A DNA stretch of 40,731 bases from an uncultured Propionibacterium sp. (GTDB taxonomy: Bacteria; Actinomycetota; Actinomycetes; Propionibacteriales; Propionibacteriaceae): NCBI GenBank assembly GCA_937867175.1, contig CALMKG010000038.1, positions 1-40,731 of the forward strand. Reading direction: 5' to 3'. The translations under genes and the position numbers were made by a program. A model generated the notes under the pieces. It was not told where the DNA came from. It saw nothing but the letters and a program-made list of their open reading frames with translations, and did no database searches. Each line of letters opens with the position of its first letter. Position 1 is the stretch's first letter. This document shows, piece by piece, positions 1-40,731 of the stretch.

Positions 1-11
1 TGCATCCCGTC

Positions 12-974
12 GTGGATGCTGCACCTGCCGAAACCGCGGCAGCGGACGGCAAGCCTGCCGCCACTCAGACGGGCTCGGTTGGCCCCGGTTGGTGGTCGGG
101 CGTGAAAGACAAGCTGGTCGAGCTGGGAGAGAAGGCGACGGAGGCCAACCGCACCCGGGCGACGGATCCCCTTGCCGCACAGGTCGTCACTGCCCCCCAG
201 CCGACGCCTGAGCCCCCAGCTCCGGTCACCCAGCCGACGCCTGAGCCCCCAGCTCCGGTCATCCAGCCGACGCCTGAGCCGTCGCGTCCCGCCGGGCCCC
301 AGTCCGTCGCCGCAGCCGCCACCGAAGAGACGACCCAACCGAAATCGGGCCGTCCGCAACCGGAGCCACGCTCACCCCGACCGAAAGAGGTCGGTGAGCT
401 CAATCTCTGGGACGACTACGGCATCGCTGACGCCCACGAGTGGTACGAGATAGCTACCTCGGCCCCCCCGCGTGAGCGGGTCAATCACCTGCTCGGTGCC
501 TCCGTGGTGCCCACTGCGAAGACGTTCAGTTTCCTGTTGGTGCTGGGTGGCGCCGTGGTGATGCTGCTGGTGCTGGTTTCGCTGCTGCTCAACCTGGACA
601 AGCTCTTCTTCGCGCCGAGGCCAAGCGAGGCCACCCCAACATCACCTGCCACCACCGCGTCGGCTGAACCCACCACCGAGCCCGAGCCGCAGACCGAAGA
701 GCCCGCCCCGCCGGCCAAGCGAACTCCGGAGATGCTGCCCGGCGCCAAGGAATGCCTGCCCGGGGTTTGGGCGGGTCCGCAGACCTCCTGCCCGCTGGCC
801 GAGGCAGTGGCCACCCAGGTAGATCTCAAGATGACCGACAGCCGAATCGTCGAGGCGTACAGCTCGATCACCGATCGCAGCTATCGGCTGGAATGCGTGG
901 CAAATGGCGGCATCACCTGCACCGGGTTGGAAGGTGTGGCCGGTGTCTACGTCTGGTTTGTGACCGAGTCCTGA
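12..974 (+). CDS. Pro-rich single-pass membrane protein, hypothetical (5' end may lie outside the window)
   Basis: I do not recognise the family. The N-terminal part is long, hydrophilic and rich in Pro, Ala, Thr and Glu, and includes a short tandem repeat. A patch of conserved-looking sequence (around DDYGIADAHEWYEI) precedes one strongly hydrophobic helix (about residues 171-195). A second Pro/Thr/Glu-rich linker then leads to a small C-terminal domain of about 75 residues with three Cys near CLPGVW, TSCP and LECV plus ITC. This resembles actinobacterial surface or regulatory proteins with a cytoplasmic disordered arm, one TM helix and an exported Cys-containing domain. The GTG at 12 is the first start in the window, but the frame is open back to base 3, so the true start may be upstream. 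Confidence 0.6.
   Translation: MDAAPAETAAADGKPAATQTGSVGPGWWSGVKDKLVELGEKATEANRTRATDPLAAQVVTAPQPTPEPPAPVTQPTPEPPAPVIQPTPEPSRPAGPQSVAAAATEETTQPKSGRPQPEPRSPRPKEVGELNLWDDYGIADAHEWYEIATSAPPRERVNHLLGASVVPTAKTFSFLLVLGGAVVMLLVLVSLLLNLDKLFFAPRPSEATPTSPATTASAEPTTEPEPQTEEPAPPAKRTPEMLPGAKECLPGVWAGPQTSCPLAEAVATQVDLKMTDSRIVEAYSSITDRSYRLECVANGGITCTGLEGVAGVYVWFVTES
198..280 (+). repeat. 33-bp in-frame tandem repeat, about 2.5 copies
   Basis: Copies lie at 198-230 and 231-263, with a partial copy at 264-280. Each encodes the 11-residue unit QPTPEPPAPV[TI]. The copies are almost identical at DNA level, which fits recent slippage in a disordered Pro-rich linker. Confidence 0.85.
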
Positions 975-990
975 CCAGAATGCGGGCGGT

Positions 991-1509
991 TCAGATGTCT
1001 CTCTTCGGACGCCTGACCTCTGCCAGTCTCGCGTCGCCGTCCGAGTTCCACAGCTCTGACCAACTGCTGTCGATCTCGAACTCGCTGTGGGCGGCTGTGG
1101 GGAACCAACATTGGATCTGGTCGGCCTGACGGGGCTGGGTGGCCCACGCCAGTTCGGCGGCCAGCGTCGGGATGCCGGGGGAATGCCCGATGACCAGCAG
1201 TTCTGTGATGTCGTCGGTGATCTCGCCGATCCGTTGCCGGATCAGGTCGGCCGAGCCCAGGTAGAGCGCCTCCATGTACTGCACGGGCACGGGCTCGCCA
1301 CTTGGCAGCTTCAGCCCCAGCCCCTCATAGGTCTGCCGGGTGCGCGCCGAGGACGAACACAGCACCAGTTGGATGCCGCGATCTGCGAGCACCCGCCCGG
1401 CCTCCTCGGCCTGCTGCCACCCGCGGGAGGACAGTTTGCGATTGAAGTCGGAGCGGGGATCGTGGGCCTCGGCCTTGGCGTGGCGCATGAGGAAGAGCGT
1501 CCGGGTCAT
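991..1509 (-). CDS. sixA: SixA-type histidine phosphatase family protein
   Basis: 172-residue member of the histidine phosphatase (phosphoglycerate mutase-like) superfamily, close to SixA. The N-terminal catalytic motif appears as LMRHAKAE (RHG-type, phospho-accepting His at residue 9) and the second catalytic His is in VIGHSPG near residue 109. SixA proteins dephosphorylate phosphohistidine on signalling or PTS proteins; the substrate here is unknown. The ATG at 1509 is supported by a TAGCTT hexamer ending 6 bases upstream, so the mRNA is probably leaderless. The adjacent methyltransferase gene is transcribed the same way from 27 bases upstream. Confidence 0.85.
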   Translation of the reverse strand: MTRTLFLMRHAKAEAHDPRSDFNRKLSSRGWQQAEEAGRVLADRGIQLVLCSSSARTRQTYEGLGLKLPSGEPVPVQYMEALYLGSADLIRQRIGEITDDITELLVIGHSPGIPTLAAELAWATQPRQADQIQCWFPTAAHSEFEIDSSWSELWNSDGDARLAEVRRPKRDI

Positions 1510-1515
1510 GGCTCA

Positions 1516-1521
1516 AAGCTA
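1516..1521 (-). promoter_or_regulatory. -10 hexamer of a leaderless promoter for sixA
   Basis: On the minus strand the hexamer reads TAGCTT. Six bases separate it from the ATG at 1509, so transcription would start at or very near the A of the start codon. No Shine-Dalgarno sequence is present. Confidence 0.5.
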
Positions 1522-1536
1522 GCCTCCCCGTCCACG

Positions 1537-2616
1537 TCATGGGGCGGTGGCTACCACCAGGTCACGGTTGATGGAGGCGTCCACTCGGTGCGCGAACTGG
1601 CGCCAGGGTCCCTCGTCGCGAGGCTGCAGACCGGCCTGCGAGATGATGTCCAGCAACTGGGTACGTGACAGGGTGTGGGTGTTCCACGAGATGCCAAGCG
1701 CGCCGCCGGCTTTCAACTGGCCTCGCCAGACCGGGATGGCCTCGGCGAGCAGGGTTTGCGGAGAGCGGTCGCGCGGAGTGCGGCCACCCCGCCCGGATTG
1801 CCCGGCTCTGCCCTTCCCGGACGCAATGGCGTCGCCCGCGTTCGGGTCGCGTTGCTGCTCCGAGCCGTGCACCACCCCATAGGGGGCGTCGGTGACGATC
1901 GCGTCGAAGCGTTTGCGTCCGAACAACACCGCCGTGTCCCGGGTGTCTCCGGTGAAGACCGTCATCCGCAGGGTGGGCATGCCCGGGCGTGCCGGCTGAT
2001 CGTGGGTGGCCTCACCCAGCCGCGCCTCCGCGTCCAACCGGCGCCCCAACGTCCGTCCCTCGCGCCGAACCGGGGTGACCTGGACGGTGTGCTTGATTCG
2101 CTTGGTGCGCAGGTAGGTCTTCAGGTAGCCAGCCAACGCCTCGAACGCCTTCTCGTCGGCTTCGACGCCGAAGCCGTGGTGGCTGGCCCGCCAGGCGGCG
2201 AGCAAGGTGGTGCCGCGTCCGGCCAGGGGGTCGAGCACCTCCAGCGGGCCGGGCCGCTCGACCTGGCTGAGGGTGAGGTGCAGCAGCAGCCGGGTGAACC
2301 CCTCGTTCGTCTTGCCCTGGTACTTGGGGATGGTGACCAGGTCGTCGTCCATCACTGAAATGTCGGGCACGTCGAGGGGACGCAGCAGGTCACCCTCCTG
2401 CCGGAAGGTCACCAGGTGCGCTGATTGTGCGGCTAGGACGAGCTCGTCGACCTCGTCCGCCTGAAAGCCCAGGGCATCGGCGGCACCGATCCGGCACGGC
2501 GTGATCTCGGAGGCGAAGGGGGCGGTGACCGTCAACTCCGCACAAGACAGGGCAACGGTGGCCTGTCGGTAGACGTGGTTCGCGGACGGATTCAGCAGCA
2601 TCACGTACTTCGGCAC
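1537..2616 (-). CDS. Trm11-like SAM-dependent RNA (guanine-N2) methyltransferase
   Basis: 359 residues. The N-terminal half resembles the THUMP-type RNA-binding part of Trm11/TrmG10 enzymes. The C-terminal half is a Rossmann methyltransferase with SAM motif I DPLAGRGTTLLAA near residue 129 and the catalytic motif IV DAPYGVVHG near residue 241, a variant of the D/N-P-P-Y signature of amino-methylating enzymes. A basic Gly/Arg-rich insertion follows motif IV. The likely reaction is guanosine N2 methylation of tRNA, by family analogy. The start is GTG at 2616. Upstream lies CACGAT with a 6-base spacer, a weak version of the leaderless signal seen at other genes here. Confidence 0.75.
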   Translation of the reverse strand: MPKYVMLLNPSANHVYRQATVALSCAELTVTAPFASEITPCRIGAADALGFQADEVDELVLAAQSAHLVTFRQEGDLLRPLDVPDISVMDDDLVTIPKYQGKTNEGFTRLLLHLTLSQVERPGPLEVLDPLAGRGTTLLAAWRASHHGFGVEADEKAFEALAGYLKTYLRTKRIKHTVQVTPVRREGRTLGRRLDAEARLGEATHDQPARPGMPTLRMTVFTGDTRDTAVLFGRKRFDAIVTDAPYGVVHGSEQQRDPNAGDAIASGKGRAGQSGRGGRTPRDRSPQTLLAEAIPVWRGQLKAGGALGISWNTHTLSRTQLLDIISQAGLQPRDEGPWRQFAHRVDASINRDLVVATAP

Positions 2617-2722
2617 CCGACCATCGTGTCATGTGCGCTCGGCTCGAGGCCCCGGCGCGTCCGGTGGCAACAAGCTGGGCAACCTGAACCGGCCGCGTTT
2701 CTGTTGGTTAGACCATTTCGCC

Positions 2723-2728
2723 TAGGGT
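2723..2728 (+). promoter_or_regulatory. -10 hexamer of a leaderless promoter for the 34-residue ORF
   Basis: TAGGGT lies exactly six bases upstream of the ATG at 2735. The spacing is the same as at feoA, hpt and other genes in this window. Confidence 0.45.
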
Positions 2729-2734
2729 TTGGCC

Positions 2735-2839
2735 ATGGGTAACAGGACCATCCTCGGCTTGGCGCTGGCCTGCTATGGGGCCGCCTTCGCGCTGCTGCTG
2801 TTCGGCCGTCGGCCGAACCAGACCGGGCCGCAAGCCTGA
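2735..2839 (+). CDS. Putative 34-residue single-TM small membrane protein
   Basis: A very short frame encoding about 34 residues: a basic start (MGNRT), an uninterrupted hydrophobic helix of about 18 residues (from ILGLALACYG onwards), then a basic and polar tail (GRRPNQTGPQA). I cannot assign a function. In its favour are the good positive-inside topology, the leaderless -10 hexamer at the exact spacing used by recognised genes nearby, and the position in an otherwise unexplained 290-base gap between a divergent gene and feoA. Against it is the short length, with no way here to test conservation. Confidence 0.45.
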   Translation: MGNRTILGLALACYGAAFALLLFGRRPNQTGPQA

Positions 2840-2883
2840 AAGCGCTGGTTGCAGTCTCGCCCTACCCCCTCTGGTCGGGCGAG

Positions 2884-2902
2884 TTAGGCAATGCTAACCT
2901 AA
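2884..2902 (+). promoter_or_regulatory. IdeR/DtxR iron box overlapping the feoA promoter
   Basis: The 19-base element TTAGGCAATGCTAACCTAA matches the textbook IdeR/DtxR consensus TTAGGTTAGGCTAACCTAA at 16 of 19 positions. It contains the putative -10 hexamer TAACCT (2895-2900), which ends six bases before the feoA ATG. Iron-loaded repressor bound here would cover the promoter, giving iron-dependent repression of feoAB. Confidence 0.85.
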
Positions 2903-2906
2903 CTGT

Positions 2907-3206
2907 ATGAATTCGGTCTCGTTGCCGCTGTGTGACCGCTGTCTCGAGGTCTGTGACCCGCAGGCCGCGGGCTGTCTGGCGATGGGCCGCCTCGAATGTG
3001 GGCAGCGTGCCTTCATCGCCGGATACCGCGAGCAGGAAGACATGGCGGTCTGCCGCCGGCTCTTCGATCTCGGCTTCGCTCAGGGCGTCGAGGTTCAGCT
3101 CATCCGCCGCGCTCCGATGCGCGACCCGTTGGTCTTCCAGGTCGGCGGCGGCGAGATGCTGCTGCGTCGCCAGGATGCCGATCGCATCGTGGTTCGTGTC
3201 GTCTGA
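2907..3206 (+). CDS. feoA: Ferrous iron transport protein A, with Cys-rich N-terminal extension
   Basis: 99 residues. The core SH3-like FeoA domain runs from about residue 26 to the end (MGRLECGQ, then LFDLGFAQGVEVQ and GGGEMLLRRQDADRI). FeoA is a small cytosolic partner of the FeoB ferrous iron permease. The first 25 residues are an extension with Cys9, Cys12, Cys16 and Cys23 (a CDRC pair among them), unusual for FeoA and possibly metal binding. The ATG at 2907 fits a leaderless transcript from TAACCT. The alternative ATG at 2982 would give a standard-length FeoA but has no clear ribosome site. feoB begins one base after the stop. Confidence 0.85.
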   Translation: MNSVSLPLCDRCLEVCDPQAAGCLAMGRLECGQRAFIAGYREQEDMAVCRRLFDLGFAQGVEVQLIRRAPMRDPLVFQVGGGEMLLRRQDADRIVVRVV

Positions 3207-3207
3207 G

Positions 3208-5175
3208 ATGTCCTGCCACGACCAGCCAGGTGCTCCCGCGACCATTGGCCCAGCCGGGCGAGCCACGGCGCTCACGTCGCCCGACCTTCGGATCGCCATG
3301 GTCGGGAACCCGAATGCCGGCAAGTCGACGCTCTTCAACGCTCTCACCGGGCTCAACGTCAAGGTCGGCAACTACCCGGGTGTGACAGTCAGCCGACATA
3401 CCGGCACCACCAGCCTCGCCGACCAGACGGTCCTCTTGGAAGATCTGCCCGGCTCCTACTCCCTCGACCCGATCAGCCCGGACGAGGAACTCATCGCAGA
3501 GATCCTTGAGTCCGGCAGCCCGTTGCGGCCGGACGCCCTGCTCGTCGTGCTGGACGCCACCAGCCTGCAGCGCTCCCTCGGGTTGCTGGCTCAGGTTCAG
3601 CAGTTGGGCATCCCCACGCTGGCCGTGCTGACCTTCAGCGACGAACTCGCACGCCGGCAAGGTTCGGTGGACCTCACCCGCCTCAGCCAGGCTGTCGGGA
3701 ACAAGCTGATGGTGGTGACTGCCGGCAACCGGGCGCAGCTCTATGACCTGAAGCTCGCGCTGACCGAGCCGGAAACCTGGCCCGCACCACCCGTGCCGGC
3801 GCCGACCGAGCCACGTCACGTGACCGGGTGGATCACCTCGGTCTTGCGTAGCGCCGGCTACCAGGCGCCCGCAGTCGACGATCGCACCCGCCGCCTCGAC
3901 GCGGTGCTGCTCCACCCGGTTGCGGGCACGCTGATCTTCTTCGTCACGATGGCGCTGTTCTTCCAAGTCATCTTCGCCGTGGCCGCGCCGCTGCAGGGGG
4001 CGGTAGAGGCTATCTTCGGCCGCTTGGCCGAACTGGTGCGCGCGCACGTCGGGGTCGGCTGGCTCTCCGGGCTGCTCGCCGACGGGCTGATCGGCGGCGT
4101 CGGCGGGGTGCTGGTCTTCCTGCCCCAAATCGCGTTGCTGTTCGCCATGATCACGGTGCTCGAGGCCACCGGCTACATGGCGAGGGTGGCGTTCCTGATG
4201 GACCGGGTGATGGGACGTGCCGGGCTGGAGGGGCGCGCCTTCGTCGCGATGCTCAGCTCGGTTGCCTGCGCGGTGCCCGGCATCATGGCCACCCGGACGC
4301 TGCCGTCGGCGCGTGACCGGTTGGCGACCATGATGACTGCCCCCCTGATGACTTGTTCGGCGCGGTTGCCGGTCTACACCCTGCTGATCGGACTGCTGGT
4401 GCCGCCGGGGGCTCGTCTCGGCCCGATCGGGCTGCAGGGTCTGGTGATGTTCGGCCTCTACCTGCTGGGCGCGGTCGCCGCCATGACAGCGGCCTGGGTC
4501 TTCAAGCACGTGCTCAAGGGCAAGGGTCCGGCGTTGCCGTTCTACATGGAGATGCCCAGCTACCGGATGCCGGGCCTGCGAGAGCTGGGCCGTGCGGTTT
4601 GGGACGCCTGCGCCAGTTTCGTGCGTCGGGTCGGCGGCATCATCTTGGTGATGTCGCTGTTGATCTGGGCGCTGCTGTCGCTACCGGTGGCGTCACACGA
4701 CGAGATGGCCGCGGCCGGTATCGATTTGGACGATCAGGTCGCCGTTGCCGCTTTCCAACTGGACCAGTCGGCTGCCGCCGCGGTTGGCAAGACCATCCAG
4801 CCGATCTTCGAACCGCTCGGTTTCGACTGGCGGATCACCGTTGGCCTGGTCGGTGCGATGGGTGCCCGTGAGGTCTTCGTCGCGACGATCAGCCAGGTCT
4901 CCTCGGCTGAGAACCCGGACGACCCAGGAGCCACCCTCGCTGAGATGACTTGGTTGTCAGGACCGCACGCCGGCGACCGGCTGTTCACTCCGGGCGTGGT
5001 CGCGGCACTGCTGATCTACTTCGCGTTCGCGCTGCAGTGCACCTCGACGATCGCGACACTGCGCCGGGAATCCGGCAGCTGGAAGTGGCCGGCCATCGCG
5101 TTCGGGTACATGACCGGGCTGGCCTGGGTCTCGGCGTGGCTGGTCAAGCTGCTGGTCGAAGCGCTGCTGGGGTGA
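3208..5175 (+). CDS. feoB: Ferrous iron permease FeoB
   Basis: 655 residues, shorter than E. coli FeoB. The N-terminal G domain has G1 GNPNAGKST (from residue 33), the FeoB G2 region GNYPGVTV and G3 EDLPGSYSL. The G4 position reads LTFSDE where the family usually has NMxD, so the guanine-contact Asn is Thr. The membrane part carries the two gate segments, including CAVPGIMATRT and MTCSARLPVYTLLIG, both typical of FeoB. It imports Fe2+ across the inner membrane under GTP control. The ATG at 3208 follows the feoA stop by one base; an in-frame open stretch upstream lies within feoA and is not used. Confidence 0.93.
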   Translation: MSCHDQPGAPATIGPAGRATALTSPDLRIAMVGNPNAGKSTLFNALTGLNVKVGNYPGVTVSRHTGTTSLADQTVLLEDLPGSYSLDPISPDEELIAEILESGSPLRPDALLVVLDATSLQRSLGLLAQVQQLGIPTLAVLTFSDELARRQGSVDLTRLSQAVGNKLMVVTAGNRAQLYDLKLALTEPETWPAPPVPAPTEPRHVTGWITSVLRSAGYQAPAVDDRTRRLDAVLLHPVAGTLIFFVTMALFFQVIFAVAAPLQGAVEAIFGRLAELVRAHVGVGWLSGLLADGLIGGVGGVLVFLPQIALLFAMITVLEATGYMARVAFLMDRVMGRAGLEGRAFVAMLSSVACAVPGIMATRTLPSARDRLATMMTAPLMTCSARLPVYTLLIGLLVPPGARLGPIGLQGLVMFGLYLLGAVAAMTAAWVFKHVLKGKGPALPFYMEMPSYRMPGLRELGRAVWDACASFVRRVGGIILVMSLLIWALLSLPVASHDEMAAAGIDLDDQVAVAAFQLDQSAAAAVGKTIQPIFEPLGFDWRITVGLVGAMGAREVFVATISQVSSAENPDDPGATLAEMTWLSGPHAGDRLFTPGVVAALLIYFAFALQCTSTIATLRRESGSWKWPAIAFGYMTGLAWVSAWLVKLLVEALLG

Positions 5176-5180
5176 CCGCG

Positions 5181-5786
5181 ATGGCAGACCTACGCACTCC
5201 GGCTGCCGGGTTTGCGCTGCATGCCGAGGCCGTCGGGTCCGACCCGGCGGCGCTGCGCTGGGTCTGCCCAGATGGGCTGCCCGCGGTTGGGCGATTGGTG
5301 GACGCGCCGGGACGCCTGGGCGAGCTGCTCGCGCCGGGCGGGCCGATCGTCCAGGCGCTGACCGAGCGCGCAGCGCTGTGGACCTGGCTCGCTGACGTCG
5401 ACGCCGGGTGGTCCGAGCTCGGGCCCGTCGTCCGGGACGCCATTGCAGCTGCCGCCGAGCGTCCCGACCTGTGGCAGGTGGAACCGGCACCAGACGAGGT
5501 GCTTCGGCTGGTGGCACGCGACGTGGTGGAACGCGGACTGGGTGAGTACATCGCGTCCCACGGCGGGTTGATCACGGTGGTGCGGGCTGAGGGAGGCGAG
5601 GTGGACGTGGCCCTGGAGGGCGCCTGCGCGCGTTGCCCGGCGGCCGGGTTGACCTTGCACGGCCGCATTGAGGCTGCCATCAGGTTGCGGGTGGACGACC
5701 GAGTGGTGGTTCGCCCTTCGGTGGGACGCGAATCGGGGCAGCACGACGACCGGCGGCGGTTCGGGCGCTGGTCCGGTTTGCTCTGA
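5181..5786 (+). CDS. NifU-like C-terminal-domain Fe-S scaffold protein, third gene of the feo operon
   Basis: 201 residues. The C-terminal half (about 125-175) is a NifU_C/Nfu domain: IASHGGLITVV, then a beta strand and GACARCP, with the cluster-binding pair Cys149-x2-Cys152, and LHGRIEAAIR. Nfu proteins hold and transfer [4Fe-4S] clusters. The N-terminal 120 residues are not recognised. The ATG at 5181 begins five bases after feoB; a GTG at 5172 that overlaps the feoB stop would add three residues. Placement behind feoAB suggests coupling of iron uptake to cluster assembly, or use of the Fe-S protein as an iron sensor for FeoB. Both are inference. Confidence 0.8.
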   Translation: MADLRTPAAGFALHAEAVGSDPAALRWVCPDGLPAVGRLVDAPGRLGELLAPGGPIVQALTERAALWTWLADVDAGWSELGPVVRDAIAAAAERPDLWQVEPAPDEVLRLVARDVVERGLGEYIASHGGLITVVRAEGGEVDVALEGACARCPAAGLTLHGRIEAAIRLRVDDRVVVRPSVGRESGQHDDRRRFGRWSGLL

Positions 5787-5818
5787 CCTGCGCTGCCTGT
5801 CCGGCGCCGACCAAACGA

Positions 5819-6376
5819 TCAGTGCAGGTCGACCTTGTGATGCTCGTAGGGGGTGCCCTTGGCACGCTCGATCGAGTTGCGGATCTCCTCCTCGGCGGCC
5901 TCGCGTCCCACCCAGGTGGCGCCCTCCACCGACTTGCCCGGCTCCAGGTCTTTGTAGACCGTGAAGAAGTGCTCGATCTCAAGGAGCATGTACTGCGGGA
6001 TGGTCTCCAGGTCGTCCAGGTAGTTGCGGCGGGTGTCTGCGGTTGGGATGCAAAGCACCTTGTCGTCGCCGCCCATCTCGTCCTGCATCTGGAACATGGC
6101 CACCGCGCGGCATTCGATCAGACAGCCCGGGAAGGTCGGTTCTCCGACGATCACCATGGCGTCCAGCGGGTCTCCGTCTTCGCCTAGGGTGCCTTCGATG
6201 AAGCCGTAGTCGTACGGATACTGAGTGGACGTGAACAGGGTCCGGTCAAGACGCAGACGACCGCTGTCGTGGTCCATCTCGTACTTGTTCTTGGTACCGC
6301 GCGGAATCTCGACCGTCATGTCGAATGTGATGCCGACGCGAGGGTCCACGTCAACTTTGCGGAAGTCGTCGATCAC
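5819..6376 (-). CDS. ppa: Inorganic pyrophosphatase (family I)
   Basis: Soluble family I pyrophosphatase that hydrolyses PPi to phosphate. The active-site signature is visible: EIPRGTKNKYE, YPYDYGFIEGTL, then DGDPLDAMV with the metal-binding aspartates, and YKDLEPGKSV near the C-terminus. I place the start at the GTG at 6376, because AAGGACGG lies seven bases upstream and a TACTCT hexamer (6411-6416) would start the mRNA about 28 bases earlier. This gives 185 residues, about 20 more than the mycobacterial enzyme. The internal ATG at 6319 would give a family-length protein but lacks a ribosome site. Confidence 0.9.
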   Translation of the reverse strand: MIDDFRKVDVDPRVGITFDMTVEIPRGTKNKYEMDHDSGRLRLDRTLFTSTQYPYDYGFIEGTLGEDGDPLDAMVIVGEPTFPGCLIECRAVAMFQMQDEMGGDDKVLCIPTADTRRNYLDDLETIPQYMLLEIEHFFTVYKDLEPGKSVEGATWVGREAAEEEIRNSIERAKGTPYEHHKVDLH

Positions 6377-6410
6377 CTGAACCGTCCTTAAGATGGGAGT
6401 CTCAGCCATC

Positions 6411-6416
6411 AGAGTA
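6411..6416 (-). promoter_or_regulatory. Putative -10 hexamer for ppa
   Basis: TACTCT on the minus strand, with an expected transcription start near 6404. A short leader with Shine-Dalgarno AAGGACGG then precedes the GTG at 6376. No convincing -35 was found. Confidence 0.35.
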
Positions 6417-6435
6417 TCTGCTCGAAGGGAAACCA

Positions 6436-7863
6436 GTGGCATCAAACGCTCGACGCAAACCGTCGGCGCCCCGCCCCGCTCGGGTCGGTTGGCTCGTCTG
6501 GGCGTTGACCCTCGCGTTGCTGGTCGGGCTGGTCTGGTATGCCAGCGGGCCGCTCGCCCGCGACCGCGGCTGGCTGGTCGACGGCGGCAGCCCCACGGTC
6601 GATCCGCAGGTCATCGCGCAACTGCATCCCGACCCCGTCCGACTGGGCGCCGGGGTCATCGATCCCGTCCGGGTGCCGGACGCTGCGCCCGCCGACCCGA
6701 GCCTGGTGCAGCAGGCGATGGCCGCCACACCCCCCGAACTGCCGGGACGCTACGCCGGCGCGGTCGCCGACCTCGGCGGTGGCCCGCTGCTCTACGATCT
6801 CGACTCCGCCGCCCCGATGATTCCGGCATCTACCCTGAAGGTGATGCTGGCGGTCGCCGTGCTGGACGCGGTGGGCCCGCAGCAGACCTTCGCCACCTCG
6901 GTGGTCAGCCCCACGCCCGGGACGATCGTGCTGGTCGGGGGCGGTGACCCGCTGCTGTCGGCGACGTCCACCAGCTACCCGTACGCTGCCACGGTGTCGC
7001 CACCCACCACCGCAGACCTGGCCGCTCGCACCGCTGCCGCGCTGACCGCCCAGGGCGTTACCGAGGTCAGCCTCGGCTACGACGACACCCTGTTCTCCGG
7101 GGCGGTCTGGCATGCCGATTGGCCCGCCGCCGACCGGCAGTTCATCGGGCCGATCAGCGCACTGGTGGTCGACGAGGGCGCGGCGCAATCGGGTGTCGAA
7201 TCGGCGTCCCCCTCGGCCGCCCGAACCTTCGCCGACCAACTGCGGGCCGCCGGCATCGCCGTGACCGGCGAGCCGACGCCGGCGTCCGGTGCCGGTGCCG
7301 CGGAGCTGGCCCGGGTCGAGTCGTTGCCGTTGTCGCTGCTGGTCCAGGAACTGCTGGTGCATTCAGACAACTTCATCGCTGAGATGCTGCTGCGCCAGCT
7401 CGCGCTGGCAAGCGGCCAGTCCGGCAGCTTCGAGGGCGGCACCGCTGCGCTGACGGCCGGCCTGCAAGCGCTGGGTTTGTGGGTCGAAGGGCAGGTGATC
7501 GTCGACGGCTCCGGGCTGTCGACCGGCAACCGGGTGACCGCCGGGGCGCTGGTCAAGGCCCTGCAGCTGGCGGCCGAACGGGATGACTTGGCCGCGGTGC
7601 TGTCCGGCATGCCGGTCGGGACGGCGACCGGTACGTTGACGAACCGTTTCGTCGATGCGCGCAGTGCCCCCGCCCGCGGGCAGGTGCGAGCCAAGACCGG
7701 CACCCTCGACCAGGTTTCAGGCCTCGCCGGCTACACCCCCACAGCCGACGGCGGGCTACTGGCGTTCGCCTTCCTCGGCAACGAGTTACCCCGCGACCAG
7801 GACTCCCGTGCTTGGTTCGACCATGTGGGGGCCGCATTGGCCGGCTGCCATTGCGTGGCGTGA
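6436..7863 (+). CDS. dacB: D-alanyl-D-alanine carboxypeptidase / endopeptidase, PBP4 type (peptidase S13)
   Basis: 475 residues. A basic N-terminus and one hydrophobic helix (about residues 18-37) act as signal anchor and place the enzyme outside the membrane. The three active-site motifs of penicillin-binding S13 peptidases are present: SxxK as Ser132-T-L-Lys135, SxN as S310-D-N312, and KTG from Lys420. It trims or cleaves peptidoglycan peptides. The GTG at 6436 has GAAGGGA five bases upstream. It is divergent from ppa, and the region between holds both promoters. Confidence 0.9.
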   Translation: MASNARRKPSAPRPARVGWLVWALTLALLVGLVWYASGPLARDRGWLVDGGSPTVDPQVIAQLHPDPVRLGAGVIDPVRVPDAAPADPSLVQQAMAATPPELPGRYAGAVADLGGGPLLYDLDSAAPMIPASTLKVMLAVAVLDAVGPQQTFATSVVSPTPGTIVLVGGGDPLLSATSTSYPYAATVSPPTTADLAARTAAALTAQGVTEVSLGYDDTLFSGAVWHADWPAADRQFIGPISALVVDEGAAQSGVESASPSAARTFADQLRAAGIAVTGEPTPASGAGAAELARVESLPLSLLVQELLVHSDNFIAEMLLRQLALASGQSGSFEGGTAALTAGLQALGLWVEGQVIVDGSGLSTGNRVTAGALVKALQLAAERDDLAAVLSGMPVGTATGTLTNRFVDARSAPARGQVRAKTGTLDQVSGLAGYTPTADGGLLAFAFLGNELPRDQDSRAWFDHVGAALAGCHCVA

Positions 7864-7895
7864 TTCCTGGTCTGCCCGGGCTCGTCGGGTGCCCG

Positions 7896-7901
7896 TAGGC
7901 T
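7896..7901 (+). promoter_or_regulatory. -10 hexamer of a leaderless promoter for the DUF2342 gene
   Basis: TAGGCT ends seven bases before the GTG at 7909. GGAG within the spacer could also act as a weak ribosome site, so leaderless initiation is likely but not certain. Confidence 0.4.
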
Positions 7902-7908
7902 GGAGTTC

Positions 7909-8952
7909 GTGACTGCACTGCCGTGGATCGACTGGGATGCCGCCGAACAGGTGGGGTTGGAGCTGGTCGATCCCGGACCCAGGGTCGGTCGCCCAGAGCG
8001 GGCTCAAATCGTGACCCAGCTACGTGAGCAGGCCCGCCGCGCAGCCGACCTGCTTGTCGAGGCGTCCGGGCTGCCCGAGGTGGGCGAGGCCCGGGAACTG
8101 GTCGTCGACCGGCGCAACATCATCCGCGCCAACGTCGCCACCGCGCGGAGGCTGACGTCCGAATCGATCGGCGTCGCCGACAGCCCGCTCGAGGCCGCAG
8201 CCGGACGAGCCCGCGGGGCGACCATCGGGGGTGCGCTGGCCGCCGTGGGCACACGCATCCTGGGCCAGTTCGACCCGTTCGCGGAGACCCCGACCCTCTA
8301 CCTGGTGGCCCCGACGATCTTGGCTGTGGAACGCGGATTGAGGGTCAATCCCACTGACTTCCGGATGTGGGTCACCTTGCACGAGCAGACCCATCGCGTC
8401 CAGTTCGCCAACGCGCCCTGGTTGCGCGACCATCTGATCGGACAACTCAGAGTCATCGTGGAGGCTGACGATGAGCCGTTCTGGCATGACCTGAGTCAGC
8501 GGCTGGAACAGATTCGTCGCGACAAGACAGCTGGACGCCCGGTCAGCCTGCGGCTCATCAACGCGTTCTCCTCGCCCGACGTGGCGGCGGCAATGGACGA
8601 GGTCACGGCGGTGATGTCGCTGCTGGAGGGTCACGCCGACCTGATGATGGACCGGGCCGGACGTTCGGTCATCCCCAGTGTGGCCACCATCCGAGCCCGT
8701 TTCGATGCCCGCCGCACCAAGGGTGGCGTCCATGGGCTGATCAACAGGTTGCTGGGCATGGACGCCAAGCTGGCCCAGTACGCCGACGGGGCCAGCTTCT
8801 GCCGTCACGTGATGCGTCGCGGCGGTACCGGGCTGCTGAACCGGGCGTTCGAGGGACCCCAGTGGTTGCCCACTCTGACCGAACTGCTGGACCCCGAGCA
8901 GTGGTGCCGGCGCCTGACGAGCCCAGCCGAGGACGCCGATGGCCAGGCGTGA
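7909..8952 (+). CDS. DUF2342 zinc-metalloprotease-like protein (annotated in databases as F420-biosynthesis associated)
   Basis: 347 residues. It belongs to the actinobacterial DUF2342 / putative hydrolase family, often found beside tilS as here. An HExxH-type site is seen as His158-Glu-Gln-Thr-His162, and a conserved segment near LLEGHADLMMD supplies a likely third metal ligand (EGHAD). The 'F420-associated' label in the family name comes from phylogenetic profiling and no F420 genes lie in this window, so it should not be read as function. The last 14 bases overlap the start of tilS, so the two are co-translated. Confidence 0.8.
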   Translation: MTALPWIDWDAAEQVGLELVDPGPRVGRPERAQIVTQLREQARRAADLLVEASGLPEVGEARELVVDRRNIIRANVATARRLTSESIGVADSPLEAAAGRARGATIGGALAAVGTRILGQFDPFAETPTLYLVAPTILAVERGLRVNPTDFRMWVTLHEQTHRVQFANAPWLRDHLIGQLRVIVEADDEPFWHDLSQRLEQIRRDKTAGRPVSLRLINAFSSPDVAAAMDEVTAVMSLLEGHADLMMDRAGRSVIPSVATIRARFDARRTKGGVHGLINRLLGMDAKLAQYADGASFCRHVMRRGGTGLLNRAFEGPQWLPTLTELLDPEQWCRRLTSPAEDADGQA

Positions 8953-9937
8953 GCTCAGCCCCGCGCAGCTGGCGGTCGTCCAGGCCGTCGAGCCGTGGCT
9001 TCGGGAAGCGGCCCGTCCGATCATGGTGGCCTGCTCCGGTGGACCGGACTCGATGGCCCTGGCTCTCGCGGTCGCCCACCTGACAAGCCGGGGACGTGCG
9101 CCGGTCGCCGACGCAGTCGTCATCGACCACCAACTGCAGGACGGTTCTGCGGTCGTCGCGCAGCGGGTGATCGATCAGCTGGCCCGGCACGGCTTGCCGG
9201 CCCGGGTGCAACGCGTCCGCGTCGAGGCCGACCCGGAATCCGGCATGGAGGCTGCTGCCCGGGAGGCTCGCTATGCGGGGTTGGCCGCAGCCGCTCGGCC
9301 GGACACCCTCATCGTGTTGGGGCACACCCTGGACGACCAGGCTGAGACCGTGCTGCTCGGGCTCGCCCGTGGTTCGGGCACACGGTCGCTGGCCGGTATG
9401 CGCGAGCGCCTGGTCGCGAACGGCGCCGAGTTCGGCAGGCCGTTGCTCGGCCTGCGGCGCGTCGTCACCGCTGAGGCCTGCCACGACTGGCAGGTGACGG
9501 TCTGGCATGATCCGCACAACCAGGACAAGAGGTTCACCCGGGTGCGCGTGCGCACCAGCGTCCTGCCTACGCTGGAAGCCGAGCTGGGCCCCGGGATCGC
9601 CGAGGCGCTGGCCCGAACCGCGGCGCTGGCGATGGCCGATGCCGATGAACTGGACGCACAGGCGTCCCTGCTGCGGCCGGCCTGCGGCGAGCCGTTGCCG
9701 GTTGAAGAACTTCGGCGGCTGCCGGAGGCGCTCGCCTCCCGGGTGCTGCGTGGCTGGCTGGTCGCCGAGGGCGTCCCGGAGCCGAGCTACCGGCACCTGC
9801 TCGCGGTTCGGTCACTGGTCGACGACTGGCACGGCCAACTTGGTGTAGACCTGCCCGCAGGCAAGCGGGTGGTGCGCCGGGAGGGCGTCCTGCTGGTGGC
9901 GCCGGGCGGTCGTGCGAGCCTGCGGGGGGACCGATAG
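8939..9937 (+). CDS. tilS: tRNA(Ile)-lysidine synthase
   Basis: 332 residues. An N-terminal PP-loop ATPase domain carries the motif SGGPDSMAL from residue 33, followed by the family segments HTLDDQAETVLLGLARGSG and LLGLRR. The C-terminal part is short, as in many actinobacterial TilS. The enzyme ligates lysine to the wobble cytidine of tRNA(Ile)CAU, changing its decoding from AUG to AUA. The ATG lies inside the end of the DUF2342 gene. The pairing tilS-hpt is one of the most conserved gene neighbourhoods in bacteria. Confidence 0.93.
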   Translation: MARRELSPAQLAVVQAVEPWLREAARPIMVACSGGPDSMALALAVAHLTSRGRAPVADAVVIDHQLQDGSAVVAQRVIDQLARHGLPARVQRVRVEADPESGMEAAAREARYAGLAAAARPDTLIVLGHTLDDQAETVLLGLARGSGTRSLAGMRERLVANGAEFGRPLLGLRRVVTAEACHDWQVTVWHDPHNQDKRFTRVRVRTSVLPTLEAELGPGIAEALARTAALAMADADELDAQASLLRPACGEPLPVEELRRLPEALASRVLRGWLVAEGVPEPSYRHLLAVRSLVDDWHGQLGVDLPAGKRVVRREGVLLVAPGGRASLRGDR

Positions 9938-9940
9938 AGT
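9935..9940 (+). promoter_or_regulatory. -10 hexamer of a leaderless promoter for hpt
   Basis: TAGAGT overlaps the tilS stop region and ends six bases before the GTG at 9947. It would allow hpt to be transcribed apart from tilS. Confidence 0.5.
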
Positions 9941-9946
9941 GGGCGC

Positions 9947-10498
9947 GTGGACGCGTCCGATATCGCAGGTGATCTGGCCCATGTCTTGCTGACCGAGGAA
10001 CAGGTGAGGTTACGGGTGGGCGAACTGGCCCGCCAGATCGACTCCAACTACGCCGGCAGGGATCCGCTGATGGTGGGTGTCCTGAACGGCGCGATGATGG
10101 TGATGAGCGACCTGACTCGAGCGATGAAATCGCACTGCAGTATCGACTGGATGGCGATCTCGTCGTACGGTTCCGGGACGAAGAGCTCGGGGGTGGTGCG
10201 CATCCTCAAAGACCTCACCGCCGACATCAACGGACGCGACGTGCTCATCGTCGAGGACATCGTCGACACCGGCCTCACGCTGAGCTACCTAGTGCAGAAC
10301 CTGCAATCGCGCGGGCCGGCCAGCGTCGAAGTGCTGACGATGTTCCGGAAGCCCGACGCGATGACCGCTGCCGTGGCCGTCAAGTACGTCGGTTTCGACA
10401 TTCCGAACGAGTTCGTCGTGGGCTATGGGCTCGACTATGCGGGCCGCTACCGCAATCTGACCGACGTCGCGACGTTGGCGCCGCACATCTACACTTGA
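9947..10498 (+). CDS. hpt: Hypoxanthine phosphoribosyltransferase
   Basis: 183 residues, type I phosphoribosyltransferase. The PRPP-binding loop is VLIVEDIVDTGLTLSYL, the flexible loop region is SSYGSGTKSSG, and the C-terminal hood segment has VGYGLDYAGRYRNL. It converts hypoxanthine or guanine plus PRPP to IMP or GMP in purine salvage. The start GTG at 9947 is set by the leaderless -10. In many actinobacteria the next gene is ftsH; here the next is folE after a 147-base gap. Confidence 0.93.
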   Translation: MDASDIAGDLAHVLLTEEQVRLRVGELARQIDSNYAGRDPLMVGVLNGAMMVMSDLTRAMKSHCSIDWMAISSYGSGTKSSGVVRILKDLTADINGRDVLIVEDIVDTGLTLSYLVQNLQSRGPASVEVLTMFRKPDAMTAAVAVKYVGFDIPNEFVVGYGLDYAGRYRNLTDVATLAPHIYT

Positions 10499-10604
10499 GC
10501 TCCTGCCTCCTCGCGGGAGCACCGGGCCCGGCCTCCTCAGTTTTTCGTCCCGGCTCATCCTTGCGGCGCTGGGCAACCCCACTGTGCACCCTTCCCCGCG
10601 CGGT

Positions 10605-10610
10605 TAGGAT
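10605..10610 (+). promoter_or_regulatory. Putative -10 hexamer for the folE operon
   Basis: TAGGAT, about 36 bases before the folE ATG. A leader with AGAGGGG nine bases from the start follows. No strong -35 is evident. The rest of the 147-base gap holds GC-rich palindromic sequence (CCGGGCCCGG) and a T5 run near 10540 that may end hpt transcription. Confidence 0.35.
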
Positions 10611-10645
10611 GGGCTCGCGTTGCGCCGACGAGAGGGGTACTGCAG

Positions 10646-11299
10646 ATGACCGAAAGCCACGGCAAGCCCCGTCGCGCCGTTGACGACCCGGAAGCCCAGC
10701 CCGACGTCAGCGACAGCGCGCCGCTCACGCCACCTCCCGGATACGATGCCGACCGCATTGAGGCTGCGGTCCGCGAGTTCCTCTTGGGGATCGGCGAGGA
10801 TCCCGATCGAGAGGGCCTGCGAGACACCCCGCAGCGTGTCGCCCGGGCCTGCGCCGAGCTCTTCGCCGGTCTGGGCAAGGAGGCTGGGCCGGTGCTGGCG
10901 ACCACCTTCGACGTCTCGCACGACGAGATGGTGCTGGTGCGCGACATCAAGGTGCAGAGCTTCTGCGAGCATCATCTGCTGCCCTTCCAAGGCGTCGCGC
11001 ATGTCGCCTACATTCCGCCGGAGAACGGCCGGGTGCCCGGTTTGAGCAAGATCGCCCGGCTGGTCGATGTCTTCGCCATGCGTCCCCAGGTGCAGGAACG
11101 GTTGACTACCCAGATTGCGGATGCTCTGGTCGAGCACCTGCATGTGCGTGGTGCGCTGGTCGTCGTCGATTGCGAGCATCAGTGCATGACGCTGCGCGGG
11201 GTTCGTAAGGCGGGCAGCCGCACCACCACCTCCGCTGTTAGGGGAGCGCTGCGCAACGCCGCCACCCGTGCGGAGGCGATGAGCCTCATCCAGGGCTGA
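10646..11299 (+). CDS. folE: GTP cyclohydrolase I
   Basis: 217 residues. The first 30 are a polar, probably disordered extension. The core has the zinc ligands Cys107 and His110 in FCEHHLLPF and Cys180 in HQCMTLRGV, and the substrate loop [17 protein letters not shown]. It catalyses GTP to 7,8-dihydroneopterin triphosphate, the first step of folate synthesis. folP follows after two bases. The four fol genes run in the same direction with overlaps or tiny gaps and form one operon. Confidence 0.95.
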
Positions 11300-11301
11300 G
11301 C

Positions 11302-12159
11302 GTGTCGCGCACCTTGGTGATGGGGGTGGTCAACGTCACTCCCGACTCGTTCTCGGACGGGGGACGCTGGTTCAACGCAGACGCCGCGGTCGCGCACGGC
11401 ATCACCCTGATCGAACAGGGTGCCGACCTGCTCGATATCGGCGGGGAGTCGACCCGGCCGGGCGCCACACGTCCCACGCAGGACGAAGAGCTGCGTCGCG
11501 TCCTGCCGGTGGTTCGGGAACTGGCCACCCGGATCCCGGTGAGCGTAGACACGATGCGCGCCGAGGTGGCCAGGCAATCGATCGAGGCCGGCGCCCGGAT
11601 CATCAACGATGTCTCGGGGGGGCTGGCCGACCCGAACATGCACCGCGTGGTCGCGCACGCCGGCGTCGACTATGTCTGCCAGCATTGGCGGGGCCACGGT
11701 GCGGTGATGAACCAGCTCAGCACCTACCGTGACGTCGTGGCCGAGGTGACAGCCGACCTGGAGCTCCGGATCGAAGCCTGCCTGGCGGCGGGCATGGTCG
11801 CCGACCGCGTCATCGTCGATCCCGGTCTCGGCTTCGCCAAGACCGCCGAGCACGACTGGACGATTCTGGCGAACCTCGAGCGGTTCACGGGCATGGGGCA
11901 CCGAGTGCTCATCGGGGCTTCTCGGAAGCGCTTCCTGGGGCACCTGCTCGAGGGACGTGAACCTGCCGGCAGGGACGCGGCGACCGCAGCGGTCTCGGTG
12001 ATTTGCGCCCAGCAGGGGGTGTGGGCAGTCCGTACTCACGAAGTCTGCGGACAGCGCGATGCGGTGGCGGTGGTGGAGCGCCTGACGCAGGCCAGGCGGT
12101 GGTCGTCCGCCGGTCTCGATTCGACCGAACCAGGCAGCCCCGGCACCGACGGCGACTAG
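11302..12159 (+). CDS. folP: Dihydropteroate synthase
   Basis: 285-residue TIM-barrel enzyme joining para-aminobenzoate and dihydropterin pyrophosphate. Visible motifs are MGVVNVTPDSFSDGG at the N-terminus, DIGGESTRPGA, the loop around VDTMRAEVA, INDVSGG, and the pterin-site segment IGASRKRFLG. It is the sulfonamide target family. It starts with GTG at 11302, two bases after folE. The last 25 residues (from about TQARRWSS) are polar and look unstructured. Confidence 0.95.
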   Translation: MSRTLVMGVVNVTPDSFSDGGRWFNADAAVAHGITLIEQGADLLDIGGESTRPGATRPTQDEELRRVLPVVRELATRIPVSVDTMRAEVARQSIEAGARIINDVSGGLADPNMHRVVAHAGVDYVCQHWRGHGAVMNQLSTYRDVVAEVTADLELRIEACLAAGMVADRVIVDPGLGFAKTAEHDWTILANLERFTGMGHRVLIGASRKRFLGHLLEGREPAGRDAATAAVSVICAQQGVWAVRTHEVCGQRDAVAVVERLTQARRWSSAGLDSTEPGSPGTDGD

Positions 12160-12162
12160 CCT
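12157..12162 (+). promoter_or_regulatory. Possible internal leaderless promoter for folB
   Basis: TAGCCT begins with the folP stop codon and ends six bases before the folB ATG. It could be chance, since the stop codon supplies the TAG, but no Shine-Dalgarno sequence precedes folB. Confidence 0.35.
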
Positions 12163-12168
12163 CGAAAT

Positions 12169-12537
12169 ATGCGAGACGACGGGCGCGGCGTGATACGACT
12201 TTCCGGATTGCGCGCCAAAGGCTTCCACGGTGTCCTCGATTTCGAGCGCAGAAACGGTCAGGAGTTCGTCGTCGACCTGGCCATCGACCTCAAGATGCCG
12301 GTCACTGACGACATCGCCGAGACGGTGCACTACGGCCAGCTGGCCGGCAGCGTCGTGGCGATCATCAGCGGCCAACCGGTGAACCTGATCGAGACACTCG
12401 CGGAACGGATCGCGGCGGAGGTCCTGACTGATCGGCGAATCCGCTGCGTGAGCGTCACCGTCCACAAACCGCAAGCCCCAATCGATGCACAATTCGACGA
12501 TGTCAGCGTAACCATTTCGAGGAGCAACCATGACTGA
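12169..12537 (+). CDS. folB: Dihydroneopterin aldolase
   Basis: 122 residues. The family pattern is clear: IRLSGLRAKGFHGVLDFER near the N-terminus with the conserved FHG, then QEFVVDL, DDIAETVHYGQLA and NLIETLAERIA with the catalytic-region Glu, and a C-terminal VTVHKPQAPI. It cleaves dihydroneopterin to hydroxymethyl-dihydropterin and glycolaldehyde. The last eight bases overlap the folK start (ATGA type). Confidence 0.93.
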   Translation: MRDDGRGVIRLSGLRAKGFHGVLDFERRNGQEFVVDLAIDLKMPVTDDIAETVHYGQLAGSVVAIISGQPVNLIETLAERIAAEVLTDRRIRCVSVTVHKPQAPIDAQFDDVSVTISRSNHD

Positions 12538-13084
12538 CGCATTCCCCATCGACGTCGACACCTTGGGTGATCTCAAGCCGTTGAACCAGGTCGTGTTCAG
12601 CCTGGGCTCAAACCTGGGCGATTCCATCGAAACCCTGCAGGGCGCTGTCAACCGGCTAGCCGAAACCCCGAACCTGATCCTGGTCGATGTGTCGCCGGTC
12701 TATTTGACCAAGCCCGTCGGCAACGTTGAGCAGCCCGATTTCTACAACCTGGTGGTAATCGCCGACTCCACGCTGGAACCATTGACGCTGCTGGATCGGT
12801 GTCAAGCCATCGAGCAGGCCTACGAGCGGCGCCGCGACCCAGACCATCCCGGCGGCCCACGAACCTTGGATATCGACCTCATCGTGGTGGGAAAGCGCAC
12901 CAGCGAGACCCCCGAATTGATGTTGCCGCACCCGCACGCCCATGAACGGGCATTCGTGCTCGTGCCATGGCTGGATATTGAACGCCGGGCGACGCTGCCG
13001 CAGGGTCGGGTGGACGACCTGGTTGCCACCATGGACACATCGGTGGTCCGGAAGCTGACCGATGTACGAATTGAGAAGCCTTGA
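12530..13084 (+). CDS. folK: 2-amino-4-hydroxy-6-hydroxymethyldihydropteridine pyrophosphokinase
   Basis: 184 residues. HPPK motifs are FSLGSNLGDSIETL, SPVYLTKPVG, the catalytic segment RRRDPDHPGGPRTLDIDLI and the C-terminal LPHPHAHERAFVLVPW. It transfers pyrophosphate from ATP to 6-hydroxymethyl-dihydropterin, supplying FolP. About 20 residues precede the usual HPPK start (the family begins near VVFSLGSN), so a later start is possible, but the ATG at 12530 overlaps folB in the usual operon manner and AGGAGCAACC lies just upstream. Confidence 0.95.
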   Translation: MTDAFPIDVDTLGDLKPLNQVVFSLGSNLGDSIETLQGAVNRLAETPNLILVDVSPVYLTKPVGNVEQPDFYNLVVIADSTLEPLTLLDRCQAIEQAYERRRDPDHPGGPRTLDIDLIVVGKRTSETPELMLPHPHAHERAFVLVPWLDIERRATLPQGRVDDLVATMDTSVVRKLTDVRIEKP

Positions 13085-13111
13085 CCGGCAGGTATTCGGT
13101 ACGCTTATTCT
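13081..13111 (+). promoter_or_regulatory. Putative lsr2 promoter
   Basis: TTGACC (13081-13086, overlapping the folK stop) and TATTCT (13106-13111) with a 19-base spacer. The spacer is a little long for a housekeeping sigma factor. The lsr2 start follows after a leader of about 50 bases with GAGGAGGA. Confidence 0.4.
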
Positions 13112-13164
13112 CGCAGTCATTCCACTTCGAATAGCGACTGCCACAGCGACCCGAGGAGGAGCAA

Positions 13165-13494
13165 ATGGCTCAGCGTGTGGAGATCATTCTCATAGATGAT
13201 ATGGACGAATCGCCTGCCGACGAGAAGGTGAAGTTCGCCCTCGACGGGACGAATTACGAGATCGACCTGTCTGCCACCAATGCGGCAGCGCTCCGCGAAC
13301 TGCTGGCACCGTATGTGGGCGCCGGCCGGCCGGTCGCAGCGCGTCGAAACGTTCGCGGGAAGGTTGCGTCGGCACCCGCCGGTGCGTCCGCCACCCAGAT
13401 CCGCGCCTGGGCGCAAGAGAACGGTTACGAGGTGAGCGCACGCGGTCGTGTCCCTGCGCAGGTCAGGAAGGCCTACGAACTGGCCCATGCCTGA
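13165..13494 (+). CDS. lsr2: Lsr2 family nucleoid-associated protein
   Basis: 109 residues, the usual Lsr2 size. The N-terminal dimerisation domain (MAQRVEIILIDDMD, then KFALDGTNYEIDLS) is joined by a basic linker to the C-terminal DNA-binding domain (IRAWAQENGYEVSARGRVP), whose RGR hook enters the minor groove of AT-rich DNA. Lsr2 silences AT-rich, often foreign, genes in actinobacteria, the counterpart of H-NS. A strong Shine-Dalgarno sequence (GAGGAGGA) precedes the ATG. Confidence 0.95.
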   Translation: MAQRVEIILIDDMDESPADEKVKFALDGTNYEIDLSATNAAALRELLAPYVGAGRPVAARRNVRGKVASAPAGASATQIRAWAQENGYEVSARGRVPAQVRKAYELAHA

Positions 13495-13738
13495 GCGGGC
13501 CGAAGAGCCCTCTGCCGTCGGCGAACAGCTGATCGGGAAACGGCCCGCGGGAAGAAAGTGGGTTCCTGATTGGTTGAACGGATGTGCCTCCGTGGTCGGA
13601 AGGTGGATCAGTCACCTTGCGGTATGGGCATATCCGACATTTCCGACGTTGGGGAGCACAGCCTAAACTGGGATGAGTCCGGCGGAGTCAACCCAATGGA
13701 CCAACCGAGGCTCTCACCGAGCCAACCTGAGGAGACGA
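13495..13738. promoter_or_regulatory. clpC upstream region: inverted repeat and -10
   Basis: No convincing gene is present in this 244-base gap. A perfect 6-base inverted repeat, AAGGTG-N7-CACCTT, lies at 13600-13618. A -10-like TAAACT lies at 13664-13669, about 70 bases before the clpC ATG, with TTCCGA 17 bases upstream as a poor -35. The repeat could be an operator for a stress regulator such as ClgR, though it does not match a ClgR or HspR consensus I can quote. Confidence 0.35.
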
Positions 13739-16270
<2,532 letters not shown>

Positions 16271-16291
16271 GCACCACAAAACGAAGGACGT

Positions 16292-16323
16292 CGGCGGCGG
16301 ACCCCAACCGGGGCCCGCCGCCG
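16292..16323 (+). terminator. Strong hairpin terminator after clpC
   Basis: A 14-base stem with one mismatch: the left arm CGGCGGCGGACCCC pairs with the right arm GGGGCCCGCCGCCG around the loop AACC. It begins 21 bases after the clpC stop. There is no T-run, as is common in high-GC actinobacteria. Confidence 0.8.
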
Positions 16324-16329
16324 GTGCGT

Positions 16330-16541
16330 ATTGAGCTGACCTGGTCCCTGATGGTTGCGGTGGCGGAACGCACCACCTCAATGGCCTTGGCGGGATCAAT
16401 GCTGGCGGAAGAGACCTGGACGCCGTACACGCCCTTGGCCACGACGATCTCAGCGGTCGTCCGATCAGACTCCAAGAAGGTCAGCCCGAAGGAAGCGTCA
16501 CCGGACGCGGTGTCGAAGGACCGGGGCCGGGCGTCCTCCGG
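16330..16541 (-). other. Coding-like stretch without a good start, probable gene fragment
   Basis: The gap 16271-16688 holds the clpC terminator, this stretch and the dodecin promoter. On the minus strand a frame opened by a stop just above 16541 reads in good high-GC3 codons through SFDTASGDASFGLTF, TTAEIVVAKGVYGV and SASIDPAKAIEVVRSAT, and looks like real protein. It has only a TTG start (16475), no ribosome site, and runs into the terminator hairpin and the clpC 3' end, where it loses protein-like character. I do not recognise it. A decayed gene fragment is the simplest reading. Confidence 0.3.
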
Positions 16542-16614
16542 CTACCGGTGTCAGATCGCCCGACCCGGGTCTGACGAGGGTCTGTCGGCCCGCCGATTAC
16601 CGCGCCAACACCCC

Positions 16615-16643
16615 TTGCCGATGCGCTGGATTGCAGGTAGAAA
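16615..16643 (+). promoter_or_regulatory. Putative dodecin promoter
   Basis: TTGCCG (16615-16620), 17-base spacer, TAGAAA (16638-16643). It is about 46 bases upstream of the dodecin ATG. Confidence 0.35.
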
Positions 16644-16688
16644 GAGTGGCAGGGGGCAAGCCTGTGCACCCGGATCAAGGAGGGGTCT

Positions 16689-16895
16689 ATGAGCGTTTAT
16701 CGAGTGACAGATCTCGTCGGAACCAGTACCGAGTCTTGGGAGGACGCTGCCGCCGCCGCAATCAAGGTGGCCAGCAAGACCATTCGCGACCTCCGGGTCG
16801 CCGAGGTGGTCGAGCAGGACGTCCACATTGATGCGGGTGGTCAACTCACCTTCCGGACGAAGCTTCGGGTCTCCTTCAAGTACGAAGACAAGTAA
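16689..16895 (+). CDS. Dodecin (flavin-binding dodecamer)
   Basis: 68 residues, the standard dodecin length. The family pattern is intact: VYRVTDLVGTSTESWEDAAA, then the helix AIKVASKTIRDLRVAEV and the strands VEQDVHIDAGG and YRTKLRVSFKYE-like C-terminus (here FRTKLRVSFKYED). The residues around W17 and the strand near Q/E form the stacked flavin pocket. Dodecins bind and quench free FMN, FAD or lumichrome, or bind CoA. Monocistronic, with a perfect AAGGAGGGG ribosome site and flanked by terminators. Confidence 0.93.
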   Translation: MSVYRVTDLVGTSTESWEDAAAAAIKVASKTIRDLRVAEVVEQDVHIDAGGQLTFRTKLRVSFKYEDK

Positions 16896-16919
16896 TCAAC
16901 TCCTACTGAACCCAGATTC

Positions 16920-16953
16920 GGGGTGGGGCTCGCCGTCGGGCGGGTCCCACCCC
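16920..16953 (+). terminator. Rho-independent terminator after dodecin
   Basis: GGGGTGGG (16920-16927) pairs with CCCACCCC (16946-16953), and the stem continues inward through CTCGCC/GGCGGG with two G-U pairs to a GTCG loop. TTT follows. Confidence 0.85.
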
Positions 16954-16987
16954 TTTGCCGTGGGGGGCGCGCGCTGAGAGGGGAACG

Positions 16988-16999
16988 TATAGGATTCCT
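16988..16999 (+). promoter_or_regulatory. Putative promoter element of the DMSO reductase locus
   Basis: TATAGGATTCCT contains possible -10 hexamers (TATAGG or TAGGAT) and the 9-base palindrome AGGATTCCT at the expected start-site position. It lies 50 bases before the GTG of the dmsA remnant. A comparable -10 plus palindrome is seen before dmsA2. Weak evidence. Confidence 0.3.
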
Positions 17000-17048
17000 C
17001 AGACAACTCGGAGGTCAGACGACGGTGTCTGGACAGAGGGAGTAGCCA

Positions 17049-17462
17049 GTGATCACCGGCACCACCAACAACTCATTGAATCGCCGATCATTCCTGAGGT
17101 GGTCGGCCGCTGTCGGCGGCTCGTCCGCCTTGGTGGGTGGCGGTTTGTTGACCACCGCGCAGGTGGCCCAGTCGCACGCGGAGCCCGACGCGACCGACGA
17201 GGTGGTGTGGAGTTCCTGCACGGTGAACTGTGGGTCTCGCTGCCCGCTGCGCCTAGTCGTCGAGGATGGCGTCGTTGTGCGGGTGCTGGATGACGACACC
17301 GGCGACAACAGCCTCGAGAACCGGTCAATCAGGGCCTGCGTGCGTGGCCGCTCAATTCGGCAGCGGATGTACAGCCCGTACCGGCTTGGAGCCTGCTTGA
17401 AACGTTCGCCCCACCGAGTCCTCGAATGCGGTGCTCAACACGATTGTGTCCAGCTGGGCTGA
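17049..17462 (+). pseudogene. Truncated DmsA-type catalytic subunit (N-terminal remnant)
   Basis: 137 residues. It aligns without gaps to the start of both downstream DmsA proteins: Tat motif NRRSFLRW, signal hydrophobic stretch, WSSCTVNCGSRCP with the [4Fe-4S] cysteines, DDDTGD, RACVRGRSIRQR and finally RLGACLKR, matching RLKTPLKR. After that (about base 17405) similarity stops and an unrelated tail with a stop follows. All the molybdopterin domain is missing, so the product cannot be a reductase. It is equally distant from both intact paralogs, so it is the relic of a third copy. GTG start with GAGGGAG upstream is preserved, so it may still be translated. Confidence 0.85.
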
Positions 17463-17478
17463 GATGAGAGGGGTCGAG

Positions 17479-20028
17479 ATGTCGGTCCTCATTCCGAGCG
17501 TTGACAGGCGCTCATTCATGAAGTGGTCCGGCGCCGTGGCCGGTACGACGGCGCTGGTGGGGTCGGTCGCCTACATCGGCATGCCAGGCGCAACGTCTGC
17601 GTCCGCTGAGCCGGCAGAGGGCATGGCCGAGGTGGACAAGACCGTTTGGAGTGCTTGCACGGTCAACTGCGGATCGCGTTGCCCGGTTCGACTGCAGATC
17701 AAGGACGGAGTCATCGTCAGGGTTCTGGCGGACAACACCGGTAGCGACGAAATCGGTGGCCAGCAGGTGCGCGCCTGCGTGCGTGGCCGCTCCATCCGGC
17801 ATCGAATCTACAATCCCGACCGGCTGAAGACCCCGCTGAAGCGCAAGGAAGGCACCAAGCGCGGCGAGGGCCAGTGGGAGGAGATCTCCTGGGATCAGGC
17901 GCTCGACGAGATCGCCGACAAGATGAAACAGATCAAGGCCGAGCACGGCAACGAGGCCTTCTACATCAACTACGGTACTGGGACGCTGGGCGCCACGATG
18001 GCGTGCTCCTGGCCCCCTGACGGCACTGCCTTCGCCCGGCTGATGAACACCTGGGGTGGTTATCTGGACCACTACTCCGACTACTCGACCACCGAGATCA
18101 CCCAAGCCTATCCGTACTTCTATGGCTCCTGGGTGTCGAGCAACTCCTTCGACGACGCGAAGAACTCCCGCCTCCAGGTGATGTTTGGCAACAACCCGCT
18201 GGAGACCCGGATGTCCGGCGGCGGGCAACTGTTTGTCGCCCAGCAGACCAAGGAGGCATCCGGCGTCCGCACGATCGTGGTCGACCCGCGCATGAGCGAG
18301 ACCGCCGTCGCGCTGGCGGACGAGTGGGTGCCGATCCGCCCTGGCACCGACTCGGCGCTGATCGCCGCCATGATCTACGTGATGATCCAAGAAGGCACAC
18401 ACGACCAGGACTTCTTGGACAAGTACTGCATCGGTTTCGACGAGGATCACATGCCGCAGGGCGCGCCCGCGAACGCGTCCTACCGCAGCTACCTGGAGGG
18501 CAGGGGCCCGGACGGCATCAAGAAGACCCCGGACTGGGCTGCCGGCATCACGGGCATCCCGGCAGCTGCCATCCGGCGGCTGGCCCGGGAAATCGCGGAG
18601 GCGAAGCCCTGTGCGATCACCCAGGGTTGGGGCCCCCAGCGGCGGGCCAACGGCGAGAATGAGGCTCGGGCGATCTTCCTGCTGGCCTGCGCGACCGGCA
18701 ACGTCGGCCTTCCGGGCGGCGGTACCGGTGGACGCGAGGCTGCCGCGGGGCTATCCATCGTCCAGCCATTCAACTATGGCTTGCAGAACCCGTCGAACAA
18801 GATCATCTCGGTCTTCTCCTGGTTGGACGCCATCGACCACGGTCCCAAGATGGACACCTTCAACGCCGGCGTCGGCGAGAAGCCGGCGCCCGGGGTACGG
18901 GCGATCAAGGTTCCGGTCGATGAAGACGGCAATCCGACCAACATCAAACTGGACGTGCCGATCAAGATGGTCTGGCAGTACGGCGGCAACTCGATCGTCA
19001 ACCAGACCGGCGACAACAACAAGTCGGTTGAGATCCTGCAGGACGACTCGAAGTGCGAACTGATCGTCGACTGTGACATCCAGATGACGGTTTCGGCCCG
19101 CTACAGCGACTACGTCCTGCCGGGTACCTCGTCCGCCGAGGAGTTCGACCTGCATCCCGGCGAGAATGCCGGCCCGATGGCGTACGGCATCATCTCGGAG
19201 CAGGCGATAGAACCCATGTACGAGTGCCGGTCGATCTTCGACATCTGCACAGACCTGGCCAAGCGGCTGGGCACCGAACAGGCGTACACCGAGGGCAAGG
19301 ATCGTGAGCAGTGGCTGCGCGAGGCCGTCGAGTTGTCCCGGGTCGGGGACCCCGACATCCCGGACTACGACACCTGGAAGCAGATGGGTCTGTACCGCAA
19401 GAACGCTGGCCCGGTCATCCCGCTGGCCGACTTCCGCGCCGATCCGCAGGCCAAGCCGATGGACACCCCATCGGGCAAGATCGAGATCTACTCGAGCCGG
19501 TTGGCGGCGATGGCCCAGAAGTGGACGTTCGGTGACTTCCGGCCCGAGCTGCCCGGCGATGTGCTCAAGCCCCTGCCCGAGTACGTGGCCACTTGGGAGG
19601 GCGCCGAAGATGCCATGAGCAACGAGAAGTACCCGTTGCAGATCATCGGGCACCACTTCAAGGCCCGGACCCACTCCACCTATGGCAACGTCGACTGGCT
19701 GCGGGAGGCCCACCACCAAGTGCTGTGGATCAACCCGATCGACGCGGCCGAGCGTGGCATCGCCAATGGTGACCAGGTCTTCGTCTACAACGACCGCGGC
19801 ACCGTCCGGATTGAGGCCCGGGTGACCGAGCGCATCGCGCCCGGTGTCCTTTCGCTGCCGCAGGGCGCCTGGTACCGGCCCACTGACGAGGCCGGGCCGC
19901 CGGGCGCCAACCCGGACGTGCCGGTCGATGCCGCTGGCTCGGTCAACTCGCTGACCTCCCTGCACCCTTCGCCGCTGGCGAAGGGGAACGCGGTCCACAC
20001 CACCATCGTCCAGGTTCAGAAGGTTTAG
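17479..20028 (+). CDS. dmsA: DMSO reductase family catalytic subunit, set 1
   Basis: 849 residues with strong similarity to E. coli DmsA over its length. Tat signal DRRSFMKW then a hydrophobic stretch shows export folded to the outer face. The FS0 cluster motif is CTVNCGSRCP plus RACVRGRS. The Mo-ligand region reads ATMACSWPPDGT, with Ser177 at the position of E. coli Ser176. Further pterin-site motifs: FGNNPLETRMSGGG, PRMSETAVALADEW, TQGWGPQRRANGE. It reduces DMSO or other S- or N-oxides with electrons from DmsB. The ATG at 17479 has GAGAGGGG upstream. Codon use is normal for the window, unlike its partners dmsB and dmsC. Confidence 0.93.
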   Translation: MSVLIPSVDRRSFMKWSGAVAGTTALVGSVAYIGMPGATSASAEPAEGMAEVDKTVWSACTVNCGSRCPVRLQIKDGVIVRVLADNTGSDEIGGQQVRACVRGRSIRHRIYNPDRLKTPLKRKEGTKRGEGQWEEISWDQALDEIADKMKQIKAEHGNEAFYINYGTGTLGATMACSWPPDGTAFARLMNTWGGYLDHYSDYSTTEITQAYPYFYGSWVSSNSFDDAKNSRLQVMFGNNPLETRMSGGGQLFVAQQTKEASGVRTIVVDPRMSETAVALADEWVPIRPGTDSALIAAMIYVMIQEGTHDQDFLDKYCIGFDEDHMPQGAPANASYRSYLEGRGPDGIKKTPDWAAGITGIPAAAIRRLAREIAEAKPCAITQGWGPQRRANGENEARAIFLLACATGNVGLPGGGTGGREAAAGLSIVQPFNYGLQNPSNKIISVFSWLDAIDHGPKMDTFNAGVGEKPAPGVRAIKVPVDEDGNPTNIKLDVPIKMVWQYGGNSIVNQTGDNNKSVEILQDDSKCELIVDCDIQMTVSARYSDYVLPGTSSAEEFDLHPGENAGPMAYGIISEQAIEPMYECRSIFDICTDLAKRLGTEQAYTEGKDREQWLREAVELSRVGDPDIPDYDTWKQMGLYRKNAGPVIPLADFRADPQAKPMDTPSGKIEIYSSRLAAMAQKWTFGDFRPELPGDVLKPLPEYVATWEGAEDAMSNEKYPLQIIGHHFKARTHSTYGNVDWLREAHHQVLWINPIDAAERGIANGDQVFVYNDRGTVRIEARVTERIAPGVLSLPQGAWYRPTDEAGPPGANPDVPVDAAGSVNSLTSLHPSPLAKGNAVHTTIVQVQKV

Positions 20029-20037
20029 GGGTGAATT

Positions 20038-20658
20038 GTGTCTGAGCGTTTGGGTTTTTATTTTGATCAGTCGTTGTGTACTGGTTGTAAGGCTTGTCAG
20101 ATTGCCTGCAAGGATAAGCATGATACGCCGGTGGGTGTGAATTGGCGGCGTGTGGTGGAGTTTTCGGGTGGTTCTTGGCAGGTGGTGGGGGATACTTTTT
20201 CGCCGCGGGTGTTCGCCTATTACACGTCGGTGGCGTGTAATCATTGTGAGGATCCGATTTGTGTGCGGGTGTGTCCGACGACGGCGATGACGGTTCGTGC
20301 TGACGGCACGATTTTTGTTGATGATTCGAAGTGCGTTGGTTGTCGTTATTGTGAGTGGGCGTGCCCCTATTCGGCTCCGCAGTTCAATGTCGAGACGGGG
20401 CATATGTCGAAGTGTGATTTGTGTTTTGACTATCGGCAGGAGGGGTTGACTCCGGCGTGTGTGGCGGCGTGTCCGTCGCGGGCGTTGGATTGGGGTCCGT
20501 TGGCTGAGTTGGAGGCGAGGTATCCGGGTGGTGTGAGGTCGGTGGCGCCGTTGCCTGATCCGTCGATCACTGAGCCGAATCTGTTGGTCAGACCGCATCG
20601 TGATGCGCAGCCGGTGGGTTCGGGTGTTGGTTCGATCGCGAACCCGAAGGAGGTTTGA
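20038..20658 (+). CDS. dmsB: DMSO reductase electron-transfer subunit DmsB, set 1, atypical codon use
   Basis: 206 residues. Four ferredoxin-type Cys groups are complete: CTGCKACQIAC, CNHCEDPICVRVCP, CVGCRYCEWACP and CDLCFDY...CVAACP, enough for four [4Fe-4S] clusters carrying electrons from DmsC to DmsA. The protein is close to DmsB of set 2 (roughly three quarters identical by eye). The coding is striking: in the first 50 codons, 24 end in T, 24 in G and 2 in C. In the first 50 of set 2 dmsB, 27 end in C and 4 in T. GTG start at 20038, nine bases after dmsA. Confidence 0.95.
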   Translation: MSERLGFYFDQSLCTGCKACQIACKDKHDTPVGVNWRRVVEFSGGSWQVVGDTFSPRVFAYYTSVACNHCEDPICVRVCPTTAMTVRADGTIFVDDSKCVGCRYCEWACPYSAPQFNVETGHMSKCDLCFDYRQEGLTPACVAACPSRALDWGPLAELEARYPGGVRSVAPLPDPSITEPNLLVRPHRDAQPVGSGVGSIANPKEV

Positions 20659-20660
20659 TC

Positions 20661-21665
20661 GTGGCTGTTGGTGAGTTGCCGATGATTTTGTTCACGGTTG
20701 TTTCGCAGATGTGTGTGGGTGCTTTTGTGGTGCTTGGTTTGGTGCAGACAGTGGGTGGGGTGAGGTATTCGTCCAGGGTGGTGGATCGGTTGGCCGATCC
20801 GGCGCTGTTTGCGCTTGGCCCGGCGATGGTGGCTGGCTTGGTTGCGTCGATGTTTCATATGCATGATGTGGGGAACACGCTGAATGTTGTTCGGCATTGG
20901 CAGTCGTCGTGGTTGAGTCGGGAGATCATTTTTGGGGTCGGGTTCGCTGGTTTGGGGTTCTTGTTCTTCTTGTTGCAGGTGTTGAAGATCGGTTCGCCGG
21001 TGTTGCGTCGGGTGTTGGCGGTGGTGACGGCGTTGTTCGGGGTTGGTTTGGTGGTTTCGCAGGTGATGATTTATTACTCGCTGGTGACCGTGCCGGCGTG
21101 GAATTCGTGGGCGACGTGGGTGCAGTTCTTTGGTACGGCGTTGTTGTTGGGGGCGTTGGCGGTTGGGACGGCGTTCGTGTTGGTGATGGGGCGTCGGCAG
21201 AAGCGGGTGGTTGGTTCGCAGGGCGTGGCGGTGGGTGAGGGCGGGTCGTACGGTCAGCGGTTGAGGGCTTTCTTTGCTGATCGGGAGGTTGATGATCCGC
21301 AGACTGCTGGGCAGGTGGCGGAGTTGCTGGTTGGCAGTGTGCGGGGTTGTGTGGTGGGTGCGGTGTTGGTGGCGGGTGTGTTGTTGGTTTCGATGCCGGT
21401 TTATGTGTCGGGGTTGGCTGGTTTGGGTGAGGTTGGTTTGGTTTCGGCGGCGCATTACGGGGCTGGTTTCGCGGTGATGCGGTTCGGGTTGTTGGTGTTG
21501 GGTGCGTTCTTGCTCGGTGTGATGGCGTTCTATTACGCGGGGTTCGGGACGAAGAAGTTGCCGGTGTTGGGGTTCTTGATGGTCAGTTCGTTTGTTTTGG
21601 TGTTCATCGGTGAGTTGATGGGCCGGGCGTTGTTCTACGAGGTGATGGTCCGCGTCGGCGTCTGA
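20661..21665 (+). CDS. dmsC: DMSO reductase membrane anchor DmsC, set 1, atypical codon use
   Basis: 334 residues with about eight hydrophobic helices. DmsC anchors DmsAB and oxidises menaquinol. His66 in MFHMHD and Glu88 in WLSREI are 22 residues apart, as are His65 and Glu87, the quinol-site residues of E. coli DmsC. I choose the GTG at 20661 (AAGGAGG eight bases upstream; product MAVGELPM matches MNVAELPM of set 2) over a TTG two codons earlier. As in dmsB of this set, codons end in G or T (TTG, GTG, GGT, TCG) with C avoided until the last few codons (GTC CGC GTC GGC GTC), which return to the local style. Confidence 0.93.
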   Translation: MAVGELPMILFTVVSQMCVGAFVVLGLVQTVGGVRYSSRVVDRLADPALFALGPAMVAGLVASMFHMHDVGNTLNVVRHWQSSWLSREIIFGVGFAGLGFLFFLLQVLKIGSPVLRRVLAVVTALFGVGLVVSQVMIYYSLVTVPAWNSWATWVQFFGTALLLGALAVGTAFVLVMGRRQKRVVGSQGVAVGEGGSYGQRLRAFFADREVDDPQTAGQVAELLVGSVRGCVVGAVLVAGVLLVSMPVYVSGLAGLGEVGLVSAAHYGAGFAVMRFGLLVLGAFLLGVMAFYYAGFGTKKLPVLGFLMVSSFVLVFIGELMGRALFYEVMVRVGV

Positions 21666-21675
21666 AACCCGCAAA

Positions 21676-22578
21676 ATGTCAGCCTCGACCGAACAGAAGC
21701 GCTCGCCCGGGCATTCGCTGCTGCTGTGGGCAACTCGTGAGGAGCGAGCGGGCACGGTGCGGTTGATCTGCGCGGAGGCGTCCGAACGGGTGCTCGCCGG
21801 CCGGGACGAGACCGTCGTTGCCTGGCGAGGCTGCCTTGACGACCTGCCCCGGGCGCTGCCTTTTGAACTGCTGAGCCTCGGAGTGGGGCGCGTGGTGCTC
21901 GACCTGACGGACTGCGGTGGCCCGTGGCGCACGGAGTGGTCGGAATTGGCGCTGGTCGCCGGCGTCACTGACCGGCTTCAGGTCGCCGGCGAACCACCGG
22001 CAGATGCCAAGCGCCCCAAGCAGGTGCTCGACGCGGACGCCATGCCGGTACTGCGGCGGCGCTCGATCTTCGGCTTGGGTGGTGTGCCGGACGAGCAGAC
22101 GCCCGGGCTGCCGGATCACGGCAGCCCACAGCAGCGCCTGCGCACCGTGATCCGCAAGCTCGCAGGCGACCACGGGCAAGCACCCGAACCGCCCGCCGCC
22201 GGATGGTCGTCCGGTGCGCTCGACCTCGTCAGCGAAGGCTGCACGGCGTGCCGGGTCTGCGTCCAGAGCTGCCCGACCGATGCCTTGGCTCTGCAAACCG
22301 CCGGACGGCGCGCCGGACTCGGTTTCGACCCCAGTCTGTGCATCGGATGTGGCAAATGCGTTGTGGTCTGCGTCCCGAAAGCCCTGAACGAACGTGGTCG
22401 CCTCGGCCCGCCCGCTCTGCTTGGTGAGCCGGTCCTGCTCGAACTGTTCGAGGTGCGGGCCTGTTCCCGCTGTCTGACGCCGTTTCGCGGAACCGGTGAG
22501 CACTGCCCGGTCTGCACCTATCGGGTGCAAAACCCCTTCGGCTCCACCATGCCGCCCGGCTGGGGGCCGTCGACCTGA
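21676..22578 (+). CDS. Ferredoxin-like protein with degenerate N-terminal domain and zinc-ribbon tail
   Basis: 300 residues, ten bases after dmsC. Middle to C-terminal: two [4Fe-4S] motifs, CTACRVCVQSCP and CIGCGKCVVVCVP, then a CxxC...CxxC pair (CSRCLTPFRGTGEHCPVC) that looks like a zinc ribbon. The N-terminal 130 residues resemble a worn MvhD/FlpD-type domain (VRLICAEAS, VAWRGCLDDLP, LSLGVGRVVLDLTDC), where redox partners dock. I know no characterised equivalent. Position inside the locus suggests an electron donor, or a maturation factor for the reductases. Codon use returns to the local high-GC3 style. No ribosome site is evident, so translational coupling is likely. Confidence 0.75.
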   Translation: MSASTEQKRSPGHSLLLWATREERAGTVRLICAEASERVLAGRDETVVAWRGCLDDLPRALPFELLSLGVGRVVLDLTDCGGPWRTEWSELALVAGVTDRLQVAGEPPADAKRPKQVLDADAMPVLRRRSIFGLGGVPDEQTPGLPDHGSPQQRLRTVIRKLAGDHGQAPEPPAAGWSSGALDLVSEGCTACRVCVQSCPTDALALQTAGRRAGLGFDPSLCIGCGKCVVVCVPKALNERGRLGPPALLGEPVLLELFEVRACSRCLTPFRGTGEHCPVCTYRVQNPFGSTMPPGWGPST

Positions 22579-22616
22579 GCCATCCCCCCGGCGTGCCCCG
22601 GCTTCCGAAGATCCTG

Positions 22617-22636
22617 TAGGGTGCTCGGAATCCGAG
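22617..22636 (+). promoter_or_regulatory. Putative dmsA2 promoter with start-site palindrome
   Basis: TAGGGT (22617-22622) as a -10, followed at once by the perfect 13-base palindrome CTCGGAATCCGAG (22624-22636) around the expected transcription start. A regulator bound there would block initiation. The gene starts at 22658 after GGAG. Confidence 0.4.
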
Positions 22637-22657
22637 TGCAACTGAACGGAGCTCGAC

Positions 22658-25120
22658 ATGGGAGTCGGTTTCCTGGAGCAGGACTTGAGGCGTCGGTCCT
22701 TCCTGAAGTGGTCGTCCGCAGTGGCTGGCAGCGGCGCCTTGGTCGGTGTCGGGCTGAGTCTCACCGAGATGCCCGGTGTCGGCCCGCAGCAGGCGGCGGC
22801 CGCCGGCGACGGCATGGCAGATGCCGACCGGACGGTCTGGAGCGCGTGCGTGGTGAACTGCGGTTCACGCTGCCCCATCCGCCTCCAGATCAAGGACGGC
22901 ACGGTTGAGCGGGTGCTACCCGACAACACCGGTGACGACAGTTTGTTCAATCGTCAGATCCGGGCCTGCGTGCGCGGCCGCAACATGCGCCAACGCATCT
23001 ACAACCCCGACCGCATCAAGACTCCGCTGAAGCGGCGCGACGGCACCGAGCGCGGCGCCGGGCAGTGGGACGAGATCAGTTGGGACGAGGCCTTCGACCT
23101 GTTCGCAGAGAAGCTGAAGTACACCATCGACACCTACGGCAACGAGGCGGTCTTCAAGGTCTACGGTTCCGGTGTCTGGAACGCGCATCTGGGTACCTCC
23201 GGTGGCTGGGCCCGGCTGTTCAACCTGCTGGGCGGCTACCTGGGTTACTACAGCAACTACTCGTACTCACAGATCGGCACCATCACTCGGTTCCACTACG
23301 GCAACCCGGACGAGCAGATCTCCAACTCCTTCGAGGACTCCATCCAGCACGGCCGCATGCTCGTGCTCTGGGGCAACAACCCGCAGGAAACCCGGATGTC
23401 GGGTGGTGGTCTGGTGTTCACCTCGCTCGAGGCCGCCAAGACCGCTGGCCTCAAGATCGTGGTGGTCGACCCGCGCCATTCCGACTCGGTCTCGTTGCTC
23501 GCCGACGAATGGATTGCGCCCCGTCCGGGAACCGACGCGGCGCTGGTCGCCGGGTTGGTGCATCATCTGGTCGCCAACAACCTGCACGACCAGGAGTTCC
23601 TGGACAAGTACTGCATCGGTTTCGACGAGGAACACATGCCCCCGGGGGCGCCCGCGAACGCGTCCTACCGCAGCTACCTGGAAGGCAAGGGCCCGGACGG
23701 CATCGAGAAGACCCCGGAGTGGGCGTCGCGGATCACCGGGGTCCCCACCGAGGTGATCAAGAACTTCGCGTTCGAACTGGCCACTACCAAGCCGGTCAAC
23801 ATCGCCCAAGGCTGGGGACCGCAGCGCCACGCCAACGGCGAGAACCAGGCCCGTGCGATCTACCTGCTGTCCAACGTGCTCGGCCAGGTCGGCATCCCGG
23901 GCGGCGGCACCGGCGGCCGGGAAGGCTATTACTGGCCGCTGACGCAATGGTTCCCGGATGGCGAGAACAAGGTACCGGTGTCCATCTCGAACTTCGGCTG
24001 GACCGACGCCATCGACCACGGCCCCGAGATGACCGCCACCAAGGACGGCATCCGTGGTGCCGACCGGCTGAACGTCGGCATCAAGTTCATGCTGGAGTAC
24101 GGCGGCAACATGTTCGCCAGTCAGCACGCCGAGAACCTGTTGACCCGCGAGATCCTGCGGGATCAGTCCAAGTGCGAGTTCATCTGCGTGGTCGACAACC
24201 AGTTCACCGGCTCGGCGGAGCTGGCCGACTTGGTTCTGCCCGACACCACCACCGCCGAGCGCTGGGATCTCGCGCCCAGCGAGTACACCGGCGACATGGC
24301 ATACCTGATCATGTGCGAGAAGGCCATCGAGCCGCTCCATGACTCGCGTCCGGCCTACGAGATGGTCACCGAGATCTCGAAGCGCTTCGGGGTGCAGCAG
24401 GAGTTCACCGAGGGCCGTGACCTCGAGGGATGGGCTCGGTACCTGCACGAGGAGCTCAACCGCAAGGCGGTGCCAGGTATGCCGTCGTTCGACGACATGT
24501 TGTCGCTGGGCGTCTATCGCTACGCGAACCCTGAGGGCACGACGGTCGCACTCAAGAGCTTTCGGGACGATCCGGTCGCAAACCCGCTGGCCACGCCGTC
24601 GGGCAAGATCGAGATCTTCTCGGCGGAGCTCTACGAGATGTCACTGACCTGGGAGTTCCCCGGCGGCGACAAGGGTGACCGGGTGAGCGCGCTGCCCGAG
24701 TACATCGCCACCTGGGAGGGCGCGGAGGAGGCTCGCGAGCCTGACGCCAAGTACCCGATCCAGCTGATCGGCCACCACTACAAGGCGCGCACCCACTCGA
24801 CCTACGGAAACCTCACCAATCTGCAAGAGGCGCACCCACAGCTGGTCTGGGTGAACCAGTTTGACGCCGCCGACCGTGGCATCGCCGACGGCGACATCGT
24901 CGAGCTGTTCAACGATCGGGGACGCGTCCAGATCAGGGCAAAGGTGACCCCCAGGATCATGCCGGGTGTCGCCAGCCTGCCGCAGGGCGCCTGGATGAAG
25001 GTGGACGCCCAAGGCGTCGACCATGGGGGTTCGGTCAATGTGCTCTCGCGACTGCACCCCGCCCCCGTCTCCAAGGGCAACTGCCAGCACACCAGCCTCG
25101 TCCAGATCAAGAAGGTGTGA
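22658..25120 (+). CDS. dmsA: DMSO reductase family catalytic subunit, set 2
   Basis: 820 residues, DmsA family throughout. Tat motif RRRSFLKW, FS0 motif CVVNCGSRCP with RACVRGRN, and pterin motifs GNNPQETRMSGGG and AQGWGPQRHANGE. It differs from set 1 in the Mo-ligand loop: set 1 and E. coli have a SWPP motif, but here the segment is about five residues shorter and reads LGTSGGWARL, leaving Ser181 as the probable ligand. This suggests a different substrate (another S- or N-oxide, or an oxyanion). A 124-base stretch is nearly identical to set 1 while its flanks are not. It ends with GTGTGA, and dmsB overlaps. Confidence 0.93.
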   Translation: MGVGFLEQDLRRRSFLKWSSAVAGSGALVGVGLSLTEMPGVGPQQAAAAGDGMADADRTVWSACVVNCGSRCPIRLQIKDGTVERVLPDNTGDDSLFNRQIRACVRGRNMRQRIYNPDRIKTPLKRRDGTERGAGQWDEISWDEAFDLFAEKLKYTIDTYGNEAVFKVYGSGVWNAHLGTSGGWARLFNLLGGYLGYYSNYSYSQIGTITRFHYGNPDEQISNSFEDSIQHGRMLVLWGNNPQETRMSGGGLVFTSLEAAKTAGLKIVVVDPRHSDSVSLLADEWIAPRPGTDAALVAGLVHHLVANNLHDQEFLDKYCIGFDEEHMPPGAPANASYRSYLEGKGPDGIEKTPEWASRITGVPTEVIKNFAFELATTKPVNIAQGWGPQRHANGENQARAIYLLSNVLGQVGIPGGGTGGREGYYWPLTQWFPDGENKVPVSISNFGWTDAIDHGPEMTATKDGIRGADRLNVGIKFMLEYGGNMFASQHAENLLTREILRDQSKCEFICVVDNQFTGSAELADLVLPDTTTAERWDLAPSEYTGDMAYLIMCEKAIEPLHDSRPAYEMVTEISKRFGVQQEFTEGRDLEGWARYLHEELNRKAVPGMPSFDDMLSLGVYRYANPEGTTVALKSFRDDPVANPLATPSGKIEIFSAELYEMSLTWEFPGGDKGDRVSALPEYIATWEGAEEAREPDAKYPIQLIGHHYKARTHSTYGNLTNLQEAHPQLVWVNQFDAADRGIADGDIVELFNDRGRVQIRAKVTPRIMPGVASLPQGAWMKVDAQGVDHGGSVNVLSRLHPAPVSKGNCQHTSLVQIKKV

Positions 25121-25734
25121 CCGCCATGTACGGCTTCTACTTCGACCAAACCTTGTGCAACGGCTGCAAGGCATGCCAGATCGCCTGCAAGGACAAGCAC
25201 AACAATCCGCTCGGCGTGAACTGGCGGCGGGTCGTCGAGTACAGCGGTGGTTCGTGGCAGGTGGAAGGTGACACCGCTCGTCCCAGCGTTTTCAGCTACT
25301 ACACCTCGATGGCCTGCAACCACTGCGAGAATCCGATCTGCGTCACGGTCTGCCCGACGACGGCCATGACCCAGCGCGCGGACGGCACCGTCTACGTCGA
25401 CGACAGCAAGTGCGTCGGCTGCCGCTACTGCGAGTGGGCATGCCCCTACAGCGCCCCGCAGTTCAACGCGGAGACGGGCCACATGACCAAGTGCGACCTG
25501 TGCTTCGACTATCGCGAGTCCGGCCAGGCTCCGGCGTGTGTGGACGCCTGTCCGGCGCGCGCCCTGGATTGGGGCCCGATCGACGAGCTACGCGCAAAGT
25601 ACGGTGACCAGAACGCCTTCGAGCCGCTCCCGGACCCCTCGACAACGCGGCCGAACCTGGTCATCAAACCCCACCGCGATGCCCAACCCATCGGCCATGG
25701 CAGCGGGTTCATCGCCAACCGCCAGGAGATCTGA
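25117..25734 (+). CDS. dmsB: DMSO reductase electron-transfer subunit DmsB, set 2
   Basis: 205 residues with all 16 cluster cysteines: CNGCKACQIAC, CNHCENPICVTVCP, CVGCRYCEWACP and CDLCFDY...CVDACP. It passes electrons from DmsC to DmsA. I take the GTG at 25117, which overlaps the dmsA stop and gives MTAMYGF, close to MTTQYGF at the start of E. coli DmsB; the ATG at 25126 is the alternative. Codons are C- and G-ending as elsewhere in the window, which makes set 1 dmsB the odd one out. Confidence 0.95.
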   Translation: MTAMYGFYFDQTLCNGCKACQIACKDKHNNPLGVNWRRVVEYSGGSWQVEGDTARPSVFSYYTSMACNHCENPICVTVCPTTAMTQRADGTVYVDDSKCVGCRYCEWACPYSAPQFNAETGHMTKCDLCFDYRESGQAPACVDACPARALDWGPIDELRAKYGDQNAFEPLPDPSTTRPNLVIKPHRDAQPIGHGSGFIANRQEI

Positions 25735-25736
25735 CC

Positions 25737-26732
25737 ATGAACGTCGCTGAGCTGCCCATGATCTTGTTCACGGTGATCGCCCAGATGTGCGTGGGCGCCT
25801 TCCTGGTGCTGGGCGTCGTCCAGACACTCGGGTCGTTGCGCTTCTCCGCCAAGGCCATCGACCAGGTCGCCGACCCGGCGTTGCTGGCGATCGGGCCCGC
25901 GATGGTTTTCGGGTTGGCCGTGTCGATGTTCCACATGCACGACGTCACCAACACCTTCAACGTGATCCGGCACGCCGGATCGTCCTGGTTGTCCCGAGAG
26001 ATCCTCTTCGGCACCGGCTTCGCGGCGCTGGGCTTCCTGTTCGCAGTGGTGCAGCTGCTCAAGTGGGGACGCCCTCGGCTGCGGCAGGCGCTCGCGGTCC
26101 TGACGGCACTGGTGGGGGTGGGGCTGGTCTACTCCATGTCGATGATCTACTACTCGCTGGTCACCGTCCCTGCCTGGCACTCCTGGTTCGTGCCGCTGCA
26201 GTTCTTCGCGACCACGGTCATTCTCGGGTCACTGGCGATCGGGACGGCCTTCGTGATCACCACATCGGTGCAGGCCCGGCAGGTCGCCCGGGGTGTCACC
26301 GCGTCTGCCGCCGATTCCGGTCGAAGAGTCTCGCTCCGCCAGCGGTTCACCACGCCGGCCGACCCGGCGGTGCGTGATGAGGTGGAGGCTCTGCTGGCTG
26401 TCTCGGTGCGCGGCATCGTGGTCACCGCGTTCGTTGCTTCGGCTGCGTTGTTGGTGGCGATCCCGCTGTATCTGAGCGGGTTGACCGCAATCGGCGGGGT
26501 GGCTCTGCAGTCGGTCGAGGTCTACTCCGGCGCGCTCTTCGTCGCCCGGTTGGGGCTCCTCGCACTCGGGGCCGGCCTGCTGGCTGTGTTCACCTACTTC
26601 ATCGCTGCGAAGCCACGCGAGAACCTGGGGCGGCTGGTCGTCGTGTTGACCACTTCCTTGGTGCTCGTCTTCATCGCCGAGGTGCTGGGGCGGGCGCTGT
26701 TCTACGAGTCGATGTTCCGCGTGGGCGTCTGA
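25737..26732 (+). CDS. dmsC: DMSO reductase membrane anchor DmsC, set 2
   Basis: 331 residues, about eight TM helices, two bases after dmsB with CAGGAG upstream. The probable quinol-site pair His (MFHMHD) and Glu (WLSREI) is conserved with the 22-residue spacing found in E. coli. It is similar to DmsC of set 1 along the whole length but with different loop sequence around residues 185-210. It completes a second enzyme that would move electrons from menaquinol to an exported acceptor reductase. Confidence 0.93.
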   Translation: MNVAELPMILFTVIAQMCVGAFLVLGVVQTLGSLRFSAKAIDQVADPALLAIGPAMVFGLAVSMFHMHDVTNTFNVIRHAGSSWLSREILFGTGFAALGFLFAVVQLLKWGRPRLRQALAVLTALVGVGLVYSMSMIYYSLVTVPAWHSWFVPLQFFATTVILGSLAIGTAFVITTSVQARQVARGVTASAADSGRRVSLRQRFTTPADPAVRDEVEALLAVSVRGIVVTAFVASAALLVAIPLYLSGLTAIGGVALQSVEVYSGALFVARLGLLALGAGLLAVFTYFIAAKPRENLGRLVVVLTTSLVLVFIAEVLGRALFYESMFRVGV

Positions 26733-26750
26733 TCTGGCTGGTACGTGCGG

Positions 26751-26792
26751 TCGGTAGGAGCGTTTCGGGCGCAGACCCCGTTCGGTTCCACC
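26751..26792 (+). pseudogene. Remnant of a second ferredoxin-like gene (last codons only)
   Basis: The 140-base gap after dmsC2 contains a frame reading SVGAFRAQTPFGST. This aligns without gaps to PVCTYRVQNPFGST near the end of the 300-residue ferredoxin-like protein that follows dmsC1. Eight of 14 residues are identical (V, R, Q and PFGST), most differences are conservative or single-base, and it sits at the equivalent place in the module. There is no start or stop in register, so it is a relic. Confidence 0.5.
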
Positions 26793-26872
26793 GGGCTCCT
26801 GGCCGGAAACCACGGAGCTGAGCGGAGCCCGCCTCCCGACGCCATAATCGACGTAGGACCGAGGAGGGTGTC

Positions 26873-27517
26873 ATGGCCGAACCAGACGTCGCAGCGGGTG
26901 TCCGCCCGGTGATCACACTGTGGGAGAGCGCTGGCTCGCAGATGGAGGCCATCGGCCGGCGGCTCGCAGAAATCCTGGGCCTGCCATTGCATGGCCAAGC
27001 CGTCAGCTCAGCTGACATCGCCCGGGCCTTTGCCGCAGACGACTCTGAGGACGATCAGTTCATCCGGCTGCTGCAGAGTTTCGGTTCGGATTCGGTCGTG
27101 CAAGACGTGTTGTCGCAGACCGATCTGGCCAGCCTGCATGACCGGATCGCCGAGAACGCCAGGGCCGTGCAACGGTGGGCCCGCGAGGGTGGGGTGCTGA
27201 TGGGACGCAACGGCGCCTACGTTCTTCGGGACTGGCCGCAGGCCTTGCACGTCTGGTTGGACGGCCCGGAGCCTGCTCGGGTGAATCGTGCCGCGGAGGC
27301 GCTGGATTCGGCGTCCGAGATGGTTGCCGTGCAGTTGAGGTTCGAGGACGAGTTGCGGGTTTCGATGTCGGTTTTCAGCTACGGCTACGACCCGCGCGAC
27401 TTGGATTACTACGACCTGGTGGTCAACACCTGCCGTCTGGATGTCGAGGAAGCCGCCCAACTGATTGCCGCCGCCGCGCGCACCCGGCACCCCGCCCCGA
27501 CGCGCGAAGCGCAGTAG
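26873..27517 (+). CDS. Cytidylate-kinase-like protein with degenerate P-loop
   Basis: 214 residues. The fold signature of the cytidylate-kinase-like (Cmk2) family is present: ITLWESAGSQMEAIGRRLAEILG at the N-terminus, VLMGRNGAYVLRD in the centre, ALHVWLDGPEPARVNR, and YYDLVVNTCRLDVEEAAQLI at the C-terminus. In active relatives the first segment holds a glycine-rich ATP loop (such as REYGSGG); here it is WESAGSQ with no Lys, so nucleotide binding may be lost or altered. The role is unknown. The ATG at 26873 has GAGGAGGG upstream. Relatives with this degenerate loop may act as sensors rather than kinases (inference). Confidence 0.65.
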   Translation: MAEPDVAAGVRPVITLWESAGSQMEAIGRRLAEILGLPLHGQAVSSADIARAFAADDSEDDQFIRLLQSFGSDSVVQDVLSQTDLASLHDRIAENARAVQRWAREGGVLMGRNGAYVLRDWPQALHVWLDGPEPARVNRAAEALDSASEMVAVQLRFEDELRVSMSVFSYGYDPRDLDYYDLVVNTCRLDVEEAAQLIAAAARTRHPAPTREAQ

Positions 27518-27527
27518 TCGGCCGGGG

Positions 27528-28304
27528 TCACAGGTCGCGGCCGATCAGGTCTAGGGCGGCCAGCACGTCGTCCAGTGGTAGTTGGCCGGGGGCCGACCCG
27601 GCGTCGCCGAGGGTGGCGAACGTGGCGCACGAACCGAAGACCTGCCCGGCCAGCCGGCTGACCGCCCCCAACGGACCCATCGACATCGTGATCAGCGGCA
27701 CCCGCGAGGTATCCGCACACTCGGCGGTCGCGGCCAGCAGCGCTGCCACATCTTGCGGCGACCGGGGCATCACTGCGATCTTCGCGACGTCTGCCCCCAT
27801 TGAGGCCATCGCGTTCAATCGATCCCTGATCTCCTGGACGCTCGGTGTGCCGACGAAGTCGTGGTTTGACGCGACCACCGGTATCCGGTTGGCCCGCGCG
27901 GCCTCGATGCACCGCTTCGCGGCCGGGTTGAGGTACTGGACGTCGACCAGGTCGATGGTGCCGCTGGCGCAGGCGTCCGCGATGAGGTCGCGGTAGCCGT
28001 CGCTGGATGGATGCCAGTTGCTGCCCTCGTGCTTGGTTCGTGCGGTGAACAGCAATGGACGCTCGCCCACGATCTCGTGGATCCGCGCAGCCGTCCTGGC
28101 CACCTTGGTGTGGTCGTCGCGATACTCGTACCGGTCGACGCGCCACTCCACCATGTCGGCGCGGCTGGCGGCGACCCGCCGGGCCGTCGCGATCAGACCC
28201 GGCTCGTGGGCGTCGGTGAGGGGGATGATGACCTTCGGTCGGCCCGGACCGCCCAGCTGGAAGTCGCGTATCTTCAGGACCGGGCGTTGCGAGACCACAC
28301 TCAT
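27528..28304 (-). CDS. aroD: Type I 3-dehydroquinate dehydratase
   Basis: 258 residues. Type I enzymes dehydrate 3-dehydroquinate to 3-dehydroshikimate through a Schiff base. The signature residues are present: EWR at 63-65, catalytic His148 in SNHDF, and the Schiff-base Lys175 in AKIAVMP. The C-terminal MSMGPLGAVSR is typical. Most actinobacteria use the unrelated type II enzyme AroQ, so type I here may be an extra copy for quinate use or a replacement; the rest of the genome would tell. The start ATG at 28304 is set by a leaderless -10. It converges with the cytidylate-kinase-like gene. Confidence 0.92.
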   Translation of the reverse strand: MSVVSQRPVLKIRDFQLGGPGRPKVIIPLTDAHEPGLIATARRVAASRADMVEWRVDRYEYRDDHTKVARTAARIHEIVGERPLLFTARTKHEGSNWHPSSDGYRDLIADACASGTIDLVDVQYLNPAAKRCIEAARANRIPVVASNHDFVGTPSVQEIRDRLNAMASMGADVAKIAVMPRSPQDVAALLAATAECADTSRVPLITMSMGPLGAVSRLAGQVFGSCATFATLGDAGSAPGQLPLDDVLAALDLIGRDL

Positions 28305-28310
28305 GCCGAC

Positions 28311-28316
28311 ACGCTA
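28311..28316 (-). promoter_or_regulatory. -10 hexamer of a leaderless promoter for aroD
   Basis: TAGCGT on the minus strand, six bases before the ATG at 28304. Just upstream, CAGCGAT (28325-28331) and ATCGCTG (28354-28360) form an inverted repeat with a 22-base spacer that may be chance. Confidence 0.45.
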
Positions 28317-28406
28317 GCGAGACTCAGCGATTTGTGTAACCCCTTGTTGCGTGATCGCTGTTGAAGTCGAGCGCTTTCCGCCGGCCAACGCGGTAGGGGG
28401 GCGTGG

Positions 28407-28967
28407 CTATGCCGCGCCGCGGACGATGAGATCAGCCAACTCCCACGGCTGGTTCGCCTGCCAGTGGGCCGCTTCCTGAGCGGCCCAGGTGTCCCACCAC
28501 GGGCGGTAGCCATCGCCATCGCGGCCCAGCGCCCGCTCTTGGCGCAGGCCGGCGTCCATCTCGTACCAGATCCGGACGTTGGCCAGCGCAGCGCTGCGGT
28601 GGCTGATCGCCCCGCAGCCCTCAACGATGATCGGCAGCTGTGGGTCGAGTCCACGCCAGCCGGAGGGCTGGTCGCGCGCCCAGTCCCAGCCGGGATAGCC
28701 GGGCGAGGCGGGACGTAGAATCGACTGCCAGACCAGCTCGGACGCCGCCGCCAGCCCATGCCAGCCGGGGTACACATCGTCCAGGCTGACCAGCTGTGTC
28801 GTCCCGAGTCGTGCTTCGAGGTCGCGGTGCAGCCGGCGGGCAAGGGTGGTCTTGCCGGCACCCGACCCGCCGTCCAGCAGGACGACCAGCCGGCGTCCCC
28901 GCGCGGCTTGCACAACCTCGTCGACCAACGTCGGCCAGGCGCCCGGTAGTTGGAGCTCGCGCGTCAC
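28407..28967 (-). CDS. Small P-loop kinase (uridine-kinase-like), last gene of the TPP-riboswitch operon
   Basis: 186 residues. A P-loop GGSGAGKTTLARRL near residue 33 is followed by a DDVYPGWHG segment typical of uridine kinase/pantothenate kinase-like enzymes, a lid-like region rich in Trp, and IIVEGCGAIS. It belongs to the nucleoside kinase-like P-loop group, but the substrate is not evident. The GTG at 28967 overlaps the stop of ykoC (GTGA), so it is the fourth gene of a transcript controlled by TPP. This suggests a kinase acting on thiamine or a thiamine precursor entering through YkoEDC (inference). Confidence 0.75.
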   Translation of the reverse strand: MTRELQLPGAWPTLVDEVVQAARGRRLVVLLDGGSGAGKTTLARRLHRDLEARLGTTQLVSLDDVYPGWHGLAAASELVWQSILRPASPGYPGWDWARDQPSGWRGLDPQLPIIVEGCGAISHRSAALANVRIWYEMDAGLRQERALGRDGDGYRPWWDTWAAQEAAHWQANQPWELADLIVRGAA

Positions 28968-29770
28968 GTCGCGTCCCAAAGCACCAGCCAGAAGGTGCCG
29001 GCCCACAGCGCCAACCCGATCGACAGTGCACCCGCCGCGAGGGCCACCAGCAGCCCGACCAGGTCTGCGCGTCCCAGCTGGGACGGCCGCGCCCAACTGC
29101 GTTGCCGCTGCGAACCGAAGCCACGAGCCTCCATGGCGGTGGCGAGTTTGGTGCCGCGCCGGATGGCGAAGACAAGCAGCGCGAACGCCATGGTGAAGAA
29201 GCGTCGCAGCCTCCCGGTGTCACCGATGCCGCGGGCGCGGCGGGCGAGCGCCATAGTGCGCCAGTCTTCGGCGAACAACCCAACCATCCGGACGCCGGCG
29301 AGGGTCCCCAGCACGAACCGAGCCGGCAGCCGCAAGATCTGCGCCAGTCCGTCGGCCATCCGCGTTGGATCGGCGCCACCGATCAGGATCACCGCTGCGC
29401 TGCCCAGAACCAGGATGCGAAGGAAGACGGCCACCGCCAGCAGCAGCGACCGGTCACTGACCGTGATCAGCCACCACTGGAAGTGGATCTCGCCGCCGGG
29501 CCGGCCGTACAGCGCCATGCTGAGCGCCCCGATCGGGGCGACCAGCAGCAGCGGCGCCGTGCGGCGGATCAGCCGGGCAACCGGTACCCCGCAGGCGACG
29601 AAGACGCCGAACTGGCAGCAAAGCATCGTCAGCGCGCTCACCCAGTCGAGAGTGATCAGGATCGGCAGTGACGCCAGCACCGCCAACCCGAGCCGGGTCA
29701 CCGGATTCATCCGGTCCAGCAGGGTGGGGGCGGCGGCTGCCTGGGCGGTGCCGGTCTGGACTGCGGTCAT
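28964..29770 (-). CDS. ykoC: ECF transporter T component (YkoC type)
   Basis: 268 residues with about five hydrophobic helices. EcfT coupling motifs are seen as ALARRARGIG and AMEARGFG, the two Ala-Arg-Gly helices that contact the ATPases. It transmits ATP-driven motion to the substrate-binding S component. The ATG overlaps the ykoD stop (ATGA) and the stop overlaps the downstream kinase. Confidence 0.85.
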   Translation of the reverse strand: MTAVQTGTAQAAAAPTLLDRMNPVTRLGLAVLASLPILITLDWVSALTMLCCQFGVFVACGVPVARLIRRTAPLLLVAPIGALSMALYGRPGGEIHFQWWLITVSDRSLLLAVAVFLRILVLGSAAVILIGGADPTRMADGLAQILRLPARFVLGTLAGVRMVGLFAEDWRTMALARRARGIGDTGRLRRFFTMAFALLVFAIRRGTKLATAMEARGFGSQRQRSWARPSQLGRADLVGLLVALAAGALSIGLALWAGTFWLVLWDAT

Positions 29771-31257
29771 GGCGCTGCCGTCAATGCCAGGCGGTTCTCG
29801 GCCAGCACTTCAAGGTAGGCGGGGTCGTGGGTCACCGAGATGATCGTGCGGCCCTCGGCCAGGATCTGCAAGACCAACTGCACCAGGTCGGTCCACGTGT
29901 TTCGGTCTTGGCCGAAGGTGGGTTCGTCCAGCACGATCAGCGCCGGGCTGGTGGCCAGCACCGTGCCCACGCTGAGCCGTCGCTGCTCGCCGCCGGAAAG
30001 GGTGAACGGGTTGGCGGTGGCAAGGCCGGTCAAGTGCAGTATCTCGAGCAGTTCGCTCACCCGCCGGTCGATCCGGGGTTGCGGCCAGTCGAGCGCGCGC
30101 AGGCCGACGGCCAACTCCTCCCTTACCCGGCGTTCCACGAACTGGTGTTCGGGTTGCTGAAAGACCGTGCCGATCCGGGTGAGCAGGTGGCGGCTCGTCC
30201 AGGTGTGCGGGTCGGCCGGATCGAGGGTGCGGGAACTGCGCCGACCGCGTTGCCGTGGCTCCGGTTGCAGCCCGGTGGCGGTCCGGACGCGGCCGGCCAG
30301 CGGACGCAACAGTCCGGCCAAGGTCAGGGCCAAGGTCGACTTGCCGGCTCCATTGGGTCCGGTGATCACCGTGGACAACCCCTCGGGAATGGTGACCGTC
30401 AGATTGCGGCCCACCGGCTGGGACGCCTGGTAGCCGGTGGTCAGGTCTTCGGTCCACACCAAGGGCTGGCCGCTGGGACGCACCGGTCGGGGGCTGAGCG
30501 AATGCGGAACCCCCGGTACCCAGACCCCGGCTGCCAGCAGTTCAGCGGTTTGCTCGGCGAGCACCTGCGCCACCGGCCCGTCGGCGAGCAGCCCCTCGGA
30601 GCCCAACACGATGATCCGGTCGACCAGGTCGGCCCAGACGTCGACGCGGTGCTCCACCACCAGCAGGGTCGTCGTCCGGTCGGCAACCACCCGGCCGATG
30701 GCGTCGCGCACCTCCACGATGCCGGCGGGGTCGAGGTTCGCGGTCGGCTCATCCAGGCAGAGGATGCCCGGTCCAGCGGAGTCGGCGGTAGACCCCTGCA
30801 TCGCCAGCGCGGCGGCGATCGCCAGCCGCTGCTTCTGGCCGCCGGACAATGCGCCGGTCGGTTGGTCCATCGGCACCCGCAGCCCGACGGCGTCCAGCGC
30901 CCGGTGCACTCGCGGCCAGATCTCCTGGCGCGGCAGCCCCATGTTCTCGCAGCCGAACGCCACGTCGTCGCCGACCTTCGCCAGCACCACCTGCGATTCG
31001 GGATCTTGCATCACCAGCCCGACCCGGCCGCGGACGCGGGTGGGGTGTTTGCCGTCGATGAGCAGACGGCCCTCCTCGGTGCCTTCATCTGCGCTGCCCA
31101 GCACCCCAGTCAGTGCGGCAAGCACGGTCGATTTGCCGGCGCCGCTCGCGCCCAGCAGCAGCACCCGCTCGCCGTCCTCAATGGTGAAGTCGACCCCGCG
31201 AACCGCCCAGTCCGGACGGCCCGCGTAGCGCCAACCCCACCCGCTGGCCGTGATCAC
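29767..31257 (-). CDS. ykoD: ECF transporter double ATPase (YkoD type)
   Basis: 496 residues holding two ABC ATPase domains in one chain. Domain 1 has Walker A GASGAGKST (from residue 36), signature LSGGQKQRL and Walker B ILCLDEPT. Domain 2 has Walker A GPNGAGKST near residue 299, signature LSGGEQRRLS and Walker B LIVLDEPT. This fused layout is that of YkoD, the energiser of the YkoEDC importer for thiamine or hydroxymethylpyrimidine. GTG start at 31257, ten bases after ykoE. Confidence 0.9.
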   Translation of the reverse strand: MITASGWGWRYAGRPDWAVRGVDFTIEDGERVLLLGASGAGKSTVLAALTGVLGSADEGTEEGRLLIDGKHPTRVRGRVGLVMQDPESQVVLAKVGDDVAFGCENMGLPRQEIWPRVHRALDAVGLRVPMDQPTGALSGGQKQRLAIAAALAMQGSTADSAGPGILCLDEPTANLDPAGIVEVRDAIGRVVADRTTTLLVVEHRVDVWADLVDRIIVLGSEGLLADGPVAQVLAEQTAELLAAGVWVPGVPHSLSPRPVRPSGQPLVWTEDLTTGYQASQPVGRNLTVTIPEGLSTVITGPNGAGKSTLALTLAGLLRPLAGRVRTATGLQPEPRQRGRRSSRTLDPADPHTWTSRHLLTRIGTVFQQPEHQFVERRVREELAVGLRALDWPQPRIDRRVSELLEILHLTGLATANPFTLSGGEQRRLSVGTVLATSPALIVLDEPTFGQDRNTWTDLVQLVLQILAEGRTIISVTHDPAYLEVLAENRLALTAAP

Positions 31258-31267
31258 GGTGGTTGGC

Positions 31268-31906
31268 TCAGTTGCCGGCGTCGCGTCCGGACGCGAACCG
31301 GTCCAACACCCCGGTGCCCGCCAGCGCCTTGCTGAGCAGATGGGCGACGCCGCCGGCCAGCACGATGCCGGAAATCACCGTGCTGGTCAGGTAGATGGCC
31401 AGGAAGGTCGGGCCCTTGGCGAGATTGCCGGACGTGAACAGTTCGAGCGTCCAAGCGCCCAGGCCGGCCCCGGCGCCTGCGAGCAAGGCCACCGGCAGCT
31501 TGAAGTTGCGGTAGGCGAACAGAGCGAAGACCAACTCCGCCCCCAGCCCCTGCGCCAGACCCGAATACAGCGTGGTGATGCCCCAGACGTTGCCGAGCAG
31601 TGCCGACACGATCGCCCCGATCAGCTCGACCAGGATCGCCGCCCCCGGCTTGCGGATGATCAACATGCCCAGTGGCCCGCCCAGGAACCAGATGCCGGCG
31701 GCGATGCCGCCCAGACCCGGGGTGAGGGCGTCCATGGTGGTGAACCAGGCGTAGCCGATGCTGTTCCAGGCGAAGAAGATCAGCCCGCAGGCGACGCCGA
31801 GCACGGCTGCCACCACGATGTCGACCACCCGCCAGCTGTGGCGGCTCGCCCGTGCCGGGGCGGTCTGGTCGTCCAGCAGCTGGTTGTTGGTCAGATTGCT
31901 TGTCAT
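31268..31906 (-). CDS. ykoE: ECF transporter S component (YkoE type, thiamine/HMP)
   Basis: 212 residues with five to six hydrophobic helices. It has the YkoE pattern: DIVVAAVLGVACGLIFFAWN, then GIWFLGGPLG, IIRKPGAAILVELIGA and GAELVFALFAYRNF. It is the membrane protein that binds the vitamin or precursor. The ATG at 31906 has GGAGGG four bases upstream and leaves a leader that contains a TPP riboswitch. This fixes the substrate class as thiamine-related. Confidence 0.92.
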   Translation of the reverse strand: MTSNLTNNQLLDDQTAPARASRHSWRVVDIVVAAVLGVACGLIFFAWNSIGYAWFTTMDALTPGLGGIAAGIWFLGGPLGMLIIRKPGAAILVELIGAIVSALLGNVWGITTLYSGLAQGLGAELVFALFAYRNFKLPVALLAGAGAGLGAWTLELFTSGNLAKGPTFLAIYLTSTVISGIVLAGGVAHLLSKALAGTGVLDRFASGRDAGN

Positions 31907-31962
31907 GCGCCCTCCATTGGTAAGGGGCACGGGTTGGGGCCGACCCTCGGCCCGGAAGAGTG

Positions 31963-32050
31963 TCTTCCTGCGCTGGCATGATCCAGATCAGGTTTGACGG
32001 TCGAGGGCTGCGAGCCCTCCTCTCAGCCCGGCGCACCGGACTCCCGTGTT
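31963..32050 (-). promoter_or_regulatory. TPP (THI-box) riboswitch controlling ykoEDC and the kinase
   Basis: Read on the minus strand the aptamer has the invariant THI-box elements in order: ACACGGGAG, CCGGGCTGAGAGG, a short GC stem, then AAACCTGATCTGGATCATG and CCAGCGCAGGAAG. CTGAGA is the pyrimidine-sensing loop, and the CTGATC/CTGGATCATGCCAG part binds the pyrophosphate. Downstream are two hairpins: GGAAGA-CAC-TCTTCC (31954-31968), whose left arm reuses the 3' end of the aptamer, and GGGCCGA-GGG-TCGGCCC (31937-31953). These precede the Shine-Dalgarno sequence GGAGGG (31910-31915). When TPP is high, expression should fall. Confidence 0.93.
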
Positions 32051-32097
32051 GTGCACCTGATTCTAGCCTTTGCTCAGGCTCGGACATACTGGAGACC

Positions 32098-33735
32098 ATG
32101 AGTGCGGAAGTGGAGCTGACCAAGCCGCGCGACGGACTGCAACGCTTCCTCCTCGTCTGGGGTCGGGTCGGCATCACCGCGATCGTGCTGCTCCTCCAGA
32201 TCTTCGTCTTGGTCGCCATCCTGCTGTGGGGTAGAGAGGCGGCGCCCTGGCTGGGTACCGCGTCCCTGCTGCTGAGCCTGGGGGTGCTGGTCTTCATCCT
32301 GAACTCGAAGATGCAAATCGACTACAAGCTGGCGTGGACCGTCCCGATCCTGGTGGCACCGCTATTCACTGGCGCCTTCTACCTGCTCTTCGGCTCTCGG
32401 ACGGGCACCCGCCGGCAGGTGATCCGCTATGCGGTGATACAGCAGATCGCCCAGACCGATCAACTGTCCGCTCCCGGCGCGCTGCGCGTGCGGGCCGGAC
32501 ACCACGAACAGGACATCAAGCATCTCGAAACCGGGGACTCTGCTCCGCTGCCGGTGCTGAGCATCCCGGCCGACGCCGCCCGTCAGATTCAATATCTGGA
32601 GTCCGCCGGCCCCTTCGTGGCCTACCGCGACACCGAAACGACCTACTACCCGTTGGGTGAGGACGCCTTCGTCGCAATGCTCGAGGCCATTGAGGACGCG
32701 AAACGCTGGGTCGGGTTGGAGTATTTCATCGTCTCGGACGGCAAGATGTGGCGGCAGTTGTTCGAGGTACTGGCCCGCAAGGCCGCCGAGGGCGTCGACG
32801 TCTGGTTCATGTACGACGACCTCGGCTCCATCTGGAACCTGCCTCCCCGGTTCACCAGAGACCTGACCCGAGCGGGTATTCGTGTCAAGCCGGTCAACAA
32901 GTTGGGCCCGGGCCTCACGCTGCGCTACAACAACCGGGACCACCGCAAACTGCTGGTCGTCGACGGCTTGGTGGGGTTCACCGGCGGGATCAACATCGCC
33001 GACGAGTACATCAACCAGATCGAGCAGTACGGGCACTGGAAGGACACCACGATCCGGTTACGCGGGCCGGGGGCGTGGGGGATGGCGGCGCTCTACTTCA
33101 CGATGTGGCGGATGGTCACCGGCGAACAGACCGACCTGGTGGCTTTGCATCCCACCGAGGAGCAGGTGGCCGCACAACCGTGGGGGAAGGGGCTGGTCGT
33201 CAACTACGACGACAGCCCGTTCGACGACCACTCGACTGGCTGGGACGCCTATCGCAACATGATGACCAGGGCCCATGACCGAATCGACCTGATGACGCCC
33301 TACCTGATCCCCACCAGCGAGATGACCAGTGTGCTCACCTCGCTCGCGCAGTCTGGTCTGCGGGTCAGGATCATCACACCCGGTATCCCCGACAAGCGAT
33401 TCGTCTATGAGGTGACGCGATCGAATTACCGACCACTGGTCGAGGCTGGGGTTGAGGTCTACGAATACACCCCCGGCTTCATGCATGCGAAGCAAATGGT
33501 GGTGGACGACGAGGTCGCCATCATCGGCACCATCAACTTCGACTTCCGCAGCTTCTACCTGCACCAGGAGAACGCCGTGTGGATGTACCGCACCCCCGCG
33601 ATCGCCGACATGTCAACCGATTTCGAACAGACCGTGGCGAAATCCCGCCGGATCACCTTGGCTGATGTCCGTGCCACGCCCTGGTGGCGGCGGGCGCTGT
33701 GGACGCTTCTCCGCACCTTCTCGCCGCTGATGTGA
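32098..33735 (+). CDS. cls: Cardiolipin synthase (phospholipase D type)
   Basis: 545 residues. Two or three N-terminal TM helices, a PLDc_N-type region and two PLD catalytic domains. HKD motif 1 is HRKLLVVDG near residue 281 and motif 2 is HAKQMVVDD near residue 464. ClsA enzymes join phosphatidylglycerol units to cardiolipin. The ATG at 32098 is preceded by CTGGAG; CATACT ending seven bases upstream is a weak leaderless signal. The frame is open further upstream, but that part overlaps the divergent riboswitch. Confidence 0.93.
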   Translation: MSAEVELTKPRDGLQRFLLVWGRVGITAIVLLLQIFVLVAILLWGREAAPWLGTASLLLSLGVLVFILNSKMQIDYKLAWTVPILVAPLFTGAFYLLFGSRTGTRRQVIRYAVIQQIAQTDQLSAPGALRVRAGHHEQDIKHLETGDSAPLPVLSIPADAARQIQYLESAGPFVAYRDTETTYYPLGEDAFVAMLEAIEDAKRWVGLEYFIVSDGKMWRQLFEVLARKAAEGVDVWFMYDDLGSIWNLPPRFTRDLTRAGIRVKPVNKLGPGLTLRYNNRDHRKLLVVDGLVGFTGGINIADEYINQIEQYGHWKDTTIRLRGPGAWGMAALYFTMWRMVTGEQTDLVALHPTEEQVAAQPWGKGLVVNYDDSPFDDHSTGWDAYRNMMTRAHDRIDLMTPYLIPTSEMTSVLTSLAQSGLRVRIITPGIPDKRFVYEVTRSNYRPLVEAGVEVYEYTPGFMHAKQMVVDDEVAIIGTINFDFRSFYLHQENAVWMYRTPAIADMSTDFEQTVAKSRRITLADVRATPWWRRALWTLLRTFSPLM

Positions 33736-33779
33736 CGCGGCCCGTGTCCGGCCCGGCGCCGAACTGGGAGGATGATCGC

Positions 33780-33980
33780 ATGACCACTGACGCTGCTGCC
33801 TCCGCACAGCTGACCGCCGTATCGGGACTGGCCACACTCGCCTGGTACGCGATGCCCTACCTGATCGGCTCCCGCGCGTTGCGCGGCGTCCTCAAGGCCG
33901 GCCTGCTGGGCGGTTGGTGGGCGGGCTTGGCGGCAGGGACCGTCGCCGTCGCGCTGCGCGAAGGAGCCCCGGGCAGCTAG
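33780..33980 (+). CDS. Small 66-residue membrane protein, hypothetical
   Basis: A GGGAGGA ribosome site precedes the ATG. The product has two hydrophobic segments, around LTAVSGLATLAWYAMPYLIG and LKAGLLGGWWAGLAAGTVAV, separated by a basic turn (SRALRG). I do not recognise it. It begins 44 bases after cls in the same direction, so they may be one unit. It ends at a TAG, beyond which the same frame stays open in protein-like codons. Confidence 0.6.
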   Translation: MTTDAAASAQLTAVSGLATLAWYAMPYLIGSRALRGVLKAGLLGGWWAGLAAGTVAVALREGAPGS

Positions 33981-34113
33981 CTCGCCAGCAATGGCATCGA
34001 GCCGTATCCCGGTTCGGTGCACCTGGTCGAGGTCTTGGCTGCCCGGGAGTTCCCGGAGCAGGGCGAGCCGGTGCGGTTCCGCGTGGCGCCCCGCTCGCCG
34101 TCATCCGACCTTT

Positions 34114-34119
34114 TACCAT
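34114..34119 (+). promoter_or_regulatory. -10 hexamer of a leaderless promoter for the gene at 34126
   Basis: TACCAT, six bases before the ATG at 34126. No Shine-Dalgarno sequence is present. Confidence 0.45.
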
Positions 34120-34125
34120 GGCGCC

Positions 34126-34821
34126 ATGAAGGGGTGGCGCGACCCGGTGGGCCCAGAACCCGCCCAGACCTACTGGATTCGACGCGGGGTCGTCGGGGCG
34201 TTGATCATCGCCTTGATTGTGATGGTCATGTGGTTGGCCACCCGGACGGGTGGCGATGGCGGTACGGCGACTTCGGGGCCTGCCAGCAGCGGCACGCCTG
34301 CGTCCATCCACTCCGCCGAACCATCGCCTGAGCTGAGCGCCGAAGCGTCGCCATCGGCCAGTGCGGCCCCGTCGGCTACCGCGAGCCCCACCGCGTCGCC
34401 GGGGCCCGAAGCCAGCCCCACCCCGACCGAGGCCCCCACCCCCGTTGCCTGCCAGCCCAAGCAGCTAACCCTGCGTATCGCGGGTCCGGACGCAGTGACC
34501 GGGCCAGACCCGGTGGCCTTCAATGTGACCGTTTCGACCAGTCAGGCCGCCTGCGTCCTCGACCTGGCCAGCGCGCAGGCCGAAGTCGTGATCACCTCGG
34601 GCAGCGACCGGATCTGGGCGAGCAGTTCCTGCCCCGCCTGGCAATTGGCCGGGACGTTCGAGATGAAGCAGGGTGCGGAGGTCAGCTATGAGGTCGGCTG
34701 GCCGGTAGGCCGCGCAAATGGTTGTGAACTGTCGGGGACGACGCTGGGCGCCGGTACCTATGTGGCCACCGCCAGCATCGGGACGGCCAGCGCCCGGCAC
34801 GTCATGACGTTGCGGCCCTGA
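34126..34821 (+). CDS. Membrane-anchored protein with Ser/Pro/Ala-rich linker, hypothetical
   Basis: 231 residues: a short cytoplasmic start, one TM helix (about 23-41), a low-complexity linker rich in Ser, Pro, Ala and Glu (about 45-105), and an extracytoplasmic beta-rich domain with four Cys (VACQPKQ, AACVLDL, SSCPAW, NGCEL) that could form two disulfides. The C-terminal domain resembles small beta-sandwich domains of actinobacterial surface proteins, but I cannot name a family. The leaderless -10 fixes the start at 34126 although the frame is open upstream. Confidence 0.7.
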   Translation: MKGWRDPVGPEPAQTYWIRRGVVGALIIALIVMVMWLATRTGGDGGTATSGPASSGTPASIHSAEPSPELSAEASPSASAAPSATASPTASPGPEASPTPTEAPTPVACQPKQLTLRIAGPDAVTGPDPVAFNVTVSTSQAACVLDLASAQAEVVITSGSDRIWASSSCPAWQLAGTFEMKQGAEVSYEVGWPVGRANGCELSGTTLGAGTYVATASIGTASARHVMTLRP

Positions 34822-34827
34822 CCTGCC

Positions 34828-35889
34828 TCAGTGCCCCGCCTTCTCGGTGAGCCGGGCCAAGCCATCCCGGATGGCCCGGGCCCGCGCCACGCTGACCTCC
34901 GGCACGCCCGCCAATTGCGAACTCGAAGCAGCCAGGACACCTTGCAGTGAACCGAAGTGTTCCAGCAACCTGCCGGCCAGGGAGGTCGTCATGTGCGCAG
35001 ACTGTGAGACAACCCGGTAGCCCCTGCAGTTGAGGTGCTGGTCGAGGTTGCCGGAAGTGAAGCCGATCGAGGTCGCAACGCTCACCGGGTCGAGCAGGTC
35101 GCCCGCGGGCAGATGACGCAGCACATCCAGGCTGAACCGTTCATCACCCTCTGCGCGGTAGTCGAGTTCGATCAGGGTGGCGAGTTGGTCGATACCGTGC
35201 GTCAGGTCGTACAACTGCAATTGCAGCAGCCGGCCGTCGACGCCGAGGGCCTCGACGTGGCCTTCAAGTTCTTCGGCGAGCCTGCGCACCATGGCCAGCG
35301 GCTGCACCGCTTTGACCAGGTCGTCGATCGTCACCAACGAGTCGATCTCAAGCGAGGACAGCTGCGAGGTGGCCGACTCCAGGCGCTCACGGTAACGGGA
35401 CAGGGTTGCGACAGCCTGTTCGGCACGGACCAGGATCTGTTCGGAGGACTCGATCGGGTATCGCAGCCCGGCCATGAACAGCGCTATCGACGACATGGCC
35501 TGGGATACCGTGACGACCGGCACGTTGGCCTGCAACGCGATGCGGTCAGCGGTGCGGTGTCGGGTTCCGGTCTCGATGGTGGGCAACTGCGCTGAGGGGG
35601 TGAAGTGGACGCCGGCGGCGAGGATGGTCGTCAAGTCCTTGTCGACCACGATGCCGCCGTCCATCTTCGCCAACTCGCGCAGCCCGGTGGGGGTGAAGTC
35701 GGTGTTCACATTGAAGCCGCCGGTGGAGATCTGGTCGACCACCGGGTTGCTGCCCAGCACGATCAGCGCACCGGTGCGGCCAGCACGGATGCGTTCCAAA
35801 CCCTCTCGCAGCGGCGTCCCCGGCGCGAGCAGGGCGCGATAACGGCGATAACGCTCCTCGTCGTGTCCGAGGGTCCGCAGCTTGCTCAT
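34828..35889 (-). CDS. disA: DNA integrity scanning diadenylate cyclase DisA
   Basis: 353 residues. Makes c-di-AMP from two ATP while scanning DNA for branched structures. The N-terminal DAC domain shows the two motifs: Asp77-Gly-Gly (usual form DGA) in KMDGGIVVD and RHRTA from Arg110. A helical linker and a C-terminal helix-hairpin-helix DNA-binding domain (FGSLQGVLAASSSQLAGVPEVSVARARAI) follow. Of two adjacent ATG codons I choose 35889, because TACACT (35897-35902) stands seven bases upstream in the leaderless arrangement. It follows radA, a conserved pair; RadA restrains DisA in other bacteria. Confidence 0.93.
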   Translation of the reverse strand: MSKLRTLGHDEERYRRYRALLAPGTPLREGLERIRAGRTGALIVLGSNPVVDQISTGGFNVNTDFTPTGLRELAKMDGGIVVDKDLTTILAAGVHFTPSAQLPTIETGTRHRTADRIALQANVPVVTVSQAMSSIALFMAGLRYPIESSEQILVRAEQAVATLSRYRERLESATSQLSSLEIDSLVTIDDLVKAVQPLAMVRRLAEELEGHVEALGVDGRLLQLQLYDLTHGIDQLATLIELDYRAEGDERFSLDVLRHLPAGDLLDPVSVATSIGFTSGNLDQHLNCRGYRVVSQSAHMTTSLAGRLLEHFGSLQGVLAASSSQLAGVPEVSVARARAIRDGLARLTEKAGH

Positions 35890-35896
35890 CATGGTC

Positions 35897-35902
35897 AGTG
35901 TA
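35897..35902 (-). promoter_or_regulatory. -10 hexamer of a leaderless promoter for disA
   Basis: TACACT on the minus strand, seven bases before the ATG at 35889. It would allow disA expression apart from radA. Confidence 0.4.
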
Positions 35903-35959
35903 GGGCGGGCGGCGACTCTCCGCGGCTGCTTGCGTTGCGGCACAACGAGGCCCGGGCGT

Positions 35960-37357
35960 TCAGTGCGGCGAAGCGGGTTTCTGGTTTCGGTTCAACCCGA
36001 GGGCCGCCAGCGCCTCGGCCACGGTCGCCACCTCGACCAGCCTCAATCCGTGCATCTTGGGCATCTTGCTGTTCGGGTCACGGCTGCCGGCCGGCACTAT
36101 GGCGAGTTCGAACCCCAGCCGGGCTGCCTCTCCGATCCGCCGCTCCAACCCGGGCACCCGTCGCAGGTCGCCGGCCAACCCAACCTCGCCCAGTGCCACG
36201 ACCCGGCAGAAGTAGTTCTCGTCGGCCGTCGCCGACGCCATCGCGATCGCCAGCGCAAGGTCGGCGGCGGGATCTGCGATCCGGGCACCACCCACCGTCG
36301 ACACGTAGACGTCCTTGCGGGCCAGAGAGATCTTCGCTTTTCGCTGCAGGACGGCCAGCACCATCGCGACCCGTGAGCTGTCCACACCGTTGGTGACGCG
36401 GCGGGCTGGGGCGTCCTGGGCGACCGGGACCACCAGCGACTGCACCTCGGCCAGCATCGGACGGCTGCCCTCCATCGTGACCGTCACGCAGGTGCCCGGG
36501 ACCGGTTCGGCGTGCTGGGAGGTGAACAGTCCGGACGGATCGGGCACCTCGACGATGCCGCGCGCGGCCATTTCGAAGCAGCCGACCTCGTCCGCGGGCC
36601 CGAACCGGTTCTTGGTGGCCCGCACCATCCGAAAGCCGGAGTGCCGGTCGCCTTCGAAGGAGAGCACCACGTCGACGAGGTGCTCCAGCAGCCGGGGGCC
36701 GGCGATCGAGCCGTCCTTGGTGACGTGGCCCACGATCACCACTGCCATGCCCCGCCGCTTCGCGACCCGCACCAGCGCCGCAGTGACCTCGCGGACCTGG
36801 CTGACCCCACCCGTCGAGCCGTCGGCTTCGGCGGTGCCGATGGTTTGGACCGAGTCGACCACCAGCAGGCTCGGGTTGGTCTGTTCGATGTGGCCCAGTA
36901 CCGTGCCCAAGTCGGTCTCGGCGGCCAGGTAGAGCTGGTCGGCCACCGCTCCGGTGCGTTCCGCCCGGAGCCGAACCTGCGCGGCGGACTCCTCACCCGA
37001 GACATAGAGGGTGGTCTGGTCGGCTCGCGCCCAGTGGGCGGCCACCTCCAACAGCAGCGTCGACTTGCCCACTCCCGGCTCGCCTGCGAGCAAGACCACG
37101 GCACCCGGAACCAGTCCACCACCGAGGACACGATCCAATTCCCCGATGCCGGTCAGCGTCCGATTCGCGCTCTGCAGGTCGACCTTGCCGATCGGCACCG
37201 CCCTTTGAGCGGGCACCGAGGCATTGATCAGCTGCAGCTTCGGGGCGCCTCGCTCAGCGACGCTGCCCCAGGTCTGGCACTGTCCACAGCGCCCGACCCA
37301 GCGCACCGTCGTCCAACCGCACTCGGTGCACTGGTACGCGTCGGTCTTGGTGGCCAC
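35960..37357 (-). CDS. radA: DNA repair protein RadA
   Basis: 465 residues. A four-Cys zinc finger (Cys10, 13, 24, 27), a RecA-like ATPase with Walker A GEPGVGKST (from residue 92), the RadA-specific KNRFG motif (249-253) and a C-terminal Lon-protease-like domain (VGGARIADPAADLALAIA). It drives branch migration in recombination. The start is GTG at 37357, giving MATKTDAYQC; a leaderless -10 (TATCGT) stands six bases upstream. The longer open frame upstream is not used. Confidence 0.95.
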   Translation of the reverse strand: MATKTDAYQCTECGWTTVRWVGRCGQCQTWGSVAERGAPKLQLINASVPAQRAVPIGKVDLQSANRTLTGIGELDRVLGGGLVPGAVVLLAGEPGVGKSTLLLEVAAHWARADQTTLYVSGEESAAQVRLRAERTGAVADQLYLAAETDLGTVLGHIEQTNPSLLVVDSVQTIGTAEADGSTGGVSQVREVTAALVRVAKRRGMAVVIVGHVTKDGSIAGPRLLEHLVDVVLSFEGDRHSGFRMVRATKNRFGPADEVGCFEMAARGIVEVPDPSGLFTSQHAEPVPGTCVTVTMEGSRPMLAEVQSLVVPVAQDAPARRVTNGVDSSRVAMVLAVLQRKAKISLARKDVYVSTVGGARIADPAADLALAIAMASATADENYFCRVVALGEVGLAGDLRRVPGLERRIGEAARLGFELAIVPAGSRDPNSKMPKMHGLRLVEVATVAEALAALGLNRNQKPASPH

Positions 37358-37363
37358 GGTCAA

Positions 37364-37369
37364 ACGATA
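37364..37369 (-). promoter_or_regulatory. -10 hexamer of a leaderless promoter for radA
   Basis: TATCGT on the minus strand with a six-base spacer (TTGACC) before the GTG at 37357. Confidence 0.5.
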
Positions 37370-37386
37370 GAGGGGGCCACCGACAC

Positions 37387-38025
37387 TCAGATTCGGACCA
37401 GGCCGCGTCCGGGGACGTCGAAGACCACGGCGGAGACCCCGGGGTGACCATGCGGGCTGGTGAACTCGATGCGGACGCCGTCGAAGACAGCTGCGATGGG
37501 GCTGCCGACCCACTCTTCGACACGCTCCCGCGAACCTGCGATCTCCAAGGTTGACAGCCGTACATCACCGGCCAAGGCGGAGGGCAGCACGTCGGCGGGC
37601 GACTCCCACTTGAGGAAGTAGGGCAGTTGCGGGTCGGTCATCAGGCCCTTGACGCCGATCTGTTCCCATTCCAGGCGGCGACCGTCGGGGAACTGGCGGG
37701 AGCCGGGCACTGCGGCACGTCCCAATCGCTGTTCGTAGGGGGCGAGGTCGGCCACCGAGATCACCCAGCCCAACCAGCCGCCCCCGAGCTCTTGGCGCGC
37801 CCGCACCGCCTGCCCGTAGACAGCCTTGTCTGCGGCGGGATGGTCGAGCACCTCGACGACCTCGAGGTAGCGTCCCTCGGCCAGCGGCAGAATGTTGTTC
37901 CTGGTTCCGAAACGCGGATGGAATCCGCCGTCCTTGAACTGGCGGCCCAACGCCTCGCTCAGCTCGGCGACAGTGCTCTGCAGTCCGTGCGGGCCGGCCA
38001 CGAAGGTCAAGTGATCCAGATGCAT
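37387..38025 (-). CDS. VOC (glyoxalase-like) family protein
   Basis: 212 residues in the vicinal-oxygen-chelate fold. The N-terminal strand HLDHLTFVAG places the usual metal-binding His, and FGTRNNILPL and GRYLEVVEV match the glyoxalase-like domain found in uncharacterised actinobacterial proteins. The C-terminal half forms a second betaalphabetabetabeta unit (RLSTLEIAGS, GVRIEFTSP). The substrate is unknown. ATG at 38025; CACAAT six bases upstream is a weak leaderless signal. It is divergent from the isomerase-like gene at 38116. Confidence 0.75.
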   Translation of the reverse strand: MHLDHLTFVAGPHGLQSTVAELSEALGRQFKDGGFHPRFGTRNNILPLAEGRYLEVVEVLDHPAADKAVYGQAVRARQELGGGWLGWVISVADLAPYEQRLGRAAVPGSRQFPDGRRLEWEQIGVKGLMTDPQLPYFLKWESPADVLPSALAGDVRLSTLEIAGSRERVEEWVGSPIAAVFDGVRIEFTSPHGHPGVSAVVFDVPGRGLVRI

Positions 38026-38103
38026 GGGGTCATTGTGTCAAGGGTCACCCCAGAACGCGAAACCGGGTCACCCGCGGCGGCGGCGGCGACGCAGCGTTGC
38101 CAG

Positions 38104-38109
38104 TACGGT
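38104..38109 (+). promoter_or_regulatory. -10 hexamer of a leaderless promoter for the gene at 38116
   Basis: TACGGT, six bases (GGGCTT) before the GTG at 38116. Confidence 0.45.
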
Positions 38110-38115
38110 GGGCTT

Positions 38116-38997
38116 GTGCAGTCCTCCCGGCCCTTCGATCCTGCCCGTGCAGAGCCCGGGCAGGGCCGCACGCCGACAAACCGGAGGCTGCCGTTGGTGG
38201 GGTTGGGCAGCTCGACTGTGTACCCGGGAACCACCGCCGACGCTTTCGAACTGGCAGCCTCGGTCGGCTATGACGGTGTCGAGTTGATGGTCGGGATCGA
38301 TCCACCCAGCACCGACATCGACTACGTCCGCAAGCTGGTCGACTACCACCAGGTGCCGGTGCTGAGCGTGCACTCGCCCTGCTTGGTGATCACCCAGAAC
38401 GTCTGGGGCACCGACCCTTGGGAGAAGCTGCGCCGGTCCTGCCAGGCGGCCACCGATCTTGGCGCCGAGGTGGTGGTCGTGCATCCGCCCTTCATCTGGC
38501 AACGCGAGTACGCACGCAACTTCGTGGCCGGCATCCGTGGGCTAAGTCGCCAGACCGGCATCACGCTGGCGGTCGAGAACATGTACCCGTGGCGGGCACC
38601 CGGGGCGACCGTGTTCGGTTATGTGCCCGACTGGGACCCGACCCACCAGGACTACGACGCGCTGACGCTCGACCTGTCGCATGCCGCCACCGCCCAGGTC
38701 CGGTCGCTGGACTACGTGGACGCCTGGGGTGGGCGGCTGCGCCACGTGCACCTGACCGACGGGCTCGGCTCCGGCAGGGACGAACACCTCTTCCCGGGGC
38801 AGGGCAATCAGGACGCCTGGCAGATCGTCGAACGGCTCGCGACGGGGCGTTTCGGCGGTCACATCATCCACGAGATCAACACCCGCCGGGCCGTCGACCA
38901 CGAGGAACGCGAACAACAACTCGCCGAAGCTTTGAACCAGACCAGACAACACCTGCAACAAGGCAGGACGCAGGCCCATCGGGAGGCACTGCCGTGA
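38116..38997 (+). CDS. Sugar phosphate isomerase/epimerase family (xylose-isomerase-like TIM barrel)
   Basis: 293 residues. AP-endonuclease-2-type TIM barrel: GYDGVELMVGI, VPVLSVHSPC, LGAEVVVVHPPF, ITLAVENMYPW with the likely metal-binding Glu, LDLSHAAT and LRHVHLTDG (His ligands), then HIIHEINTR. The reaction is not evident. The first 35 residues before LPLVGLGSST are polar. GTG at 38116 is supported by the leaderless -10. The stop overlaps the start of the proline dehydrogenase gene, so both are one unit. Confidence 0.82.
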   Translation: MQSSRPFDPARAEPGQGRTPTNRRLPLVGLGSSTVYPGTTADAFELAASVGYDGVELMVGIDPPSTDIDYVRKLVDYHQVPVLSVHSPCLVITQNVWGTDPWEKLRRSCQAATDLGAEVVVVHPPFIWQREYARNFVAGIRGLSRQTGITLAVENMYPWRAPGATVFGYVPDWDPTHQDYDALTLDLSHAATAQVRSLDYVDAWGGRLRHVHLTDGLGSGRDEHLFPGQGNQDAWQIVERLATGRFGGHIIHEINTRRAVDHEEREQQLAEALNQTRQHLQQGRTQAHREALP

Positions 38998-39920
38998 GTG
39001 AGCTATTGATGCGCTGGGCGGGACGCGACCAGGTGCGCCGGGCCGCCGTGTCGTCCCCGGCCGCCCGTGAGTTGGTGGCCCGGTATGTGGCGGGGGAGCA
39101 CCTGGACGATCTGGTGCCGGTCCTGCACTCCTTGGTCGACAAGGGGCTACTGGTCAGCGTCGAGTATCTGGGTAGACCGGTGACAACGCTCGGCGACGCC
39201 GAGGCCAATCAGACCGGGTATCTGGAACTGGTCGTGAGGCTGACCGCTGAAGGGCTCGCCAAGGGTGCCGAGATCTCGGTTCGTCTCGGCTTGCTGGGCC
39301 AGGAGTTGGGGATGCACGGCGAGGAGTTCGCGCTGCAGGCGGCGCGCCGCATCACCCGGATGGCCAACAACGCCGGCGCGTTGGTGACCCTTGACATGTC
39401 CGGGTCGGAGTCCGTGGACTTGACGCTGGACACCTGGGTGCAGCTCAACCAAGACCTGCCGAGCATCGGTGCCACCGTGCAGGCTGCGCTGCACCGAACC
39501 GAGCGTGATCTGGCGAATCTGGCGATGCCGGGTGGGCGGATCAGGTTGTGCAAAGGGGCCTTCCGCGAGCCGCGCACCGTGGCGTTCCGCAACCGGCACG
39601 AGGTCGATCTGGCCTTCGTGCGGGGCCTGCGAATCTTGATGAAGAGCCAGGCGGTCCCGTTGGTGGCCACCCATGACCCGCGACTGATCGCCATCGCCGA
39701 GGAGTTGGTCCGGCGGAGCGGACGCGCGCCGGACAGCTACGAGTTCCAGATGCTGTACGGGGTTCGTCCACTGGAACTGCGTCGACTGGTCGATATCGGC
39801 CATGTCGCGCGCTCCTATGTGCCGTACGGCCCGGGATGGTACGAGTACTACCTGCGTGGGTTCGTGGAGCGTCCCGACAACCTGGCGTTGTTCATGCGCT
39901 CGCTGCTGGGGAAACGATAG
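38994..39920 (+). CDS. Proline dehydrogenase (FAD-dependent)
   Basis: 308 residues, the stand-alone ProDH size. Family motifs: LDMSGSESVDLTL, RLCKGAFREP with the FAD- and substrate-contact Lys, VATHDPRLI, EFQMLYGVR and YVPYGPGWYEYYLRGFVERPDN with the C-terminal Arg pair that binds proline carboxylate. It oxidises proline to pyrroline-5-carboxylate. The GTG at 38994 overlaps the preceding stop (GTGA), with GGGAGG upstream. Confidence 0.9.
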   Translation: MSELLMRWAGRDQVRRAAVSSPAARELVARYVAGEHLDDLVPVLHSLVDKGLLVSVEYLGRPVTTLGDAEANQTGYLELVVRLTAEGLAKGAEISVRLGLLGQELGMHGEEFALQAARRITRMANNAGALVTLDMSGSESVDLTLDTWVQLNQDLPSIGATVQAALHRTERDLANLAMPGGRIRLCKGAFREPRTVAFRNRHEVDLAFVRGLRILMKSQAVPLVATHDPRLIAIAEELVRRSGRAPDSYEFQMLYGVRPLELRRLVDIGHVARSYVPYGPGWYEYYLRGFVERPDNLALFMRSLLGKR

Positions 39921-40697
39921 GTGCCGGCGACGGCGGTCCGGGGCCGCCCGCACCTGGTCGCCGAGACGGTGATCGTCCTCGGCTTGTCGCTCGGACGTTC
40001 CGCGGTCTACTCGATCCTCAACATCATCAACCGACTCACCTTGCCCGACCTGCCGCTGGCCGAACAGACCTCGACGATGAACTCGTCGGTCACCCCGGAT
40101 CGTCCTTGGCTCGACCTTGCCTACCAGTTGGCCAACAACCTCTTCCCCTTCTTCCATCCCATGCTGGCGCTGTATCTGCTGTGGCGGATCTGGCCGCCCC
40201 CCGACGCGCCGTGGCGCGCCATCGGTCTGGACGGCCGGCGCGTCGGACGTGACGTCGCGTGGGGGGTCGGCATCGCCGCGGTCATCCTCGGCCCGGCGTT
40301 GGGCGGCTACCTGCTGGCCCGCCAGATCGGGATCAACACCACGATCGTGATGGCCGATCTGACGCAGGCCTGGTGGACGGTTCCGATGTACGTGCTGGCC
40401 GCGTTCATGAATGGCTGCCTCGAAGAGGTCGTCATGATCGGCTACCTGTTCACCAGGTGGCGTCAGGCAGGCTGGCGTCCAGTGCCGATCGTCGTGGTCA
40501 GCGCCTTGATCCGGGGCACCTACCACCTCTACCAGGGCTTCGGGGGCTTCTTGTCGAACCTCGTCTTCGGGCTGCTGCTCGGCTGGCTGTACACCCGGAC
40601 GAAACGACTGTGGCCACTGGTGATCGCGCATGCCCTGATCGACGTGGCCGCCTTCGTCGGCTATTCGTTGCTCGCGGGTGTCGTCGACTGGCTCTAG
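39921..40697 (+). CDS. CPBP family intramembrane metalloprotease
   Basis: 258 residues, about six to eight hydrophobic helices. Abi/CPBP motifs are EEVVMIGYL (the EExxxR motif with the Arg position changed), GTYHLYQGFGGFLSN and IAHALIDVAAF, providing the Glu and two His that make the active site in Rce1-like proteases. Substrate unknown; relatives serve in peptide maturation or immunity. It begins with GTG directly after the proline dehydrogenase stop. The last 34 bases of the window hold nothing that I can assign. Confidence 0.85.
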   Translation: MPATAVRGRPHLVAETVIVLGLSLGRSAVYSILNIINRLTLPDLPLAEQTSTMNSSVTPDRPWLDLAYQLANNLFPFFHPMLALYLLWRIWPPPDAPWRAIGLDGRRVGRDVAWGVGIAAVILGPALGGYLLARQIGINTTIVMADLTQAWWTVPMYVLAAFMNGCLEEVVMIGYLFTRWRQAGWRPVPIVVVSALIRGTYHLYQGFGGFLSNLVFGLLLGWLYTRTKRLWPLVIAHALIDVAAFVGYSLLAGVVDWL

Positions 40698-40731
40698 GAG
40701 ACTGCTGAACAATCCGCCGCGCACCGGTCGG

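What the first reader, a model, noticed from the sequence alone, without database searches (positions are those of the whole stretch)
20029..21650. dmsB1-dmsC1 carry a foreign codon style inside an otherwise native operon
In the first 50 codons of dmsB1 I count 24 T-ending, 24 G-ending and 2 C-ending; in dmsB2, which encodes a very similar protein, 27 end in C and 4 in T. dmsC1 continues this (TTG, GTG, GGT, TCG) until its last few codons, which revert to GTC CGC GTC GGC GTC. dmsA1 just upstream is normal. The switch is sharp at both ends. It suggests replacement of the B-C part by recombination with a donor that avoids C in third positions, or a strong local mutational or selective process on one strand.
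Basis: partly seen in the sequence, partly recalled or inferred. Interest (0 to 1): 0.7.

Follow-up and report, generated by a model that had tools for sequence, protein, structure and literature searches.

The report
Keto-rich tract within dmsB1-dmsC1 genes
Two neighbouring genes of a bacterial DMSO-reductase operon are written almost without C and A on their coding strand, even where this changes the protein; the pattern seems to have arisen in place and in more than one lineage rather than by import, and its cause is not known.

Summary
It is a keto (G+T) tract: A is depleted too, Leu is TTG, and GC skew reaches +0.53. Redrawing the same proteins with the neighbours' codons gives K3 0.47±0.02; observed is 0.885. 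The bias reaches codon positions 1 and 2, so the amino acids changed, only in B1 and C1. The favoured reading, import of B-C, is not supported. The Brooklawnia sister MAG carries the same tract, weaker, with dS like its neighbours. DmsC1 is the sister of the genome's own DmsC2, and B1+B2 sisterhood is not rejected; DmsA1, of normal style, is the phylogenetic outlier. Cellulomonas timonensis has the style at the same two genes, and common origin is rejected (p 3e-5, 2e-4). No matching donor was seen. A kinase in the sister genome has a keto half that stops within the gene. The best reading is a slow, strand-asymmetric process acting in place, still acting or maintained in this lineage and relaxed in the sister. 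Its chemistry is unresolved. A donor from an unsampled lineage cannot be excluded.

The parts
20022..21650 (+). keto (G+T) tract, maximum-likelihood limits; left edge 20005-20029, right edge 21622-21666
   Evidence: change-point fit; composition profile
20038..20658 (+). dmsB1, iron-sulphur subunit, 206 aa, K3 .91
   Evidence: TIGR02951 251.7 bits, cut-off 214.1; codon counts
20661..21665 (+). dmsC1, membrane anchor, 334 aa, K3 .87; last codons native
   Evidence: PF04976 83.5 bits, cut-off 22.3; codon counts
17479..20028 (+). dmsA1, molybdopterin subunit with Tat signal, native codon style, but in another DmsA clade than dmsA2
   Evidence: TIGR02166 1036 bits; tree and AU test
21676..22578 (+). 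ferredoxin-like gene after dmsC1, native style; marks the right edge
22658..25120 (+). dmsA2, native style, groups with Tessaracoccus/Propionibacterium
25126..25734 (+). dmsB2, native style, 75% identical to DmsB1
25737..26732 (+). dmsC2, native style, sister of DmsC1 in the tree (57% identical)

Best explanation
The tract is a resident B-C gene pair whose coding strand has been driven towards G and T in place, over a time longer than the split of the two Brooklawnia genomes. Shown here: B1-C1 alone is affected, all three codon positions are shifted, the sister shares it in weaker form, the genes look native by phylogeny, and a similar style arose separately in Cellulomonas. Inferred: a strand-asymmetric process at the DNA or transcript level has acted on this segment and is still acting, or is maintained, in the window lineage, while the sister drifts back to the genome average. 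The mechanism I think most likely is repeated single-strand exposure of the non-template strand during transcription (R-loops), with C and A lost to deamination and repair and the growing G skew favouring further R-loops. That last step is a hypothesis; I give it about half of this explanation's weight.
For: Position-specific shift against about 70 orthologues: K at position 1 z +3.7 (B) and +4.3 (C), position 2 +2.6 and +2.9, position 3 +4.4 and +4.1; dmsB2/C2 show no marked shift at position 2. Amino-acid-changing differences: C1 against Tessaracoccus DmsC, position 1, M>K 64 to K>M 17 (p 1e-7); A1 89 to 89; window2 B and C balanced. dS window/sister: A1 .66, B1 .69, C1 .51, orf300 .60, A2 .43, B2 .49, C2 .55, so the whole locus is orthologous; synonymous third-base differences are 81 window-K/sister-M against 19 reversed in B1+C1, and near even in the five other genes. 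Recent differences lie in transitions, T/C 47:8 and G/A 19:1, with G/C 12:9. Nativeness: DmsC1+DmsC2 100/97. Separate origin in Cellulomonas. Same phenomenon in another gene: a sister-genome kinase, K3 .80-1.0 over codons 1-325 and about .5 after that, while the orthologue in another genus is normal at 53-60% identity over the kinase domain. G clusters suited to R-loops: GGG 31-50 per kb against CCC 1-5.
Against: Deamination predicts C>T and A>G only, but at positions 1-2 C>G (175:50) and A>T (120:36) are in similar excess to C>T (292:67) and A>G (213:83). The edges coincide with gene ends within about 20 bases, and dmsA1 in the same apparent operon is untouched, which a transcription-linked process does not explain by itself. 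The asymmetry with the sister could also mean faster return to average in the sister. No transcription data exist for these MAGs. The DmsC1 stem is long (0.61), so an unsampled donor could sit on it.
Confidence: 0.5

Rival explanations
1. B1-C1 was acquired before the two Brooklawnia species split, from an unsampled actinobacterium with genome-wide extreme G+T coding strands, and is ameliorating more slowly in the window lineage.
For: A donor at skewed equilibrium would show the shift at all codon positions and by all routes, as seen. A phylogenetic break lies at the left edge. The DmsC1 stem branch is long (0.61).
Against: No genome of 296 from the phylum and 77 from the family has run counts near those expected of such a donor: 13 hits per 1.64 kb in the tract, at most 957 per genome seen; the detector is insensitive to weaker styles (0 hits in the sister tract). 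DmsC1's closest kin is the native DmsC2. Amelioration should be symmetric in two sister lineages, yet differences are 81 to 19. Style recurs in Cellulomonas in its own clade. No plasmid or viral relative found.
Confidence: 0.28
2. Selection on the transcript or its translation favours G and U in these two genes, for example weaker mRNA folding, escape from C- or A-containing RNA cleavage sites, or slower T-ending codons.
For: Edges match gene ends and the same gene pair is affected in two lineages. All M>K routes are about equally favoured. Sense-strand folding is somewhat weaker: -0.33/-0.29 kcal per mol per base against -0.34 to -0.41 in the locus's other genes.
Against: Amino-acid replacements follow the bias, which weak codon selection should not cause. 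About 60 other dms loci show nothing. Folding differs only modestly. The kinase tract stops within the gene.
Confidence: 0.18
3. Assembly or binning artefact, or a side effect of membrane-protein composition or of an overlapping antisense gene.
For: The MAG has 607 contigs and 7.8% contamination. Antisense stop codons are absent in the tract.
Against: An independent MAG shows the same tract and flanks. DmsB is soluble, and z-scores are relative to orthologues. The antisense frame is interrupted by 1 and 5 stops in the sister.
Confidence: 0.02

Closest known systems
Horizontally acquired genes with atypical codon usage
   Same: A segment with sharply different composition and a phylogenetic break at one edge
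   Different: By tree the odd-style genes look native and the normal-style dmsA1 is the outlier; no donor; shared with the sister; repeated in another lineage
Replication strand skew (G+T-rich leading strands of bacteria; G+T-rich heavy strand of animal mitochondria)
   Same: Same direction of bias, reaching amino acids; in those systems attributed to single-strand exposure (own knowledge)
   Different: Confined to 1.6 kb of two genes with edges at gene ends, not a replichore
Transcription-associated mutational asymmetry / R-loop GC skew
   Same: Bias on the non-template strand of a transcribed unit; rich in G clusters
   Different: Upstream dmsA1 of the apparent same operon unaffected; transversions also in excess; not tested for transcription

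Membership tests
DMSO reductase subunit B (TIGR02951) | score above the curated cut-off | tested here: met
   DmsB1 251.7 and DmsB2 258.5 bits against 214.1
DMSO reductase anchor DmsC (PF04976) | score above the gathering cut-off | tested here: met
   DmsC1 83.5, DmsC2 90.2 bits against 22.3
Horizontally imported segment (B-C replaced from a donor) | composition unlike the rest of the genome | tested here: met
Horizontally imported segment (B-C replaced from a donor) | segment branches with a foreign lineage while flanking genes are native | tested here: not met
   DmsC1 sister to native DmsC2; B1+B2 not rejected; A1 is the outlier
Horizontally imported segment (B-C replaced from a donor) | a genome with matching codon style exists | tested here: inconclusive
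   none among 373 genomes with a detector blind to weaker styles
Strand-asymmetric mutational tract | non-synonymous as well as synonymous sites shifted the same way | tested here: met
Strand-asymmetric mutational tract | spectrum of the proposed chemistry (C>T and A>G only, for deamination) | tested here: inconclusive
   recent differences fit; long-term differences include C>G and A>T
R-loop driven skew | R-loop formed over the tract in the cell | not testable with these tools
   needs DRIP or S9.6 mapping

The most novel reading that the evidence does not exclude
Some actinobacterial genes are subject to a local, persistent, strand-specific conversion towards G+T that ends sharply at gene or domain edges, alters the protein, arises independently in different lineages and can be switched off in a sister species: a gene-scale compositional process not described so far.
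Probability: 0.35. Interest if true: 0.8.

Novelty: new variant of a known kind. Interest (0 to 1): 0.55.

Why it matters
Atypical codon use is routinely read as foreign origin. Here the atypical genes look native and the ordinary-looking neighbour is the phylogenetic outlier, so composition-based calls of transfer would point at the wrong piece. If the process acts in place, it offers a bounded, comparable system (two species, strong and weak tract) for finding out what shapes strand bias at the scale of single genes.

Tried and rejected
Plain C-to-T change: rejected as the sole process, since fourfold boxes move from Y to G (Pro CCY 40% to 8%, Ser TCY 42% to 10%; from counts). Context rule: T after A or G is more frequent than after T, but native codon use has the same order. 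Antisense gene: broken in the sister. Structured RNA: no Rfam match in 16000-27000. Plasmid or viral source of dmsC1: none. Genus g8 (G014) as a donor: A3 about 0.2 and no genome-wide keto style. Codon pattern NNKx25 as a genome-wide detector: too many low-complexity and antisense hits. K-run detector (K40/K44): also catches homopolymers and repeats. An ORF picker by length misses keto genes because their antisense is open; replaced by a frame scan. MoaA of L076 is T-rich but uses CTT and CGC, so a different style. Paper searches found no description of such tracts.

Full report
What is there. The window (G000:C38, a 4.3 Mb Brooklawnia-like MAG in 607 contigs, 7.8% contamination) carries two tandem DMSO-reductase operons, dmsA1B1C1 (17479-21665) and dmsA2B2C2 (22658-26732), with a ferredoxin-like gene between them. 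dmsB1 and dmsC1 have K3 (G+T at codon position 3) of .91 and .87; dmsA1 has .47, dmsB2 .39, dmsC2 .53. The tract runs from 20022 (20005-20029) to 21650 (21622-21666).

It is a keto style. In fourfold boxes G rises and C nearly vanishes, A is almost absent, pyrimidine-only boxes take T, and Leu is TTG. Positions 1 and 2 shift as well: relative to about 70 orthologues K is +3.7 and +2.6 sd in DmsB1 and +4.3 and +2.9 sd in DmsC1, while dmsB2/C2 show no marked shift at position 2. Amino-acid-changing differences run M>K in B1 and C1 and are balanced in A1 and in B2 and C2. The bias therefore acts at the level of nucleotides and is not a translation preference alone.

It is old and shared. The sister MAG (Brooklawnia sp. 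AS27yjCOA_64, L045) has the same operons and the same tract at K3 .76/.75. Synonymous divergence of B1 and C1 is like that of the five other genes, so the locus was inherited as a whole. Third-base differences in B1+C1 are 81 window-K/sister-M and 19 reversed; the other genes are near even. Two lineages that only drift back to average would be even, so the process is probably still active or maintained in the window lineage and relaxed in the sister; faster amelioration in the sister is the alternative.

Where the genes come from. DmsC1 is the sister of the genome's own DmsC2 (100/97), next to Tessaracoccus and Propionibacterium. DmsB1's place is weakly resolved, and a B1+B2 clade is not rejected (p .12). 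DmsA1 sits in another, strongly supported clade of 22 with Georgenia, Arcanobacterium and Nocardioides, and A1+A2 is rejected (p 7e-10; a quick tree). The operon is a mosaic broken at the A1/B1 junction, which is also the left edge of the tract, but the piece out of place is A1.

It recurs. Cellulomonas timonensis has two tandem dms operons whose dmsB have K3 .77/.74 and dmsC .64 with normal dmsA (.45); Cellulomonas KJC.2 shows a hint (.60/.53), L062 only in dmsC (.68); the remaining dms loci are ordinary. A common origin of the keto DmsB or DmsC is rejected (p 3e-5 and 2e-4). Whether dmsBC is affected more often than other genes cannot be told from this sample, since loci were chosen for dms. 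In the sister genome a Ser/Thr kinase has K3 .80-1.0 over codons 1-325 and about .5 afterwards; its orthologue in another genus is normal, and positions 1 and 2 of the keto part are shifted too (82:21 and 35:18). Single keto genes also occur in other family members (L215:7539-8507, L222:4047-5300), found because runs of G+T were searched for.

Mechanism. The direction (G and T gained on the non-template strand) is that of a strand kept single-stranded, as in mitochondrial heavy strands and bacterial leading strands (own knowledge). Recent differences are the deamination transitions (T/C 47:8, G/A 19:1) with G/C near balance, and the tract is rich in GGG and poor in CCC, which suits R-loops. 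Against a pure deamination model, the long-term comparison shows C>G and A>T in similar excess, and the edges follow gene ends. I therefore hold the in-place process at 0.5 and the R-loop step at about half of that.

Limits. No donor was found, but the run-based detector would miss a donor of weaker style (13 hits in the window tract, 0 in the sister's), and DmsC1 has a long stem branch. No paper describing such tracts was found, which is weak evidence of novelty.

Noticed in passing
window 17049-17416: N-terminal remnant of a third dmsA (Tat signal and Fe4S4 domain, then broken), 54-58% identical to several DmsA, native codon style; the locus has lost or exchanged a dmsA before.
   Followed up: partly
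L153:4786-6366 (-), G001 contig 13: Ser/Thr kinase gene whose first 325 codons are keto style and whose linker and membrane part are not; orthologue in another genus normal.
   Followed up: yes
L083/L084 (Cellulomonas timonensis): Two tandem dms operons with identical DmsB protein (98.4% DNA) and 94% identical DmsC but only 64% identical DmsA: B-C homogenised while A differs, again a break at the A/B junction.
   Followed up: partly
L215:7539-8507 and L222:4047-5300: Other strongly keto genes in family members (a lipoprotein-like gene, K3 .93; an unknown gene, K3 .86).
   Followed up: no
G000 contig 208 (L156:4235-4876): A further keto-style open stretch in the window's own genome, K3 about .8.
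   Followed up: no
L076:1825-2856: moaA next to a dms operon in an Actinomycetaceae MAG with T3 .37, C3 .19, A3 .03 but Leu CTT and Arg CGC: another odd codon style.
   Followed up: partly
window 18751-20598 and 20430-21968 (-): Long antisense open frames (615 and 512 codons) over the tract, a by-product of missing TTA, CTA and TCA; not conserved in the sister.
   Followed up: yes
G000 contigs 259, 394, 416: Poly-G stretches, probably sequencing or assembly artefacts of this MAG.
   Followed up: no
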